In this document: one piece after another, positions 1 through 64,000 of the stretch
How the letters are laid out: each line of letters opens with the position of its first letter
How positions within the stretch are numbered: position 1 is the stretch's first letter
Source of the DNA: Ulota crispa
Lineage: Eukaryota > Streptophyta > Bryopsida > Orthotrichales > Orthotrichaceae
NCBI GenBank assembly: GCA_963920765.1
Contig: OY987246.1
Location: forward strand, 684,501 to 748,500
Reading direction: 5' to 3'
Length of the DNA stretch: 64,000 nt
The notes under the pieces: model-generated
The model's database searches: none
The model's input: only the letters and a program-made list of their open reading frames with translations
Told to the model about the DNA's origin: nothing
Translations under genes and position numbers: made by a program

Positions 1-3000
1 TGCTAGTATATATGACGGTATGAGGACCATGTGCTGTAAACTCAGGGTAGTGCAAGTAAAATCCTTTTTTGTACAGCACAGGAAATAGTGTGCACAAAAT
101 TTAAATGTTTTGGATTTGTGTACACCACCCACATCCTTCATGACATGAAGTATATTGTGACACCAGTCATGGTCAAGGTTTTCTTTGTCAGCCGCAGTTG
201 TATTCTCTTTACATCACTTTGTGAACTAGAGGCAATTCTAATGTACAATGAAGGTCGTTATATTGAATATGAATATGAACTACAACAACAACAGCTGTTG
301 TAGTGACACCAACTTTGTCCTTACCACAAACTCTAATGAAGGACCAACGTTCTTGTAGGCTTATTTATACTCTATAATAGAGGCCATCATGTTAGTGCTG
401 GGGCTAGAATGAAGTCACAAAATGGTCGTTTAATTTTTTCTTTCTGGCCCATCCAGTAAAGTTGTTACCTTGGCTAACAAAGTTATTAAAATGTTATTTT
501 CTTTTCATTTAAGGTCAACAATGTAGACACAAAACAACTAAACATCAATGAGCTGGCAGTCCCTTCACCAACTTTGGGTAAGGGTTTTATGTGATTAATT
601 GGGATAAAAACATGAGGTCAGTTTGAAAGCCCATTCTTACTCTACTCTAATGAAGCTTGGGGCCATTTTAAAGTTGATCTTCAGAAAGGAGTCAAGGTCC
701 TCCAAACTTGAAGTTGTTTGAACCCAATTTTAGTCCATATGGCCATAAGAGTGGCCTCAAGGAAGATCTATAATATTGAGTGATGAATTCCTCAGAACTT
801 AACTATTCCATAATGAAATTGAGTTTGAGTTTTAGAATTTAAGCCTTTGACTTTTTCTCCTCAAGTATAAACTTTTGAATTCCTATTTATATGGAATAAC
901 GCTATTCATACAAAAATTTATTATGTTTGATATAGAACAAATCTTGCAAGGTTTTTTGACTTGTTGTGACTAAAAAGCCATGAGGCCTCAAAGGCAAAGC
1001 CATAATCACAAAATTTCTAAATTTCTAAAGAAGGAACAAAGAAAAAGAGCAAGTAGAATTGATAAGATTTTAGTTTTATTCTTGGATGTTTACTTTCTAA
1101 AAAATAATTTAAAAGCTTAAAATATTGTACTCTAACAAATTTAATAACCACTCCAGAGCAATGCTTTAGATAACCATTTTCAATGGACCCAAGTCTCGAA
1201 AATTGGAATCATGTTGAGTCTTTTTTTTGTGAGCAATAATGCGAAATTCAGAATTTTAGATCTTAATTCTTAGTTTAAACGACTTGAGGTTGATTTTAAA
1301 TATCTAAGCAATGTTTGGCAAGCATTGAAACCTCTTTAATTTTAGAACGGCCTCTCAATTCCTAACGTACAGAGCTTTTATTAGCAGATGGAACAAAACA
1401 ACCAAATTTATTGAGAAATGAAGTAAAATTATAATTTAACATTGCTAGGTTTTTTGAAATAATCAAACTGTTATGTAGTAGTAGAAATGTGCATCAAGGC
1501 AATAACAACAATAACAACATTTTTATCTTGCACATGCTGGTAAGAGTTGAACAATGATGCTTTTTACTATGAGAATTGTATGAGACAAATGAAGTGTATC
1601 CACGTATGATTAGAAGCAAAGTTTGCCTACTACTAAATTATTGTCAATTTGATTAATGGATGTTTCACGATTTTGTGTAAGGTTTTGAACTAGTTCACTA
1701 GAATGAAAGAATAAACAAGGCTTACAAAAATGAGAATCTTATGTTGATAGAATCTTCTTTGGTTAGAAATTTATGCTACCTTAAGAGCTCTAGATCTATA
1801 TGCATCATCCTCTCAAGTTCTCTTTGGGTACAATAGACCAAGGTGGGAGATATGAAACTCAAGGTGTTCAATTTTCAAACTCAAATGAATTGGTTTAAGC
1901 AAATAAGGAAAATCTATATCCTCACCTAAATCTGATGTAACACATGACATGGCTAGTGGATTGTATATTAAATTCTTAAGGGTCATAATTTGCTCACATC
2001 TTCAAAGTGTTTAGATATTGAAAGGGATTAGTGAGGGTATTTAAATCTTACTAGGAGGGTGATATCCATTTCTTCCATGCTCACTCTTTGAATGTCACCT
2101 TTCTCCCTTTTGTGTGAATGAGCTCTCAATCATGGGTACATATTCATGCTTGCATGAATTATATTTTAACTCCTCTAGAACCCTCAAGTTTCTTATTATA
2201 CTGTATATTTTCATCACCCTTGGTATGATTGCATGCTTAGGGGTTAATGAAGAAGAAAGAGTTGTCACATTCTTCTTGCATGCATGATACCAATGTGCCA
2301 TAAGTAAATATGAACTTTGCAAAGTCCATAAATAATAATTTGTTTTGAATTTATTTTAGAAATATAAAATAAATATGTGAATATCTCCTTAAATTTTATT
2401 TAAGTATTAGAAAATTTCTTGAAATTTTGCCTAGAAATCCCGAAAATTTGTTTAAACGTCGAGACCTCCCCTAATGTATCCTGCAGTCCATAATCACATG
2501 AAAATTCATATTTGATTCTATATGGCATAAATGCATGTTCAATAATTTGCATGTCTGTTCAATTTGAATTGCCTCATTGTTGATAAATATTCTACCTTGG
2601 GCTCGTCATTAAAGGGAGTCTTTTGCTTTGTTAAATTGTATTGTAACCTACTTCAAATGTGGCATCCATTAATACTATGACCATTAACACTACAATTAGA
2701 GATTTATTGAAATCCTCATTTGTTTTTATCCTTGAGTTACAAGAATCATTCAGTTGTTTTTGGAATTCACTAGTTTTGCATTACCAAAATAACTGGTTTT
2801 TCCAGACCAGTGATTTAGGAAACTTTCGAGCTTTTTCTTGTTAATATCAGGCATTTCTCATTTCCCACCTGTTTTTCAAGAGCTTCCTGTATTCATAATT
2901 TTAACTTATACGTTTTTTTGGATCATTTGGTCAGTTTTTTTTGGTGTACTTTCAAAGTTCAACTGGGTTGTTTTGCAATTTTAAAGGCTAAGATTACACT
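1..3000. other. AT-rich intergenic DNA, no gene seen
   Basis: No reading frame here looks like a protein family I know, and the short open frames have low-complexity, AT-driven composition. Base use matches the rest of the intergenic DNA and not the GC-richer exons elsewhere in the window. I found no clear terminal inverted repeats before the element that begins at 3003. Confidence 0.6.
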
Positions 3001-3002
3001 TA

Positions 3003-3316
3003 AGGTAGGAATACCCATAAGCATTAGTGTCCCCATAGCTATCACCTTTAGAATCTTGACAAATCTATAGAAGTAAATACATGTAATTAGAAGGATGTAC
3101 AACTTGTGAACATGAAACCTTAATGTTGGTTATGGGTACAATGGCAATTTACTCTTTAGAAATTCACAACTTATTCTCACAGTATCCAAATAATACATTC
3201 CAAAGCGCAAGCTCATTATTTTTATGTTGCTAACAAGATCCTATAATTTAATAGATGTTTATTAATAGTCATCATGTTCAAAACCCTTAAACTAATACTT
3301 ATGGGTGTTCCTACCT
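3003..3316. mobile_element. MITE family A, copy 1 (TA-flanked, about 314 bp)
   Basis: The termini are inverted repeats: AGGTAGGAATACCCATAAGC on the left, and the complement of ACTTATGGGTGTTCCTACCT (allowing mismatches) on the right. Both ends touch a TA dinucleotide (3001-3002 and 3317-3318). Size and interior match the copies at 28606, 32051 and 41608. The TA flanks and absence of coding capacity suggest a Tc1/mariner (Stowaway-like) non-autonomous element. Its right TA is also the left TA of the next element. Confidence 0.85.
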
Positions 3317-3318
3317 TA

Positions 3319-3556
3319 ACCCCTAAGCGCCTAGAGTTATTTCACTCAAATCCATACCCTTGTGTACTTCCAATAAAAGTATTAAGTAAGTAGAGTCAAA
3401 TAGTTTGAATTTTTTTGAGTGGTAGTAGACACGTGTCTGGAAGTACATGAAAAGTACAAATCCTTTGACTTTATCATTAAGAAGAGGATAAAAATCAAAC
3501 ATGCACATTTTTAAAAACTGAGCGGCCACATTTGGGCTCCTGGGGCGCTCAGGGGT
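3319..3556. mobile_element. Short TIR element of family B (238 bp)
   Basis: The left end ACCCCTAAGCGCC and the complement of the right end GGCGCTCAGGGGT form an inverted repeat with one mismatch. TA lies on both sides (3317-3318 and 3557-3558). The termini match the larger elements at 17778, 33208, 45997 and 54934, so this is probably a short deletion derivative. Open frames inside it are incidental. Confidence 0.75.
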
Positions 3557-4767
3557 TAGTGCCTGTTCTCCCTGCACATTGTCCCAGACCCTTCCAGATC
3601 CTTGCATACTGATTTTCAAAATATCAATTCATTGCGCACTTGGGCAAATCTTTGTTGATTTAAAGGCATCAAAATGTGGTTTTGGTAAATTTTCAAATTT
3701 AGTGTTTGCAAGTGCATTGAAAATTTCTCAATCTGTGAGTCGTAACTTGATTTGAATGATGTTTTCAAATTCTAGATTTTATAAGATAGGAGGCTCATGA
3801 ACCGTCTGCCTAAGGGAAAGAGGGCAATTGTGGGAAAATCAGGCCAGCTTAGCAATTTTTAGGATGTTTTAGTGGAAATGCAAAAAAGAAACAGTTCCAT
3901 GGTCATCTAAAATGAAATCTTCTAATTTGATGTGAATTAATCACAATTTATCAAAGCATAAGACACATAGGTAGCTATTATGTGGCACTTATGGTGTAGA
4001 GGTAGCTTATAAATAGATCACGTGGGTCCAAAAAGAAACCATCACAAAGTTGAGAATGTTTAAATAAGGCTCTTAATGTGTGCAAGCACCCATTCCATAT
4101 TTTAATACTCAAATTATGATTGAGATCAAGTTTTTCATTATTTTAATATGACATATATCTATATTTTACTCAAAGATAATTCTCAATACAATTATGACCA
4201 ATAATTGCACTGAACGATGACCCTTCTCACACAAATGAGTTGCTTAAATCATGCAAACACAAGCATAATTACTAAATTGACATAATGTGATCCAGTCAAA
4301 AAGCTTAACCCCTAAAAGATGTTGCTCTATTGTATAGGCTCTCATGTGTTGTATACAAATGGGATATTTTGGGTAGCACATGAATCCTATTGGAAATATA
4401 AATTTTAAGCCAAGTCACAAACATACTGCATGTCAAGTAGGATTTTTTGAGAAATTTTTGACATTTGTCATAAAATCGTTGCTTTAAATACTAAACAATC
4501 CTTGCTCGGATCCTTGTATGAATATATCCAACACTTTTGGTAAACAACATCCTTAGGGGTCAATGCATAATTTTGGACTGCTCTACATGAGTGGTTCTAA
4601 ATGCCTAAGGGTTTGTTCATACTTAATGTTAGGAGGGGTATTAGCAATATGAATGCAGTGTAAAGCTATGTCCAAATGCACCTAATTTTCCTTTGCTACT
4701 ACCCCTCTTAAGACCAAGTGTGAACATATCCTAAGTGGTTTTCAAATGGACTGCCTTAGTACATCTA
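3557..4767. other. Intergenic DNA with small inverted repeats
   Basis: No gene is seen. From about 3786 there is a stretch resembling the left end of the element at 24026 (GATAGGAGGCTCATGAACCG), probably a truncated relative. Around 4612-4736 the sequences TGTTCATACTTAATGTTAGG and, in complement, a run near 4702-4732 form an imperfect hairpin typical of a small MITE. A related hairpin lies near 25175-25285. Confidence 0.4.
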
Positions 4768-5067
4768 CACCAAATAGTTCATTTAGGTTGCCTTAACAAT
4801 TAGGTTGCCTTACCATGGAAAGTTACCTCATGACTCATGGCTGGCCACTTGGAGACTTATGTAACTCTTTCAATATCAGGAGTTTGCATAGTTTATGACA
4901 TAAATACGGCTAATTTGTCTTTCTAGAATTGTGTTGTTATTACCAAGACCTTTAAAAGTTACTTGTCACAATAATTATTGCTGAAATAATTTTAGCAGCA
5001 ATAAATATTTAAATAGTGTGAAATGTTGAGAAATTAGTATGGAGCAACCTAAATGCACTATTTGGTG
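4768..5067. mobile_element. MITE family D, copy 1 (TA-flanked, 300 bp)
   Basis: The left terminus CACCAAATAGTTCATTTAGG is a near-perfect inverted repeat of the right terminus, which ends CTATTTGGTG. TA occurs immediately outside both ends (4766-4767 and 5068-5069). The interior has the recurring pair of GGTTGCCTTA motifs and a region matching the copies at 21357 and 30044. It is non-coding. Confidence 0.85.
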
Positions 5068-5069
5068 TA

Positions 5070-6040
5070 GATTCTGTCCAGAAGCCAAAGCTTGTGTAGG
5101 GTAAATTACATTTTGTAACTTTTAAAATCTATATCTCAATTTTGAAATATCATGAGAAAAGCGATTTCGAATTGGCATTTACCAAACAGGAATTATAAAA
5201 AAATATAGTTGTCCAGGAACAAAGAGCCAGCCTTGATGGTCAATGTATTAGGTAACTTTCTCAATGTTAACTTCACTATAGAGAGGAGTAGTTGCAACAA
5301 AATAATATTCTTAAGAAAACATATCTATATTTATTCTATTGGAACTGGATATTTTAATTTTATCCAATCCCTTTTATTAGCTTCATTAGATTTGTATCGA
5401 TTCCAATGAGTAAATGAAAAGATGAAAAAATGGTCAAATTCCCTCTCTTATAAGCAATTGTTAGAAACAAAAGTTATGAAAGCTCAAAACCACTTGAAAT
5501 TTGTCATTTTTTGTTAAATGCATTGTCCAAGCATCAACTCACTGAATTTAGCTACATATTATTTACTAATATTAGTTACTTGAATGAAGCCTCTTAAATG
5601 CGCCTCGTAATGTAGTCAATACTGGAAACCATTTTGTACTTAATTTAATCACACAAAGACCATGCAGCCCAAATTAGAATCCACATTTTCATAAAAGGTA
5701 GTTTTAAATGGATCGTACGGGGTCTTTCTTTTTTCTAGTTTTTTTTCATTGACCAGCAGATAAAACATTCTTTACAGATTTGAGTGATATAAAACTTCCC
5801 TCCATCTAAATTGACAATTTTACAATGTGATTTACCATAATCACTAACCATGAATCCTAATTCCGCCGAGATTTCGACCATCTTTATCACAACGACCAAC
5901 AGCGTGGAATGGCTAATTTTGTTTAAGACATGTAGATTTCAAGTATCCCGTACCACGATCTACGATAATATGCACAACCTGAATGCAGTATGTCCTGTAG
6001 GGAAAATCTACGCAGTCCACTGATTAAGGCCCATCATCCA
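5070..6040. other. Intergenic DNA, no gene seen
   Basis: The stretch is AT-rich and grades into less AT-rich, unique sequence after about 5850, ahead of the DYAD-like gene leader. The short open frame at 5209-5409 has no recognisable domain and lies in AT-rich spacer. Confidence 0.5.
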
Positions 6041-6041
6041 A

Positions 6042-6160
6042 TCGCAAATTGTTTGTTGCCGCCACATCTACTGAAGGCGTATACTTCAGAGATCTAGCGT
6101 AACCGCAAATTGTTTGTTGCCATCACATCTACTCAGGGCGTACATTCCAGATCTGGCCTA
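6042..6160. repeat. Two-copy tandem repeat, 61-bp period
   Basis: CGCAAATTGTTTGTTGCC begins at 6043 and again at 6104. The following CACATCTACT, GGCGTA and GATCT words keep register in both copies. The repeat lies about 1 kb upstream of the DYAD-like start codon, at the transition to GC-richer sequence, so it may be in the promoter or the transcribed leader. Confidence 0.75.
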
Positions 6161-6360
6161 AATCACTGTAGAAAAGCCTTCCATTCCAAAGGTCAGGGCT
6201 GTGCCGAGGACTGTCCTGTTACTCCGTTGTCGCCCTTGCAGAGTCAGAAGCACCGAGGATGCGTTCCAGCCACAGCAGTTATAGCACGCCTACTACTTGA
6301 GCTTTGCGGCGGCAGGTCGCTGCAGAATAAGCAGCCACTGTGGTAGTAGGACAACTATTC

Positions 6361-7183
6361 TTAACATGTCCAGAATGTTCCTGCATTGATTTGATTTGAG
6401 CTTTCTGTGCTTTGATCGTTTAACTTGATAGAAACTGAGCTCTTCGTAGTGTGTAGGTGTTTAGCGGTTTCAGGTTTTTGCTCTTTCTTGAATGTCGAAG
6501 ATCTCTTCAATCACTGCCAGAAAATTTAGCTGTGGCGACGCTTAAGTACTTGTCGCTATGAGATTTTCTGTGAGGAGATTCACGATTGTTTCTGATGGAA
6601 AGAGCTGGATTCTTGAATAATCTGTCTGTGCAACTGTGCTCCTCGCAAAAGGACTTTTCGCGACATTGCATGTTATGTTCGACTGTCGCTAATTTGCGAC
6701 TACGGAGGAATTATGGATATTATTAGGATACGTTGTGCGCAATTTATAGTGCTCTTGTTAATTTGGATTTCTTGAAGTTTTATGTCCTGTTAGTCTGTTT
6801 CTACTTGAATTGCTAAATGATCTTGATCTTCGGAGATCTCTTTAATGACTAAAGCGACATTAACGGACGCGACTCACGTACAGCCATGTTTAATTCAGTG
6901 AAGAGTGTCACGATAACTTTTGATGAGAATCACTCGATCCTTGTGTATTTTGCTTGAGCGACAGTGCTCTCGTTAAGACAGATTTTCGCGACATTGTGTG
7001 CTCTGTTTAACTGTCTCTGATTGAATCGCAAACGCTAATAGCACAAGTAGGAAGGAATGGTTAATATATGGACATGTTTTAATCTGAAGCAGGGAACGCA
7101 GATCAGGTGTACGAGGCAATTACTTCGGTGATTAGAATACCGTTAAGCAAAAAGCTAGACTCAAGCCGAACCAGGATCTTGCC
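6361..7183 (+). promoter_or_regulatory. Probable promoter and 5' leader of the DYAD-like gene
   Basis: This unique stretch, less AT-rich than its surroundings, precedes the start at 7184. It contains a diverged internal duplication: a segment near 6490-6690 and one near 6815-7030 share, in the same order, GAAGATCTCTT or GGAGATCTCTT, then GATGGAAAG or GATGAGAAT, then TTTTCGCGACATTG. The frame of the start codon has a TAG stop at 7133-7135. I cannot place the transcription start. Confidence 0.5.
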
Positions 7184-10100
7184 ATGAACTCGAGGACTTC
7201 CAAGAGATTTTATGGCTCAGACGAACTTCCGCAATTGCCACCGAGAAAGCGGCCTGGCTATTGGCTTCGGGAATGGCTTAATCCACCTAGGTCTTCTGTG
7301 AACTGCGCGGGCTCATCGTCCATTCAATTATCTGCGATGGCACATTCTGGTACTTCGTTAGCTAAGGATCTTCGAGCCGTTAGCGAGCCTGTCTGCAAGA
7401 AGAGGAGATACGCTCTGCTCGGGAGCCTAGACATGGAGGAGGAGCAAGTCACTCGGGACCTCTGTACAAATTTCCAAAACGTGGAGTTCAGAACTCTGGA
7501 TGTCGTGCCTTGGAGGAGCAGCAGCAATTCCCCCAATGGAATGGAGCTGCAGCAGAGCGGCACTACTTCTGAGGAAGATCTGATTCGTGACGGGAACGGT
7601 AACGACATCGACTCCGCAGATACAGTCCGAAGTGCGGCTGAGCTGTTGACGCAGCTGACCTGCGGTAGGAACGGCGATAGCGGTCTTCAATATCGGGACG
7701 TTGCCTCTTGCGGTCAAGACGCAGAGCAAGACTTGGAAAAACCTATTCGATGGGGGGTCAAGAAGAAGGTCACTTATGAAAGTAGAAGAAGTGTAGACTC
7801 TTGCGATCTTGGCCTATGCACTGGTTTGATACGTAAATTTTCACATGGCCATGAGAAGACTGCTGCTAGGATGCCTGCCCAAACGCAAGACAAGAAGATT
7901 GGTTCTGACAGAGGCCGTCAGGACTTTCATAATCGTGTCACGAAATGGGATCAGTCACCGCCAAATTACCCAGCCTCCTCGAAGTTTTGTAAAGAAAGGA
8001 GGTCTTCAGGAGATGATGGTACTAATTTCAGCCCTGATCAATCGCCAGTGGTGAATTTCCAAGGACCAAGAGAGAAGCATAACACATCGCCTTCGAGTAG
8101 TCCGGCATCTCCAGGAAACATACTAAAGCTGCCAAAAGAAATGCAGGGCCGATGGTCGTCGGAGAGGTTCGTAGACGTTTAAATTATAGTCGTGCAAGTT
8201 TGGTTGCTTTGAAATGCCGTTCGACTTGTTTGTGTTTCTGCGTGAAGAACTTAATGTCATAATTAGAGTGGCAAAGGTCGTTACTCTGCGAAACAGTTTC
8301 TGAGAGTCTACATTCATGTCCTTTTTGTTGCTTCTAACCAAAGAATGTTCCCGTAGTTTGTAGGGTGGAATATGAGGTGTCACTGACATTTCATCTCACG
8401 ACTAGATCGCTGGGTTTTAGAGTTTCTATATTTTTGTTCAGAATTTCACGGAATTGACTCAAAAGGTCATCAAACCTTGAAGGGTACAATGCATTTAGGT
8501 AGCGTAGCCAAAGAATGGTGTCAATTCTACGCCACTGATTTCCTTTCCATTGTTTACTTGTACTTAACATTTACCGGTCTTTATACATAACGCAGCAATG
8601 ATCGATATCATTGCCTTGTCAAGATATCATTGCCTTGTCACAAGTTGTTGTTAAAAGAGACGTCGGGATAATGCGTTTTGGGGCTCCAATTGAACTGAAG
8701 TCTTGTTCGTACATCCCACGCAAATGCTCTTGCAGGTACAAAACTGCGCAGCTAAAGCTTATCGATATAATGCATGCGAGAAAGGCTGTACCGGGAAAAC
8801 CTATTCTGAGACCTGCGCTACGCGAGGAAGCAAGGAAACACATAGGCGACACTGGGTTACTTGATCACTTATTGAAACACATGACGGATACAGTGGTAAG
8901 CACTGGCGAACGGTTTCGTCGTAGACACAACTCTGAAGGGGCCATGGAATACTGGCTTGAACATGCAAGCCTGATGGAATTGAGAAAAGCAGCTGGAGTA
9001 GAGGATCCGTCATGGATTCCTCCTGTTGGATGGAAAGCTGGTGACAAGCTGCCAGACCGTAATTGGCAATTATTTCGAGGCCTGACTTCATCTGAAGCTG
9101 CTGAGATGGAGAATCTGAAGGACACGGTCGAGAGACTGAAAAGGTAAGTGGCGTATGAATGTCGTCAATTTAGCAAATTTGACATTAATTGAAATGGCGA
9201 ATTTTTAGAATGTCACCCGGGATGGCACTTTTTAAGCCCTAGTCTGGAACCTCAGATCTTTACCTTTCCTAGATTTTAAACTTCTGTGCACTTGAACGTC
9301 TCAAGTTTGGTGCTGTGAAACATGTCGAATCATTTAAAATGACCATAGCACTTACTGTGACTTCGGAAAATCTAATGAAAATATGATGCTGCGGTTCAGT
9401 GAAATGGGCGTTTTGTGTGGGAGCATCAAGGTATCCAATCAGAAGGGTGTGATGACCAGCCTGAGCGTCTCTCACCTCAATCGGATAGAAGATGAGCCAG
9501 AAAGAGCAGACGAAGAGGATTTAAGACAGGTGAGCTTGGTGATGCTGGAAGCAGTATTTACGTTGGTTAAACGAACCTGATTTCATGATATATATGCTCT
9601 AGAGAGCTGATTCATTATAATTGTTACAAGATTCATGATCTATCTTAGAAGCAATAATATCTCTTCCAATATGCTTGGGTTTAGAAATCCTTAGGCAATC
9701 ATGGGATTGGTCTGGCTTCAACAAATTCAGGCCCTTGCCAGAATCCTGTATCAAGACCCTTGATTTACAGTCATGCTGTGTGGTATTTAACATTTGCATA
9801 GTCAACTTTCTTTACAGGGGATTCAAAAGAATACTACTGAATTTAAAACCGATACGACCACTTTGGAGTTGCAGCAATATCATGGTGAACGCAATTCAGG
9901 GTGAGGAGAGTTTATTAGAAGCACTTAGCATTGCTTAATTTGTAGCAAGATTTCAATATATCCATACACCAACACTGAGGAACATCCAACATAGGGCGTA
10001 AAGTTTGAGAAAATATCTTCCTCTGCACGGGGGGCTGAACAATCGGACAGAGAATAGCAGCTACTTAACATGACTAGTTGGTTTACACACCTGCAGTACT

Positions 10101-11709
10101 GGCCGTTGCACTATAGACCTTTACGACATCCCGTTTTTTAATGGGGTTCCATTTTTCTGTTTGCTGACTCGGTTATCCTGTTTCAAACTTCGTGTAATGA
10201 CAGAGCTCACTTAGACATGGAGAGGTTTCAAAATCTCGACAGAGCGGTACTGCAAATGCATAAGGTACAGAATTTTATCCTTTTTCATCATGTTTATCCA
10301 GTCCCTTTAGTACCTAGTCAAAGCAGAATTGTGACACAAGTGTACCATTATAATAGGACTTTCTATCTGGAGCACACATATTACGGTGATGGTGACAATA
10401 AAATACTTATTACTGCTCAACATTGTGGAATCGTGTGCCAACAGGATAGAAAACCATTGAAAGAAATTTCCTTAACATCTGGCAGCCAAATTGACCTCCA
10501 AAGCGAGCTTCAAGATGTTCGCAAAACTGTTGCTGAGATGCAGGTAATGTTGAAGAGGTTTTAAACTCCCGGTTATTGCGTAACGGCAATTAGAAAAAGC
10601 CGAACATTATGATATAAAATGATGGCGAGAAGTAGTAATCATTTCAGACATTTGCTTACGGCAATTAGTTCATTAAATTGGGAGCGAAGCTGAATCTCAA
10701 GATCTTCTGAAACATTCAAATCTGCAAAGTTGTTAACACCGCTTCTTGCTGGAATTAATACCTGCAGGCGGAAGTCAGCCACATCATAAGTATACTTGGA
10801 ATTGTGCAACCGACGAAGGCAACGGCCCTAAGATACGAGATTGAGACAAGCACGGCTGATGTTCCCAAGCCGCTCATGCTCACAGCGACTGGTCACACCC
10901 GCAGCATCACGTGTGGAATATTACCTGAACCAAAACCTCCAGGTACTTCAGAGCCGGTACTCCACGACCGCGTAATCTCAAAGCTCGATGGTCCAATTAG
11001 ACAGTGTTCAGATGTGAAGAATGCCAACCACAGCGGTGGCGAGGTGGATGTTTCTGTCCCGTACACCGATGGACTTTCACAGGCTCTCTCGAATTACAAA
11101 CTTGTGAACCAACCTGATCGATTATCAGCTCACGATGAGACAAGAAAACTCCTGGAGAGCAGTAGGAGCATAACGCAGACACACGATTCTATGCCGGCGA
11201 ATGTCGTTCATAGTCGACCTCAGAATTTTAAGCCTATGTTTACCAACCAGCCAACTGGATTCAGACTTTGCCGCCCTCCAGGTAGTTTTGTGTGGCCCAG
11301 CATGATGAATTCTACGACTAAAAATCCTCCCTTTTCTAGGCAAGAGCAGATTGTGGCACTGCGGGGACTCGATGCTGGCTCTGGGAACATTCCAGTGTCC
11401 ACGGCAGTGGGCCCAGCAAACTACTCAAGCAGGTCGATTGCGGAGTCTCAAGTCGCTGTGACAATGGCAACTATGTTTGGTTGCATGGCCATGGCTCCCC
11501 AATGTAAGACTATACCTACGCTACCTCTGATGACCAAAGAAATCGATGTGAGTGTGAGAGACAGACCGGGTAGTACAGCCACTACTGATTTGGGGCAATG
11601 CTCCTCGGCGCAGTCCAACCCAGCTCTCTCCCTGTCATTGTCTCTTTCAACGTCTTTCGGAATTCCTCGTGGCATCAGTCCCTCTCTGAAGAAACAAAAG
11701 TCTATCTAA
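7184..11709 (+). CDS. SWI1/DYAD/AMEIOTIC1-like protein
   Basis: Proposed exons are 7184-8166, 8736-9143, 9400-9529, 9818-9900, 10204-10264, 10445-10543 and 10768-11709. All junctions are GT-AG and keep frame, giving 901 residues. Residues about 328-450 match the plant SWITCH1/DYAD/AM1 domain: RYKTAQLKLIDIM, then ARKHIGDTGLLDHLLKHM, then FRRRHNSEGAMEYWLE, then WIPPVGWKAGDK. A coiled-coil-like stretch follows (LQSELQDVRKTVAEMQ, about 573-588). The first 327 residues look disordered, with basic clusters (RKR near 21, KKRR at 72-75) and many Ser-Pro pairs near 290-320. The C-terminus carries LSLSLSL (875-881), an EAR-like pattern. In angiosperms this family works in the nucleus in meiotic entry, sister-chromatid cohesion and axis formation. 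The start has an upstream in-frame stop at 7133. The acceptor at 9400 is the least sure; 9460 also keeps frame. Family assignment is firm; meiotic function here is inferred. Confidence 0.85.
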
Positions 11710-12895
11710 CACATGGCAGTGATGGTACGTGTATATATATTTTCATGCTTCACCACATTCTTAGTATTCTTTTTCTTTCTAACAGGTACTTCGATTTAGT
11801 ATATAATTGTGTATCAGCCTGCTGGTCGATTGTGCACGTCGTACTGTATATTATAAGTTCATTGAACTGTAGGAACTTGTTCTTTCATTAATCTTCTACA
11901 AAAACTCTGTTCTGGCTTTATTGCTGGCGTAAGCAAACATTCCTGTATTGAAGCAGATATTTGTGCTCTCCTTATTAAGATTTTTTACCATTTCCTTTAC
12001 TGACCGTTCTCTCGACAAGACCGAGTATTATTTGTTACATAAACCTGATTGCGTGTACGTTGTCAACAGTAACAGTAGAATGATTCAACATCGAGCTTAG
12101 AACGAGATTAATTATAATATACTAGTTCGATTATCAGGTCTGCGTGTAGAAGCCTAGTGGGCTATCACTTGCCATACCTCAAATAGCCAAAGGCATTGTA
12201 TTTCTACTACTTTCAGCTAAAAAAATAGCATTACATCCATATTAGATTAAATAAGGTCATAAATCTACTTAGCATTATACTAATATTCAAAACCTCAACA
12301 GTTGAAATATGGAAATTAATACATCAATGCAAAAAATCGATGAAACAGAACAATATTGTCACTACTATACCTTACTAATCTGCTATGGCCGATTGTCTCA
12401 CAGTAATAAGCATACCTTACTTTTTACTTGTATAGGCCTTTGATATTTGCATGCCTACTCGATTCAAACAAGCACAATTAGAGATGTTTATACTACAAAA
12501 TTAGGTTGGCAATACTGAATTGAGAAAAGGGGGAGTTCTAACGTCTTTTTGAGATCTCTCCTTAGTCTCAATCTCTCCTTGGTCCCAAGAAACACATGTC
12601 CTGCATTGTACATTAACATTTTCCACAACATCATGTACTTGAAAGCTTCACATGAAACGTTAAATTGTTAAAAAGTGCCTATTTTGCAAGTCCAAAGAAA
12701 GCTAATAGCAAATTGTGTAATATGAGAAGTATGTTAGGATAAATAAAAAATCATGTTTCTGTTGACAAATTCTAAGGAAATAGACACTAAGAAATTTTGC
12801 ATATAAATACCCAAACTTGATTCGACTTAATGAAGCTTGATTGGCTTTTAAAACTTGTGACATTCAAATGTAAATGTATATAGCACTTTCATATA
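11710..12895. other. 3' flank of the DYAD-like gene and spacer
   Basis: The first few hundred bases are probably 3' UTR. A GTACGT donor-like word lies about 25 bases past the stop, and a pyrimidine-rich tract ending TTCTAACAG lies at about 11778-11786, so a small 3' UTR intron is possible. Beyond about 12200 the DNA is AT-rich and I see no gene. Confidence 0.4.
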
Positions 12896-13289
12896 AGGTA
12901 GGCGCACTCATAAGCGTGAAAATAAGGGTTTTGGAGTAGGTAAAACAATTGACTAACTTTGAAAAAAATATTGTAAGTTAGGAAATGGAAACCAAAAATA
13001 TTGGTATCAATTTCAAGGTTCCAACTGCAAGCATTTGTTCACAAAGATTTTTCAAATCCAAAATTAGTGAAATTGTAGGAACCATGTGTAAGAGATGCTA
13101 AAAACAAGGCTTGTTGGTTCTTAAATAGTGAGATGGGTACCCAAAACCTCATGTTAGTCACACACAACCATCACTTCATCACACATAACCATCACTCAGT
13201 CACTCACAATCATTTGTTTTTTTATTAATTAGCTCTTCCACTATCAAGTGACAGACATGGGGACGTAACGCTTATGAATGTTGCTACCT
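12896..13289. mobile_element. MITE family A, copy 2 (394 bp, diverged)
   Basis: The left end AGGTAGGCGCACTCATAAGC and right end CTTATGAATGTTGCTACCT are imperfect inverted repeats, with TA outside both (12894-12895 and 13290-13291). It is about 80 bp longer than the other copies and its interior differs, so it is an older or separate subfamily. Confidence 0.75.
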
Positions 13290-13651
13290 TACTGTATTCA
13301 GACGATATAGTGTAATACACCTGAAAGTTCCCTCCCATAAAGATGGATTAAATACAAATGGGAAAAAAATATAATAAAATAATTTACTTTAGGCAACGCT
13401 AGTGTTTTTGAAAAGTCATTTTTGAGGGGTAATGTGCATGTTTTATGGCTCAATTCCTTTTAATGAATGCATTGCCATATTCGGAGTACATTCCTGTAAA
13501 GGTCACACCATGACTTAGGCAAGAAATTTATTTATTTTCCTATCCACGTGCAATGTTATATAATTAAATAACCTATAAAGCTGTAGTATGCATTGTAATT
13601 CTTAATTCCCAAAACGTTTATGTGCTTCTTGGGGTATATCTTTACGGGTGA

Positions 13652-14369
13652 TTGCAAGAATGACATGTACTACATTCTATCCTTGTCACCTTGTGCGGCT
13701 TGTTTTTTACTTGTAATTTTTGCAGAAGAAGTCATATTGACTTATCCTTTTAGAGTAATGTGAACATGCAAGTTATTGATGTTCAATGATTTTTTGGTGT
13801 TTTTTTAAAATCATTCACTAATTTTAAATGGATTTCGATAATATGTCTACCTTGGCCATTTTGAGGGTTTTTAGTACTATTTTGGGTCCAAAAAAGCTTT
13901 TCTAGGGTGATAAATCAAGGTTGTTGTTTATGGAACATGCTTATATGCATTTTTAGAAGGGTTTTGCAAAATTATAAATTCCATGTCATCTACATTGTCT
14001 CAAAGTGGGCATCCTATCTCCCTTCATTGGCAAAATACAAAAGAATTCCTCAACAAAGAAATTATACCATGTGAATTTGTTTAATAGGTTTTCAAATGGC
14101 CAATTTTTATTTTATTTTTTTGAATTATTTTACTACTTTTTAAAAAACAAGAAAGAAATTGGCTTTTTAAGGTGATTTTGTTTTGCGCATAACTTTTAGA
14201 ATAAAAATTTCCTAAGTGTGGATTTTTAGTAGTATGCTATTTTAAGTGCTTTACAAATTTTCCATATTTTATTTTATTTTTTAAAAAATTATTCCAAAAG
14301 CTCGGTAGTACTATTAGTACTACCAATACTAAGGGTGTTTGAGACAAAACAGAGAGGTCATTCTTGCAA
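13652..14369. mobile_element. TIR element family F, copy 1 (718 bp)
   Basis: Termini TTGCAAGAATGAC and GTCATTCTTGCAA are perfect 13-bp inverted repeats. The interior, including a TACTATTAGTACTACC block and a stretch reading TATGCTATTTTAAGTGCTTT, occurs in opposite orientation in the element at 58498. There is no coding capacity and I could not define a target duplication. Confidence 0.75.
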
Positions 14370-15311
14370 CTTCCCTTACCAAAATTGGATGCCCTATTCT
14401 TGATGAACCTTGACATTATTTTTGAATCGTAATGATACAACCTTAACCCTTAAAGGACCGAGCTACTGTAATACATAGTATGTAAACTGCTGTATAACTG
14501 ACATTTGTTACCAATAAAAAGTTTTAATTTGGGATCTTGACTATCTCACTAGAACACCATTGATTTATATTCTAACTTCTTTGTTGATCTCAAATGTAAT
14601 AAAGGTGTGAATGCACTCCAAATACAAGAAAAGTACCCCGTAGTGTACTGGTTGCAAAGAGCTGCTTAGTCCTTTTGGGGTTAAGGTAAAGCACAATAGA
14701 TTGCCAAGCAAAAGAATTCACAAAAGTGTCCCTTATGAATCGAAAGTTCATAAGCTTCAAACACAATGGAGTAGAAAACATGAAATGAAATCAAAAGCAT
14801 TCAATCTTCGATTTCCTTGTAAACTTGAAGAATGAAATGATATAAAAAATACAAGGTTACGAGAATAACCTAAGTAAAGTAAACAAAATCTTGCTCTAAG
14901 ATTAACCTCTTAAATTATTATTGTTTTTTATATGTGAATTTTTATTCACTAAAATCCTAGTGTAGCTCAGGCTCATTCCAAGAGCTTTTAAATTTGAGAA
15001 ATCAAGCTTTGCAATGGACTTCGAAGCACAAAAGCTTGAACAAAATAATCATATATATAAGATTGATATAAAAATAATCATCAATTACACACGAAAGACA
15101 AAGACAAACAAATCATTATATTTGTAAATTTCCTTCAAAACTTAGAACACCAAAACGTGGCGCTTAAAAAACTATGTCCATAGGATACATTTATATCTCC
15201 TAATTATGTATGATGTATACTTTTTCACATTTTGATGTGTTACCAAAACAAGTTTTTAGGTGTAAATACGTAACAAAATAATTACATATGTTGCGTTCTA
15301 AACATTTGTAA
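14370..15311. other. Spacer with a family J repeat fragment
   Basis: No gene is seen. A truncated family B-like left end (TAACCCTTAAAGGACC) lies near 14449. The stretch about 14930-15090 matches the dispersed family J repeat at 30930-31400 in the same orientation, and the one at 16190-16640 in the opposite orientation. Confidence 0.45.
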
Positions 15312-15313
15312 TA

Positions 15314-15881
15314 CTCCCTCTGTTCCCCTTAAAATATCTAACTCAGACACATTTCTTGTACCATTAAAAAACTCTCTTTTGCTCATTTCAAATGCTGAGA
15401 AAGCATTTGTCATGTTTAATGATCTTATGAGGGCCAGGTAAGCAATTAGAGAATATTCCTCTTTTAGTAAGTTTGGTCTTGTCCATATGAGGTACCATTG
15501 CTATTACTAATCTTCAAATCATCAATAATGAGGAGCCGGCAACATGCACAAATATGGTAATTTTTGCATGGAATTTGGATGCCCAAAGAGCAATATCAAA
15601 GTTGGAGATTTTGCATACATTTGGTAGATGGTATATTGATTCAAGAATGCACCAAGACTAAAATAATGAGGAGCCAGCAATATTCCCAAACTATGCACAA
15701 ATATGGTACTTTTTGCATGGAATTTGGGTGCTTAAAAGGCAACATCAAAACTTGAGATTTTTCACACATTTGGTAAATGGTATATTGATTCTAGAATGCA
15801 TGTGTGACTAGCACAACAACTAAAAATATAGTTAATCCTTGCAAGAAAGCTTTTTGGACATTTTTAGAGGGACAGAGGGAG
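15314..15881. mobile_element. Stowaway MITE with CTCCCTC termini, copy 1 (568 bp)
   Basis: It begins CTCCCTCTGTTCC and ends GGGACAGAGGGAG, with TA on both sides (15312-15313 and 15882-15883). This is the known plant mariner/Stowaway terminus. It is longer than the copy at 22532 because an internal segment with the words CACAAATATGGTA and GGTATATTGATTC is repeated in tandem (about 15546-15660 and 15697-15805). It is non-coding. Confidence 0.9.
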
Positions 15882-16189
15882 TAGGAGATTTGTGAGTCTT
15901 AAACACTATATTAGGTAAATTGGGAAAACAATACATTCTTGGACTATCACTATTTTTGTCTGTATGTACAATTTAGCATATTAAAAAAAAGACATGCACT
16001 TTCTTGCATAGAGAATTTTATTTAGAAAAAAAATAACACTACATACTATTAGATACTCTTGAGTCTTGAAGATTAACCCTGCCAAAGGGGACCAAAATTG
16101 TCCCTCCTTGTTTGTAATTTGGGATGCCTACATTTTCTCCATGCTTAATTACAATGATTTTTATTTTTATTTTAAAGTTCTTGTTGAAG

Positions 16190-16640
16190 TCTTGTTTTAG
16201 TATCAAAAGTTTGATTTTGAAAATGACTAATTATGATTTTTCTATTTAAGATTTTGTGCAAGGGTGTCTATTGCAAATTTTCACTTTTTGGTGTTGAGAA
16301 CTCTTGAAAATGAGCCTCAAGTACACTAAAACTTGGAGAAATAATCACATTAGAAACTTAATTTAAAAAGTTGTAGATTTTAAGAAGCTGTAAATTGATT
16401 AGAGTTAAAAATTTTGTACTTTACATACTCATATTTTTTGGTATCTCTCAATATTAAATTTGAGATGTGAAAAGAGGATTGAAAGACTTCAAATCACTTG
16501 CACTATTTTAACACCCTCTTGATCAAAAGTTATAATCTTTCAATCCATAAGTGATAATGTTGTGTTTTCTTTTCCTATGTGATCTTTAACATATCTAGTT
16601 TGGCTCTATATGGTTATAATTTTTTTTAAATTGATGCAAA
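16190..16640 (-). repeat. Dispersed repeat family J, copy in inverted orientation
   Basis: The sequence is an inverted, diverged copy of 30930-31400; both carry words such as TTTAACATATCTAGTTTG and TTTTGTGCAAGGGT in matching order. I see no termini or coding potential, so the class is unknown. Confidence 0.6.
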
Positions 16641-17008
16641 TTATCAAAATATTAGCATTTTGTTCATCCAAGAATAGATTCTGAGATACTCGGGAAAGTG
16701 CATGGGCCTTGAGGGGTTAAATGTCTTTCGTGAACAATGTAGCTCAATATTGATGTCTCTTATTGGATTTAGGTTTAGCGGCTTGCTAAATATCTTGTCC
16801 TTGGTCAATTAATATAGTCTTATTTTGACTTGTTGAACAATGTCACAAAAACATTGCAAAATGGACAAAAAACATGTTGAGCCATTAAATACTTTTTCAA
16901 TAAATGATATTTCAACCAATTCAACAAAGCAAGGTGGAGTGTAACATATAGCATGACGATGTTAATAGAGACTTCGCCAAAAAGTTCCAATGTGCACTCA
17001 AGCTCCAA

Positions 17009-17327
17009 AACACGATATTCATTAAAGTGGGAACTTTGGTCAAATTTGGGACTTCTGAAGGTTTAAGGTGATCACCTTAAACCAAGTTCGGCATTTTTTC
17101 GGTACACGTGTCCTCACTTGAGAGGAGGAATTTGCGAGGGAAAAAATCTTAGTGGCTCAAATTGAATCTGATACCTTCAAATTTAAGAGGAGGAATTTGC
17201 GAGAGAAAAAATCTTAGTGGCTCCAACTGAATCTGATACCTTCAAATTTGATTTAAGGTGACATTTTTGAATTTAGGTGAAGTACAACTTGGGAGTTGCA
17301 TTTTCCCACTTTAATGAATATCGTGTT
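17009..17327. mobile_element. MITE family E, copy 1 (319 bp)
   Basis: Inverted termini AACACGATATTCATTAAAGT and its complement at 17308-17327 are essentially perfect. CCAA occurs on both sides (17005-17008 and 17328-17331), an apparent 4-bp target duplication. A 65-bp internal segment around GGAGGAATTTGCGAG is tandemly duplicated within about 17120-17252. Relatives lie at 48870 and 58234. Confidence 0.75.
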
Positions 17328-17777
17328 CCAACCACTCAATTGATTCTGGGCCAAATTTAAAACTAATTACACGTTGTGAAAGCTAAACTCAAGGGGGGCA
17401 AAATGTGTTATAACGAGCTATAGATTATTGTTACATAATGCAGCCATGCTTAATACATTCACGTACTAAGCTTAGTTTCACATTTAAATTTATTGAATGA
17501 ATATCATACTCATCAACAGTTTGGGCTCTAGATTACTTTAGAGTTTTAAAGCTTTAGAATCCAAATAAACTTTTAGTTGATATAGAATAAATTGTTGGCA
17601 AATTAATGATGGACTTCTGTTGATATTAAAAGCTCTTTCACACCACTTCAGTATTTTAGTTCATTTTTTAAACTACTACCGCTTTCCCTTACTTATTGCA
17701 CCTTAAATTTGTAACATCCATTGTCTTCATTTTTAGTTTTTAGAATATTTTGACATATTTGGATTTGGTGATAGTTA

Positions 17778-18556
17778 ACCCCTGAGCGCCCAGGCCGTGA
17801 CTCTTGCTTTTTTGCCGCAATGGACCCCTCCCTATAAAAATGTTCGTCGCTCACTCAATGGGTGGAACGAGCGGCTTTCACCGTTGAATCTGCTCCTCAT
17901 CTACTGGACGCAGGTTTTGGTTGATTTTCTGGCTTGTTTGAACAGTTAGATGAGTAGATTATGAGGGTCAAAGGGGCATTGAAAAGTGCTAGGAGGGCAA
18001 TCTTTTAGTGGGTTTCGGAGTTCAGGGCGGATTTAGGATCCCCAGTTCATGGCTGATTCCAACAAAGTTTTTAGAGTAGGTTTGTTATTGAATTGAGGCC
18101 ATGCTCTCAAATTTTTAGCAAATTCTAAGCATTTCTAGGTCACCTTCTCAAGGTTGAAATCGAGGAGTGTGGGAAGGCTTTTCCCGACTGAGCTTCCATG
18201 CAAGTAGACGGCCACCTGACACGTCATGGGCGGGGCCTCCCATACTCGTGCAATGCTGCAGCTAGCACAATTTTCCCGCCACTATTCTACAACTGATGGC
18301 TTCCAAGCCAGTCTAACCAATAACTAGAAGTGCAGACTTGAACTTGAAAGTGAGCAAACCGATTTACAGTGGAAAATCCAAGGCCACCCATGCCATATAC
18401 GGCACGTGGGCTCCCATCACCCCACTCCCCTTCATTATGACCATATCCCTCCACCATGCAGTACAACTCGTGCTCCAAAAAATTAAAAAATTGAAACAAG
18501 GGAGTCAAATAATCAATCTGGAGAGGCGATATTATCACCCCTGGGGCACTCAGGGT
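17778..18556. mobile_element. TIR element family B, copy 2 (779 bp)
   Basis: The left end ACCCCTGAGCGCCCAGG and right end CCTGGGGCACTCAGGGT are inverted repeats, with TA outside both (17776-17777 and 18557-18558). The interior differs from the roughly 930-bp copies, and its short open frames show no domain. It is a non-autonomous TA-target element. Confidence 0.75.
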
Positions 18557-18558
18557 TA

Positions 18559-20302
18559 ATTGTGTGGGAAGGATTTGAAAGATAGGAGTGAATTATTTTT
18601 GCCTTGGTCTCTAGCATCCTACCCATGTGCAGGATCAGTAAATTGTCATAAGCTTGATGAAGGGAACAATATGGAACAATCACAAAGATACAAAATAAGT
18701 TTCTGCTCATAAGATGAAAAAAAAATCATGAAAAGTAGGTGGAACCAAATCTTCTCGATCAACAATTCAACACCAGCCACTTCAAGGTAAGTCCTAGAAA
18801 TTTTGGTGAAAGAAAAAGCAACCAATAGTAAAGTTGAGGACAAAAAGATCCATTTCTCATTCATACCCTTGCAATTAAGGCTATATTGAGTTTAAAATTG
18901 ACTACATAATTTGAAAGTAGGAGAAGGGGGACAAGATACATAAAATATGAAGTATGGCTATTTGCTACACCGGCTTTTATCCCTTGCTAAGTGCAATTTT
19001 GCACTACAACTTCGTACAAGTTATCATGCCCATCAATATCTATCAACATTTTTTTGGCTTTAGAGGGCAATTTAGACCTTGAAAGTGCCTTCTTTCAAAT
19101 TAATGCCTTGTAGATCAAGAGTGAATTGGTGGTAGGGTGGTGGTATATTGGTGGTGGACGATAGCGACTTTGAGAACATTCACGTTGTGAGTTAGAAAAA
19201 TAATAAGTCATTTTTTTTCTTACTACCACTTCATCTTGTTTGATTCACCTCAACTTTTCTCATCTTTTGTTTCCTTTCTTACCTTTCTAACCTTTTCAAT
19301 ATGTGTAGTTAGTTTTACATTTAGAAAAGTATTGATATGCAAAGAAAGATATGAATGGAGAATGGAATTATTTCTTTTGGACTCTATCAAATGTACTTAC
19401 TAAAAACCAGTGAGCTATTCACTAATGCCAATATTCTCACACTCCTAGAAGTAAAAAAAAACCTTGGATTTGTACAAGTGGAAAAGGAGATCTTCTTTGC
19501 CATAAAGCAAGTGAGTTAGGGTTGAAGTTTAGCATGATGTGGTAATGGTGGCGCATACTTGGAAGGTCACAACTAAACATCTCAAAGTGATGCTCTAAAC
19601 TTAAAATCACAAACACTTCACCTCTACCTATATTCAAAGGAGAAGAGCGATGACCTTACAGTTAACTACTTTATTTTACAACACCTACCAAGATTGTATG
19701 CCCATTGCACAAATAGGGAAAGTCAAGTGACCTATATTTTAGGTCTACAAACAAACAGAAGTAGGATGCATGTTGCACAACTAGAGATTCTCAAAAGTTA
19801 AATGATAAGCATACAGACAGCTAAAAAACATAGACAGCAAAGCGCTGGCTTTTCCACACATTGTCCCCTAAACACCCCCAAATACTTTTATCTACATAGT
19901 GAGAATAGCATTTTGGCCTGATGTTTAGTTCAAAAAAATTCTCAAAGCCTTACTTCACAACTTTTCTTTACGGCCATTCGAATTTGGCAAAACTGAAGAA
20001 ATTGTAAAAAACCTTTCTACAAGGATACAGAAGTTGAAATATGAGAAGATTCAAAATGGATGTGGGTGTTACAAGGCTTGAAAGAGCATGCCCTTCCCCC
20101 CCAAAGAGAGTGAACTCAGGCCAACAGATAGTTTTGCAGCAAGACTCAAATTCTAGACCTCAGCTCAGCAAGCAAGGTGCCAAAAAGGATGAAGATCACC
20201 GTTCTTTTTTCTTTTTTTCTTTTCAACAAATTCACCTTTTTTTCTGTTGTCTGTTTTTCTTGTTCAACAATCCCAAAGGGTAGGGTTTACCAAAAAAAAT
20301 GT
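18559..20302. other. Spacer downstream of the GSIIB gene
   Basis: No gene is seen. The stretch next to 20302 should contain the 3' UTR and polyadenylation region of the minus-strand glutamine synthetase gene. The plus-strand frame at 20041-20283 ends in homopolymer-rich sequence and looks incidental. Confidence 0.45.
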
Positions 20303-23300
20303 CTAATTCTTCAACGTGGTTTGGATGAGCATACGTGACACAATGTAGGGGTCCACGTTGGCAGCGGGTCTGCGGTCTTCCAAGTAGCCCTTGCCCTCCA
20401 GCGACACTCCCAACGGAATTCGAATGGACGCCCCCCGGTCCGCCACGCCTGACTTGAAGGTGCCGATGTTGGCCGTCTCGTGCTGACCTGCAACACCCCC
20501 AACAAAAATATTATTTAAAAAAACAAAAAACAAAGCCCATGAAAACAAAGCCCATTAAAATTTTCAGTAGCAAGGTGAATAAAGAACTTGAAAAACGTAG
20601 AGATAAAGCATTTGATCCACCACAACACGGATAAGATTTGCACGTGATTCAATAAGCATTTCACCCAGTTCAAGGTCATGAACTGAAGAAACGAAGTATA
20701 ATATCACATTCTTGAGAGAGTTGGAAGACCGTCCTTTTAGGAAGAAAATCGGACTTTTGAGAACTTTGCAATAGTGAAGATGATGAAACCCAACACTAAC
20801 AGTAATTTTCATCAATAATTACTCCAGTGTACAATTTTTAAACGGCCTGGCAACAATAATGATGTTAGAGAATCTCCTGCCACCCTCCAATTACCAAGCG
20901 CCCTTCAATTGATACTGTCTATTTAAGAGGTGGATGGCCTCTTGTATCCCCAACAATACAACTCACCAAACATACTTCCAATCAATCACAAGTCTCCAAA
21001 CTTCCAAAAGCAATAAGTAAGATATCATTTATTACGACGACATGCTAATCCCAAGAAAAAATATAGCTTGTAGAGGGTTAGTGACCGCTTCAAATATGGC
21101 TTATTTGAGAGGGGAAAGTAAAGGTAGAGGCTAACACACACTAGAACTGATTGCTTATCATCCAAAAATTAGGGGGGAGGGGACATTTGGAGGGTGGAAG
21201 GAGATACTCTTATTACAAGAAGAAGAAAAAATGAGTTGCTTCCACGTCGTAAACCATGTGAAGTCCTAGAATCTAGAGAGTTGCATGCACCTCCAAGTGG
21301 ACAACCAATGAGTGGAACTTTCCAAGGTAAGACAACCTGATTGTTGAGGCAACCTACACTAGATAGTGCGTTTAGGTTGCCTTAACAATTAGGCTACCTT
21401 ACCTTGGCAAAGTTACCTCATGACTCACCCTGAACCATGTAGAAGTGCATGCAACTCTCTTTATGCTACAATAATTCTTGGTTTTGTCAAAGTTTAACTT
21501 CCTTACTCCCTACCTTTGGCGCTTGTTGCTTTGCCCAACCTCTACTTGCTTCATCCACTGTTTATTATAGTAGTTAATGACAAAAACAACTATAGTCTTG
21601 GTAAACATTTAAATAGTGTGAAATGTCAAAAAATTAGTATGGGGCAACCTAAATGCACTAAAGTGGTGTAAATGAAATAGGGAAAATTTCATGGATACCC
21701 CTGAAGTTTGCAAAATTTTCATAGATACCCCTGCTTTTTCAGAAATTTTGGAAATACCCATGGATCAAAAAAATTAGGCATTTGTTTTGTTGTGCATGCC
21801 ACTTCCCTTCTTCCTTTGTGTGCACACTATTTCTTTCTTGTTAAGCAGGCGCACAAAGGAAGAAGGGAAGTGGCATGCACGACAAAACAAATGCCTAAAT
21901 TTTTGGTCCAAAGGTATTTGTGATATTTCTGAAAAAGCAGGTGTATCTATGAAAATATTGCAAACTTCAGGGGTGTCCATGAAATTTTCCCAAGAAAATA
22001 TTCAGTGAAGGAGAGAGAGGTGGTGGGGGGAGGAGGGTACCGGTGAGGCGGCGCTCATTGCCAAAGCCGTATTGAGCGATGTGCTCGGCGTGCTTCTTAG
22101 AGAGCTTCTCAATGGCGGAATGGATGGCTTTGATGCCGCCATCTTGCCGCATGGACTTGGTGGAGTAGTTGGTGTGTGCACCGGCGCCGTTCCAATCGCC
22201 TTCCATGGGCTTGGGCTCAAAGGTGCAGGTGATGCCGAAGTCCTCGCCCAGTCGGTGCAACAGCCAGCGGGCAATCATGACATGGTCGCCCACTTCCAAC
22301 GGCCCAGCAGGGCCGATTTGGAACTCCCACTGCCCGGGCATGACCTCGGCGTTGATGCCACTGATCTTCAGCCCCGCCTTGATGCACGCGTCCATGTGTG
22401 CCTCCACCAATGGCCGTCCATACACCGCCTCCAACCCCACGCCACAGTAGAACGGACCCTGAGGGTGTGGAAAGCCTCCCTCTGGCCACCCATACACCTG
22501 CGCATCAAATCCTAAACCACATTAGTACATACTCCCTCTGTTCCTCTAAAAAGGGGCCCAAATCAAACACATTTCTTGTACCACTAAAAAGCTCCCTTTG
22601 CTGATTTCAAATGCTGAGAAAGCGTTTGTCATGGTCAATGGTCTCATGGAGGTAAGTTAAGAGATTAGGAAGCATTGCTCTCATAGCAAGCTTGGCCTTG
22701 CCCATATGAAGTATCATTGTTGCTACTAATATATAAATCATCAATAAATGAGGAGCTGACAACATGCACAAATATGATATTTTTCTTTGCATGGAATTTG
22801 GGTGCCCAAACAACAACATCAAAAGCTGGATTTTGCATACGTTTGGTAGATGGTATATTGATTCTAGAATGCATGTGTCACTAGCACAAAGACTAAAAAC
22901 ACAGTTAATCCTTTGCAAGGAAGCTTTCTTTTTGGACGATATTAGAGGAATAGAGGGAGTAACCCTCATCCGCATCTTCTCCAAGACCAACAAAATGCCA
23001 TTCACTCTACCAATTTTAAAAGGTTTGAGGTTCTCTTGCACGCTCAATTATAATTTTATACTCAAATCCTAGAGCATACTCAAAACATGCTTGTTAAATA
23101 ACCATGACAATCAAAAAGAACATCAGCTCTGGACCAACTAAAGAGGGAGAACCTTTGTACTGACAAAAGCCAGGACCTTACTCAAAATGCAAGCCACTGC
23201 AATAGGGTACAGAACCTCTTAACGACCAAGCTTAGCTGCTTCTTGTTTTAATATGTAAACAAACAAGAGAATTCTCCTAGTATACAAATCTTTCCATACG

Positions 23301-26300
23301 AGAATCATGTTTGTTTCAAACAAATTCTACAAAATGCAACAACGTCAAGAACAACATGTTGCATCCTACGCTTACCCCACATACAAAAACACCATATCTG
23401 CATTCAATATTATATACTAAGCATTACTTTCTAAATCACGATTGAATATATGTGTCTTTAAGATATTTACTTCGAAATGATATGAGAATTGAGCACAATG
23501 TAGGTTGGTCTTTGAGAATTTCTTTTTTTTGTTTTGATATAAATGAAAGAAGATTCTTTGCAAGAGTAAAATACAAAATCTCCAGCTAAAAAATGGCCTT
23601 AGGATATAACTGAAAGAGACATGACCAGACTTAGCTCAAACAACGGAACCTAACGCAACAGAAAGCAGCTTTTGTTTTTTTGTTTCAACTCAGAAGTTTA
23701 GGAAAACGTGGTGGTGGGGTTGGTTGGGCGCAATGAGGAGGGGGGTGGTGTGTACCTTGCAGGCCTTGTTGAACATGGTGTACTCTTGCTCGAAGCCAAA
23801 GAGGGTCTCCTCAGCCAAGACGTCAGGCGAGAGGAGGTCGGCGATCTTGCGGCGCGTGTTGGTCTCGTGGGGCGTGCTGTCGGGATTCAGCACCTCGCAC
23901 AGCACCAGCACCGCATCGTCACCGCGTATCGGGTCCGCGCATGTGAACACCGGGTTCAAAATGCAGTCGGAGAATTTTCCCTCTGCTTGCCCAGTGCTGC
24001 ACATGTGGCAACAACACACGTGTTAAGGTAGGAAGCTCATAAACCGACCATCTAAGGGCTGAAACTGAATTTTGGGGAGGTGAAACTTCTTGAAATGAGT
24101 TATGAAATTTTGAAGGGGAAAGGCCCATAGGGCTCTAAAATGGTGCACTTCCTCAAATGTACATTGCTTGTACAGTGTTGAAGGGCTATGAAAAATAATA
24201 CACAAAGAGCGTACATTTGAGGAGGTGCACCATTTTAGAGCCTGCACACTTTTAGAACCTCCTACCTTTGTGCATTCTCTCTCTTCTCACTCACTCTCTG
24301 GAAGTCCCATTTTCTCGTATAGATTCACCAGAACAAAGTTAGTGTTTCGTACAGCGGCGACCAGAAACAGGTGTCGCCTACTTCGTAAGATTTTTGGGCA
24401 TTTGGTGGTTGGGATCAATGACCGGGAGAACCGCTTAACAGGTTGAAATGCAAAAACGCGACTGAACTTACTAACTACAGGAAATATCCGGCCAAGTTCT
24501 CAAAAAAAATGTATATTTATACTATATGTAAAGGCATTAGGTGGTACTGGCTAGTGAAAACCGGTTGAAAGAAAAAATGCCGGATATTGGCCGGTGAAGC
24601 TCAACAATCTCCCCAGGTTCTGTTTGCAATAACAGGACATCCTACACCTTGATTGGTGATAAGGTCGTTAAATTTTTTGGGTTGGCTTGTATTGTTAGAT
24701 GTTAACTTCACACACGTCCAAGTAGCTAACCAGTGAGCATGAAGAGGTGATCAGAAATGAAGAGGAGAGATTATAACATGGTTCCAATGACATACTGAGA
24801 AGCATTTAGGACAAGTCAAAGGTTGTATGAGGCTTAATCCAGTACAAAATATCACTTTGGAACGGATTGCATGTGTGTGAAGGTAAGGAATTTGACATTG
24901 CAAGAAATCTTGCAACACGACTGGTGCAAATTGGAATCCATTCTTTGGTTTGTGGTTACTCGATTTGGTCAAGTTCAGCTTTAACCTAGTCCAGTTGATA
25001 AGAATGAGCGGAAAGAAGTGACACCAACATGACTACTATGTGACATAATAAAAAGTTGGAAGAGGTAGTATAATATTGAGCTATTTTTTTAAGATGAATT
25101 GCTGAATTGGACAATTGTCAAATGTCCTCATAAAGTGTGGCCGGTTAGTCTTAAAAGCAAGATCATACTTGGGGGTTAGGGTTAAATAGTGTTACCAAGA
25201 GGCTCAAGAATATTTAGCTACACTTCTGGACTAAAATCAGTATGCTAACACCACTCTTAACACCAAGTGCAAACATACCTCAAGCTTCTTATCTCACCCT
25301 TAATGTTACTTCAGAATTTATAAACTCAAATTCAATAATAATATACCAAAAAGTGGGACTCAGAAACCCAAACAATCGTATTCATCCTCTCTTGATGTGA
25401 TAGGTGCGAGAAAGGCGTGGTCCCGGAGGTGTGTGGCTGCTCACCTGGAGCCATCGAAGGACCACTGAGGAAAATCGAGAGTTCCAGCCTTGATTGGCTT
25501 CTGCAGAACCTTGGTTTTGGACCGCATTTCATTGAAGCGGATTCCCTTCTGCCCCTCCTGTCCGTCCATCCAGATGTATTCTGCCTTCTGAGCCAATGCC
25601 AGGATCTTAAACACACCACCCTGCAAAAAAACCAAAAAAACAAAAAAAAAACATCACCCAATCACACCTCGCCACTTGTACATTCTCAAAACATTTCAAT
25701 TCAAAATGCACAGAAAATCATGAAAACGTTGCATTAGCAGCTGCTCTAAAAGCTTCACTTGATACAATGCACGACGACAGAATGTTCCAAAGGCGTGATA
25801 TTCAATGCAGAATCTCCGAGTGCTACCGCTCAGACCTATCAACTTTCTTTATTTTTTTGGGTATCAATCATTCGATTGAGTAGAAGGAGATCATCACAGC
25901 GGTAACTGAGGAAAAACCGATCAAACAAAACCCAAACACCCGATTCAAAACACATTCAGAGCGAATGCAATACTCAGACCTATTGTGGTATTTTCAAGAA
26001 AAATCGCATCGAGTAGAAAAAAAAACAGAAAAATTAACCCCCTCAGTGAGCAAGACACTGAGAAACGCAGAATTTCGGAAAATATAAGACTGGATTAAAA
26101 AAAAAAAAACCTGTGTACCTGTCTGGGGGTAGCATTTCTGCCAACGGAGACAGCGCTGCTACGGAGCTCATTCTTGTTGTTGAGGTATCCAGAGACTCCC
26201 AACCCTGAAGCCTACAACACCGCAACATAACAGAGTTCCACACTTAGCCCAAGATGATAACCAAAGTGGGACGGAATGCAAAATTCGCGTCAATCTTTGT

Positions 26301-26999
26301 GAGCAGCTTGCTCAACGAGTATCCGCAGAAAAAACGAGAGGAGAAAGATTCGAAGACACAGTTTGGAGAGACAGATTAAGCGCCATGTCAACCTCGAAAG
26401 AAGATAAAAAGAGGCTCCTGCTCCACTTCCAGAGAGACTGGGGTTCGTGCAAATGTTTGACACAATGCCGATCTCTCACAGACGAACGTAAAGAAGATTT
26501 CAAGCTCTTCTTTGCAAGTCTTTACGCGACCAATGCATGTACAGAAAATGCAATGTATCCACTGAAAAGGACGTATATTCAATTTCAAACGATGGTGAGA
26601 CATTCGATCGGTTTCCATGTCTGTTAACATGTGCATGTGGGTGTGTTGGGCTGTTGGGAAAACAGAGGATTTGGGAAGCAAGCACATTCAAGCAAGCAAT
26701 GTATCCACTGAAAAGGACTTCTATTCAATTTCAAACGGTGGTGAGACATTCGAATGAAGAGCATCGGTGTCCATATCTGTTAACATGAGCATGTGGGTGT
26801 ATTGGGCTGTTGGGAAAACAGAGGATTTGGGAAGCAAGCACATTCCAGCAAAGATAAGTGGAGAAAGAGAGAGAGAGGCATTGTGGTGCACCTGGCCTGC
26901 AGAGAGCGGCAACGTCCGTAAAGGTGAGCTCTTGGTGGTGCCGAGAGCGAGCTGCGGCGACACGACGGCCTTGGACACGGAGATCGACGCAGTCGCCAT
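20303..26999 (-). CDS. Glutamine synthetase, bacterial-type GSII (GSIIB), plastid-type N-terminus
   Basis: It makes glutamine from glutamate, ammonium and ATP. Exons in transcript order: 26892-26999, 26119-26211, 25445-25620, 23756-23996, 22041-22497 and 20303-20487. All introns are GT-AG with phases 0,0,2,0,1, giving 419 residues. Hallmarks are FDGSSTGQAEG (122-132), FGFEQEY (192-198), [16 protein letters not shown] (306-321), NERRLTG (353-359) and [13 protein letters not shown] near the C-terminus. [23 protein letters not shown] and [14 protein letters not shown] are typical of bacterial GSII (Streptomyces, Frankia and gamma-proteobacterial types), not the eukaryotic GS1/GS2 form. The catalytic core begins near residue 80. 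Exons 1-2 encode a Ser/Ala/Thr-rich extension lacking acidic residues until about 52, as in chloroplast transit peptides, with KILALAQ as a possible processing region. All key motifs are intact and I see no frameshift. The start is the first Met of a GC-rich exon. Plastid location is inferred. Confidence 0.95.
21357..21668. mobile_element. MITE family D, copy 2, in GSIIB intron 5
   Basis: The left end CACTAGATAGTGCGTTTAGG and right end GCACTAAAGTGGTG are imperfect inverted repeats, with TA outside both (21355-21356 and 21669-21670). The bases just to its left (about 21230-21354, ending GGCAACC) look like part of another family D copy cut at a TA, so this copy appears inserted into an older one. 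Confidence 0.75.
21680..21991. mobile_element. Long fold-back (hairpin) element in GSIIB intron 5
   Basis: The whole segment folds on itself. It starts GGGAAAATTTCATGGATACC and ends with the near-exact complement at 21972-21991. The inner words GGCATTTGTTTTGT and ACAAAACAAATGCC also pair, leaving a loop of roughly 20 bases near 21836. Arms are about 145 bases. It ends 49 bases before the 5' splice site of intron 5 at 22040 (minus strand). Open frames on either strand inside it are artefacts of the palindrome. Confidence 0.85.
22532..22959. mobile_element. Stowaway MITE with CTCCCTC termini, copy 2, in GSIIB intron 4
   Basis: It begins CTCCCTCTGTTCC and ends GGAATAGAGGGAG, flanked by TA (22530-22531 and 22960-22961). 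The interior matches the copy at 15314 in the same orientation. It lies inside intron 4 and its end is only 34 bases from the exon 5 acceptor boundary at 22497, so it sits at the branch-point side of that acceptor. Confidence 0.9.
24026..24267. mobile_element. Fold-back MITE in GSIIB intron 3
   Basis: The left end AGGTAGGAAGCTCATAAACC and right end AGAACCTCCTACCT form imperfect inverted ends. An inner pair, GGCTCTAAAATGGTGCAC (about 24131-24148) and its complement near 24224-24241, is perfect. TA precedes the left end; the right flank is TT. The termini resemble family A. It stops 29 bases from the exon 4 acceptor at 23997 (minus strand). Confidence 0.7.
26551..26848. repeat. Tandem duplication of about 148 bp in GSIIB intron 1
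   Basis: CAATGTATCCACTGAAAAGG occurs at 26551 and again near 26697. TTGGGCTGTTGGGAAAACAG follows in each unit at the same spacing. The two units differ at several positions and by a short indel, so the duplication is not brand new. It lies close to the 5' splice site of intron 1. Confidence 0.85.
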
Positions 27000-27300
27000 T
27001 GTGTGGAATGTGGGGAGAGACCAATGCGGGGCACGCGGAGGATCGACCGAAGGACTAGATCAGCGAGAGCCGAGGAGGACGGGGGAGAAGTGTGTGCGAT
27101 CGCCGGCAGCTTTAAGATTAGAGGCGCGGCACGCGCGACGCTGCGAGGGCCAGACAGTCGTTGGAGAAAGCGGATAGAGCGATAGACTCCCCGCGACTAA
27201 CTTCGGTTAGATCGTGGGTTGTGTTCTAACCGTGGTTAGTTGGGTGACGGTGTTGGTTCTGGCGTCACATTTGAGACTTATAATAGCTTCATGGTGATCC
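27000..27300 (-). promoter_or_regulatory. GC-rich 5' leader and proximal promoter of GSIIB
   Basis: The 180 bases before the start codon are GC-rich and CpG-rich, unlike the flanking DNA, as expected for a 5' UTR and core promoter. A TATA-like CTATTATAAG (minus strand) lies near 27279-27288, but its use is uncertain. The region includes the two dyad sites listed separately. Confidence 0.45.
27197..27239. promoter_or_regulatory. Two CTAAC-N4-GTTAG dyads upstream of GSIIB
   Basis: CTAAC TTCG GTTAG lies at 27197-27210 and CTAAC CGTG GTTAG at 27226-27239: perfect 5-base inverted arms, equal 4-base spacers, 29 bases start to start, about 200-240 bases before the start codon. GTTAG/CTAAC half-sites resemble plant MYB-type sites, so a paired transcription-factor site is possible. 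Binding is inferred, not shown. Confidence 0.45.
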
Positions 27301-28605
27301 ACTTACCATTGAACCCGAAATTTCTGATTGGAGGTGAGGGACAGCCAATAAGAGGACCACCCATGTTCCTTTTATTATTAGGTGTTCTTCTATTCCCGTA
27401 ACAACCCTCAATTCTGTCCTCATGTGTTGGTGACTTGGTACACTTGGACGCAAATGTATGGCTCGGTACACAGGGGCAGTCCCATTCTCAATCTTCAGAG
27501 AATGGGATGTAGCACTCTCCTTGATTTGCACCAATGTGCGGGAAAAAGCCGCTGCTAATTCATTGTTAGCCGGTAGAATTGGGAAAAAAATTGGTTGTGT
27601 TTTGAAATTGCCGGCAAAAAATTCGGATAGATTTTACTAAAAATTATAACTATAGTATATTACTAAGTAATTAGAAAAATATTCGGCACAATCTAGCAAA
27701 GAATCGGTTGAGTACAAAAAATGCCAGTTTTTAGCTGGTGAAGTCCAAAAAATTTCCCAAACACTGATTTGTCACAAGTCTTGTTTTTTTTGAAGATGAG
27801 AAGTTTCTTTCTTCACTTACATAATAGAAGGATGGGTGTGCAAGAGTTTGTGTACGTGAAGCTTTTACAGATGCGTGTTTCTTTTTCATCTTGCTCCTCC
27901 TACTTTCACACTCTTTGTGGTTGGATATCTTGAAGGATTATAAAAAAAAATTCACTTTAAATTACTAAAATATTCTCACAAATACAAAATTCAATGTCTC
28001 TAGAATTGTTTTGAAAAATAGTTTTTCCCAAATTAACAAATATCACGTTCTAGATGATTCAAATTTCAATAAAAATTTCTATAAAAATTTCAATAAAAAG
28101 AAGTAATTACATTTCATGTGGCCGACTTTCTATTGTTTTTTTAATCTCTCCGCTCATTGTGTGGGACCAAGGTGGAATACCTTGGATTTTTTTACAATCA
28201 GAGTGTAGAATAAGAATAGGTCCTATTTTGAAATTGGTCAATTTTATATCCTTCATTATTCCCAAACTAAATATGGGTCTCTCAATCGTAGTATGAGTAA
28301 AAATTGCCTCAATTCAATCCCCTAGTAGTAAATTCCAAGTGGAATTCTTGAGGTTTTCCACCTTGCTCCAAAAACACATGCTTGCGGTTTACCAAGCCCA
28401 AATGTGTAGCTTGGAATATTGCACATACAGGTTTGTGAAGACAAAATGGACAAGCTCAAAATATTTTCGCTAGATTAAAAACACTGTAAGATTTTACAAA
28501 TTTACAATTTAAAGATTGAATTTGGAGGTCCTAATTTCATAGGTAGAATTGAAGATCTTGATTTTGTCTAGGTATATAGAAGAAGATATGGCTAATTTGA
28601 CTATA
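27301..28605. other. Spacer upstream of GSIIB, no gene seen
   Basis: The stretch is AT-rich, with short frames of no recognisable family. A run of ATAAAAATTTC-type repeats near 28065-28100 makes a low-complexity peptide frame that is not a gene. Confidence 0.5.
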
Positions 28606-28918
28606 AGGTAGGAGCACTCATAAACGTCAAACTAAGGGTTTTGAACATGATGACTATTAATAAACAAATAGTAAATTATAGGATCCTATTAGGAATAGAA
28701 AAATAATGAGTTTGCACTTTGAATGTATTATTTGGATACTGTGAGAATAAGTTGTGATTTTTTAAAGAGCAAACTACCATTGCACCCATAACCACTTTTA
28801 AGATTTCATGTTCACATGTTGTACATCCTTGTCATTACATCTTTTCACTTCCACATATTTTTCAAGATTTCAAAGGTGACAGTTATGGGAGCACTGACGC
28901 TTATGGGTGTTCCTACCA
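28606..28918. mobile_element. MITE family A, copy 3 (313 bp)
   Basis: The left end AGGTAGGAGCACTCATAAAC and right end GACGCTTATGGGTGTTCCTA are inverted repeats, with TA at 28604-28605 and 28919-28920. The interior is the reverse orientation of the copies at 3003, 32051 and 41608. Confidence 0.85.
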
Positions 28919-30043
28919 TACTTTGCAAGACTTCTTTAGATTGTTCAAACTTTAGTTTATTCTTTGGTCTCCAAGTGATTAACCTCCAAACAATCAAACA
29001 TTGGTTTTTGGCAACAAAATAATTTTGGACAGGTTAGTATTTATAGAATAATGAATCTATTTCCACAAAAAAATTAGAGGATGTGTGTCTAAGGAGTATT
29101 AATCCAATGCAACAATCTTCAAACAATTTTTTATCTATAAAAGAAAAGTTATGATGGAATATGTTTTATACTTGCTTGTAGGGCAATGCAAGTATAACTA
29201 TTTACATTGTAGTTAAAATTGTGGGATCTTGCCCAAAGGTTGAGGGACAAAGTTATTTCTTTGTTATACCTTAACCCAGCCTCATTCCATGAAGACAACT
29301 ATTTTTGTTTATTGCTCTTTACTTCACCTTAAGTGGACGTGGAAATTTGTTGATCCAGCTTGTCAAAGTCACACTTTTTGGCCACTCTCCTTTTTATTCT
29401 TCCTCTAAAGCTCCACCATCACATTTTGAAAGGATTGTTGTATGTGGAAGCCACAAATTGTTGAAAAAATTGCTTTGTATGAGAATTTTCTTGAGGCTAT
29501 TTTCTTACTCTAAATTTTTAGTATGAGTTCCCCAATTCAAAAAGTTATGAAAAAACTATAGATACATGGCCAAATTTGTTACAAAAATCAGTGTAGTAGA
29601 GTTCAAGCAAAATAGCAAAATCAATTGGTGTTGAAGCCTCTCCAAGTTTGAGCTACCAAAAAATTGAATGCCCCTCAAAAAAAACCATTTCTCACTTCAA
29701 ACCCTATAATCTCACAATTTGTGCGGCAAATAACTTTCATTGTTTTGCTTTAGGAAGTAGTTTACTACTAGATCCTACTGAAAATACACCAAGATCTCAT
29801 TGGAATCAATTTTTTTTTCATTGGATATCTATGACTCATTCCAAATGTTTTTTTGGTGAAACATGGTCAACAAACTTTAGGGGTTAAATGTTAGCAATCT
29901 TTGTTTATTTAACATTTTTTAGAAAATGAAAAAGTGGTGAATTTAGACCATTCTTGGCACCACATGGGCTAAAGTTTTGGTTCAAGTAAGCGACTAGTTT
30001 GGAGTTGTCATTTGCTTAATCCATTGCCACACTTCTTTGTTTA
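28919..30043. other. Spacer, no gene seen
   Basis: AT-rich DNA without recognised termini or coding features. Frames at 29305-29526 and 29648-29887 show no domain. Confidence 0.45.
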
Positions 30044-30367
30044 CACTAAATATTACATTTAGATTGCTTCAACAATTAGGTTGCCTTACCTTGAATGGTT
30101 ACCTCATGAATCATCACTTGGTCAATTGGAGGAACACACAACTCTCTATGAATTTGGACTTCACATGCTTCACAACTTGAACAATGCTAATATGTTTTTC
30201 CTCAATGCCGTTATTGTTGCTAATTCCTTATTTTTATTAAAAAAAATGATTGTAATAAATATTGATGAAATAGGCTACATTACAATATCAATAAATAAAT
30301 ATTATTAATGGAGTGTAAAACGTCAAGAAAAAATTAGTGAGGGGCAACCTAAAAGCACTATTTAGTG
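30044..30367. mobile_element. MITE family D, copy 3 (324 bp)
   Basis: The left end CACTAAATATTACATTTAGA and right end AAAAGCACTATTTAGTG are imperfect inverted repeats. TA precedes the left end and CA follows the right end, consistent with a decayed TA duplication. The interior matches the copy at 4768. Confidence 0.75.
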
Positions 30368-30929
30368 CATACGAAGTGGTTGGCTTTCTTGTGACATTTT
30401 GATGCACTTTTGCAACAGAAAGTTGGTAGAATGGCATGTCCTTTTCCCATGCTAGCATGGCCTATCCATAATGGTGTGCTTGCAAAAGTGCTTGGGTCAC
30501 TCGAGTGCTTTGGAATGAGGACGATAAGATACCTTTGGGCTCAAATTCCTGGCAAATTGACACCAGTCATAGGAGGATAATTTTATCAATGGGAAAAATA
30601 TGCAAAAGTGCCCTTGTCATACATGCATGTGTCAGCTGTCTTGGAAAATTGATCTAAAGACATGAGTATTATGGTTTGAGGGACTTTAGGGGAACTTTCA
30701 TGTGCTAGGAACGACGGTAAAGGTTCATGAACGTTCAAAAGAGTTGGTAAACCCTTCAACGCATAAGGAGACAATTTTCGGTCCTGGATAACAAAAAAAT
30801 AGTCGGTAGGATGGAAAAATGTTGTGTTTTTTTTTAAAAAACCCCTAAATGTCTGAGGTCTTTTTTGGCTTTTAGGGATTTGCTTCAGATTGAACAAAAA
30901 GGCAACATTTTAATAAGCTGTATCAAGTT

Positions 30930-31400
30930 TTTTTGAAATGTAACCGTACAAATTCAAACTAGATATGTTAAAGGTCACACAAAAAAAGAAAACACAACAA
31001 TATCACTAATGGATTGAAAAATTATAATGTTTGATCATGAGGGTGTTAAAACTACAAAAATGACTTGAAGCCTTTGGATCCTCTTTTCACATGATGAATT
31101 TTAAAAAATGACCATCAAAAAATATAAGGTTAAAGGAAAGAACATACATAATCATAATCACTTCATAGCTTTTCAAAATCTTTTCTACTACTTTTTAAAT
31201 GATTTTTTAATGTAAATTTTTCCCCACAATCCAGTGTATTTGAGGCTCATTTCCAAGAGCTCTCAACACTAGAGAAAATCGAGACCCTTGCACAAAAGCT
31301 TGAATAAAAAACTCAGAATTGATCATTTTCAAAATCAGATTGTTGATCCTAAAATTAGACTTCATAGAGAATAAATCCAAAATTTAAACTACTAAAAAGA
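30930..31400 (+). repeat. Dispersed repeat family J copy
   Basis: Inverted relative to 16190-16640, and matching part of 14930-15090 in the same orientation. Shared words include AAACTAGATATGTTAAAG and ACCCTTGCACAAAAGCTTGA. The class is unknown and it is non-coding. Confidence 0.6.
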
Positions 31401-32050
31401 GTAACTTAGTTAGGTTCATTGAATTTCAGAATATTGCAAACACCAAAATTTGGTGCCGCAAGCATTTAGGGTTAAAGAAGTAGTCATAAATGCATGGTGC
31501 ATCATTGAATGTAAAAAAACAACCTCATCAAATGCATTTATATTTATAAGTAATCCAAATTGTAAGAAGATTCAAAGACACAATATTAGGTCCCATGCTA
31601 CAATTCTCATGAGGTCAACATGCACTATTGACTTTTGCAACTTTTAAAAATAGTATTATAATGGGTGGGCACTTGCCACACCATTGTATAGCACTATAAA
31701 GCTACTATAGAGGGGCAGACATGTTGATCAAATGGGCGTTGAAGGGTAAAGCATTTCCGTGCATGCCATCTTTTAACTTCCATGTGAGTAGGGGAAAACA
31801 GGTAGAAACAAGCCAGGGAACTAACCCCTCATTGCCCTTGGCCTAGATGAATGGGGTCAGGAGCTTATTCAATTGCTTTATGAGGTTGTGGGGTCAAGGT
31901 GAAAAAATTGTGGATGTTCACATTTCAAAAAAATTGAGAGTTTGGAAATTTACCATCAACAGATTGAATTTGAAAATTTCTAACTTCACATTAAGATTCA
32001 AAGACCTTGATTTAGCAAAGCATCCCAATGGAGGATGTAAATGAATACTA

Positions 32051-32362
32051 AGGTAAGAACACCCATAAGCATTAGTGTCCCCATAATTGTCACCTTTAAA
32101 ATACTGGAAAATATGTAGAAGTAAATATATGTAATTACAAGGATGTACAACATGTGAATATGAAACCTTAGTGTTGGTATTAGGTGCAATTGCAATTGGC
32201 TCTAAAAATTCACAACTTATTCTCACAATATCCAAATAATATATTCAAAAGTGCAAACTCATCATTTTTTTGTTGCTAACATGATCCTATAATTTGCTAA
32301 ATGTTTATTAATAGTCATCATGTTCAAAACCATTAAACTAACACTCATGGGTGTTCCTAACT
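32051..32362. mobile_element. MITE family A, copy 4 (312 bp)
   Basis: The left end AGGTAAGAACACCCATAAGC and right end CACTCATGGGTGTTCCTAACT are inverted repeats, with TA at 32049-32050 and 32363-32364. The interior is close to the copies at 3003 and 41608. Confidence 0.85.
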
Positions 32363-33207
32363 TACTAGAAGAGGGATCAAGTTAGAACTTTTATCCTTGC
32401 TTGAAATATTACAAAGCTTTTCCACCGTGGCTTGAAAATTTGAATGTGCAGCAGACAGAGCCCATCCAAGCAGGTGGCAATGAGGGAGTCATTTCACCCT
32501 GGCAATAGAAACATTGTCACTCTAGATGAGGTTTTGGAACTTACGGCCGCTTCACACTATGACCGGCCAAGTCGAGAGGCCCTCAAATTGAGTGGCCAAA
32601 CTTTGCCTAGAGGCCAAGAAAATCTGCTGAAAATAGACAATAAATGTTGAAATCGATAGCAATAAATGCTAAAATTGATGGCCTCTCGCCCATAGTTTGG
32701 GTCTCCATTTTTGCTGAACCCAGATTTCCCTTTGAGAGGCCGTCAACCTTGGATGATAAAGTGCTACCATGTAGGCAAATGGTGAATGACAACCTTTGGA
32801 ATTTGGCCTCTAGTGTGAAGGCTTGAGTGGCCGGACTCTCGATTTCATGCAATCTGTTTGGTGCAAACCGACGACCTCTAGACCTTTGGCCATAATGTGG
32901 AGCTGCCCTTAGTCAAGGAGTTTTTCTATGGAACTTGGTGAACTTTTACTTCTATTTGAGCTTGCTTGGTTTTTTTCATGTAAACAATTGTGTCCAAGAT
33001 TCATCTTTTTGGGTTGGTCAATAACCTCTTAAAAAGTTTTACACTGAATGGATTTCCTAAGTTTCAAATTTTGATTTGGCAAAAATTCAAATATAAGTGT
33101 TTTGAATTGAGTTTTTTTTTTTTTTTTTTTTTTACTTTCATGAGGTTGACTATTGAATTATAATGCTGAGTTAGCTCAACAAACATTATTAATGACAAGG
33201 CCACTTA
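32363..33207. other. Spacer with a possible old TIR element
   Basis: No gene is seen. Between about 32544 and 32840 the left segment GGCCGCTTCACACTATGACC and the complement of the right segment around TCTAGTGTGAAGGCTTGAGT pair imperfectly, which suggests a decayed TIR element. Long T runs lie near 33112-33133. Confidence 0.35.
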
Positions 33208-34141
33208 ACCCCTAAATCCCTGAGTGCCCCCTCGGGAGACAAACGGGATTTTAGGCAAGTACCTATAGCCTCAATTTTTGTTTTGATTTTTTAAACTTTT
33301 TTTGTAAATAGAAAAACACATTAGCTTTTGGGAAATATAATTTTTATTTCAATCTATGACCAAAAGCAAAAGTTATACCTAGATAAGCAAAAATTTATGG
33401 AGATCGGGTAGAAGTTTTTTTTTTTTACAATTTTTTTTTTTTTTTTTTTTTTTTTCTGATTTTTTCTTCTCATATGTTATAGTTTTTCCTACATCTGAAG
33501 CTTTGATTCATTCCATTTGGACTAGTTATGAGAAAGTTATGGACAATCATGTTTTTTGGGCACCTCAAGCATCTTCTTGAAAAAATAACTTATAAACTTC
33601 ATTTTTGAATGCAAGTTTAATGTTTTTTCAAAAAAAAAAGTTGGAAAAGGTGAATTTTGCTTTCTAAAGCAATCTCACCGTTGGGATTATTGCATTTCAA
33701 TTCCATTGCAAGATTATTAACAATTTAAGTTTTTGTTCAGTCTCATACCTTCTTCTACCTAGTGTTTTTTTAAAGAATGAAAATTAAGTACTTTTTGTTT
33801 TAATTTTTTTCCAAAGATTCTCAACTCAAATTTTCACCATTGAAAAATAAACCCCAAAACTTTGTGGTGCAACTATTTGAAGTTAAAAAAGATCAAAGTC
33901 AAGTAATTTAGTCATTCAAGGTGCAAAAAAGTTTGTTTTTGACACTTTAAACGCAAATATCTTGCAATCTATGTGGTCAAAGTTTTTGAATTTTTGTTTC
34001 CACATTCTTATACTAGTCTAGTACAAGATCCTACGGTTAGATATGCAAAAAGATCAATTTTCAAACTTTTTTACTCTTTGCAATAGAAATGGCAGTTTTG
34101 AGTGTCTTTTGACAAAACAAAGGCCCCAAGGATATTGGGGT
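33208..34141 (+). mobile_element. TIR element family B, long form, copy 3 (934 bp)
   Basis: It starts ACCCCTAAATCCCTGAGTGC and ends ATATTGGGGT, with TA at 33206-33207 and 34142-34143. The interior matches the copies at 45997 (same orientation) and 54934 (inverted), for example GGCAGTTTTGAGTGTCTTTT near the right end. It contains T homopolymers and no transposase frame. Confidence 0.85.
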
Positions 34142-35791
34142 TAAGTGACATTTTTTTGGAAGAAAAGATGGACCCAAGCCAAAAAAATTGGATCACCACA
34201 ATACACTGACCCAATTCAAATACATGCGTCAAATTATTGTTTTGAAATTGGATCATTCATTAGGCCCATGGGTTTTATTTTAGGATCCAATCAAAACTTG
34301 ACTCCAATTTTTGATCCATCAAAATGTAGATTGGACCACTCAGAGTTGGGCTTGAGCCCTAAGTAGATTGACCCTAACTTCATAAGTTATTGGATGAAAG
34401 TGGATGGAATTGCCAAATTCGCTTTTAAATTCATCAGTTTGGCCTTTATCCGGATGAAAGTAACTAGGTGGTTTTTTGAATGAACGTACAGACGTGAACT
34501 ATTTTCTATTCAAAAATTTATTACCTGTATACGTGCATGTCACTCGACCGATGAATTTTTTTTAAAGTTGCCAGGGACCACCTACCAATTTTGCCAGGAT
34601 GGAGTGGAATTTCAGAAATTAGGGCTGGCCTCAAAATCCAAGGGCCAGCCCTATTTTAGCAATTATATCTCCTACAAACCTGTTGCTTGTCCCACGGAAA
34701 TAGCAGCGAGGCATCCTGTCCCCCCTTGGCACGGTCGTAGGTACCCTTGGTAGTTCCTATTTTTCAACCACGAGTCCATGACTACGGTGTTTATTTTAAG
34801 AAAAACCATTTTGCATTTTCAGCTCTTGACTCTGATTTCAAATCTTGGACAAACCTTATAATCAATCTCAACCAATTTTTGGATGAAACCAAAATTTGGA
34901 TGAACTGAGAGGGATGCAAGGCTTAGTGAGCAAGCCCATGTGCCAATAAGTTATACAAAGTCCAATTTCTTCCAAGCGTATGCAATACTTCAGGTTTCTT
35001 GACCATCAACTTATGACATTGGAGGATTCAAACCAATGCAAGTCCAGTTTGAAGGTAATCACCTCATAGATAATCGTTACTAAACAAATAAACAAGAAGA
35101 TTTTGTAAGTTAGAAGGATGAAACTGGTGACCACACAGGAAAAATTTGGTGAGAGAATAAGTTATTACCGAAGGAGCTACAAAAAATTCATGAATGCTAA
35201 TTGATACCTTAGTCTCGGAGACTGGTGCAGCTGCAGTAGACGCAACTCACTAGTTCGATAACGAAGAGATACAAACAGCACTGACAAAACAAGTTGAACA
35301 AAGTTGACCTTAAGCTTCATTTGATGACACTCAGATTACTTACATAATAAATCCTTGTTTCAGCATAAAGGTACACGTGCAAAACTGGTTCTAGAATAGG
35401 GGCTACCTTCCTCAAAGCTCTGCCACCTTATTCCCCAAAAAACTACGTGAAGGCACATGTACATAGTAACGCTCACATTCTCATGATGTTCGCAAAGGCA
35501 AATGCTGAATCACCCTCGGAACAATCTGCCACCGTAGAAGTCGTCGCTCAAACTTCTAAACCAAGTAACTTGCTCTCCACAAATTAATTATATTTTGGAA
35601 GTCTCACAATACTTACTCAGGAAAACTAGTCCAGACAAGGCACTACCTTGAATGGGAACTGAAAGAGAGTTACCACCTTCGGAAAGAGAGCAATCCTCGA
35701 TTCTCTTCGAAACTCAACCAAAACTTTGAACAAGTGCGTCCAAAAAGTGCATGTAACGCACATTCGCACAATTTCTTCGTCAACATCTCTT
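34142..35791. other. 3' flank of acetolactate synthase and spacer
   Basis: No further gene is seen. A GC-rich hairpin (AGGGCTGGCC at 34621-34630 pairing with 34643-34652 across a 12-base loop) stands out. The last few hundred bases before 35792 should be the 3' UTR of the minus-strand ALS gene. Confidence 0.45.
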
Positions 35792-38389
35792 TCAATACTC
35801 TTGCCGACCATCGCCTTCAGTAATGATTTCCTTGAAACTAGCTCCACCTGGAATCATAGGCAACACATGTTCCTGATGGGGAACGATGACGTCCAGGAGG
35901 TACGGTCCTGGAGTTTCCAGCATCTTGGCAATAGCACCCCGCAAGTCTTCTTTCCGTGTGACACGGGCAGAAGGAACCTTGCAACCCTCAGCAATCTTGC
36001 AGAAGTCAGGGTAGATATCCGCTTCAGCTTCAGGATCTCCCAAATAGGTGTGGGCCCGGTTAGCCTTGTAAAATCGATCTTCCCACTGGACCACCATCCC
36101 CAGATGTTGATTGTTCAAGACCATAATCTTAACTGGCAACTTTTCCACGTGGATCGTTGCAAGCTCTTGAATGTTCATGATGAAACTCCCATCTCCGTCG
36201 ATATCAACTACAGGAATGTCAGGGCAAGTAGCGGCGGCACCTAGAGCGGCTGGCAAACCAAAACCCATGGCTCCGAGTCCACCCGAGGTGAGCCACCTCC
36301 GTGGTTGCTCATACTCGTAAAACTGAGCAGCCCACATTTGATGCTGCCCTACTCCAGTGGAAATGATCGCATTGCCACCTGTCATCTCGCACAAAGTCTG
36401 GATGGCCAACTGCGGAACAATCACCCCGTTGTCAAATTTCGGGAACTTCATGGGCCACTTCAACTTCATCCCATCGAGCTCCGCTCGCCAGCTTGAGAAG
36501 TCGGGCCTTGTGGATGGACCCTCCCGAATGAGCTTGTTGAGCCCGGCAAGAGCCAGCTGCACATCTGCACAGATGGATACATGAGGCTGCTTGTTCTTTC
36601 CGATCTCAGCAGGGTCGATATCAATGTGCACAATACTGGCCCGGGATGCAAACGTCTCCAACTTCCCCGTCACGCGATCATCGAAGCGCACTCCGAAAGC
36701 CAACAGCATGTCCGCCTGGTCGATAGCGTAATTGGCATACACAGTTCCGTGCATCCCCAGCATTGACAGATATCGCTCGTCCGAAGCAGGGAATGTCCCC
36801 AAACCCATCAAAGTCGACGTCACTGGAATACCCGTGAGCTCGACAAATTCTCGAAGCTCCTTGCTTGCGTGTAAGCATCCACCGCCAGAGTAGATGACGG
36901 GCTTCTTCGCAGTCGCAAGGAGACGGATGATCTGCTGCATCAAGGAAACCTGCGGAGGGGATGGAAGCCGACTCAAATACGACTGCAGCTTCATCGGTTG
37001 ATTCCACTCGGGAATCGCCAGCTGCTGCTGAATATCCTTGGGGATATCCACAAGCACGGGACCAGGGCGTCCTGAGGCAGCAAGGAAAAACGCCTCTCGA
37101 ATGACGCGGGGGATATCTTCAACCGTCATGACCAGATAGTTATGCTTCGTAATCGACCGCGTCACCTCCACAATGGGCGTTTCCTGAAATGCGTCAGTGC
37201 CGATAAACCTCCGTGGAACCTGGCCAGTGATGGCTACCAACGGAACGCTGTCCAGCAACGCGTCTGCCAACCCGGTCACCAGATTGGTAGCGCCTGGCCC
37301 TGACGTTGCTATGCAGACCCCCACACGTCCGGAGGACTTGGCATACCCTTCCGCAGCAAAAATCTCCCCCTGCTCGTGCCTGCAGAGCACATTCCTGATC
37401 ACCGTGGACCTTGTAAGCGCTTGATGAATCTCCATCGAAGCACCGCCCGGGTATGCGAATGTGGTGCGCACGCCCTCCCTCTCCAAAGCCTCCACGAGAA
37501 TGTCCGAGCCTTTGCGAGGCTCGTCACTAGCATACCTCGATACAAAATCCTTCGGCGTCGGTGATGTCAAGCTTTTGCCACTGCTCTTTCGAGATTCAAT
37601 TGCGTCGGGAGCGGCCACGTCCGCTTCCTTCACCGCCACGGATCCCATACTCTCCATGGGCCTCTTTTCACTCAACACAGCATTAGGGCTGACGACGACG
37701 GTTCTGCGCATCGCGAAAAAATATCACTTTGTAAGTAAGTAACACGGCTGACCTAATTCCACCTTTTTTTTATGTTCATAGGGTTCTCCGGCCAATGTAA
37801 AGCGGCAAAACTCACGGTGAAGCCATACATACACTTCTCGGCATTCACCAGAGGAGCAATTCACTGGGTCTTGAAGTCTTCAACGTCACTAACCAGTTTC
37901 AAAAAGTGAGACTATGGCATCTTTTAATACAATGACGTGTTAGTTCCGACAAAATATCTCGGAAGTAGGACACACAGCGAGCGAGCCAGTTTCAAAACGG
38001 CATGCTTGCTTCCATTTGGACCAATTCCTTCTTCCGAAAGTAGTAACATAACATGGAGAAGCCGAGTCCTCGCCAATTGCGAAACAGAACAGAACATTTC
38101 AAAGCAGAATATCAATCAAGCCCTAAAAGTACATCCCATGCGTCAGCAGCAACAATGTTAAGCTCAGAACGAGACTATGACTCGAGTAGGATCCAATAGA
38201 AGCACAGGGCATAAACGAGAGTAATTAGGTTAGGTCCGAGACAGAGAACACTCACATGCGATTAGTGGCCTTGGCGCCCAGCAATGTGGCGGGGCTTGGG
38301 GAGGATTTTTGAAAGGTTGCCAAAGGGGCGCGACGCCAGGAGACGGAGGAGACGGAGGAGGCAGCAGCTGCTACAGTGAGCGCGGCCAT
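35792..38389 (-). CDS. ALS: Acetolactate (acetohydroxyacid) synthase, catalytic subunit, plastid-targeted
   Basis: It catalyses the thiamine-diphosphate-dependent condensation of pyruvate (or pyruvate with 2-oxobutyrate), the first common step of valine, leucine and isoleucine synthesis. Exon 1 is 38256-38389; exon 2 is 35792-37703. The GT-AG junction splits one codon and gives 681 residues, near the plant norm. Exon 1 encodes a Ser/Ala/Arg-rich transit peptide. The catalytic Glu lies in CRHEQGE, and the ThDP/Mg motif runs from GDGSF to VLNN. Herbicide-site residues are in the usual sensitive state (Ala in [14 protein letters not shown], Pro and Ala in [13 protein letters not shown], Asp in FGVRFDDR, Trp585 in VVQWEDR). 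The exception is Gly664, at the place of the seed-plant Ser. An in-frame ATG at 37711 would give a shorter protein without the exon 1 transit sequence, so I prefer the spliced start. A CAGGTAAAAA donor-like word upstream of the ATG allows a 5' UTR intron. Confidence 0.96.
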
Positions 38390-40050
38390 GGCTGCAATCT
38401 GGAAGGCAGCCAACCGCGTTCCTAATCCCACCCACCGCCGGTGTGGGCAGCTTTGCAGCCTGGTGAATTTTTACCTGGAATTCAACAGGAAACACGTTTT
38501 CAGCTCAAGGCATTTCTACACAACCACCATCTCCTCTGCTCAAAACTGATATCACACTTTCTTCTCTCGTTTCTCAAAACCCTAAGCTAGTTATGGCAGC
38601 AGAGCAGAGCATCGACCAGGCTACTTAGCTAGCTAGCTTGTTTGAGGAGTCCGAAGATGAGTATAGTTTTGAAGAAGAAGAGTTCCAAGAGGAGACATAA
38701 CCCACCTTAGGCGAAGAAGCCGTGCAAGCAAGCAAGGGAGGAAGAAAGAGTAACGCACGAGGCACAAAGAAGGAAGAAGGCAGCAAGGAGGATATCGCAA
38801 GAGGGTGGACGTCAGTCAAGCCCAGAGTGAGAGGCACGCAACAAACTGTTCACTGAGAGATGGTGGTGAGGATCTGCCTAGTCACTTTGTATAGGGCAAT
38901 GCTCAAGGAGGAGGGGATTGTGAAAATAAAGAATTGACGAGGTGGGCAGAGCTTGACAAGGAGGCGTTTTAGTTTTGAAGTACCTAACAACGAGAGTATT
39001 GTCCGGCGTAAACCAATGCAAGGATGTTCGGATGAATCTGTGAGTTTCTGGATGAAGAATTTGTAATCCTTGATTACTCGAGTTATCCAACAAAACGCCT
39101 AGTTGCGGCACAAAATTCACCCTCCAAATGAAGGGGGAACATCTTTGCGGTGGTTTATGTAACATCAAGTTTACTCAAACCCAAGGTCGCACACAAGAGC
39201 CTAGGGCCTTCCGATCACCAACACCATATGGAGCCGTCGACTCACAAATGGGAACAATTGAGGAGAACATGATGACCCGGTTTGCTGAAGGCCAAGTCAA
39301 GAGCTCCACAGCCCAAGTTGGTTTGGGTTACAATATTTCTAGACCCCATCCTTTCAGGCCAAGGAGAGGGCCTTCACTTGGTACACGCACATGTGGACAG
39401 AAACTCAGCTTTTGGTGCCAAATCCGATTAATGTGGATTGTTTTGTAGGGAGCCACAGTTTGTACGTGAGAGAACTCAGAGTTACGTACGAAACCCCTCC
39501 CAAAAAGTAATTCGGCTACAATTTTACTAGAATCTTTTCTCTTTTCACAAAATTTTGAAGTTACTAGGTTTGAACCCTGGGCTGGCGGGGTAATCAAGGC
39601 AAGGGGGGCAACAAAAAGTGGTTGCCAGTGAAACTTTAGGGCTGCATGTGCTTGTTCGGGTGTCAAAAAGGACCCAGTCAACTTTGCATTGCCAAACATG
39701 TTTCTAGTCACATATGCGTGGGCTAATTGCATGGGTTGGCCACACTTTGGTTGGGCTGGGTTTCAAGCTGACTCCGCCTTTGGAGTTAAAGTAGATATAT
39801 CCATTCCAGGGCATTTTTTTCTAGCAATTTTTTGCCACTTGGCAATAGATTTGACAAATAGGGGCCTCTGGAGGCTCATCCCACCTTTAATCACCTAATG
39901 GGACGTGGCCATTGCAAATATGGCAAAAACTACCAACCTAAAAAAAAATGAGCTGACCTATTCCATAGCGTTTAAGGGTTTGGGGTATTGCAAAGATCTC
40001 AAAAAAATTAAGAAAAAATTAGTAAGGTTAGCCTTTCAACAAGCTATCAT
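38390..40050. other. ALS upstream region and spacer
   Basis: This is unique sequence, moderate in GC, with a CT-rich leader-like part on the minus strand next to the ALS start. The minus-strand frame at 38625-38837 is Ser/Leu-rich but matches no family. Beyond 39100 I see no gene. Confidence 0.45.
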
Positions 40051-40882
40051 AGAATGTCCTTTTTGTGGAAAATAGTATTGTTGAATATTTTATATTAAAG
40101 GGCAAAGTTATACCTCAAAGGGTCCCTAAAACCAACTGTAGAGTAACCCTCAAACTACTTTGATGTGTTCCTATAATTGCACTTCACGGTCCCAATCCCA
40201 ACCCTCCCAAATAAAGCAGCTTAGCAATTGATATGTGGGAATAATTGCTTGTGCAAGGATGTAAGCAGCATTCACAACTCCACTTTAGGTTCAATAGTGT
40301 ATGATGAAACCCTCAAATCTAGGGTGCAAAATTGAGTGCCACTCGTGAATGGGTATGTCTACCTTATATAGAATTGTGTGATAAACCTACGCATGAATTG
40401 TTAGAATTTGCATTAGCTTTTGCATTTATATTGTTATTAAAATTATACTTTTTAAATAAAAATAGGGAATCAATATTTGTACTACACCGTTTTGACTATT
40501 CTATCACACCTTTTATATAGGGAATTGCTACACCCTAAATTGCTAACAAGACACTCCTTGTGAACATGAAATGTGATATCTAATGTTGACTTTTTTATTT
40601 GGACCAAAGATTTGTTTCACCTTTATCATTCTAAGGCTATATTCAAAAACAAAGAGGTGTGCTCAAATTTGAAACTAAAAAAAATTGGACTTTTGAGTTA
40701 TTTAAAGCAAAAGTACATCAAAAATAGTGTTGGTGCAATAATATTTCAGCAAAAATTTGTATTTGTCTTGTTTTCTTTCAAGAAGGTAGTGATGCCGTGA
40801 TTGAGTGAATGATGGACCACTTGAAATAAGTAAAAAGTAGCACTAGATTATCAAATTTCATGCTCATAAGGGGTGTCTTGTT
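40051..40882 (+). repeat. Left arm of a 5-kb inverted repeat
   Basis: 40051-40723 is a near-identical inverted copy of 44464-45136 (both 673 bp), and 40729-40882 is an inverted copy of about 43403-43558. A 62-codon open frame at 40332-40520 recurs exactly on the other strand at 44667-44855, which shows how similar the arms are. I found no flanking target duplication. This may be a very large fold-back or TIR element, or a rearrangement. Confidence 0.85.
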
Positions 40883-40885
40883 TAT

Positions 40886-41165
40886 TAATTGACTATAAAT
40901 TTATTGACTGGTATCATAGTAATTTTCTTCAAGAATTATTGTAATAACTTTTTTTTGCAAAGGGCTTGGCAACAACAACAAAATTTGAGGATAAACAAAT
41001 TTGCAACATCCAAGTTGTAAACTATGTGAAATCCCAGTATCTAAATAGTTGCATGGGCCTCCAAGTGACTAAGCTATGAGTTATGAGGTGACTTTTTGGA
41101 ATAGAGGTGACTTTTTGGAATAAGGCAACCTAATTGTTAAAGCAACCTAAATGCAGTACTGTAGT
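40886..41165. mobile_element. Partial MITE family D copy
   Basis: The right part shares the ordered words CCTCCAAGTG, GGCAACCTAA and GCAACCTAAATGCA with the copies at 43096 and (inverted) 4768, but the left terminus is not recognisable. It lies just inside the left inverted-repeat arm. Confidence 0.5.
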
Positions 41166-41607
41166 GTGACTTGGGTTTTGTTTTTGCAATGACAAAATAA
41201 TTATTATTTTCACCCAAAGCATTTATTTTACACAAAAATGAAGTAAATATGATTTTGGTTTTGTAAGTACATAATTATTTCACTATTCATCATATATTAA
41301 ATGTGAACAAAATATCATGTCCTTTTGAATTTAAAGAGGCAACAAAAGTGGAAACAATTTAATTTTTATAATGCTCACATGAATGGAAGTGGGTGAATAA
41401 CAAGTTTTAATCAAATTGTTAATGGTTCAAAGTACAAGTGATTCAAAACCCTTTCAGCATTGACAATTTATTAATTAACTTTTTGTCATAGCTCATATTC
41501 AATTTTCACAAATTTCATCATTTGTTCCTTGACATTTTGTGGATATTTGTTTTTAAGATTTTTCAATTAATAAAAAACAAAACCCATGTCACACTATAGT
41601 ATGTATA

Positions 41608-41921
41608 AGGTAGGAACACCCATAAGCGTTAGTGTCCCCATAATTGTCACCTCTAAAATCTTGAAAAATTTGTAGAAATCAATAGATGTAATTACAAGGA
41701 TGTACAACATGTGAACATGAAATCATAGTGTTGATTATGGGTACAATGGCAGTTTGCTCTTTAAAAATTCACAACTTATTCTCACAATATCCAAATAATA
41801 CATTCAAAAGTGCAAAATCATTATTTTTCTATTGCTAAAAGAATCTTATAATTTGCTAGATGTTTATTAATAGTCATCGTGTTCAAAACCCTTAAACTAA
41901 CGCTTATGGGTGTTCCTACTT
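41608..41921. mobile_element. MITE family A, copy 5 (314 bp)
   Basis: The left end AGGTAGGAACACCCATAAGC and right end AACGCTTATGGGTGTTCCTA give the best-preserved terminal repeats of the family, with TA at 41606-41607 and 41922-41923. It probably is one of the younger copies. Confidence 0.9.
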
Positions 41922-42116
41922 TACACTTCAATTTCACATTTCTCCCAAGGATACCACTCTTTATGGGGTAAATAATGTTTCGAGTTTTCTTTTTTTTGAA
42001 ATTTGTTTTGATTTTTTTAAGAATCTGATATGGGATGGGATCACAATTGGGAGTAATGAATTTGATTGGCTCTAGATTGTAGGGAGGAGGCTTTGCATCT
42101 AGAGGAGCGTTCACTA

Positions 42117-42712
42117 CTTCAAGGGAGTTTGAGTAGGTACTTGGAAAGCAATCACTTTTCAGAATATAGAAATTGAGAGGTTTTTATTTTATCACAATGT
42201 TACAAGGGTAGAGCCTTTCATTGCATAATTGCTTGTTTTCATAAATATGAAGATTATGAATAAAGTATCATTTTATTCATGTATGTGTCTATATATCCAT
42301 AGTTCCATACAACACATGGTGTTGTTATTTGTGAGCATTTAAATGTTGAGTGAAAATTTCCCTTTCTTGATATCTTGGCAAACATAGACGTTTCATTTGC
42401 TCACTATAAAACCCTAGAGCTATGTCTCTCTTTGTAAACATTAGCATTATATCATTAATATTGTATCTATAAGGTGAGAAGAAAACCCAATTTGTATGTT
42501 GTTGTTTGATAATAATGACTTGTTAGTTATATTCTTTTAAAATGACACAAGAATTGAGGAAATTTTAATTTCAGTTTTTAAAGATGAAGCTTTGAATTTG
42601 ATAAAGATAATACAAGTTGTTTATTATGTATCAGTAGTTACTTGATCTTCAATTTGTCCAACTTTTTTGATTTTTAATTTGATTTAGAGTTTTGACTTTT
42701 GTTAAGTTAACA
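42117..42712 (+). repeat. Dispersed direct repeat family I, copy 1 (about 600 bp)
   Basis: The sequence is closely matched, in the same orientation, by 63326-63922. The copies share ordered words including GGGAGTTTGAGTAGGTACTT, TTTAAATGTTGAGTGAAAAT and GTTGAGTGAAAATTTCCCTT. A TATA-like CTATAAAACCCTAGAGC lies at about 42404-42420 in this copy. No ends were defined. The two copies could be LTR-like or fragments of one element family, but 21 kb apart they are unlikely to be LTRs of one insertion. Confidence 0.7.
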
Positions 42713-43095
42713 CTTGTAATAGATTTAGTATGACTTCATTTATTTTTTTAGACTATATTTTTAGTTTGGTTTTCAAATTTCATTTTTATACAACTTAAAC
42801 TAGGAATTCAAAAGAATACAATGTATGACATGTTCATTTTGAGCATGAATTGATGTAATAGCTAAAAAAACACTTCTTAATTATCTATTATTAGGAAAGA
42901 CTAACTTGAATTGAATTGTCCTTGCCTACTTCAATAGAAAACATTAGAATTTGAAAACTTGTTCATAAGTGATTTTGGTGGGTTCAATAGTTGCTAGGTC
43001 ACAAATATAGTGTAGGTTGCAAGGTCTTCAAACTTCATATATTAATTCCACATATGTGAATATTTTGCAAGAAAAAGCAACTGCATTGTATGCTA

Positions 43096-43391
43096 AATAC
43101 TGTGTTTAAGTTGTCCCACACTATTTTCTTGACATTTTACACTATATAAGTACTTATTATTACTACAATAAATTTCATCTATAATTATTGTAATAAACAT
43201 ATTTCAAAGGGCATATCAATAAGAACAAAGTTATAAAAACACAAAATAGCGACGTCCGAATTGTAAACCATGCAAAATCCTAATACATAAATAGTTGCGC
43301 AAACCTCCAAGTGGCCAAGCAATGAGTTGTGAGGTAACCTTTCCAAGTTAAGGCAACCTAAGTATTAAGGCAACCTAAATGCAATAATATT
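43096..43391. mobile_element. MITE family D, copy 4 (about 296 bp)
   Basis: The left end ACTGTGTTTAAGTTGTCCC and right end GGCAACCTAAATGCAATAAT are imperfect inverted repeats of the D family type. The interior matches 40886-41165 in the same orientation. It abuts the inner part of the right inverted-repeat arm. Confidence 0.6.
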
Positions 43392-43402
43392 TAGGGAATT
43401 GC

Positions 43403-45136
43403 TAACAAGACACCCCTTGTGAGCATGAAATTTGATAATCTAGTGTTGTTTTTTACTTATTTCAAGTGGTCCATCATTCACTCAATCACGGCATCACCAC
43501 CTCCTTGAAAGAAAACAAGACAAACACAAATTTTAGTTGAAATATTCATTGCACCTGTACTATTTTTTGGGGAGATGCAAGCTATGGGTTTCCATTTCTA
43601 GCAAAAAAAAGTCCTTTTTTAAGTAAAAAATGAGGTAATCTATTTCATGAGCATAAAATGGTGAGCCTATGAGCGGTGAGCCAAGATTTTGTGAGTGGGA
43701 ATCAATTTTGAGCTCAAAATTAATGGAAAAACTTAAAAAACAATAATATTTCAAGAGAAAAATGTTTATATAGTGCAATTATAAGGTCCTATGTACACAT
43801 TTCTAGGTGAAATTTAATATTTAACAAAAAAATTACGCTCACGGCTCACGGCTCATGAATCCTTGCTCACGATTTAGCATTCCCTAGTACAAAACGGAGT
43901 GTTTTTGTGTTCCTGTTGAGAATTCTCCCTCTTCTCAATGGGAGTTCCAAATTCCAAAGGTTGGCCACCCTAGTTTATGCCATATTGAGACACTCAAGTA
44001 AAGAAAAAAACTAAAAAAAATTGATTTAACTTAAAGAAATCAATCTCCAAAAATTTTAGTCATTCAAGAGCATATAAAAGTCCTTTCCTTCAAAATGTAA
44101 ATTACGTTCATTAACAATTTATTCCAAAATGTAATCATCCCAATCCTCCAATAATGAAGCCAAAAGATTGTGCCCTTAATATGTATCTACATATCAATTC
44201 AAAAGTCCTTTTTAGCAAAAAAAAGCATTGTGACAATTTTAAGAGCTATGTTCAAAAGTCCTTTTCTCTTATAATATTAGAGGTATATACTTTATTTTGG
44301 TGGAAATTGGATCATCAACAAGTCTACTTTATAAATATGAGTCCTCTCTCTCTAAAAGACTTCATTTTTCCATGAAACTAGATCCATTTGCTAAAAATCC
44401 CTTCAATTTTGCCCTTGTGACATACATAGTACTATAGTAGTACCCCTTAGCTTGCATCATCCCTTTTGATGTACTCTTGCTTTAAATAACTCAAAAGTCC
44501 AATTTTTTTTAGTTTCAAATTTGAGCACACCTCTTTGTTTTTGAATATAGCCTTAGAATGATAAAGGTGAAACAAATCTTTGGTCCAAATAAAAAAGTCA
44601 ACATTAGATATCACATTTCATGTTCACAAGGAGTGTCTTGTTAGCAATTTAGGGTGTAGCAATTCCCTATATAAAAGGTGTGATAGAATAGTCAAAACGG
44701 TGTAGTACAAATATTGATTCCCTATTTTTATTTAAAAAGTATAATTTTAATAACAATATAAATGCAAAAGCTAATGCAAATTCTAACAATTCATGCGTAG
44801 GTTTATCACACAATTCTATATAAGGTAGACATACCCATTCACGAGTGGCACTCAATTTTGCACCCTAGATTTGAGGGTTTCATCATACACTATTGAACCT
44901 AAAGTAGAGTAGTGAATGCTGCTTACATCCTTGCACAAGCAATTATTTCCACATATCAATTGCTAAGCTGCTTTATTTGGGAGGGTTGGGATTGGGACCG
45001 TGAAGTGCAATTATAGGAACACATCAAAGTAGTTTGAGGGTTACTCTACAGTTGGTTTTAGGGACCCTTTGAGGTATAACTTTGCCCTTTAATATAAAAT
45101 ATTCAACAATACTATTTTCCACAAAAATGACATTCC
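43403..45136 (-). repeat. Right arm of the 5-kb inverted repeat, interrupted
   Basis: Two blocks, 43403-43558 and 44464-45136, pair with the uninterrupted left arm. The intervening 43559-44463 (about 905 bp) has no counterpart on the left, so it is an insertion in this arm or a deletion in the other. It contains GCTCACGGCTCACGGCTCAT-like repeats near 43835-43855. No coding frame is convincing. Confidence 0.8.
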
Positions 45137-45441
45137 ATGGTTATTTTTTTTGAATGACCCACCTGCTGCAATGGGTAGGGAGCGGAATCAACAAAGAATT
45201 TAGAGAATTTTCTCCTTGTTCACAAAACTGCATATTAATTAAGCTCTTGAGAATCAAAACAATTTAACAAAACAGTGGTGTCAGTTTCCGGTTTAGACTA
45301 ACGTCCGGCCGAAAATTTCTCAAACATGATTGGTTGAAATTTGGTTTTTCTCTACTGTTGGGTTCAGACTGCAAGTTTGTACAGTACTTTTACATCCATC
45401 TTCACCACCGTGGAGACCACCTTATATAACCACATTAGCAG

Positions 45442-45786
45442 TTAAGATAGTGAAGATTTGGGGCTTGCTCCAAGGATGGTACCAAACTTATCCCACAAAA
45501 ACACACTCTTAGATGACAAACAATTACACGAAAAAGTTTCTATTTGGCCAAACACCTGACTGAGTGCCAATTTTTGTGTTTCAACCAAGAAGACCTGCAG
45601 TTGTTCAAACTTCAAGGCATAGCACCAAAATACACGCATCGACCAATACAAAACATCAGGACTCTTGAGCTTCACGGTTCCGTTTACTTCTATTATACCT
45701 ACAGTAAGCCCTGGCACTTCCTTCAGCGTTTCAGATGAAACCAACGTCTCTGAATCCAAATCTAAATTGAGAATTCTCAAATTCAA
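45442..45786 (-). other. Coding-like open frame, unassigned
   Basis: An open frame of 114 codons on the minus strand is longer and compositionally more protein-like than the intergenic background, especially the upstream half (GLTVGIIEVNGTVKLKSPDV). There is no good initiator Met, so it would have to be an internal exon or a gene remnant. A possible donor follows a FEQLQ segment. I do not recognise the family. It is separated from the pieces at 47.9-48.7 kb by transposons. Confidence 0.25.
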
Positions 45787-45896
45787 TGTTCTCTTGGTAA
45801 ATATTTAAATGCTCACATTTTTTAGCAGGTGAAAAAACCGGAATTTCTACTTTGGCCCTACATAATGGCATGCCATTTAACCTTAGTCGGTCTTCC

Positions 45897-45994
45897 TATA
45901 TTCATGTAATTATATCTGTTCACCTTTCACAGATTTTCCAAGATTTTAGAAGTGATGGTTATGACTACAATGATGGTTATGGGTGTTGCTACCT
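45897..45994. mobile_element. Truncated MITE family A, right end only
   Basis: The last 98 bases match the right end of family A (GATGGTTATGGGTGTTGCTACCT), with TA immediately outside (45995-45996). The left part is missing. The following family B element starts at the same TA. Confidence 0.65.
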
Positions 45995-45996
45995 TA

Positions 45997-46918
45997 ACCC
46001 TTGAAGGGCCATTGTCCCTATAGGGGACAAATGGGATTTTGGGCAAGTACTTACGGCCTCAATTTTTGTCCTGATTTTTTGAAACTTTTTTGGAAGATAG
46101 AAAAACAAATTAGCATTGGGGGTATATAATTTTTATTCCAATCAATGCCAGGGAGCAAAAGTTATACCCAAATAAGCACAAATTTGGAGAGTACATGTAG
46201 CAATTTTTTTGTATGAAAACTTGATTTTTAAAATTTTTTTTTTCCTCATAGACTATATCTTTGTCTACATCTAAAGCTTTAATTCATTCCATTTGGACTA
46301 ATTATGAGAAAGTTATGGACAATCTTGTTTTTTGGGCAATTCAAGCATCTTCTTGAAAAAATATCTTATAAACTTCATTTTTGAATGCAAGTTTAACATT
46401 TTTGCAAAAAAAACTGCTACATAGGGTGAAGTTTGCTTTCTACAACAATCTCACCATTGGGATTATTGTGTTTCTATTCAATTGCAAGGTTATTAAAAAT
46501 TTAAGTTTTTGTTCAATCTCATACCTTCATCTACCTAATTTCTTTTCACAAAATAAAAATTAAGTTTTTTTTTGTTTTAACTTTTTTCCCAAGATTTCCA
46601 ACTCAACTTCCCACCATAAAAAAATAAAGTTCCAAACTCAATGGTGCAAAAGTTTTAAGTTAAAATAGTCCAAAGTCAAATAATCTAATCATGCAAGGTG
46701 CAAAAAAGCTTGATTTTTACGCTTTAAACACAAATATTTAGTAATTTGTGCGGTCAAAATTTTTGAATTTTTTTTTACACATTCTTATACTAGTCTAGTA
46801 CAAGATCTTGTGGTCAAATATGCAAAAAGACCAATTTTCAAACTTTTTTACTCTTTGCCATAGAAATGGCAGTTTTGAGTGTCTTTTGACAAAATAAAGG
46901 CCATGGTCCTTTAGGAGT
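45997..46918 (+). mobile_element. TIR element family B, long form, copy 4 (922 bp)
   Basis: It starts ACCCTTGAAGGGCCATTGTC and ends GGTCCTTTAGGAGT, with TA at 45995-45996 and 46919-46920. The interior is the same as 33208-34141 over its length with scattered differences. It is non-coding, with a conserved GTTATACC(C/T)A(A/G)ATAAGC segment. Confidence 0.85.
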
Positions 46919-48869
46919 TAAGAGAGGTCACACTCCATAGGCCCAGGAGTACAAGTTCTTCTCATAGTTTGCAAAAGGCACACCAAGCTGCTACCAAATT
47001 CGACATCCATCTGCCATAAGACTTATTGTGAGACAAGGATTTCAAATGGCAAATTATAAGGATCGTTATCAAAAGCTAAACATCCACAGTAAACCATAAT
47101 CCAAACTCCTAGATGCAACGATAAGACTTAACTACTTCACGTTTCCAAGACACTCATCAATTTCATGAGATTGCCCATTCAAGGTTTGTTGGATGGTCAA
47201 CTTTTATTTACCAAATTGCTGCCACTAAAGATACGTCCAACAAAAAAACGTCAACAAGGTTAGAACACCTTACACAATCACACAAGAAAACATACTGCAA
47301 AAACTTGTCAATAGAAATCAGTACAACCAGTACCTTTGCTCACATGCGAAAAAGCGACGTGTGCCTACGGTTAAGGTCAAACTGACCAATTTCAATGACA
47401 CAATTGCCATGAGAAAGAAAAATGCGGAAGGTAAAAGACCAGCTTTATCTAGTAAAATTAGACAGCTACATAACAAAGTCTTCCTATTACGCTATACAGC
47501 CCCACCACAGCAATTGCATTCTATGTGGTGCAAATGTGACATACTTAGTGATTCGTACATTACCACTATCTAATCCCACTCACCAAGTCATCCTCCTTTG
47601 CACCAACCCATCTCCGTTCAGCACACTACGCTTGTTCACATTGTTGGTAAAGCTTCTGCCCCCACTCAACATGTCCACTCCAAAACCTACTCATAACCAA
47701 TACAATCAGCTGCTCAAGTACAAAACAGAAGATTCAAGTATATTTCATACACAGCACGCCCTCAGCTAATTCATCATTTCAAAACCTTAGCTGCAGTACA
47801 CCTTCCCCCAATAGGAGCTTCATTCTTGAGTGAATTATGTAGAATTTACGATTAATTACCATCTATCCCAAAAACAAAGACTATACAACACGTTGCGATG
47901 TATATTGCTAGTCACTGCAAAATGCGGCACATACTTCACTCCTTGCATTTACGATTTTTTTAAATATCCAAAGCACCATACGTTGCAGCGCACATTCTGT
48001 AATTATAAGGGAAACACTCTTCTGATTTGTTGCACATATTTGTGTGAAAAGCAAAAAGGACGAGGAAGACTGAGAGGAACTAACCTCCCTGAGAGCTCGC
48101 AACATTCACGAGCAGGCAATCGTCCACGAAACCAGGTTGCTGATAACGATTCGTTTGCAGGGCCGAGAGAATGAGCACATTCCTCTTACTGCCTTAAAAG
48201 CCATCCACCTTTTTCATCTCCATTTGTAAAGCTTCATGCACAGCTTGGAGATCCAAAGCTTCAAGATGCTGATCTTGTGTACAAGAAGACGTTACTTGCA
48301 GTGACAACAGAGATTGCTGAAATCTGTTACTTACTTCAGGTCCAAGGATTTTAGAAATAGGGTTTGCTAGGATTTTGATGGGTTCGCGTGTGCAGTCAAC
48401 CGGTGTTGAAGAGCTTGCCAAAATATTTCTCACGCTCAGATCCATAAGCTTCGCAGAGAAAGTCTTGCAAAGCGAAAGCTCAAAATAAGTTTGGCTCAAA
48501 TGATGTGCAGGAAGTTCAGCAACGCACCCGCTGATCACGTTGTACACAACCGATTTCTAAATAACGCGAAACCAACAGAACAGAGTGCGAGTTGATAGGA
48601 AATGCACATGCAATATCATATTCCAATCTCATTTCAACTTCCTCCCCGTAGAATCTTCGTTGAATCTCCAAATACGGGATTTTCACAACTGATTTGCTGC
48701 TGGAGTCCTCTCTCTGATCTCAAAGATTGATTTCTCACCGCCACCTTGAATCCCCGTACATGCTAGTTAAACTTGGTGTGGCTACTCCGAGACCCAAATT
48801 TAACTGGCCTCTGTCATTCCCCAAACAGATAAATTGAAATCCAATGAATTCACAGAGAAATTCACTTTG
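46919..48869 (-). other. Unique region with unassigned coding-like pieces on the minus strand
   Basis: The region differs from the repeats around it. On the minus strand an open frame of 67 codons (48719-48516, including IQRRFYGEEVEMRLEYDIA) overlaps another of 117 codons (48547-48194, including LSVRNILASSSTPVD) in a different frame. A strong GAA|GTAAGT donor lies within the second. Further down, AAAAAG|GTGGAT and TTATCAG|CAACC would join in frame to a block reading PGFVDDCLLVNVASSQG before a GGGAG|GTTAGT donor near 48084. This looks like a multi-exon gene or its decayed remains. I do not recognise a family and cannot define a complete model. Confidence 0.35.
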
Positions 48870-49124
48870 AACACCATATTATGTAATCTGGGAAAAAGGG
48901 AGGTAACATTTGTACTCCACCTTAAACCCAAAAAGTTACCTTAAATCAAATTTGAAGGTATCAGATTCAGTCTAAGCCACTAAGATTTTTTCCCTCTCAA
49001 ATTCCTCCTCTTAGATGAGGGCACATGTACCAAAAAAACACTAGAGTTTGGTTTTGGGTGATCATCTAGAACCTTCAAAAGTCCCAAAAATTACCCTTTT
49101 TCTCAGATTACATAATGTGGTGTT
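48870..49124. mobile_element. MITE family E, copy 2 (255 bp)
   Basis: Terminal repeats AACACCATATTATGTAATCT and its near-exact complement at 49105-49124 extend about 30 bases. TTTG flanks both sides (48866-48869 and 49125-49128), again a 4-bp duplication. The interior matches 58234 in the same orientation and 17009 inverted. Confidence 0.85.
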
Positions 49125-50416
49125 TTTGACAATTGATGACGCCACTGTTACTTATTTACTTCCAAAACTGAGCTATGACAGCAAGGGTAACAACATTAAC
49201 TGATCCAACATATCATACCACCGATTGAAACACGTACGCATGAAACACTCAAGAAGTTCTGCAAAATCAATGCAATATTTCTCCACCTCCAACATATTAG
49301 CAATTTTGTTGACTTGGGGGTATTTCATTAAAATTGCGCAAGTACTTACGAGGGAAAGCAAATAACGCTACAATTTTGGAAGGCGGGAAGGAGTGTTGGA
49401 GTGAAAGTTATAACTAGACGGTGCATGCTTATAACATGGCTTGTATATCTTGTACTTCAAACCATCGCTTGACCATCTTCTTTTTGCACTTTTTATCCCA
49501 ATGTGAAAGTGGCACCAAAATCCGGCCATTTTAACAAAATTGGAATTAAGCCAAGGTAACCCAAGCAAAACATCTACCAAAAGGGAGCCTCATGTAACAC
49601 ATTGGAGAATGCTCATCAAAAATATCATAAACAAAAGATCTATTCTACAATAATTGTAGACTGTTGAACAGTAGGACATCTACATTAGGGCTTGGATTTT
49701 ACAATATGTATCGATTGCCTTTGTTCTTTTCTAATTTTGAAATATACAGCTATGCTAATAGTTTTTTTGGATTTCCCCTATATTTCCAGGAATTTGATTG
49801 AGTAAAAGTAAAACTGAAAACTTATTGCTCCTTGACAATGAGTCAAGGCTGTCAAAGAAAATTGGCTGCGTTACGAATCAACCTTTCGTAGCATACATTG
49901 CTGTCAATGCTGTGCTGCCACTAAGCTGAATAATAGAAGATCAAAGATCTAGGATAACTATCCAAATTCTGGACCTTAACATGATCGTACATTCTTATAT
50001 TAAGTTTCCTGTCAGAGGGGATTTACGTTGCTCATGGCTCTAGGTACGCTTCTAGCTTGATGAATTGCAGTAATCGCCAAAATCGTTGAAATGACGAAAA
50101 ATCTAGATTACCCTCCTAGAGGTCTGGCACGTCTGATTCACACGCAGTTTTAAGAGCTTGTATGCACTTTAAAAGACACCTTTTCGTGTTCTAAAGCTAC
50201 ATGTCATTAAAATGAATTGAACAGTTCTCGTGTCCTTGGGATTTTTGAACGAGTGACGTTCCGTGTTTGCTGTAAAATCAAGTGTTTTTCATGTCGTGGC
50301 ACTATTTGCTTTATAAGTGATCAACATATCCTCAGCTGATCAATGCATCCATGCCTGCGAGACGTATCTTATTGCTTCAGAACACTCGTTTATTTTTAAT
50401 GTACAACTCGATCTAA
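49125..50416. other. Spacer upstream of the DUF674-like piece
   Basis: Mostly unique, moderately AT-rich sequence. No convincing frame or element termini were seen. It may include promoter or leader sequence of the former DUF674-type gene. Confidence 0.35.
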
Positions 50417-50439
50417 GTGACCGATGTAACTTTAGTCGG

Positions 50440-50716
50440 CAGCAAGAAGAAGCTTTTGGTATTTCAAACGCAGTGTGAATTAATACCACAAGCTCTTGAG
50501 GAGAACTTGGAAAATGTTTCGGAAAAGGCTGCCTCCTGCACTCTGGAAGAAACACTGGCGAGTATGAAATTGCACATCGTATCCTTCAAAGCAAGCATAT
50601 TCAGGAGCAAATGGTCGAGGCAAATGCTGTACTTGGAGGCTGGCAAGGACTTTGTAGCTTCTCAGCTTCGATCTTAATTCTGTCCATAGGCACCATCATC
50701 CACATGCTCTCCACAG
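50440..50716 (+). pseudogene. DUF674-type gene, N-terminal piece with frameshift
   Basis: The frame ending at 50677 contains RQMLYLEAGKDFV, matching the EAGKDFVDFLFSLL start of the plant DUF674 domain. That frame then runs into a stop, while the -1 frame continues with SFSASILILSIGTIIHMLST (residues from about 50656 to 50715), matching the LxLPxGTxxRLL part of the same domain. The shift of frame within the motif indicates a broken gene. An ACAG|GTGCAA donor-like site ends the piece. DUF674 proteins are plant-specific and of unknown function. The matching C-terminal piece lies on the same strand at 57187-57660. Confidence 0.55.
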
Positions 50717-50719
50717 GTG

Positions 50720-53700
50720 CAAAATCTCACTTCTCATCTTGAAACAAGCTTCAATCTCCTTGCTCCATATAAAACCACTGTTTTAGTACAATGTGAGCTC
50801 CAAGGTTAGCACCTTGGAAGAAAAACTCAATTTTTATTTTTATTTTGCAATTTTTGTAAGAAAAAACAAAAAAGACTTAAAAATTAGTTAAAGCTAAATT
50901 TAAAAATAGTTAGATGTACATAGATATGTCGTATACTTTTTACTACCTATTTCCTATTTTATGTAAATTAAAAGTAGTTAAAAATGATAAAATTATAAAT
51001 AGCAAGATAGGGATAGAGCCAATTTTAAATCAACCACAATTAAAAGAAATTGAATTAAAAATAGAAGTTTGCCTAAATGTTGTGAACCCCATGGGAGGTT
51101 TTACAAAAATTTCAAAAATTTTCGATTGTTAGATCGCTCTCATCAGACAGTCAACCGCTAGAATTAAAGACGGAATATTCCTAAAAAGTTCCCAATTAAC
51201 AGTGAAATCCCACAAAAATTTAAAATAAGTTATTTTGTTTTAATAAGACACTCCAACAAATTTGGAGGCGTTCCAAATGCGGGAACTACCTCAATAGACG
51301 ACTTTAAACTACTTCAGCAATTCTGCATGCAGAAAATGCTGCGATTCCAGACAATTTTGAGGTCTAAATTTGGCAACAGAAGAATAATTTCCGACTTTTG
51401 CAAACCTTTTGAATAAGTTGATGAAGTTAAAATTTTAGAAAAAAAAGTAAATTCTAAAATTTGAAATTTTACTTTTCATATTTTGACTATTTAAAAAAAA
51501 ATTTAATTTTAATTATCGGAATTAAAAGTTTTTGGTATCTAATTCAACTATTTTTGGCATTCTAAAGCCAATGACACCATCCATTTATGATTTGGAGCTT
51601 TTCTCCAAAAGTTAGTTTGTAGCTTCAAATTATTATTATTATAAAGTTCAAGAATTGGAGAGAAATGAAGTGACAAGGCTAATGACCATCCATAGATGGA
51701 TGAAAGATTCTTGGATGGATGAAATATCTTTGGATTGGTTAGTACATAGTACTTCCATTCTCCTACCTTTTGACCTCTTTGTTTCATTTGTTTAGTTTAC
51801 AATTTGAAGATGTTGATTTTCTTTGTATTTTGGTGTCCATGTGGTATTTTTTTATTTCTTTTTATGAGTTTTGCTCTTAGAAGGATTATGGAGTTTCTTT
51901 TAAGTTATTAATATAGGATTTAAAGTCAATTTTTTGCTTATTTCTTTTGGAATGTTTTGTGAAGCAATTAAGTTCTATAAGTGTTGATTTAGCGTTATTT
52001 TGGTTTCAAATACTAACAACTAGGAAGCTTTTGGCTGAGACCTGACGATGCCGTTGGCCAAGAGCTTCTAGAGTCCTTGTCATAGTCTTTTAGTATTTAT
52101 TGATTAATGTTGAGAAAAAAGTGGTGTTATCAAACTAATTTTGTATGCAATTAGTTACTAATTCTTTCATTTTAGTGTATCTTGGTTTGAATTATTACTA
52201 ACAATGAGGGAATCTTTGACAAAATTTCTATAGAATTAAATGTGTAGTTTTAAAAAGTGAATTTTCTCTTTGAAGTCATTTGAGTGAGAATTAGAGTTTT
52301 TTGGAGCACTTGAGTGGAATTAAAAGATGATGATCTTTTGGCAAAATTTTATTAGAATTAGACAAATTAATAGTAAGAGAGAACCTTTGACATTTGAAAG
52401 CACTTAAGTTATAGTAGTATATTCAAAAGCATGTGAGCTTATAGTTGTGTGACCAAAATAATTGAGAGTTTGAAAGAGTGAGTATACCAAAAGCATTCTT
52501 GTTTTAGCCTCAAAAACATTCTATTCTAAAAGCATTTTATTCTAAAAGCATTCAGCAGAGCATGATGTATTAAACTCGGAAGAGCGACGGGCAGTGTAAT
52601 TTTCATTTTCTTACATTTTAACGATTTGCTTTGTAATTGCACCAATACACCTATTAAGAGGTTCTGCTTAAAATTAGAGTGTTAAAATGAAGCAAATCAA
52701 TATGTAGTATAAAAAGGGGCAAATAACACAATTGATTATATAACTACCATTAGTAAAGGCAATTAGTTAAGGCTAATTAGTAGCTAACTATAAAGTAAGA
52801 CAAATAGGCAAGGAAGTTAAGGAGGCTAGTTTATAAAGTAAGACAAGTATGCAAGAAAGTTAAGGAGGTTAGTTAACTACCTAAGGCAAGTAGCCTATAT
52901 AACTAAGCTCTCGTCCTTTGTCAATTTGAGCTTGTCAAGTATACATGTCTCCTTGTCAATTTGTTTTTGATTGGCAATATATTTCTTTACATGTAAGACC
53001 AGTGAAGGGCATTGTTTCATCTATTTTTCTTTTTTCTTTTTTTTATGTGTGTGTTATGATTGGAATCAAAAGTTGTTGAAGTGTTATGTCTTGAAGTTAT
53101 GAATGAGATTGAAATTGAGAATGTGTCTAATTGAATATAAATTAGAGTTTTTATCCAAGAATGACAAAGAGATCCAGAGTATGAGTATATTTGTACATGT
53201 CTAGTGAGGGACAAGTTAACAGAGTGTAACAGAGAGAGAAAATCCAACAAGTTGGTGTGTGAAGATTAAGCAACTTGAAGAACAAGGACTAATCAGCTGT
53301 GAACAAAAATCTAGTGAATGATGCAACATGACAGAGACCAGTTGTCAAAATGAAGCCAGAAAGGCAGAGGCAAATTGATGGGTCACTACAAGAGTAAATA
53401 ACTGATTGATTAAAATTAGAAGAATAATTTTAAAAAATAGATGAACTTTTGTTTACCAAGAAGGCATGACTAATTGATAAGGTTAATAGACTGTGAGCAA
53501 GTCACAGATTGTGATTATTTTATTTGAAAATATTAAGAGTCAAAAATCCGTAAGTCCCGAAAAGCAGAGATTGATTAAATGGCCAGATGTAATTTGTCAA
53601 AAATAGTCTTATATTGAAGTCCAATTAATTAAAAGAACTCTATTAAAATTAGTCAATGATCAATTTGACAAATAAATGAGTTTAATTTTAAGAGTGAGTT

Positions 53701-54933
53701 TAGAGAATATAGACCACATCTTAATTAATCAATGATAAAACTAGTGATTGGTGAAGTTTAAGTGAGTAAAAATAAGTTTACAAAGAAGGTTAAAGAGAAT
53801 ATTAAGTCTTAAATTATAAACAGAAGGAATCTGTTACTTGACAAATTGATCAAGCATTTAGCTATGTCTCCTTGTGGTATGACAATTTGAATTAATTACC
53901 CAAGTCGGTTAATGGAAACATGTTTTGCTTGGTTTGTCTTGCTCAAGGTCAAATTGATTAATTTACTATGAGAAGCCGTGAAAGGATTATTGGTCTAATT
54001 GATAAATTGTTGTGTAAGAGTCGACTTGAGATATTTTAAGACTATGAGTTTAATTGATAAGAAGAAGGAATTATTCAAGGTTCGACTAACCAATAATGAT
54101 TGCCTATCATTGATAAATTGTGAGTACAACTACAATTAGCTGAGAGTGACACAAAGAAGGACTAATAGTAAAGTCTATCCCTTGGTTTGTTTCAATGTGA
54201 TATCACGTGACTAATTGTTATACTGATGTTGATTAGTATAGGCTACTGGACAAATTGAAATACAGAATTAGAAATCATCTACAACAATTTGACTCATTCC
54301 TTTTAACTGATGCTTTACATGACAATTCCACCACTGATGACAAGTAGATAGAGATTTTATCCTAACTCGTGGTTTGGCCAAATTGACTGGTGGACTCCAT
54401 CCATGGAGCAGGAGAAAGAAAGCTATATGTCTTTATGATGGAGCGGTTGCCCAGGAAGGGACAAATTGACCACTTAACCCTCTCCACCGAGCAGCTTATT
54501 TGACCTTAGCTGACATATGTTAACTAGTTGTTGTTCCTTTATTAGGATAAATATTGACAAATGAGCAAGGGACTACAAATAAAAGGATAAGATAAAATGA
54601 AACTTGTCTATGGTTGTTTGTAAATGTTGCATTGCATTCATTGCATTCTCACAAATCATGCATTTGACAATTTGACACAACCAATGAAAATTTGACATTA
54701 GGCCCCCTAGACACTAGTTTAAGACTAGGACAGCACTCATAAACATATGCATCCATGGGTTTGGATGAACTACTAGATTAAGCTAAGTTTGACTCCACCC
54801 TTTTCCAATCACCCAATCAAAGTAACTTTATTACCTAAAAATGTCAAAGTTAAACTCTTTTCTACAAATAAAGTGACTTTAGATGCAATACGATAGGCTA
54901 TTTGACCTTCCCCAACTAAAAGAACCTCCATTA
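50720..54933. other. AT-rich region with recurrent ACAAATTGA words
   Basis: No gene is seen. From about 52740 a 43- to 50-bp unit around GTAAGACAAATAGGCAAGGA repeats twice (52790-52880). Between about 52919 and 54690 the word GACAAATTGA or its complement, allowing one change, appears well over ten times at irregular spacing. This may be a decayed tandem array or an old element. Confidence 0.4.
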
Positions 54934-55858
54934 ACCCCTAAAGTACCATGGCCTTTATTCTGTCAAAAGACACTCAAAACTGTCACCTCTATGGCAAAGA
55001 ATAAAAAAGTTTGAAAATCAAGCATTTTGCATATCTAACCATAGGATCTTATACTAGATTATTATAAAAATGTGTCGTACAAAACTCAATAACTTTAACC
55101 ACACAGATTGGAAGATATGTGCATTTAAAGTGTAAAAAAGAACTTCTTTTGCACTTTGCTTGACTAGATTTTTTATTTTTGAACATTTTTAACTTAAAAT
55201 TTTTGCACCACAGAGTTTGGGATTCTATTTTTGCATGGTGGGAAGTTGAGTTGGGAATCTTGGGAAATTTTTTTTAAAAGAAAAACTTAATTTTCATTCT
55301 TTAAAAAAACACTAGGTAGAAGAAGGTATGAGATTGAACAAAAACTTAAATTGTTAACAACCCTGGACTGGAATTGAAATGCAATAATCCCAATGGTGGT
55401 ATTGTTCTAGAAAGCAAACTTCACCCTCTCCAACAATTTTTTTTGGAAAAATGTTAGACCTGCATTCAAGAATGAAGTTTACAAGTTATTTTTTCAAAAA
55501 GATGCTTGAGTTGCCCAAAAAACAAGATTGTCCATAACTTTCTCAAAACTAGTCCAAATGGAATGAATCAAAGCTTCAAATGTAGGTAAAGATAAAATCT
55601 ATAAGAAAAGAAAATTAAAATTTTTTTTCAAGTTTTTATAAGAATTTTCTTTGCTGCCCCTAGTTCCCAAATTTGTGCTTATTTGGGCATAACTTTTGCT
55701 CCCTGGCATCAATTGGAATAAAAAATTATATTCCCCAAAAGCTAATGTGATTTTCTATCTTCCAAAAAAGTTTCAAAAAATCAAGATAAAAATTGAAGCT
55801 GTAGGTACCTGCCCGAAATTCCATTTGTCCTCCGAAGGGACAATGGTCCTTTAGGGGT
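54934..55858 (-). mobile_element. TIR element family B, long form, copy 5 (925 bp, inverted)
   Basis: It starts ACCCCTAAAGTACCATGGCC and ends GGTCCTTTAGGGGT, with TA at 54932-54933 and 55859-55860. It is in inverted orientation relative to the copies at 33208 and 45997, and the same interior words appear in complement. It lies between the two DUF674-like pieces. Confidence 0.85.
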
Positions 55859-56000
55859 TAAGGGATTCCTTGGGTTTTTAACCTAGGTGAAATCCTTAAC
55901 TACATGCAGCAAGGCGGCGATCAAGCCAGTAAAGCAGCAATCAAAAGTGGACGACAAATGAAAGATGGACGGCAATTGACGGAAAAAAAGGCCACAAGCG

Positions 56001-56075
56001 CGAGAGTTCAACCTAGGACCTGCTGGTTGGAAGCCGAGCACCCTGGCCAGAGTATCAGGCTAGCAGCCCCGGCAA
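56001..56075 (-). repeat. tRNA-like head, probable SINE
   Basis: Read on the minus strand, TACTCTGGCCAGGGTGCTCG resembles a tRNA A box and D arm. CTTCCAACCAGCAGGTC resembles an anticodon arm, and TAGGTTGAACTC resembles a B box lacking one base. The order and spacing match a tRNA but the arms do not pair well enough for a functional gene. A tRNA-derived SINE is the best reading; its 3' end was not identified. The open frame 55904-56314 on the plus strand crosses it and is spurious. Confidence 0.45.
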
Positions 56076-56398
56076 CTCCAACTGCTGTACAAGGAGGACA
56101 CTACAATAATGTATTTATACACCGGCTCTTTTTAGTTTTTTCCCCCAATAGCGGGAGCCGCACAACTGCAGGCCTTGACAACCAAGCATGGGACGTGACG
56201 GGCAACAACAACGACTGCAAAGAAAAAGAGACCCGAACCTGCAGCCACTCAACATCAAAGGCTAGAGTGTATAAGTCCAGCAGCCCAAGGAGCTTCATCC
56301 AAGTCCAAACCTAGAGGCCAAAGTTGTTAACAATCCAATGTTAATTTTACTTAAGGATTACTAATCCAAGTTAATTAGTTTTCCTTATAAAAAACTAA

Positions 56399-56435
56399 AA
56401 AATTAAAAATTAAAAATAAATAAATAAATAAATGA
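56399..56435. repeat. AAAT-type microsatellite
   Basis: Short A-rich units pass from AAAATT-like to AAAT-like repeats ending in AAATGAATG. It is ordinary low-complexity DNA in the spacer between the two DUF674-like pieces. Confidence 0.8.
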
Positions 56436-57186
56436 ATGACAAAGAAAAAAATGAGTTTGCCTTTTAGTGTTGATTTGATTTGATTCAATTTGATTATGGA
56501 GCCCGGGATGACGCATGGCTTACGGAGGTAGAAGAGATGAAGATATGACCCTCCATCTTTTATTTTAGACTGAAATTATGATGCTTGAGTTTTATTTTGT
56601 TTTACATTTAATTTGGTAAAAAAACCTAATTATCTAGGAAAAGTTTTTAGACATAGAAATTGAAGTTTGTTCATTGTTTGGAAGGTAGTAGTTGGAACTA
56701 ACACATTTCACCCAATTTTTTTTCAAGTTTTTTCCTATTTTGCTTTTCAACCCGGTTGTGTTTACTTTTTCCTCATGGGTGGAGGAAAAAACGCTCACAT
56801 ACAACTTCCCTAATAAAAAATCATTAAGAATATCTCCATTACACATTCTCCAAGGGGCTTATCACTTTAGGCAGTCGGATAATATACCAATATTAATTAT
56901 GGTGAAATTGCCTTCATTTCATTTCATCAAGTTGCAAGTCATTGGAAACAGTTCATTCCTTTGCATGTTAGATCTTAATGGTTTTTGATGAGCTAGTGCG
57001 TTAGGTGCAATGATTAAAACTGTACTAAATCTATGAAGTTACACTAGCTTACTAACCTTGGATGTTGCTGAGATATAACTTGTGTCTACAGTCGTATAAT
57101 TCTGTGCTTCTCATGAAATGAAATGGGATCTTATGAGCAAGCATACTTGTGAAGCTTCCTTGTAGTGGAATCTGGAGTGCAATTAA

Positions 57187-57660
57187 GAACGTGCAGATTT
57201 CTCTAATGTTAATTCGCAAGAGGTTAAAAAAATTCTTGTACAACATAGGCCTGCATCCATCAATTGCTCTAGTCGGTCTTCTGCTCTGCCATTGCAACTG
57301 GCCCGAGAAACGGCACGCATATTACGGAATATGCAGCAAAAGCAAGGTCTCTTTAGATTTTATTACAAATGCAACTCCTGCACTCGTCTCTAGCTCAACT
57401 TGAAGAGAACTAGATGTACACCTTACTTCTCCAGCGGCATAAGGGATTGCACTTTCACTGAGAGTCCATATTATACTTTTGTGGATGAGCCTGATCCCAA
57501 CACCTTCGGGTTTGTAAATGATAACACCACCTTTATCATCAGCAACAATCTGCAGATCATGCCCTTGACGACAAACAAAAGTGTTTGTGTACTTACCAGG
57601 CTAAAGGTTGCATCACTACCTGACCGTGCGTGTACTGACATTACCATCAGCGTGACTTAG
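57187..57660 (+). pseudogene. DUF674-type gene, C-terminal piece with in-frame stop
   Basis: A single frame runs from 57187 to the TAG at 57658-57660 and is interrupted only by a TAG at 57391-57393. Upstream of that stop, EVKKILVQHRPASINCSS followed by FRFYYKCNSC fits the middle of DUF674 proteins (a short leucine-rich stretch, then a CxxC pair). Downstream, TFVDEPDPNTFGF and FIISNNLQIMPLTTNKSVC fit the C-terminal part (MVTDDLxVTPxS-like), then VLTRLKV. The stop could be removed only by an unusually short intron that would also delete the CxxC. I read this as the decayed 3' part of the gene begun at 50440. Confidence 0.55.
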
Positions 57661-58233
57661 GTAATGAGTTTTAATATCTCCACAAGTGCAGCATGTCGGT
57701 AGTTTTTGCAATCATATTTACCATAAGCAATATTTTTTTCAAAGCTATAATCCATGTATATCACTGCTAGTCAAGTAGCAGTATTCAAAATCCTTCAAGA
57801 ATAGCCAAAGCATGGCCTAAACCTATAAATCCAAAATCTTTACCGATTCCAGATTATGGATTGAAAATAGACCTTCTAGATGTACGTTAAGCCCATGAAT
57901 GCGGCCAATTTAACGAGATGGACGTTTTAGGTTGTTAGTACCAAAGAAAATGCTGGTACTTTTGTCTGTTTTTGTTGTTTAACAATGCTAAAATTTATTC
58001 ATGGTTAGAGAGCTGAATATATTTTTTGGTGTTTTTATGCTTCTTTCAGATTCTACAACTAATCCATTCAGTTCTGACTTCAAACACTTGCCTCATTGAC
58101 GTCTTTGTTAAAAAGGTAAGTGAATCGCTATAAGACAATTGTCAAATGCAATGATGTTGCAAATATGGTAATGCTGAAAATACAAAAATTTGCACAGCTG
58201 TCCATTAATAATTACAGATATGATAATGTGTAG

Positions 58234-58491
58234 AACACCATATTTGTTAAATTGGGAAAAATGGAGGTACCATTTTGTACTCCACCTTAAACCCAAGAAG
58301 TTACCTTAAACCAGATTCAAAGGTATCAGATTCAGTCTGAGCCACTAAGATTTTTCCCCTCGCAAATTCTTCCTCTTAGGTGAAGGCATGTGTACCAAAA
58401 AAAATGCTGCGAGCTCGATTTTAGGTGATCACCTAAAACCTTTAGAAGTCCCAAAATGTACTCTTTTTCCCAATTTAGAAAATATGGTGTT
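58234..58491. mobile_element. MITE family E, copy 3 (258 bp)
   Basis: Termini AACACCATATTTGTTAAATT and AATTTAGAAAATATGGTGTT are imperfect inverted repeats, and the interior matches 48870-49124. No clean 4-bp duplication is visible; the right flank is six bases from the next element. Confidence 0.8.
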
Positions 58492-58497
58492 GGGTAG

Positions 58498-59209
58498 TTG
58501 CAAGAAACACTTCACTATTTTGTCTCAAACACCTTGAAAACTGGTAGTATTAGGTAGTACTATGAGCTTTTGAATTTTTTTATAAAACAAAATAAAATAT
58601 GGACAATTTGTAAAGCACTTAAAACAGCATACTCATGAAAATTCAAACCTAGAAAAATTGTATTCTAAAAGTTATGAACAAAAATAGAAGAACAAAAATT
58701 ACCTACAAAAAGACAGTTTCTTTTTTGCTTTTTAGAAAATAGTAAAAAAATTCAAAAAAAGGCCATTTTTGATCTCTTTGAGTAGCTTCACCTGATGCAA
58801 GTGGTTTTTGTAGGAAATTTTTTTATTTCACCAATCATTTGAGAAAGGATGCCCACTTTGAGGGTGTGTGCATGGCATGGAATTTAGAATTTTATGAAAC
58901 CCTTCTATATATCCATGTAATGCTCTATGATGAACAACTTCCCTGATTTGTGGCATGAGAATCACTTTCTTGAATCCAGAATAGTACTAAAAACTCCCAA
59001 AATGGCCAAGGTAGACACCTCTTTGGGGGCTATTCAAAAATAGTAAAATAACTTTAAAAAAACCACAAAAGTTATGGAAGGTCTATAACTATGACATGTA
59101 CCTTCTTCTAAAATTTCAGCTCAAAAAAACTTGCCATGCAAAAGTTACAAGCCAAAATGCACCCGCGGGAGGTGAAGGGGACAAGAAATTGTACAAGTGT
59201 TTCTTGCAA
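58498..59209. mobile_element. TIR element family F, copy 2 (712 bp, inverted)
   Basis: Termini TTGCAAGAAACACTT and AAGTGTTTCTTGCAA are perfect 15-bp inverted repeats. The interior is an inverted, diverged copy of 13652-14369 (for example AAAGCACTTAAAACAGCATA). It is non-coding and starts six bases after a family E element. Confidence 0.75.
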
Positions 59210-60195
59210 TTACCTTGTTGTAGGATTGCAGTGAACTAACGAATCCCTTTTTGCAAATGTTTCGCGACCATTTTCAACATTAGGATGGCTCTGCATTGCA
59301 ATCCAAGTAGTAGCATCTAGAATCCTAGCTTCAATGGAGCCATTTTGAACAATTTTTCTGCTCATGTTGTCCTTTGGTTATTGGATCTTGTCGTGCTAAC
59401 AGAGATGGTTAGAAAATTTGATCCTTGAAAATCGTTGTTATTTATTGTTACAAACTATTTGAGCCAGACACGTTTGTTATTGATAAACCAAGAAGAGTTC
59501 TCACGTTCTCAGTGACCAGACACTAATGTCTAATACGCACATTCAAAACATCAGTTGCACGTAAAATAGACTCCTATTATAATACAAAAGTTAGTGCTTG
59601 AAGAGTCAGCTCTCTACTGTAGTTGCTAACTAGGAGTTGTGAAATCAGCAAAACAGCCGTTATGCTTCATTCCTTTCTGAACATTACAATTCAATTCCAA
59701 GCAAAAAAACATACTTGAGATGCAAAATTTTAATAATAGTAATGACCTCTTGTACCTCAGTTTTGTCATCATAGTACTATAAATGATATAATTTGCCTCT
59801 TTTACAAAAGAAAATGTTTACTATGTAGTCACTTCACAACCCATTATAACTGCGCGCCGACAATCACTTTCTTGCAACATCTGACTCCTCTATAGTCCCG
59901 CGGTCAGCCTGCACTCCGAGAGGATAAAAACCTCAATTAACAACAAAAAGGAGATCCATTGGCCAGCACATTATCACCCCAAAGAACTTGCAATTACTTG
60001 CACATCATCAAAGAAAACTAAACTAGAAAGAAAGTTACCTGAGCTAAATTGTATCTACTTTTTTTAAGACTCATTCTTCTTCTCAGGCTTAGACATCTAG
60101 GCTTTGGCAGCTCCATCAATTGTCTTTCCTATGTGGCAACCCCACAAACCCACTCTTGAACCCCACTCAGCATTTGCAAAATTGAATCTGTGCCT

Positions 60196-60420
60196 CTAGG
60201 ACTTGCTCAGCAAAAATAAACTCCTTGCAACAATGCTAGCTCCCACCACTGCCCCACTCCCAGCTATAATCCTCGCTCCCATCCTGGCCCCTAAGGCCCA
60301 TTCCTTCTGTCCTAGACTCCCCATAGCTTCCTCCACTGCCGCTTTGGCTCCCCCCGCAACCTCCTCTCCCGTCTCATCCTCCCTCTCCGACCCCTCAGCT
60401 ATAATAGTAAAAGTCTTCAT
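60196..60420 (-). CDS. Possible small protein, 74 residues, unassigned
   Basis: The frame opens with a true ATG preceded by an in-frame TGA five codons upstream. The first half is acidic (GSEREDETGEEVAGG). The second half is Gly/Ala-rich and could form one membrane segment (ARIIAGSGAVVGASIVARSL) before a short polar tail. Base composition is much GC-richer than the surrounding DNA, which favours coding. I do not recognise the family. It may be a single-exon gene, a last exon, or a retrocopy fragment. The antisense frame on the plus strand is a shadow. Confidence 0.4.
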   Translation of the reverse strand: MKTFTIIAEGSEREDETGEEVAGGAKAAVEEAMGSLGQKEWALGARMGARIIAGSGAVVGASIVARSLFLLSKS

Positions 60421-61300
60421 TGTGTTTCTTCAGATGATTTGTCAGATTTAATAATAGGCTTGGTTGATCCTAAACTTTGAAGTTTAGAGGGCGTAGCCAA
60501 GCAGCAGGAGAGCAGGGCAACCCAAGAAGACAACTAGGCCCATCCATCACAAGTAAAAAACAGGTCCACAATGACTAAGTGACAATAACTAAACCATGAT
60601 TGTACAGTCATTTTTCAGTCATTTTGTAGTTGTTGTTAAATCATTGCAGTCATTGTCACTTAGTCATTGTGGACCCATTTTTTTACCTATGCATGTCAAG
60701 CGGTACAAAAGAGTAGAATCATTGAGTGGGGCTACGACTCTTTAGTCTACAAATCATGTTCTTTAGTTGGACATTTGATAAGCACCCTTTCCAAATAAGA
60801 ATATTTTGGACACTTGAATATCACTATTCCTTGAGGAAGGTCATAGCAAATTCATCCACTTTTTCATCGATTTTACCTAGTGCTATGACACCTAGTCCAA
60901 AATCCGAGTACTTAATACTAAGGCAAAAGATTGCCAGTAATTTAAAGGCTTGGGCTCACGTCGATTGTTTCTTTTACATTGTCATTATGTTTAGGTTGCC
61001 CTCCACACTAATTTCTTGAAAGCCTACACTATACAGAACCCTTACTATTACTAACACAAACTTTGTTAATTTGGGGATAAAGTCTTTTCCCACAATGTGT
61101 TTTGTGAAAATACAAGATTTTGCATTTGTGAAACTATTTTGGTGATTTAAAAGTGATTTTTTTTAATGATTCCTTCAAGAGATATTTCCATCAATGATTT
61201 TAAAGATTTGAAGAAATCATCATAAAATTTCATTCTAAATCACAAGAAAACCTCTTAAAACTATAAAATTCAAAAGTTCCAAAACTGCATTTATTTTCTC
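60421..61300. other. Spacer with inverted-repeat fragments
   Basis: No gene is seen. Around 60555-60690, ACAATGACTAAGTGACAATAA and the complement of ATTGTCACTTAGTCATTGTG form a clear hairpin, a probable small MITE. A family D-like end (GTTTAGGTTGCC) appears near 60988. Confidence 0.45.
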
Positions 61301-62390
61301 CCCAAATCCCTAAAGGGATGTATGTCCTCTCAAAGGACAAATGGGTTTTGGGCATGTACCTATGACTAAACTACTTTGTGTGATATTCTAGAAACTTTTG
61401 AGGATGATGAGAAATTCAAAGATCTATGTGGGCATCTCATTTTTTCTTCATTTTGACATTTGCCAAAAAAGTTATGCAAGAATTTACCAAAACTAAGAGA
61501 GAAGGGGCAGTTTGGGCAGCCCAAAAACTTCTTTAAAAATTACGTTTAAAAATAAACAAAAATTTGGAATTGGTTCTTTAGATTTTGTGGGAAGCTTTGA
61601 AGTTTGAATCATTCAATTTCACTAAATGAGATGAGAGTTATGAGGAGCTCTTGTTTGCGGGCTGTTGTGGATTCTCTATAGAACTCCAAAAGTTGGCGTT
61701 CTACGTAACAAAAAATGTGAAGTTGATTGTGTTGAGTTCTTCGTTTCCAACACAAAATTACGTTGGAAATACAGAACTCAACACAATCAACTTCACATTT
61801 TTTGTTAAGTAGAACATGGTTTTTGGTAGTTTTCTTCTAGTCTAAATAAACTTTAAAGTCCTTTATTTTACTCAATTTTCAATATTTTGGAGAAAAAATT
61901 TAACGAAAAGAAGTAGATTGTTTATTACAACATTATAAACAATGGGATTTGCATTTTTCATTTCAATAATCAAATTCTAAACAATTTAGTGTTTTGACCC
62001 ATTCTCTACTTTTTTATACTTACTATATTTTTCCTATGTATTGTATAGTTACAATTGATTTGAAAATTCTCCCACATATACCTAACTTGATCTCCTACAT
62101 GGAAAAATAAATGCACAACTTTAGGTAGAGCAATTTTTTTCATGTAAAAGTGGTCAAAGGCTTTTGAAGTCTTTGGGCAGCAGGGGAAAAAAACTTTTCT
62201 CTTCACTTCAAATGTAAATATCTCCCTCCTCTCCATTTAGAATGACTTGATTTTTTAAATACCTCTTCTAGTCTAAGGCAAGATCCTATGATTGGATTTT
62301 GAAAAAATATAAATATCTACCTTCTTACTCAACCCCTAGAAGTAACAATTTTCAGTGACTGATTTGACAGAAAAAGGGACTTGGTCCTTC
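61300..62390 (+). mobile_element. Diverged family B-like element
   Basis: The left part (TCCCTAAAGGGATG, then GGACAAATGGGTTTTGGGCA) matches the left end of the long family B elements, and the right part near 62330-62390 carries ACCCCTAGAAG and GGGACTTGGTCCTT. Ends are too decayed to place exactly. It contains the hairpin at 61698-61815. Confidence 0.45.
61698..61815. repeat. Long hairpin with 43-base arms
   Basis: Arms 61698-61740 and 61773-61815 are complementary with a single mismatch near the base. The 32-base loop holds a second small stem (TTTCCAAC with GTTGGAAA). Such a stem-loop could be processed as small RNA if transcribed, but may simply be a fold-back insertion within the family B-like element. 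Confidence 0.85.
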
Positions 62391-63325
62391 AAAAATTACC
62401 TAAATCATTCATTTTACAGCTCCATCTAAAAATTGCAAAAATTGTCTACATTAGTGCAACTTATTTTGAGATGGCTTTTGTAATGCCATTTTGTTACATT
62501 AGTGACTACAAAAGCATCTCTCCTTAAGTTTGAGGTTCATTCAAAATATGGAAAGTAACAATAGAACATAAAACTTATGTAAGAAAATATATTTTTTTAT
62601 TATAATTTTAAAGCTCTATATATACAGCACAACATAACATGAGACATACATAAAGTTGTGATAAAATAGGAGCGTAAGCAATAAAAAATAGAAGTGGTAT
62701 TTTCATAATTGCAAAGCATGGTGTAATTGTTTATGTAATAACTTCAAATCAATGAAAATGGTTAAATATACTTTCATCCAATAATGTCGCCAATGAGTAC
62801 ATTTCACTTGTTTATATTTTTAAGAAAAATGCATCCAAAGAAATTATATATAAATATACAAAACAAATGCAATGATAATCATGCAAGCTAAAGTTTAAAT
62901 GACAAATTATTTATACACATAAAAGATTTCACATTTTATAAAAGTAATAATGTGCTATAATTCTTTTTACCTATTAGTATGCCTTTTTGTTAATGTTTAA
63001 CAAACATGGTTCACATGTAACTTAAAAATCTGTGTATTAGTCATTTACCATTGATTTAAACGTTCTCACAATGACATCATATATTGGTTTTAAATTCTAT
63101 TTACTAAGTGTAAGCATTTTTAGGCTTTTCAAACAGGGCTTATAAGGTTGTAGGAACAATGGAACAATTTAAAATAGAGAAAGAGGCACATACAAAGTAG
63201 ATTTGATACACTAAATAAATTTGACATTGAAGAATATCAATTAATTAATTTAAATCAAATTAAATCATTAATTATTAACCACAAGATCAAATTTTGTAAT
63301 ATCACAAGATCAAAGTTTGTGATGT
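62391..63325. other. AT-rich spacer, no gene seen
   Basis: Highly AT-rich sequence with no recognisable termini, tandem repeats or coding frame. Confidence 0.5.
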
Positions 63326-63922
63326 TCAAGGGAGTTTGAGTAGGTACTTTACTTGGAAAGCAATTATTTTTGAGTACATGGAAATTGAGAGGATTTTTTT
63401 TATGACAAAGCTACAACAATAGAGCCTTTTCATTGCATAATTGCATGTTTCATTCATGAATATGTGAATTATGAATAAAGTATCATTTATTCATCTATGT
63501 GTCTATACATCCACAATTTCATACAATACATGGTGCTGTTACCTATGAGCATTTAAATGTTGAGTGAAAATTTCCCTTTCTTGATATCTTGGTGCACATA
63601 GACATTATATTTGCTCACAATAAAATTCTAGAGCTATATTCTCTCTTTGTAAATAGTAGCAAAATATATCATTGATATCATATCTATAAGTGAGAAGAAA
63701 ACCTAATTTATATGTTGTTGTTTGACAATAATGACATACTAGTCATATTATTTTAAAATGACATTAGAATTGATGAAATTTTAAATTTTTTTAAAGATGA
63801 AGCTTCAAATTTGATAAAGACAATACAAGTTGTTTATTGTATGTTAGTACTTCCTTGATCTTTAGTTTGTTCAACTTTTTTTGATTTTTAATTTCATTTA
63901 GAATTTTGACTTTTATTAAGTA
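63326..63922 (+). repeat. Dispersed direct repeat family I, copy 2
   Basis: Same orientation and nearly full-length match to 42117-42712, including the GAATAAAGTATCAT and GATATCTTGG words. The TATA-like motif of copy 1 is altered here (CAATAAAATTCTAGAGC). The repeat may run past the window edge, so the element type is unknown. Confidence 0.7.
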
Positions 63923-64000
63923 ATACTATGAGGTAACCATAGTTGAATCTACAAAAAATTAACAAAAAAATGTGACCTAATCTAGGGAAACCATGGTCAA

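Follow-up and report, generated by a model that had tools for sequence, protein, structure and literature searches.

The gene on the minus strand between positions 20303 and 26999 of the window, the 64-kb stretch of DNA analyzed here (contig C5, 684501–748500), raises the question of whether a land plant can direct a glutamine synthetase of bacterial type (GSIIB) to its plastids by means of a transit peptide encoded on two exons apart from the enzyme core. The reading that we consider very probable makes it a nuclear GLN2 (GSIIB) gene from a bryophyte resembling mosses, with the first ~67–77 residues serving as a plastid transit peptide and the mature part being a GSII of bacterial type.

The original prediction had assigned the gene to a land plant, and the light-harvesting proteins of the genome agree with this and point to a moss or a near relative as the most likely host. 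The best PDB matches of Lhca3 are 8htu, 7xqp, 7ksq, and 6l35 (427–435 bits; the next scores 400), all four presumably from Physcomitrium patens. For an Lhcb gene, 8htu and 7xqp (457 bits) rank after the longer chain 9vfj, which is matched in two stretches. The genome also contains a CP24 gene, as fits a land plant. Eight Lhcb-like matches with near-equal scores lie within a single 380-kb stretch (G000:C4:21391382-21771811), which is likely to be a recent gene cluster.

Structure of the gene

Splicing of six exons yields a coding sequence of 1260 nt, open throughout, that specifies a glutamine synthetase of 419 residues and a stop codon. All five introns (680, 498, 1448, 1258, and 1553 bases) have GT–AG ends, and the coordinates predicted at the outset, including the junctions 26892/26211 and 26119/25620, proved exact. 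The gene thus looks real. Its features, in order of transcription, are as follows.

26892..26999, minus strand: exon 1; start codon (Met-Ala) and residues 1–36, putative plastid transit peptide; open, phase 0; donor CAG/GTGCAC
26550..26851, minus strand: tandem duplication of two units 94–95% alike; intron 1, non-coding
26119..26211, minus strand: exon 2; residues 37–67, Ser/Ala-rich; symmetric 0–0, open; donor CAG/GTACAC
25445..25620, minus strand: exon 3; boundary of putative transit peptide and core (residues 68–77) and start of the beta-grasp domain (AEYIWMDG); Pfam PF03951 at 79–164
23756..23996, minus strand: exon 4; core, with the EQEYT motif inside
22041..22497, minus strand: exon 5; catalytic domain (motifs, 28 residues); Pfam PF00120 at 189–320
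20303..20487, minus strand: exon 6; C-terminal part of the core, with RGASIRI and EDRRP; stop codon

Both ends of exon 1 and of exon 2 fall in phase 0, and the two contribute 36 and 31 residues, 67 in all. Pfam places the beta-grasp domain at residues 79–164 and the catalytic domain at 189–320, and the motifs, 42 residues in addition to EDRRP, are intact; these motifs matter for catalysis. Four of the five donors, both early ones among them, deviate from GTRAG, the usual consensus, which speaks against the model. Inverted-repeat, MITE-like elements occupy 21680–21991 in intron 5 and 24131–24242 in intron 3.

Two other parts of the window may be mentioned. An intronless stop-to-stop frame of 643 codons on the minus strand (35792–37723), 9 kb from the GSIIB gene, contains all three TPP-enzyme domains and by its likeness is presumably an acetolactate synthase, an enzyme that is plastidial in plants. 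On the plus strand, long stop-to-stop frames of 348, 181, 140, and 316 codons follow one another within 7136–11709; no Pfam match was found for them at E ≤ 0.01. No tRNA, and no RNA family above its gathering score, was found in the 64-kb window.

The N-terminal extension and its destination

The match to the core begins at residue 79 in Pfam and at residues 78–81 in 16 GSII chains of the PDB, in accord with the predicted start near residue 80 after an extension encoded by two exons. Residues 1–67 consist of 25% Ser and Thr, or 37% with Ala included, and contain one acidic and seven basic residues (Lys and Arg) for a net charge of +6; the 342-residue core, for comparison, has 10% Ser and Thr and 43 acidic residues. 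In its make-up the extension thus resembles a transit peptide, as had been proposed from its Ser/Ala content, the assignment resting on composition and on the start-codon argument given below. Among 7,799 open background stretches as long as exon 1, only 13 reach its codon score; for exon 2, a modest signal, the count is 334 of 10,735. Among 21,931 segments of 67 residues, drawn from 78 protein entries that are nearly all GSII relatives, there is none with as few as one acidic residue. Shuffling of the bases of exons 1 and 2 nevertheless gave open translations with one acidic residue or none in 245 of 2,635 cases; the low acidity is partly an effect of base composition and by itself says little.

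It is unlikely that the extension serves mitochondria, either alone or together with plastids. Mitochondrial signals were called by TargetP in some GSIIB proteins, such as those of C. reinhardtii (PMC2978018, PMC9310647), and PMC2978018 cites dual targeting of Arabidopsis GLN2. Against such a destination for the window protein, residues 1–20 are devoid of Arg, the maximal hydrophobic moment is low (0.20 for 18-residue windows within residues 1–40), and the sequence is rich in Ser and Thr. Together with the Ala content, the net charge of +6, and the single acidic residue, these properties fit plastid signals better than mitochondrial ones.

Stronger evidence for the extension than its composition is provided by the positions of potential start codons. 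In frame upstream of exon 3 lie 11 codons, none of them ATG, and beyond these a TGA. Exon 2 contains no in-frame Met, and an in-frame stop lies immediately upstream of it. No further in-frame Met follows Met1 until residue 85, within the core sequence AEYIWMDG. An upstream start exon is therefore required; were there none, only a start at Met85 would be possible, and AEYIW would be lost. Because exon 1 spliced straight to exon 3 would also stay in frame, a shorter presequence is possible through skipping of exon 2.

These observations bear on the proposal that the protein is cytosolic, exons 1 and 2 being mispredicted or confined to a minor transcript and translation starting from another first exon. 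Such an arrangement would agree with the 2010 report on GSIIB of a moss and a liverwort (PMC2978018), but it is very improbable: a scan of introns 1 and 2 found no alternative first exon in phase 0 (ATG...AG/GT), exon 3 lacks an in-frame upstream ATG, a start at Met85 would cut the conserved core, and the codon score of exon 1 is high.

Affiliation of the core

Of 40 matches in the PDB, the best is 4bax (427.6 bits), with the 15 other GSII chains scoring 372–406. This enzyme, which we take to be actinobacterial, groups with the actinobacterial rows of our tree and shares with the window protein a core 59.9% identical over the kept columns. It differs in being a chain of 344 residues, matched from residue 4, that has no comparable N-terminal extension. 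At 17 alignment columns that separate 67 bacterial and viral rows from eight GSIIE rows, the window protein agrees with the bacterial state in 13, with the eukaryotic one in two, and with neither in two.

For the phylogeny, 215 rows were aligned; 111 remained after an 80% identity cut, which spared ten rows (window, own-genome, and PDB), and 76 after thinning of the 46 viral rows. The bacterial rows had been chosen by similarity to the query, which is a bias of the set. In the mixture-model tree of these 76 rows, the eight GSIIE rows form one side of a 100/100 branch, with the window protein outside. The bacterial-type core that had been predicted is thus upheld, and the gene is a nuclear, intron-bearing one that exists alongside GSIIE.

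The position of the protein outside GSIIE is less sharply defined. It stands on its own branch beside the GSIIE and bacterial groups. In the mixture-model tree, the window protein and all GSIIE rows together form one side of a 74/77 branch. A placement beside GSIIE was also obtained with FastTree and midpoint rooting (support 0.921); in view of the 74/77 value, we do not claim it. Grouping with 13 Myxococcota-like rows was not rejected (p 0.343, a guide only, the group having been picked after the tree was seen). The label itself is uncertain, since it comes from one named row, L050, and for three further rows the genome also contains loci whose titles read "Proteobacteria" (L026, L047) or "Rhodobacterales" (L063).

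Descent of plant GSIIB from gamma-proteobacteria has been published (PMC2978018). No gamma-proteobacterium appears in the titles of the best 80 of 590 confirmed GSII contig stretches, two of which say only "Proteobacteria bacterium". In the phylum of genome G002, 99 of 377 genomes have a GSII match at E ≤ 1e-60; a 16S sequence was found in 2 of 21 of these genomes. A search of plasmids brought up alpha-proteobacterial and actinobacterial GSII; three rhizobial-type loci were reduced to one in the tree by the identity cut. It is conceivable, although quite doubtful, that plant GSIIB came from a donor other than the gamma-proteobacteria, or that it is an ancient paralogue, akin to the enzyme of eukaryotes, which acquired its plastid targeting later.

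The suggestion that a plastid GS2 of GSIIE type has here been mistaken for a bacterial enzyme, for which one might invoke the transit peptide that seed-plant GS2 likewise possesses (PMC9310647), is refuted within the present sampling of sequences, since forcing the protein into a clade with plant GSIIE lowers the log-likelihood by 56.5 units and is rejected (p-AU 0.00076), 13 of the 17 diagnostic columns are of bacterial type, and identity is 59.8–62.2% to the 20 closest rows versus 50–57% to the six GSIIE rows compared.

Bryophyte GSIIB and the division of labor

The original prediction had also set this gene against a literature in which moss GSIIB lacks a transit sequence. The 2010 paper did report, using TargetP 1.1, no transit peptide in GSIIB of P. 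patens or Marchantia (PMC2978018), but a later account differs. According to PMC9310647, published in 2022, GLN2 (GSIIb) occurs in Anthocerotophyta, Bryophyta, and Marchantiophyta, and a targeting peptide is present in all of its GLN2 members; the contrast with the literature is therefore out of date. In the same paper GLN2 is predicted to be chloroplastic, with the exceptions of UpGLN2, ChrGLN2.1, and ChrGLN2.2, which are assigned to mitochondria. Five bryophyte genera were looked for in the main text of PMC9310647, and none of them is mentioned there. PMC4365561 lists the P. patens glutamine synthetase A9TIY2, which may be GSIIB or another form, as chloroplastic, and no localization experiment on bryophyte GSIIB was recognized in a literature search at the level of titles and abstracts. 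Thus bryophyte GSIIB with a targeting peptide was already reported in 2022, and the window gene adds a member to that group.

Among known systems, the closest to the window gene is the GLN2/GSIIb of green algae and bryophytes as described in PMC2978018 and PMC9310647, with which it has in common a GSII core of bacterial type, a nuclear gene, an N-terminal organellar extension, and the coexistence of GSIIE. With the plastid GS2 (GSIIE) of seed plants it shares a transit peptide and, as we infer, role and compartment; the core of GS2, in contrast, belongs to another lineage of GSII.

The remaining glutamine synthetases of the genome (274.8 Mb in 157 contigs) were sought by a search in which the best candidates were scored, so that the counts are lower bounds. 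Among the 13 matches listed, no GSIIB other than the window gene appears, and there is thus no second copy among them in which conservation of exons 1 and 2 could be seen. Further matches in this list are an intronless GSIIE on C103 and two GSIIE genes that lie 67 kb apart on contig C2 and are 95.5% alike over the kept columns. Both C2 genes begin with MTTLNELL; their AEYIW starts at residue 21, just where it does in the maize GS1 chain 2d3a, and neither has an in-frame ATG between its start and the next upstream stop. To judge from their sequences, the C2 genes start like cytosolic GS1. Since these starts resemble GS1 and a single GSIIB is listed, the window gene appears to be the only candidate for a plastid GSII among the own-genome matches listed.

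The intronless gene (L104, positions 901–2016 of the 20.6-kb contig G000:C103) branches outside plant GSIIE, and the contig probably derives from another eukaryote in the assembly. Four more Gln-synt_C matches, L105–L108 (G000 C8, C10, C7, and C2:3177334), have no significant similarity to the window GSII and are perhaps GSI-like proteins.

For the import, cleavage, activity, and physiological role of the GSIIB protein, the following scheme seems most likely. The precursor would be synthesized in the cytosol and imported into plastids, with cleavage near the boundary of exons 2 and 3, and the mature enzyme would assemble as a GSII oligomer. In the plastid it would form glutamine from glutamate and the ammonium of nitrite reduction and photorespiration, while the cytosolic enzyme would be supplied by the two GSIIE genes.

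With a targeting peptide on two small exons apart from the core, a gene model from which these exons are missing loses the peptide. Missed small exons could explain the disagreement between the 2010 and 2022 accounts of bryophyte GSIIB, if the gene models of those papers differ in this way. The window gene supports the view that bryophytes retain the acquired enzyme of bacterial type for nitrogen assimilation in the plastid, a role that passed in seed plants to a duplicated GSIIE.
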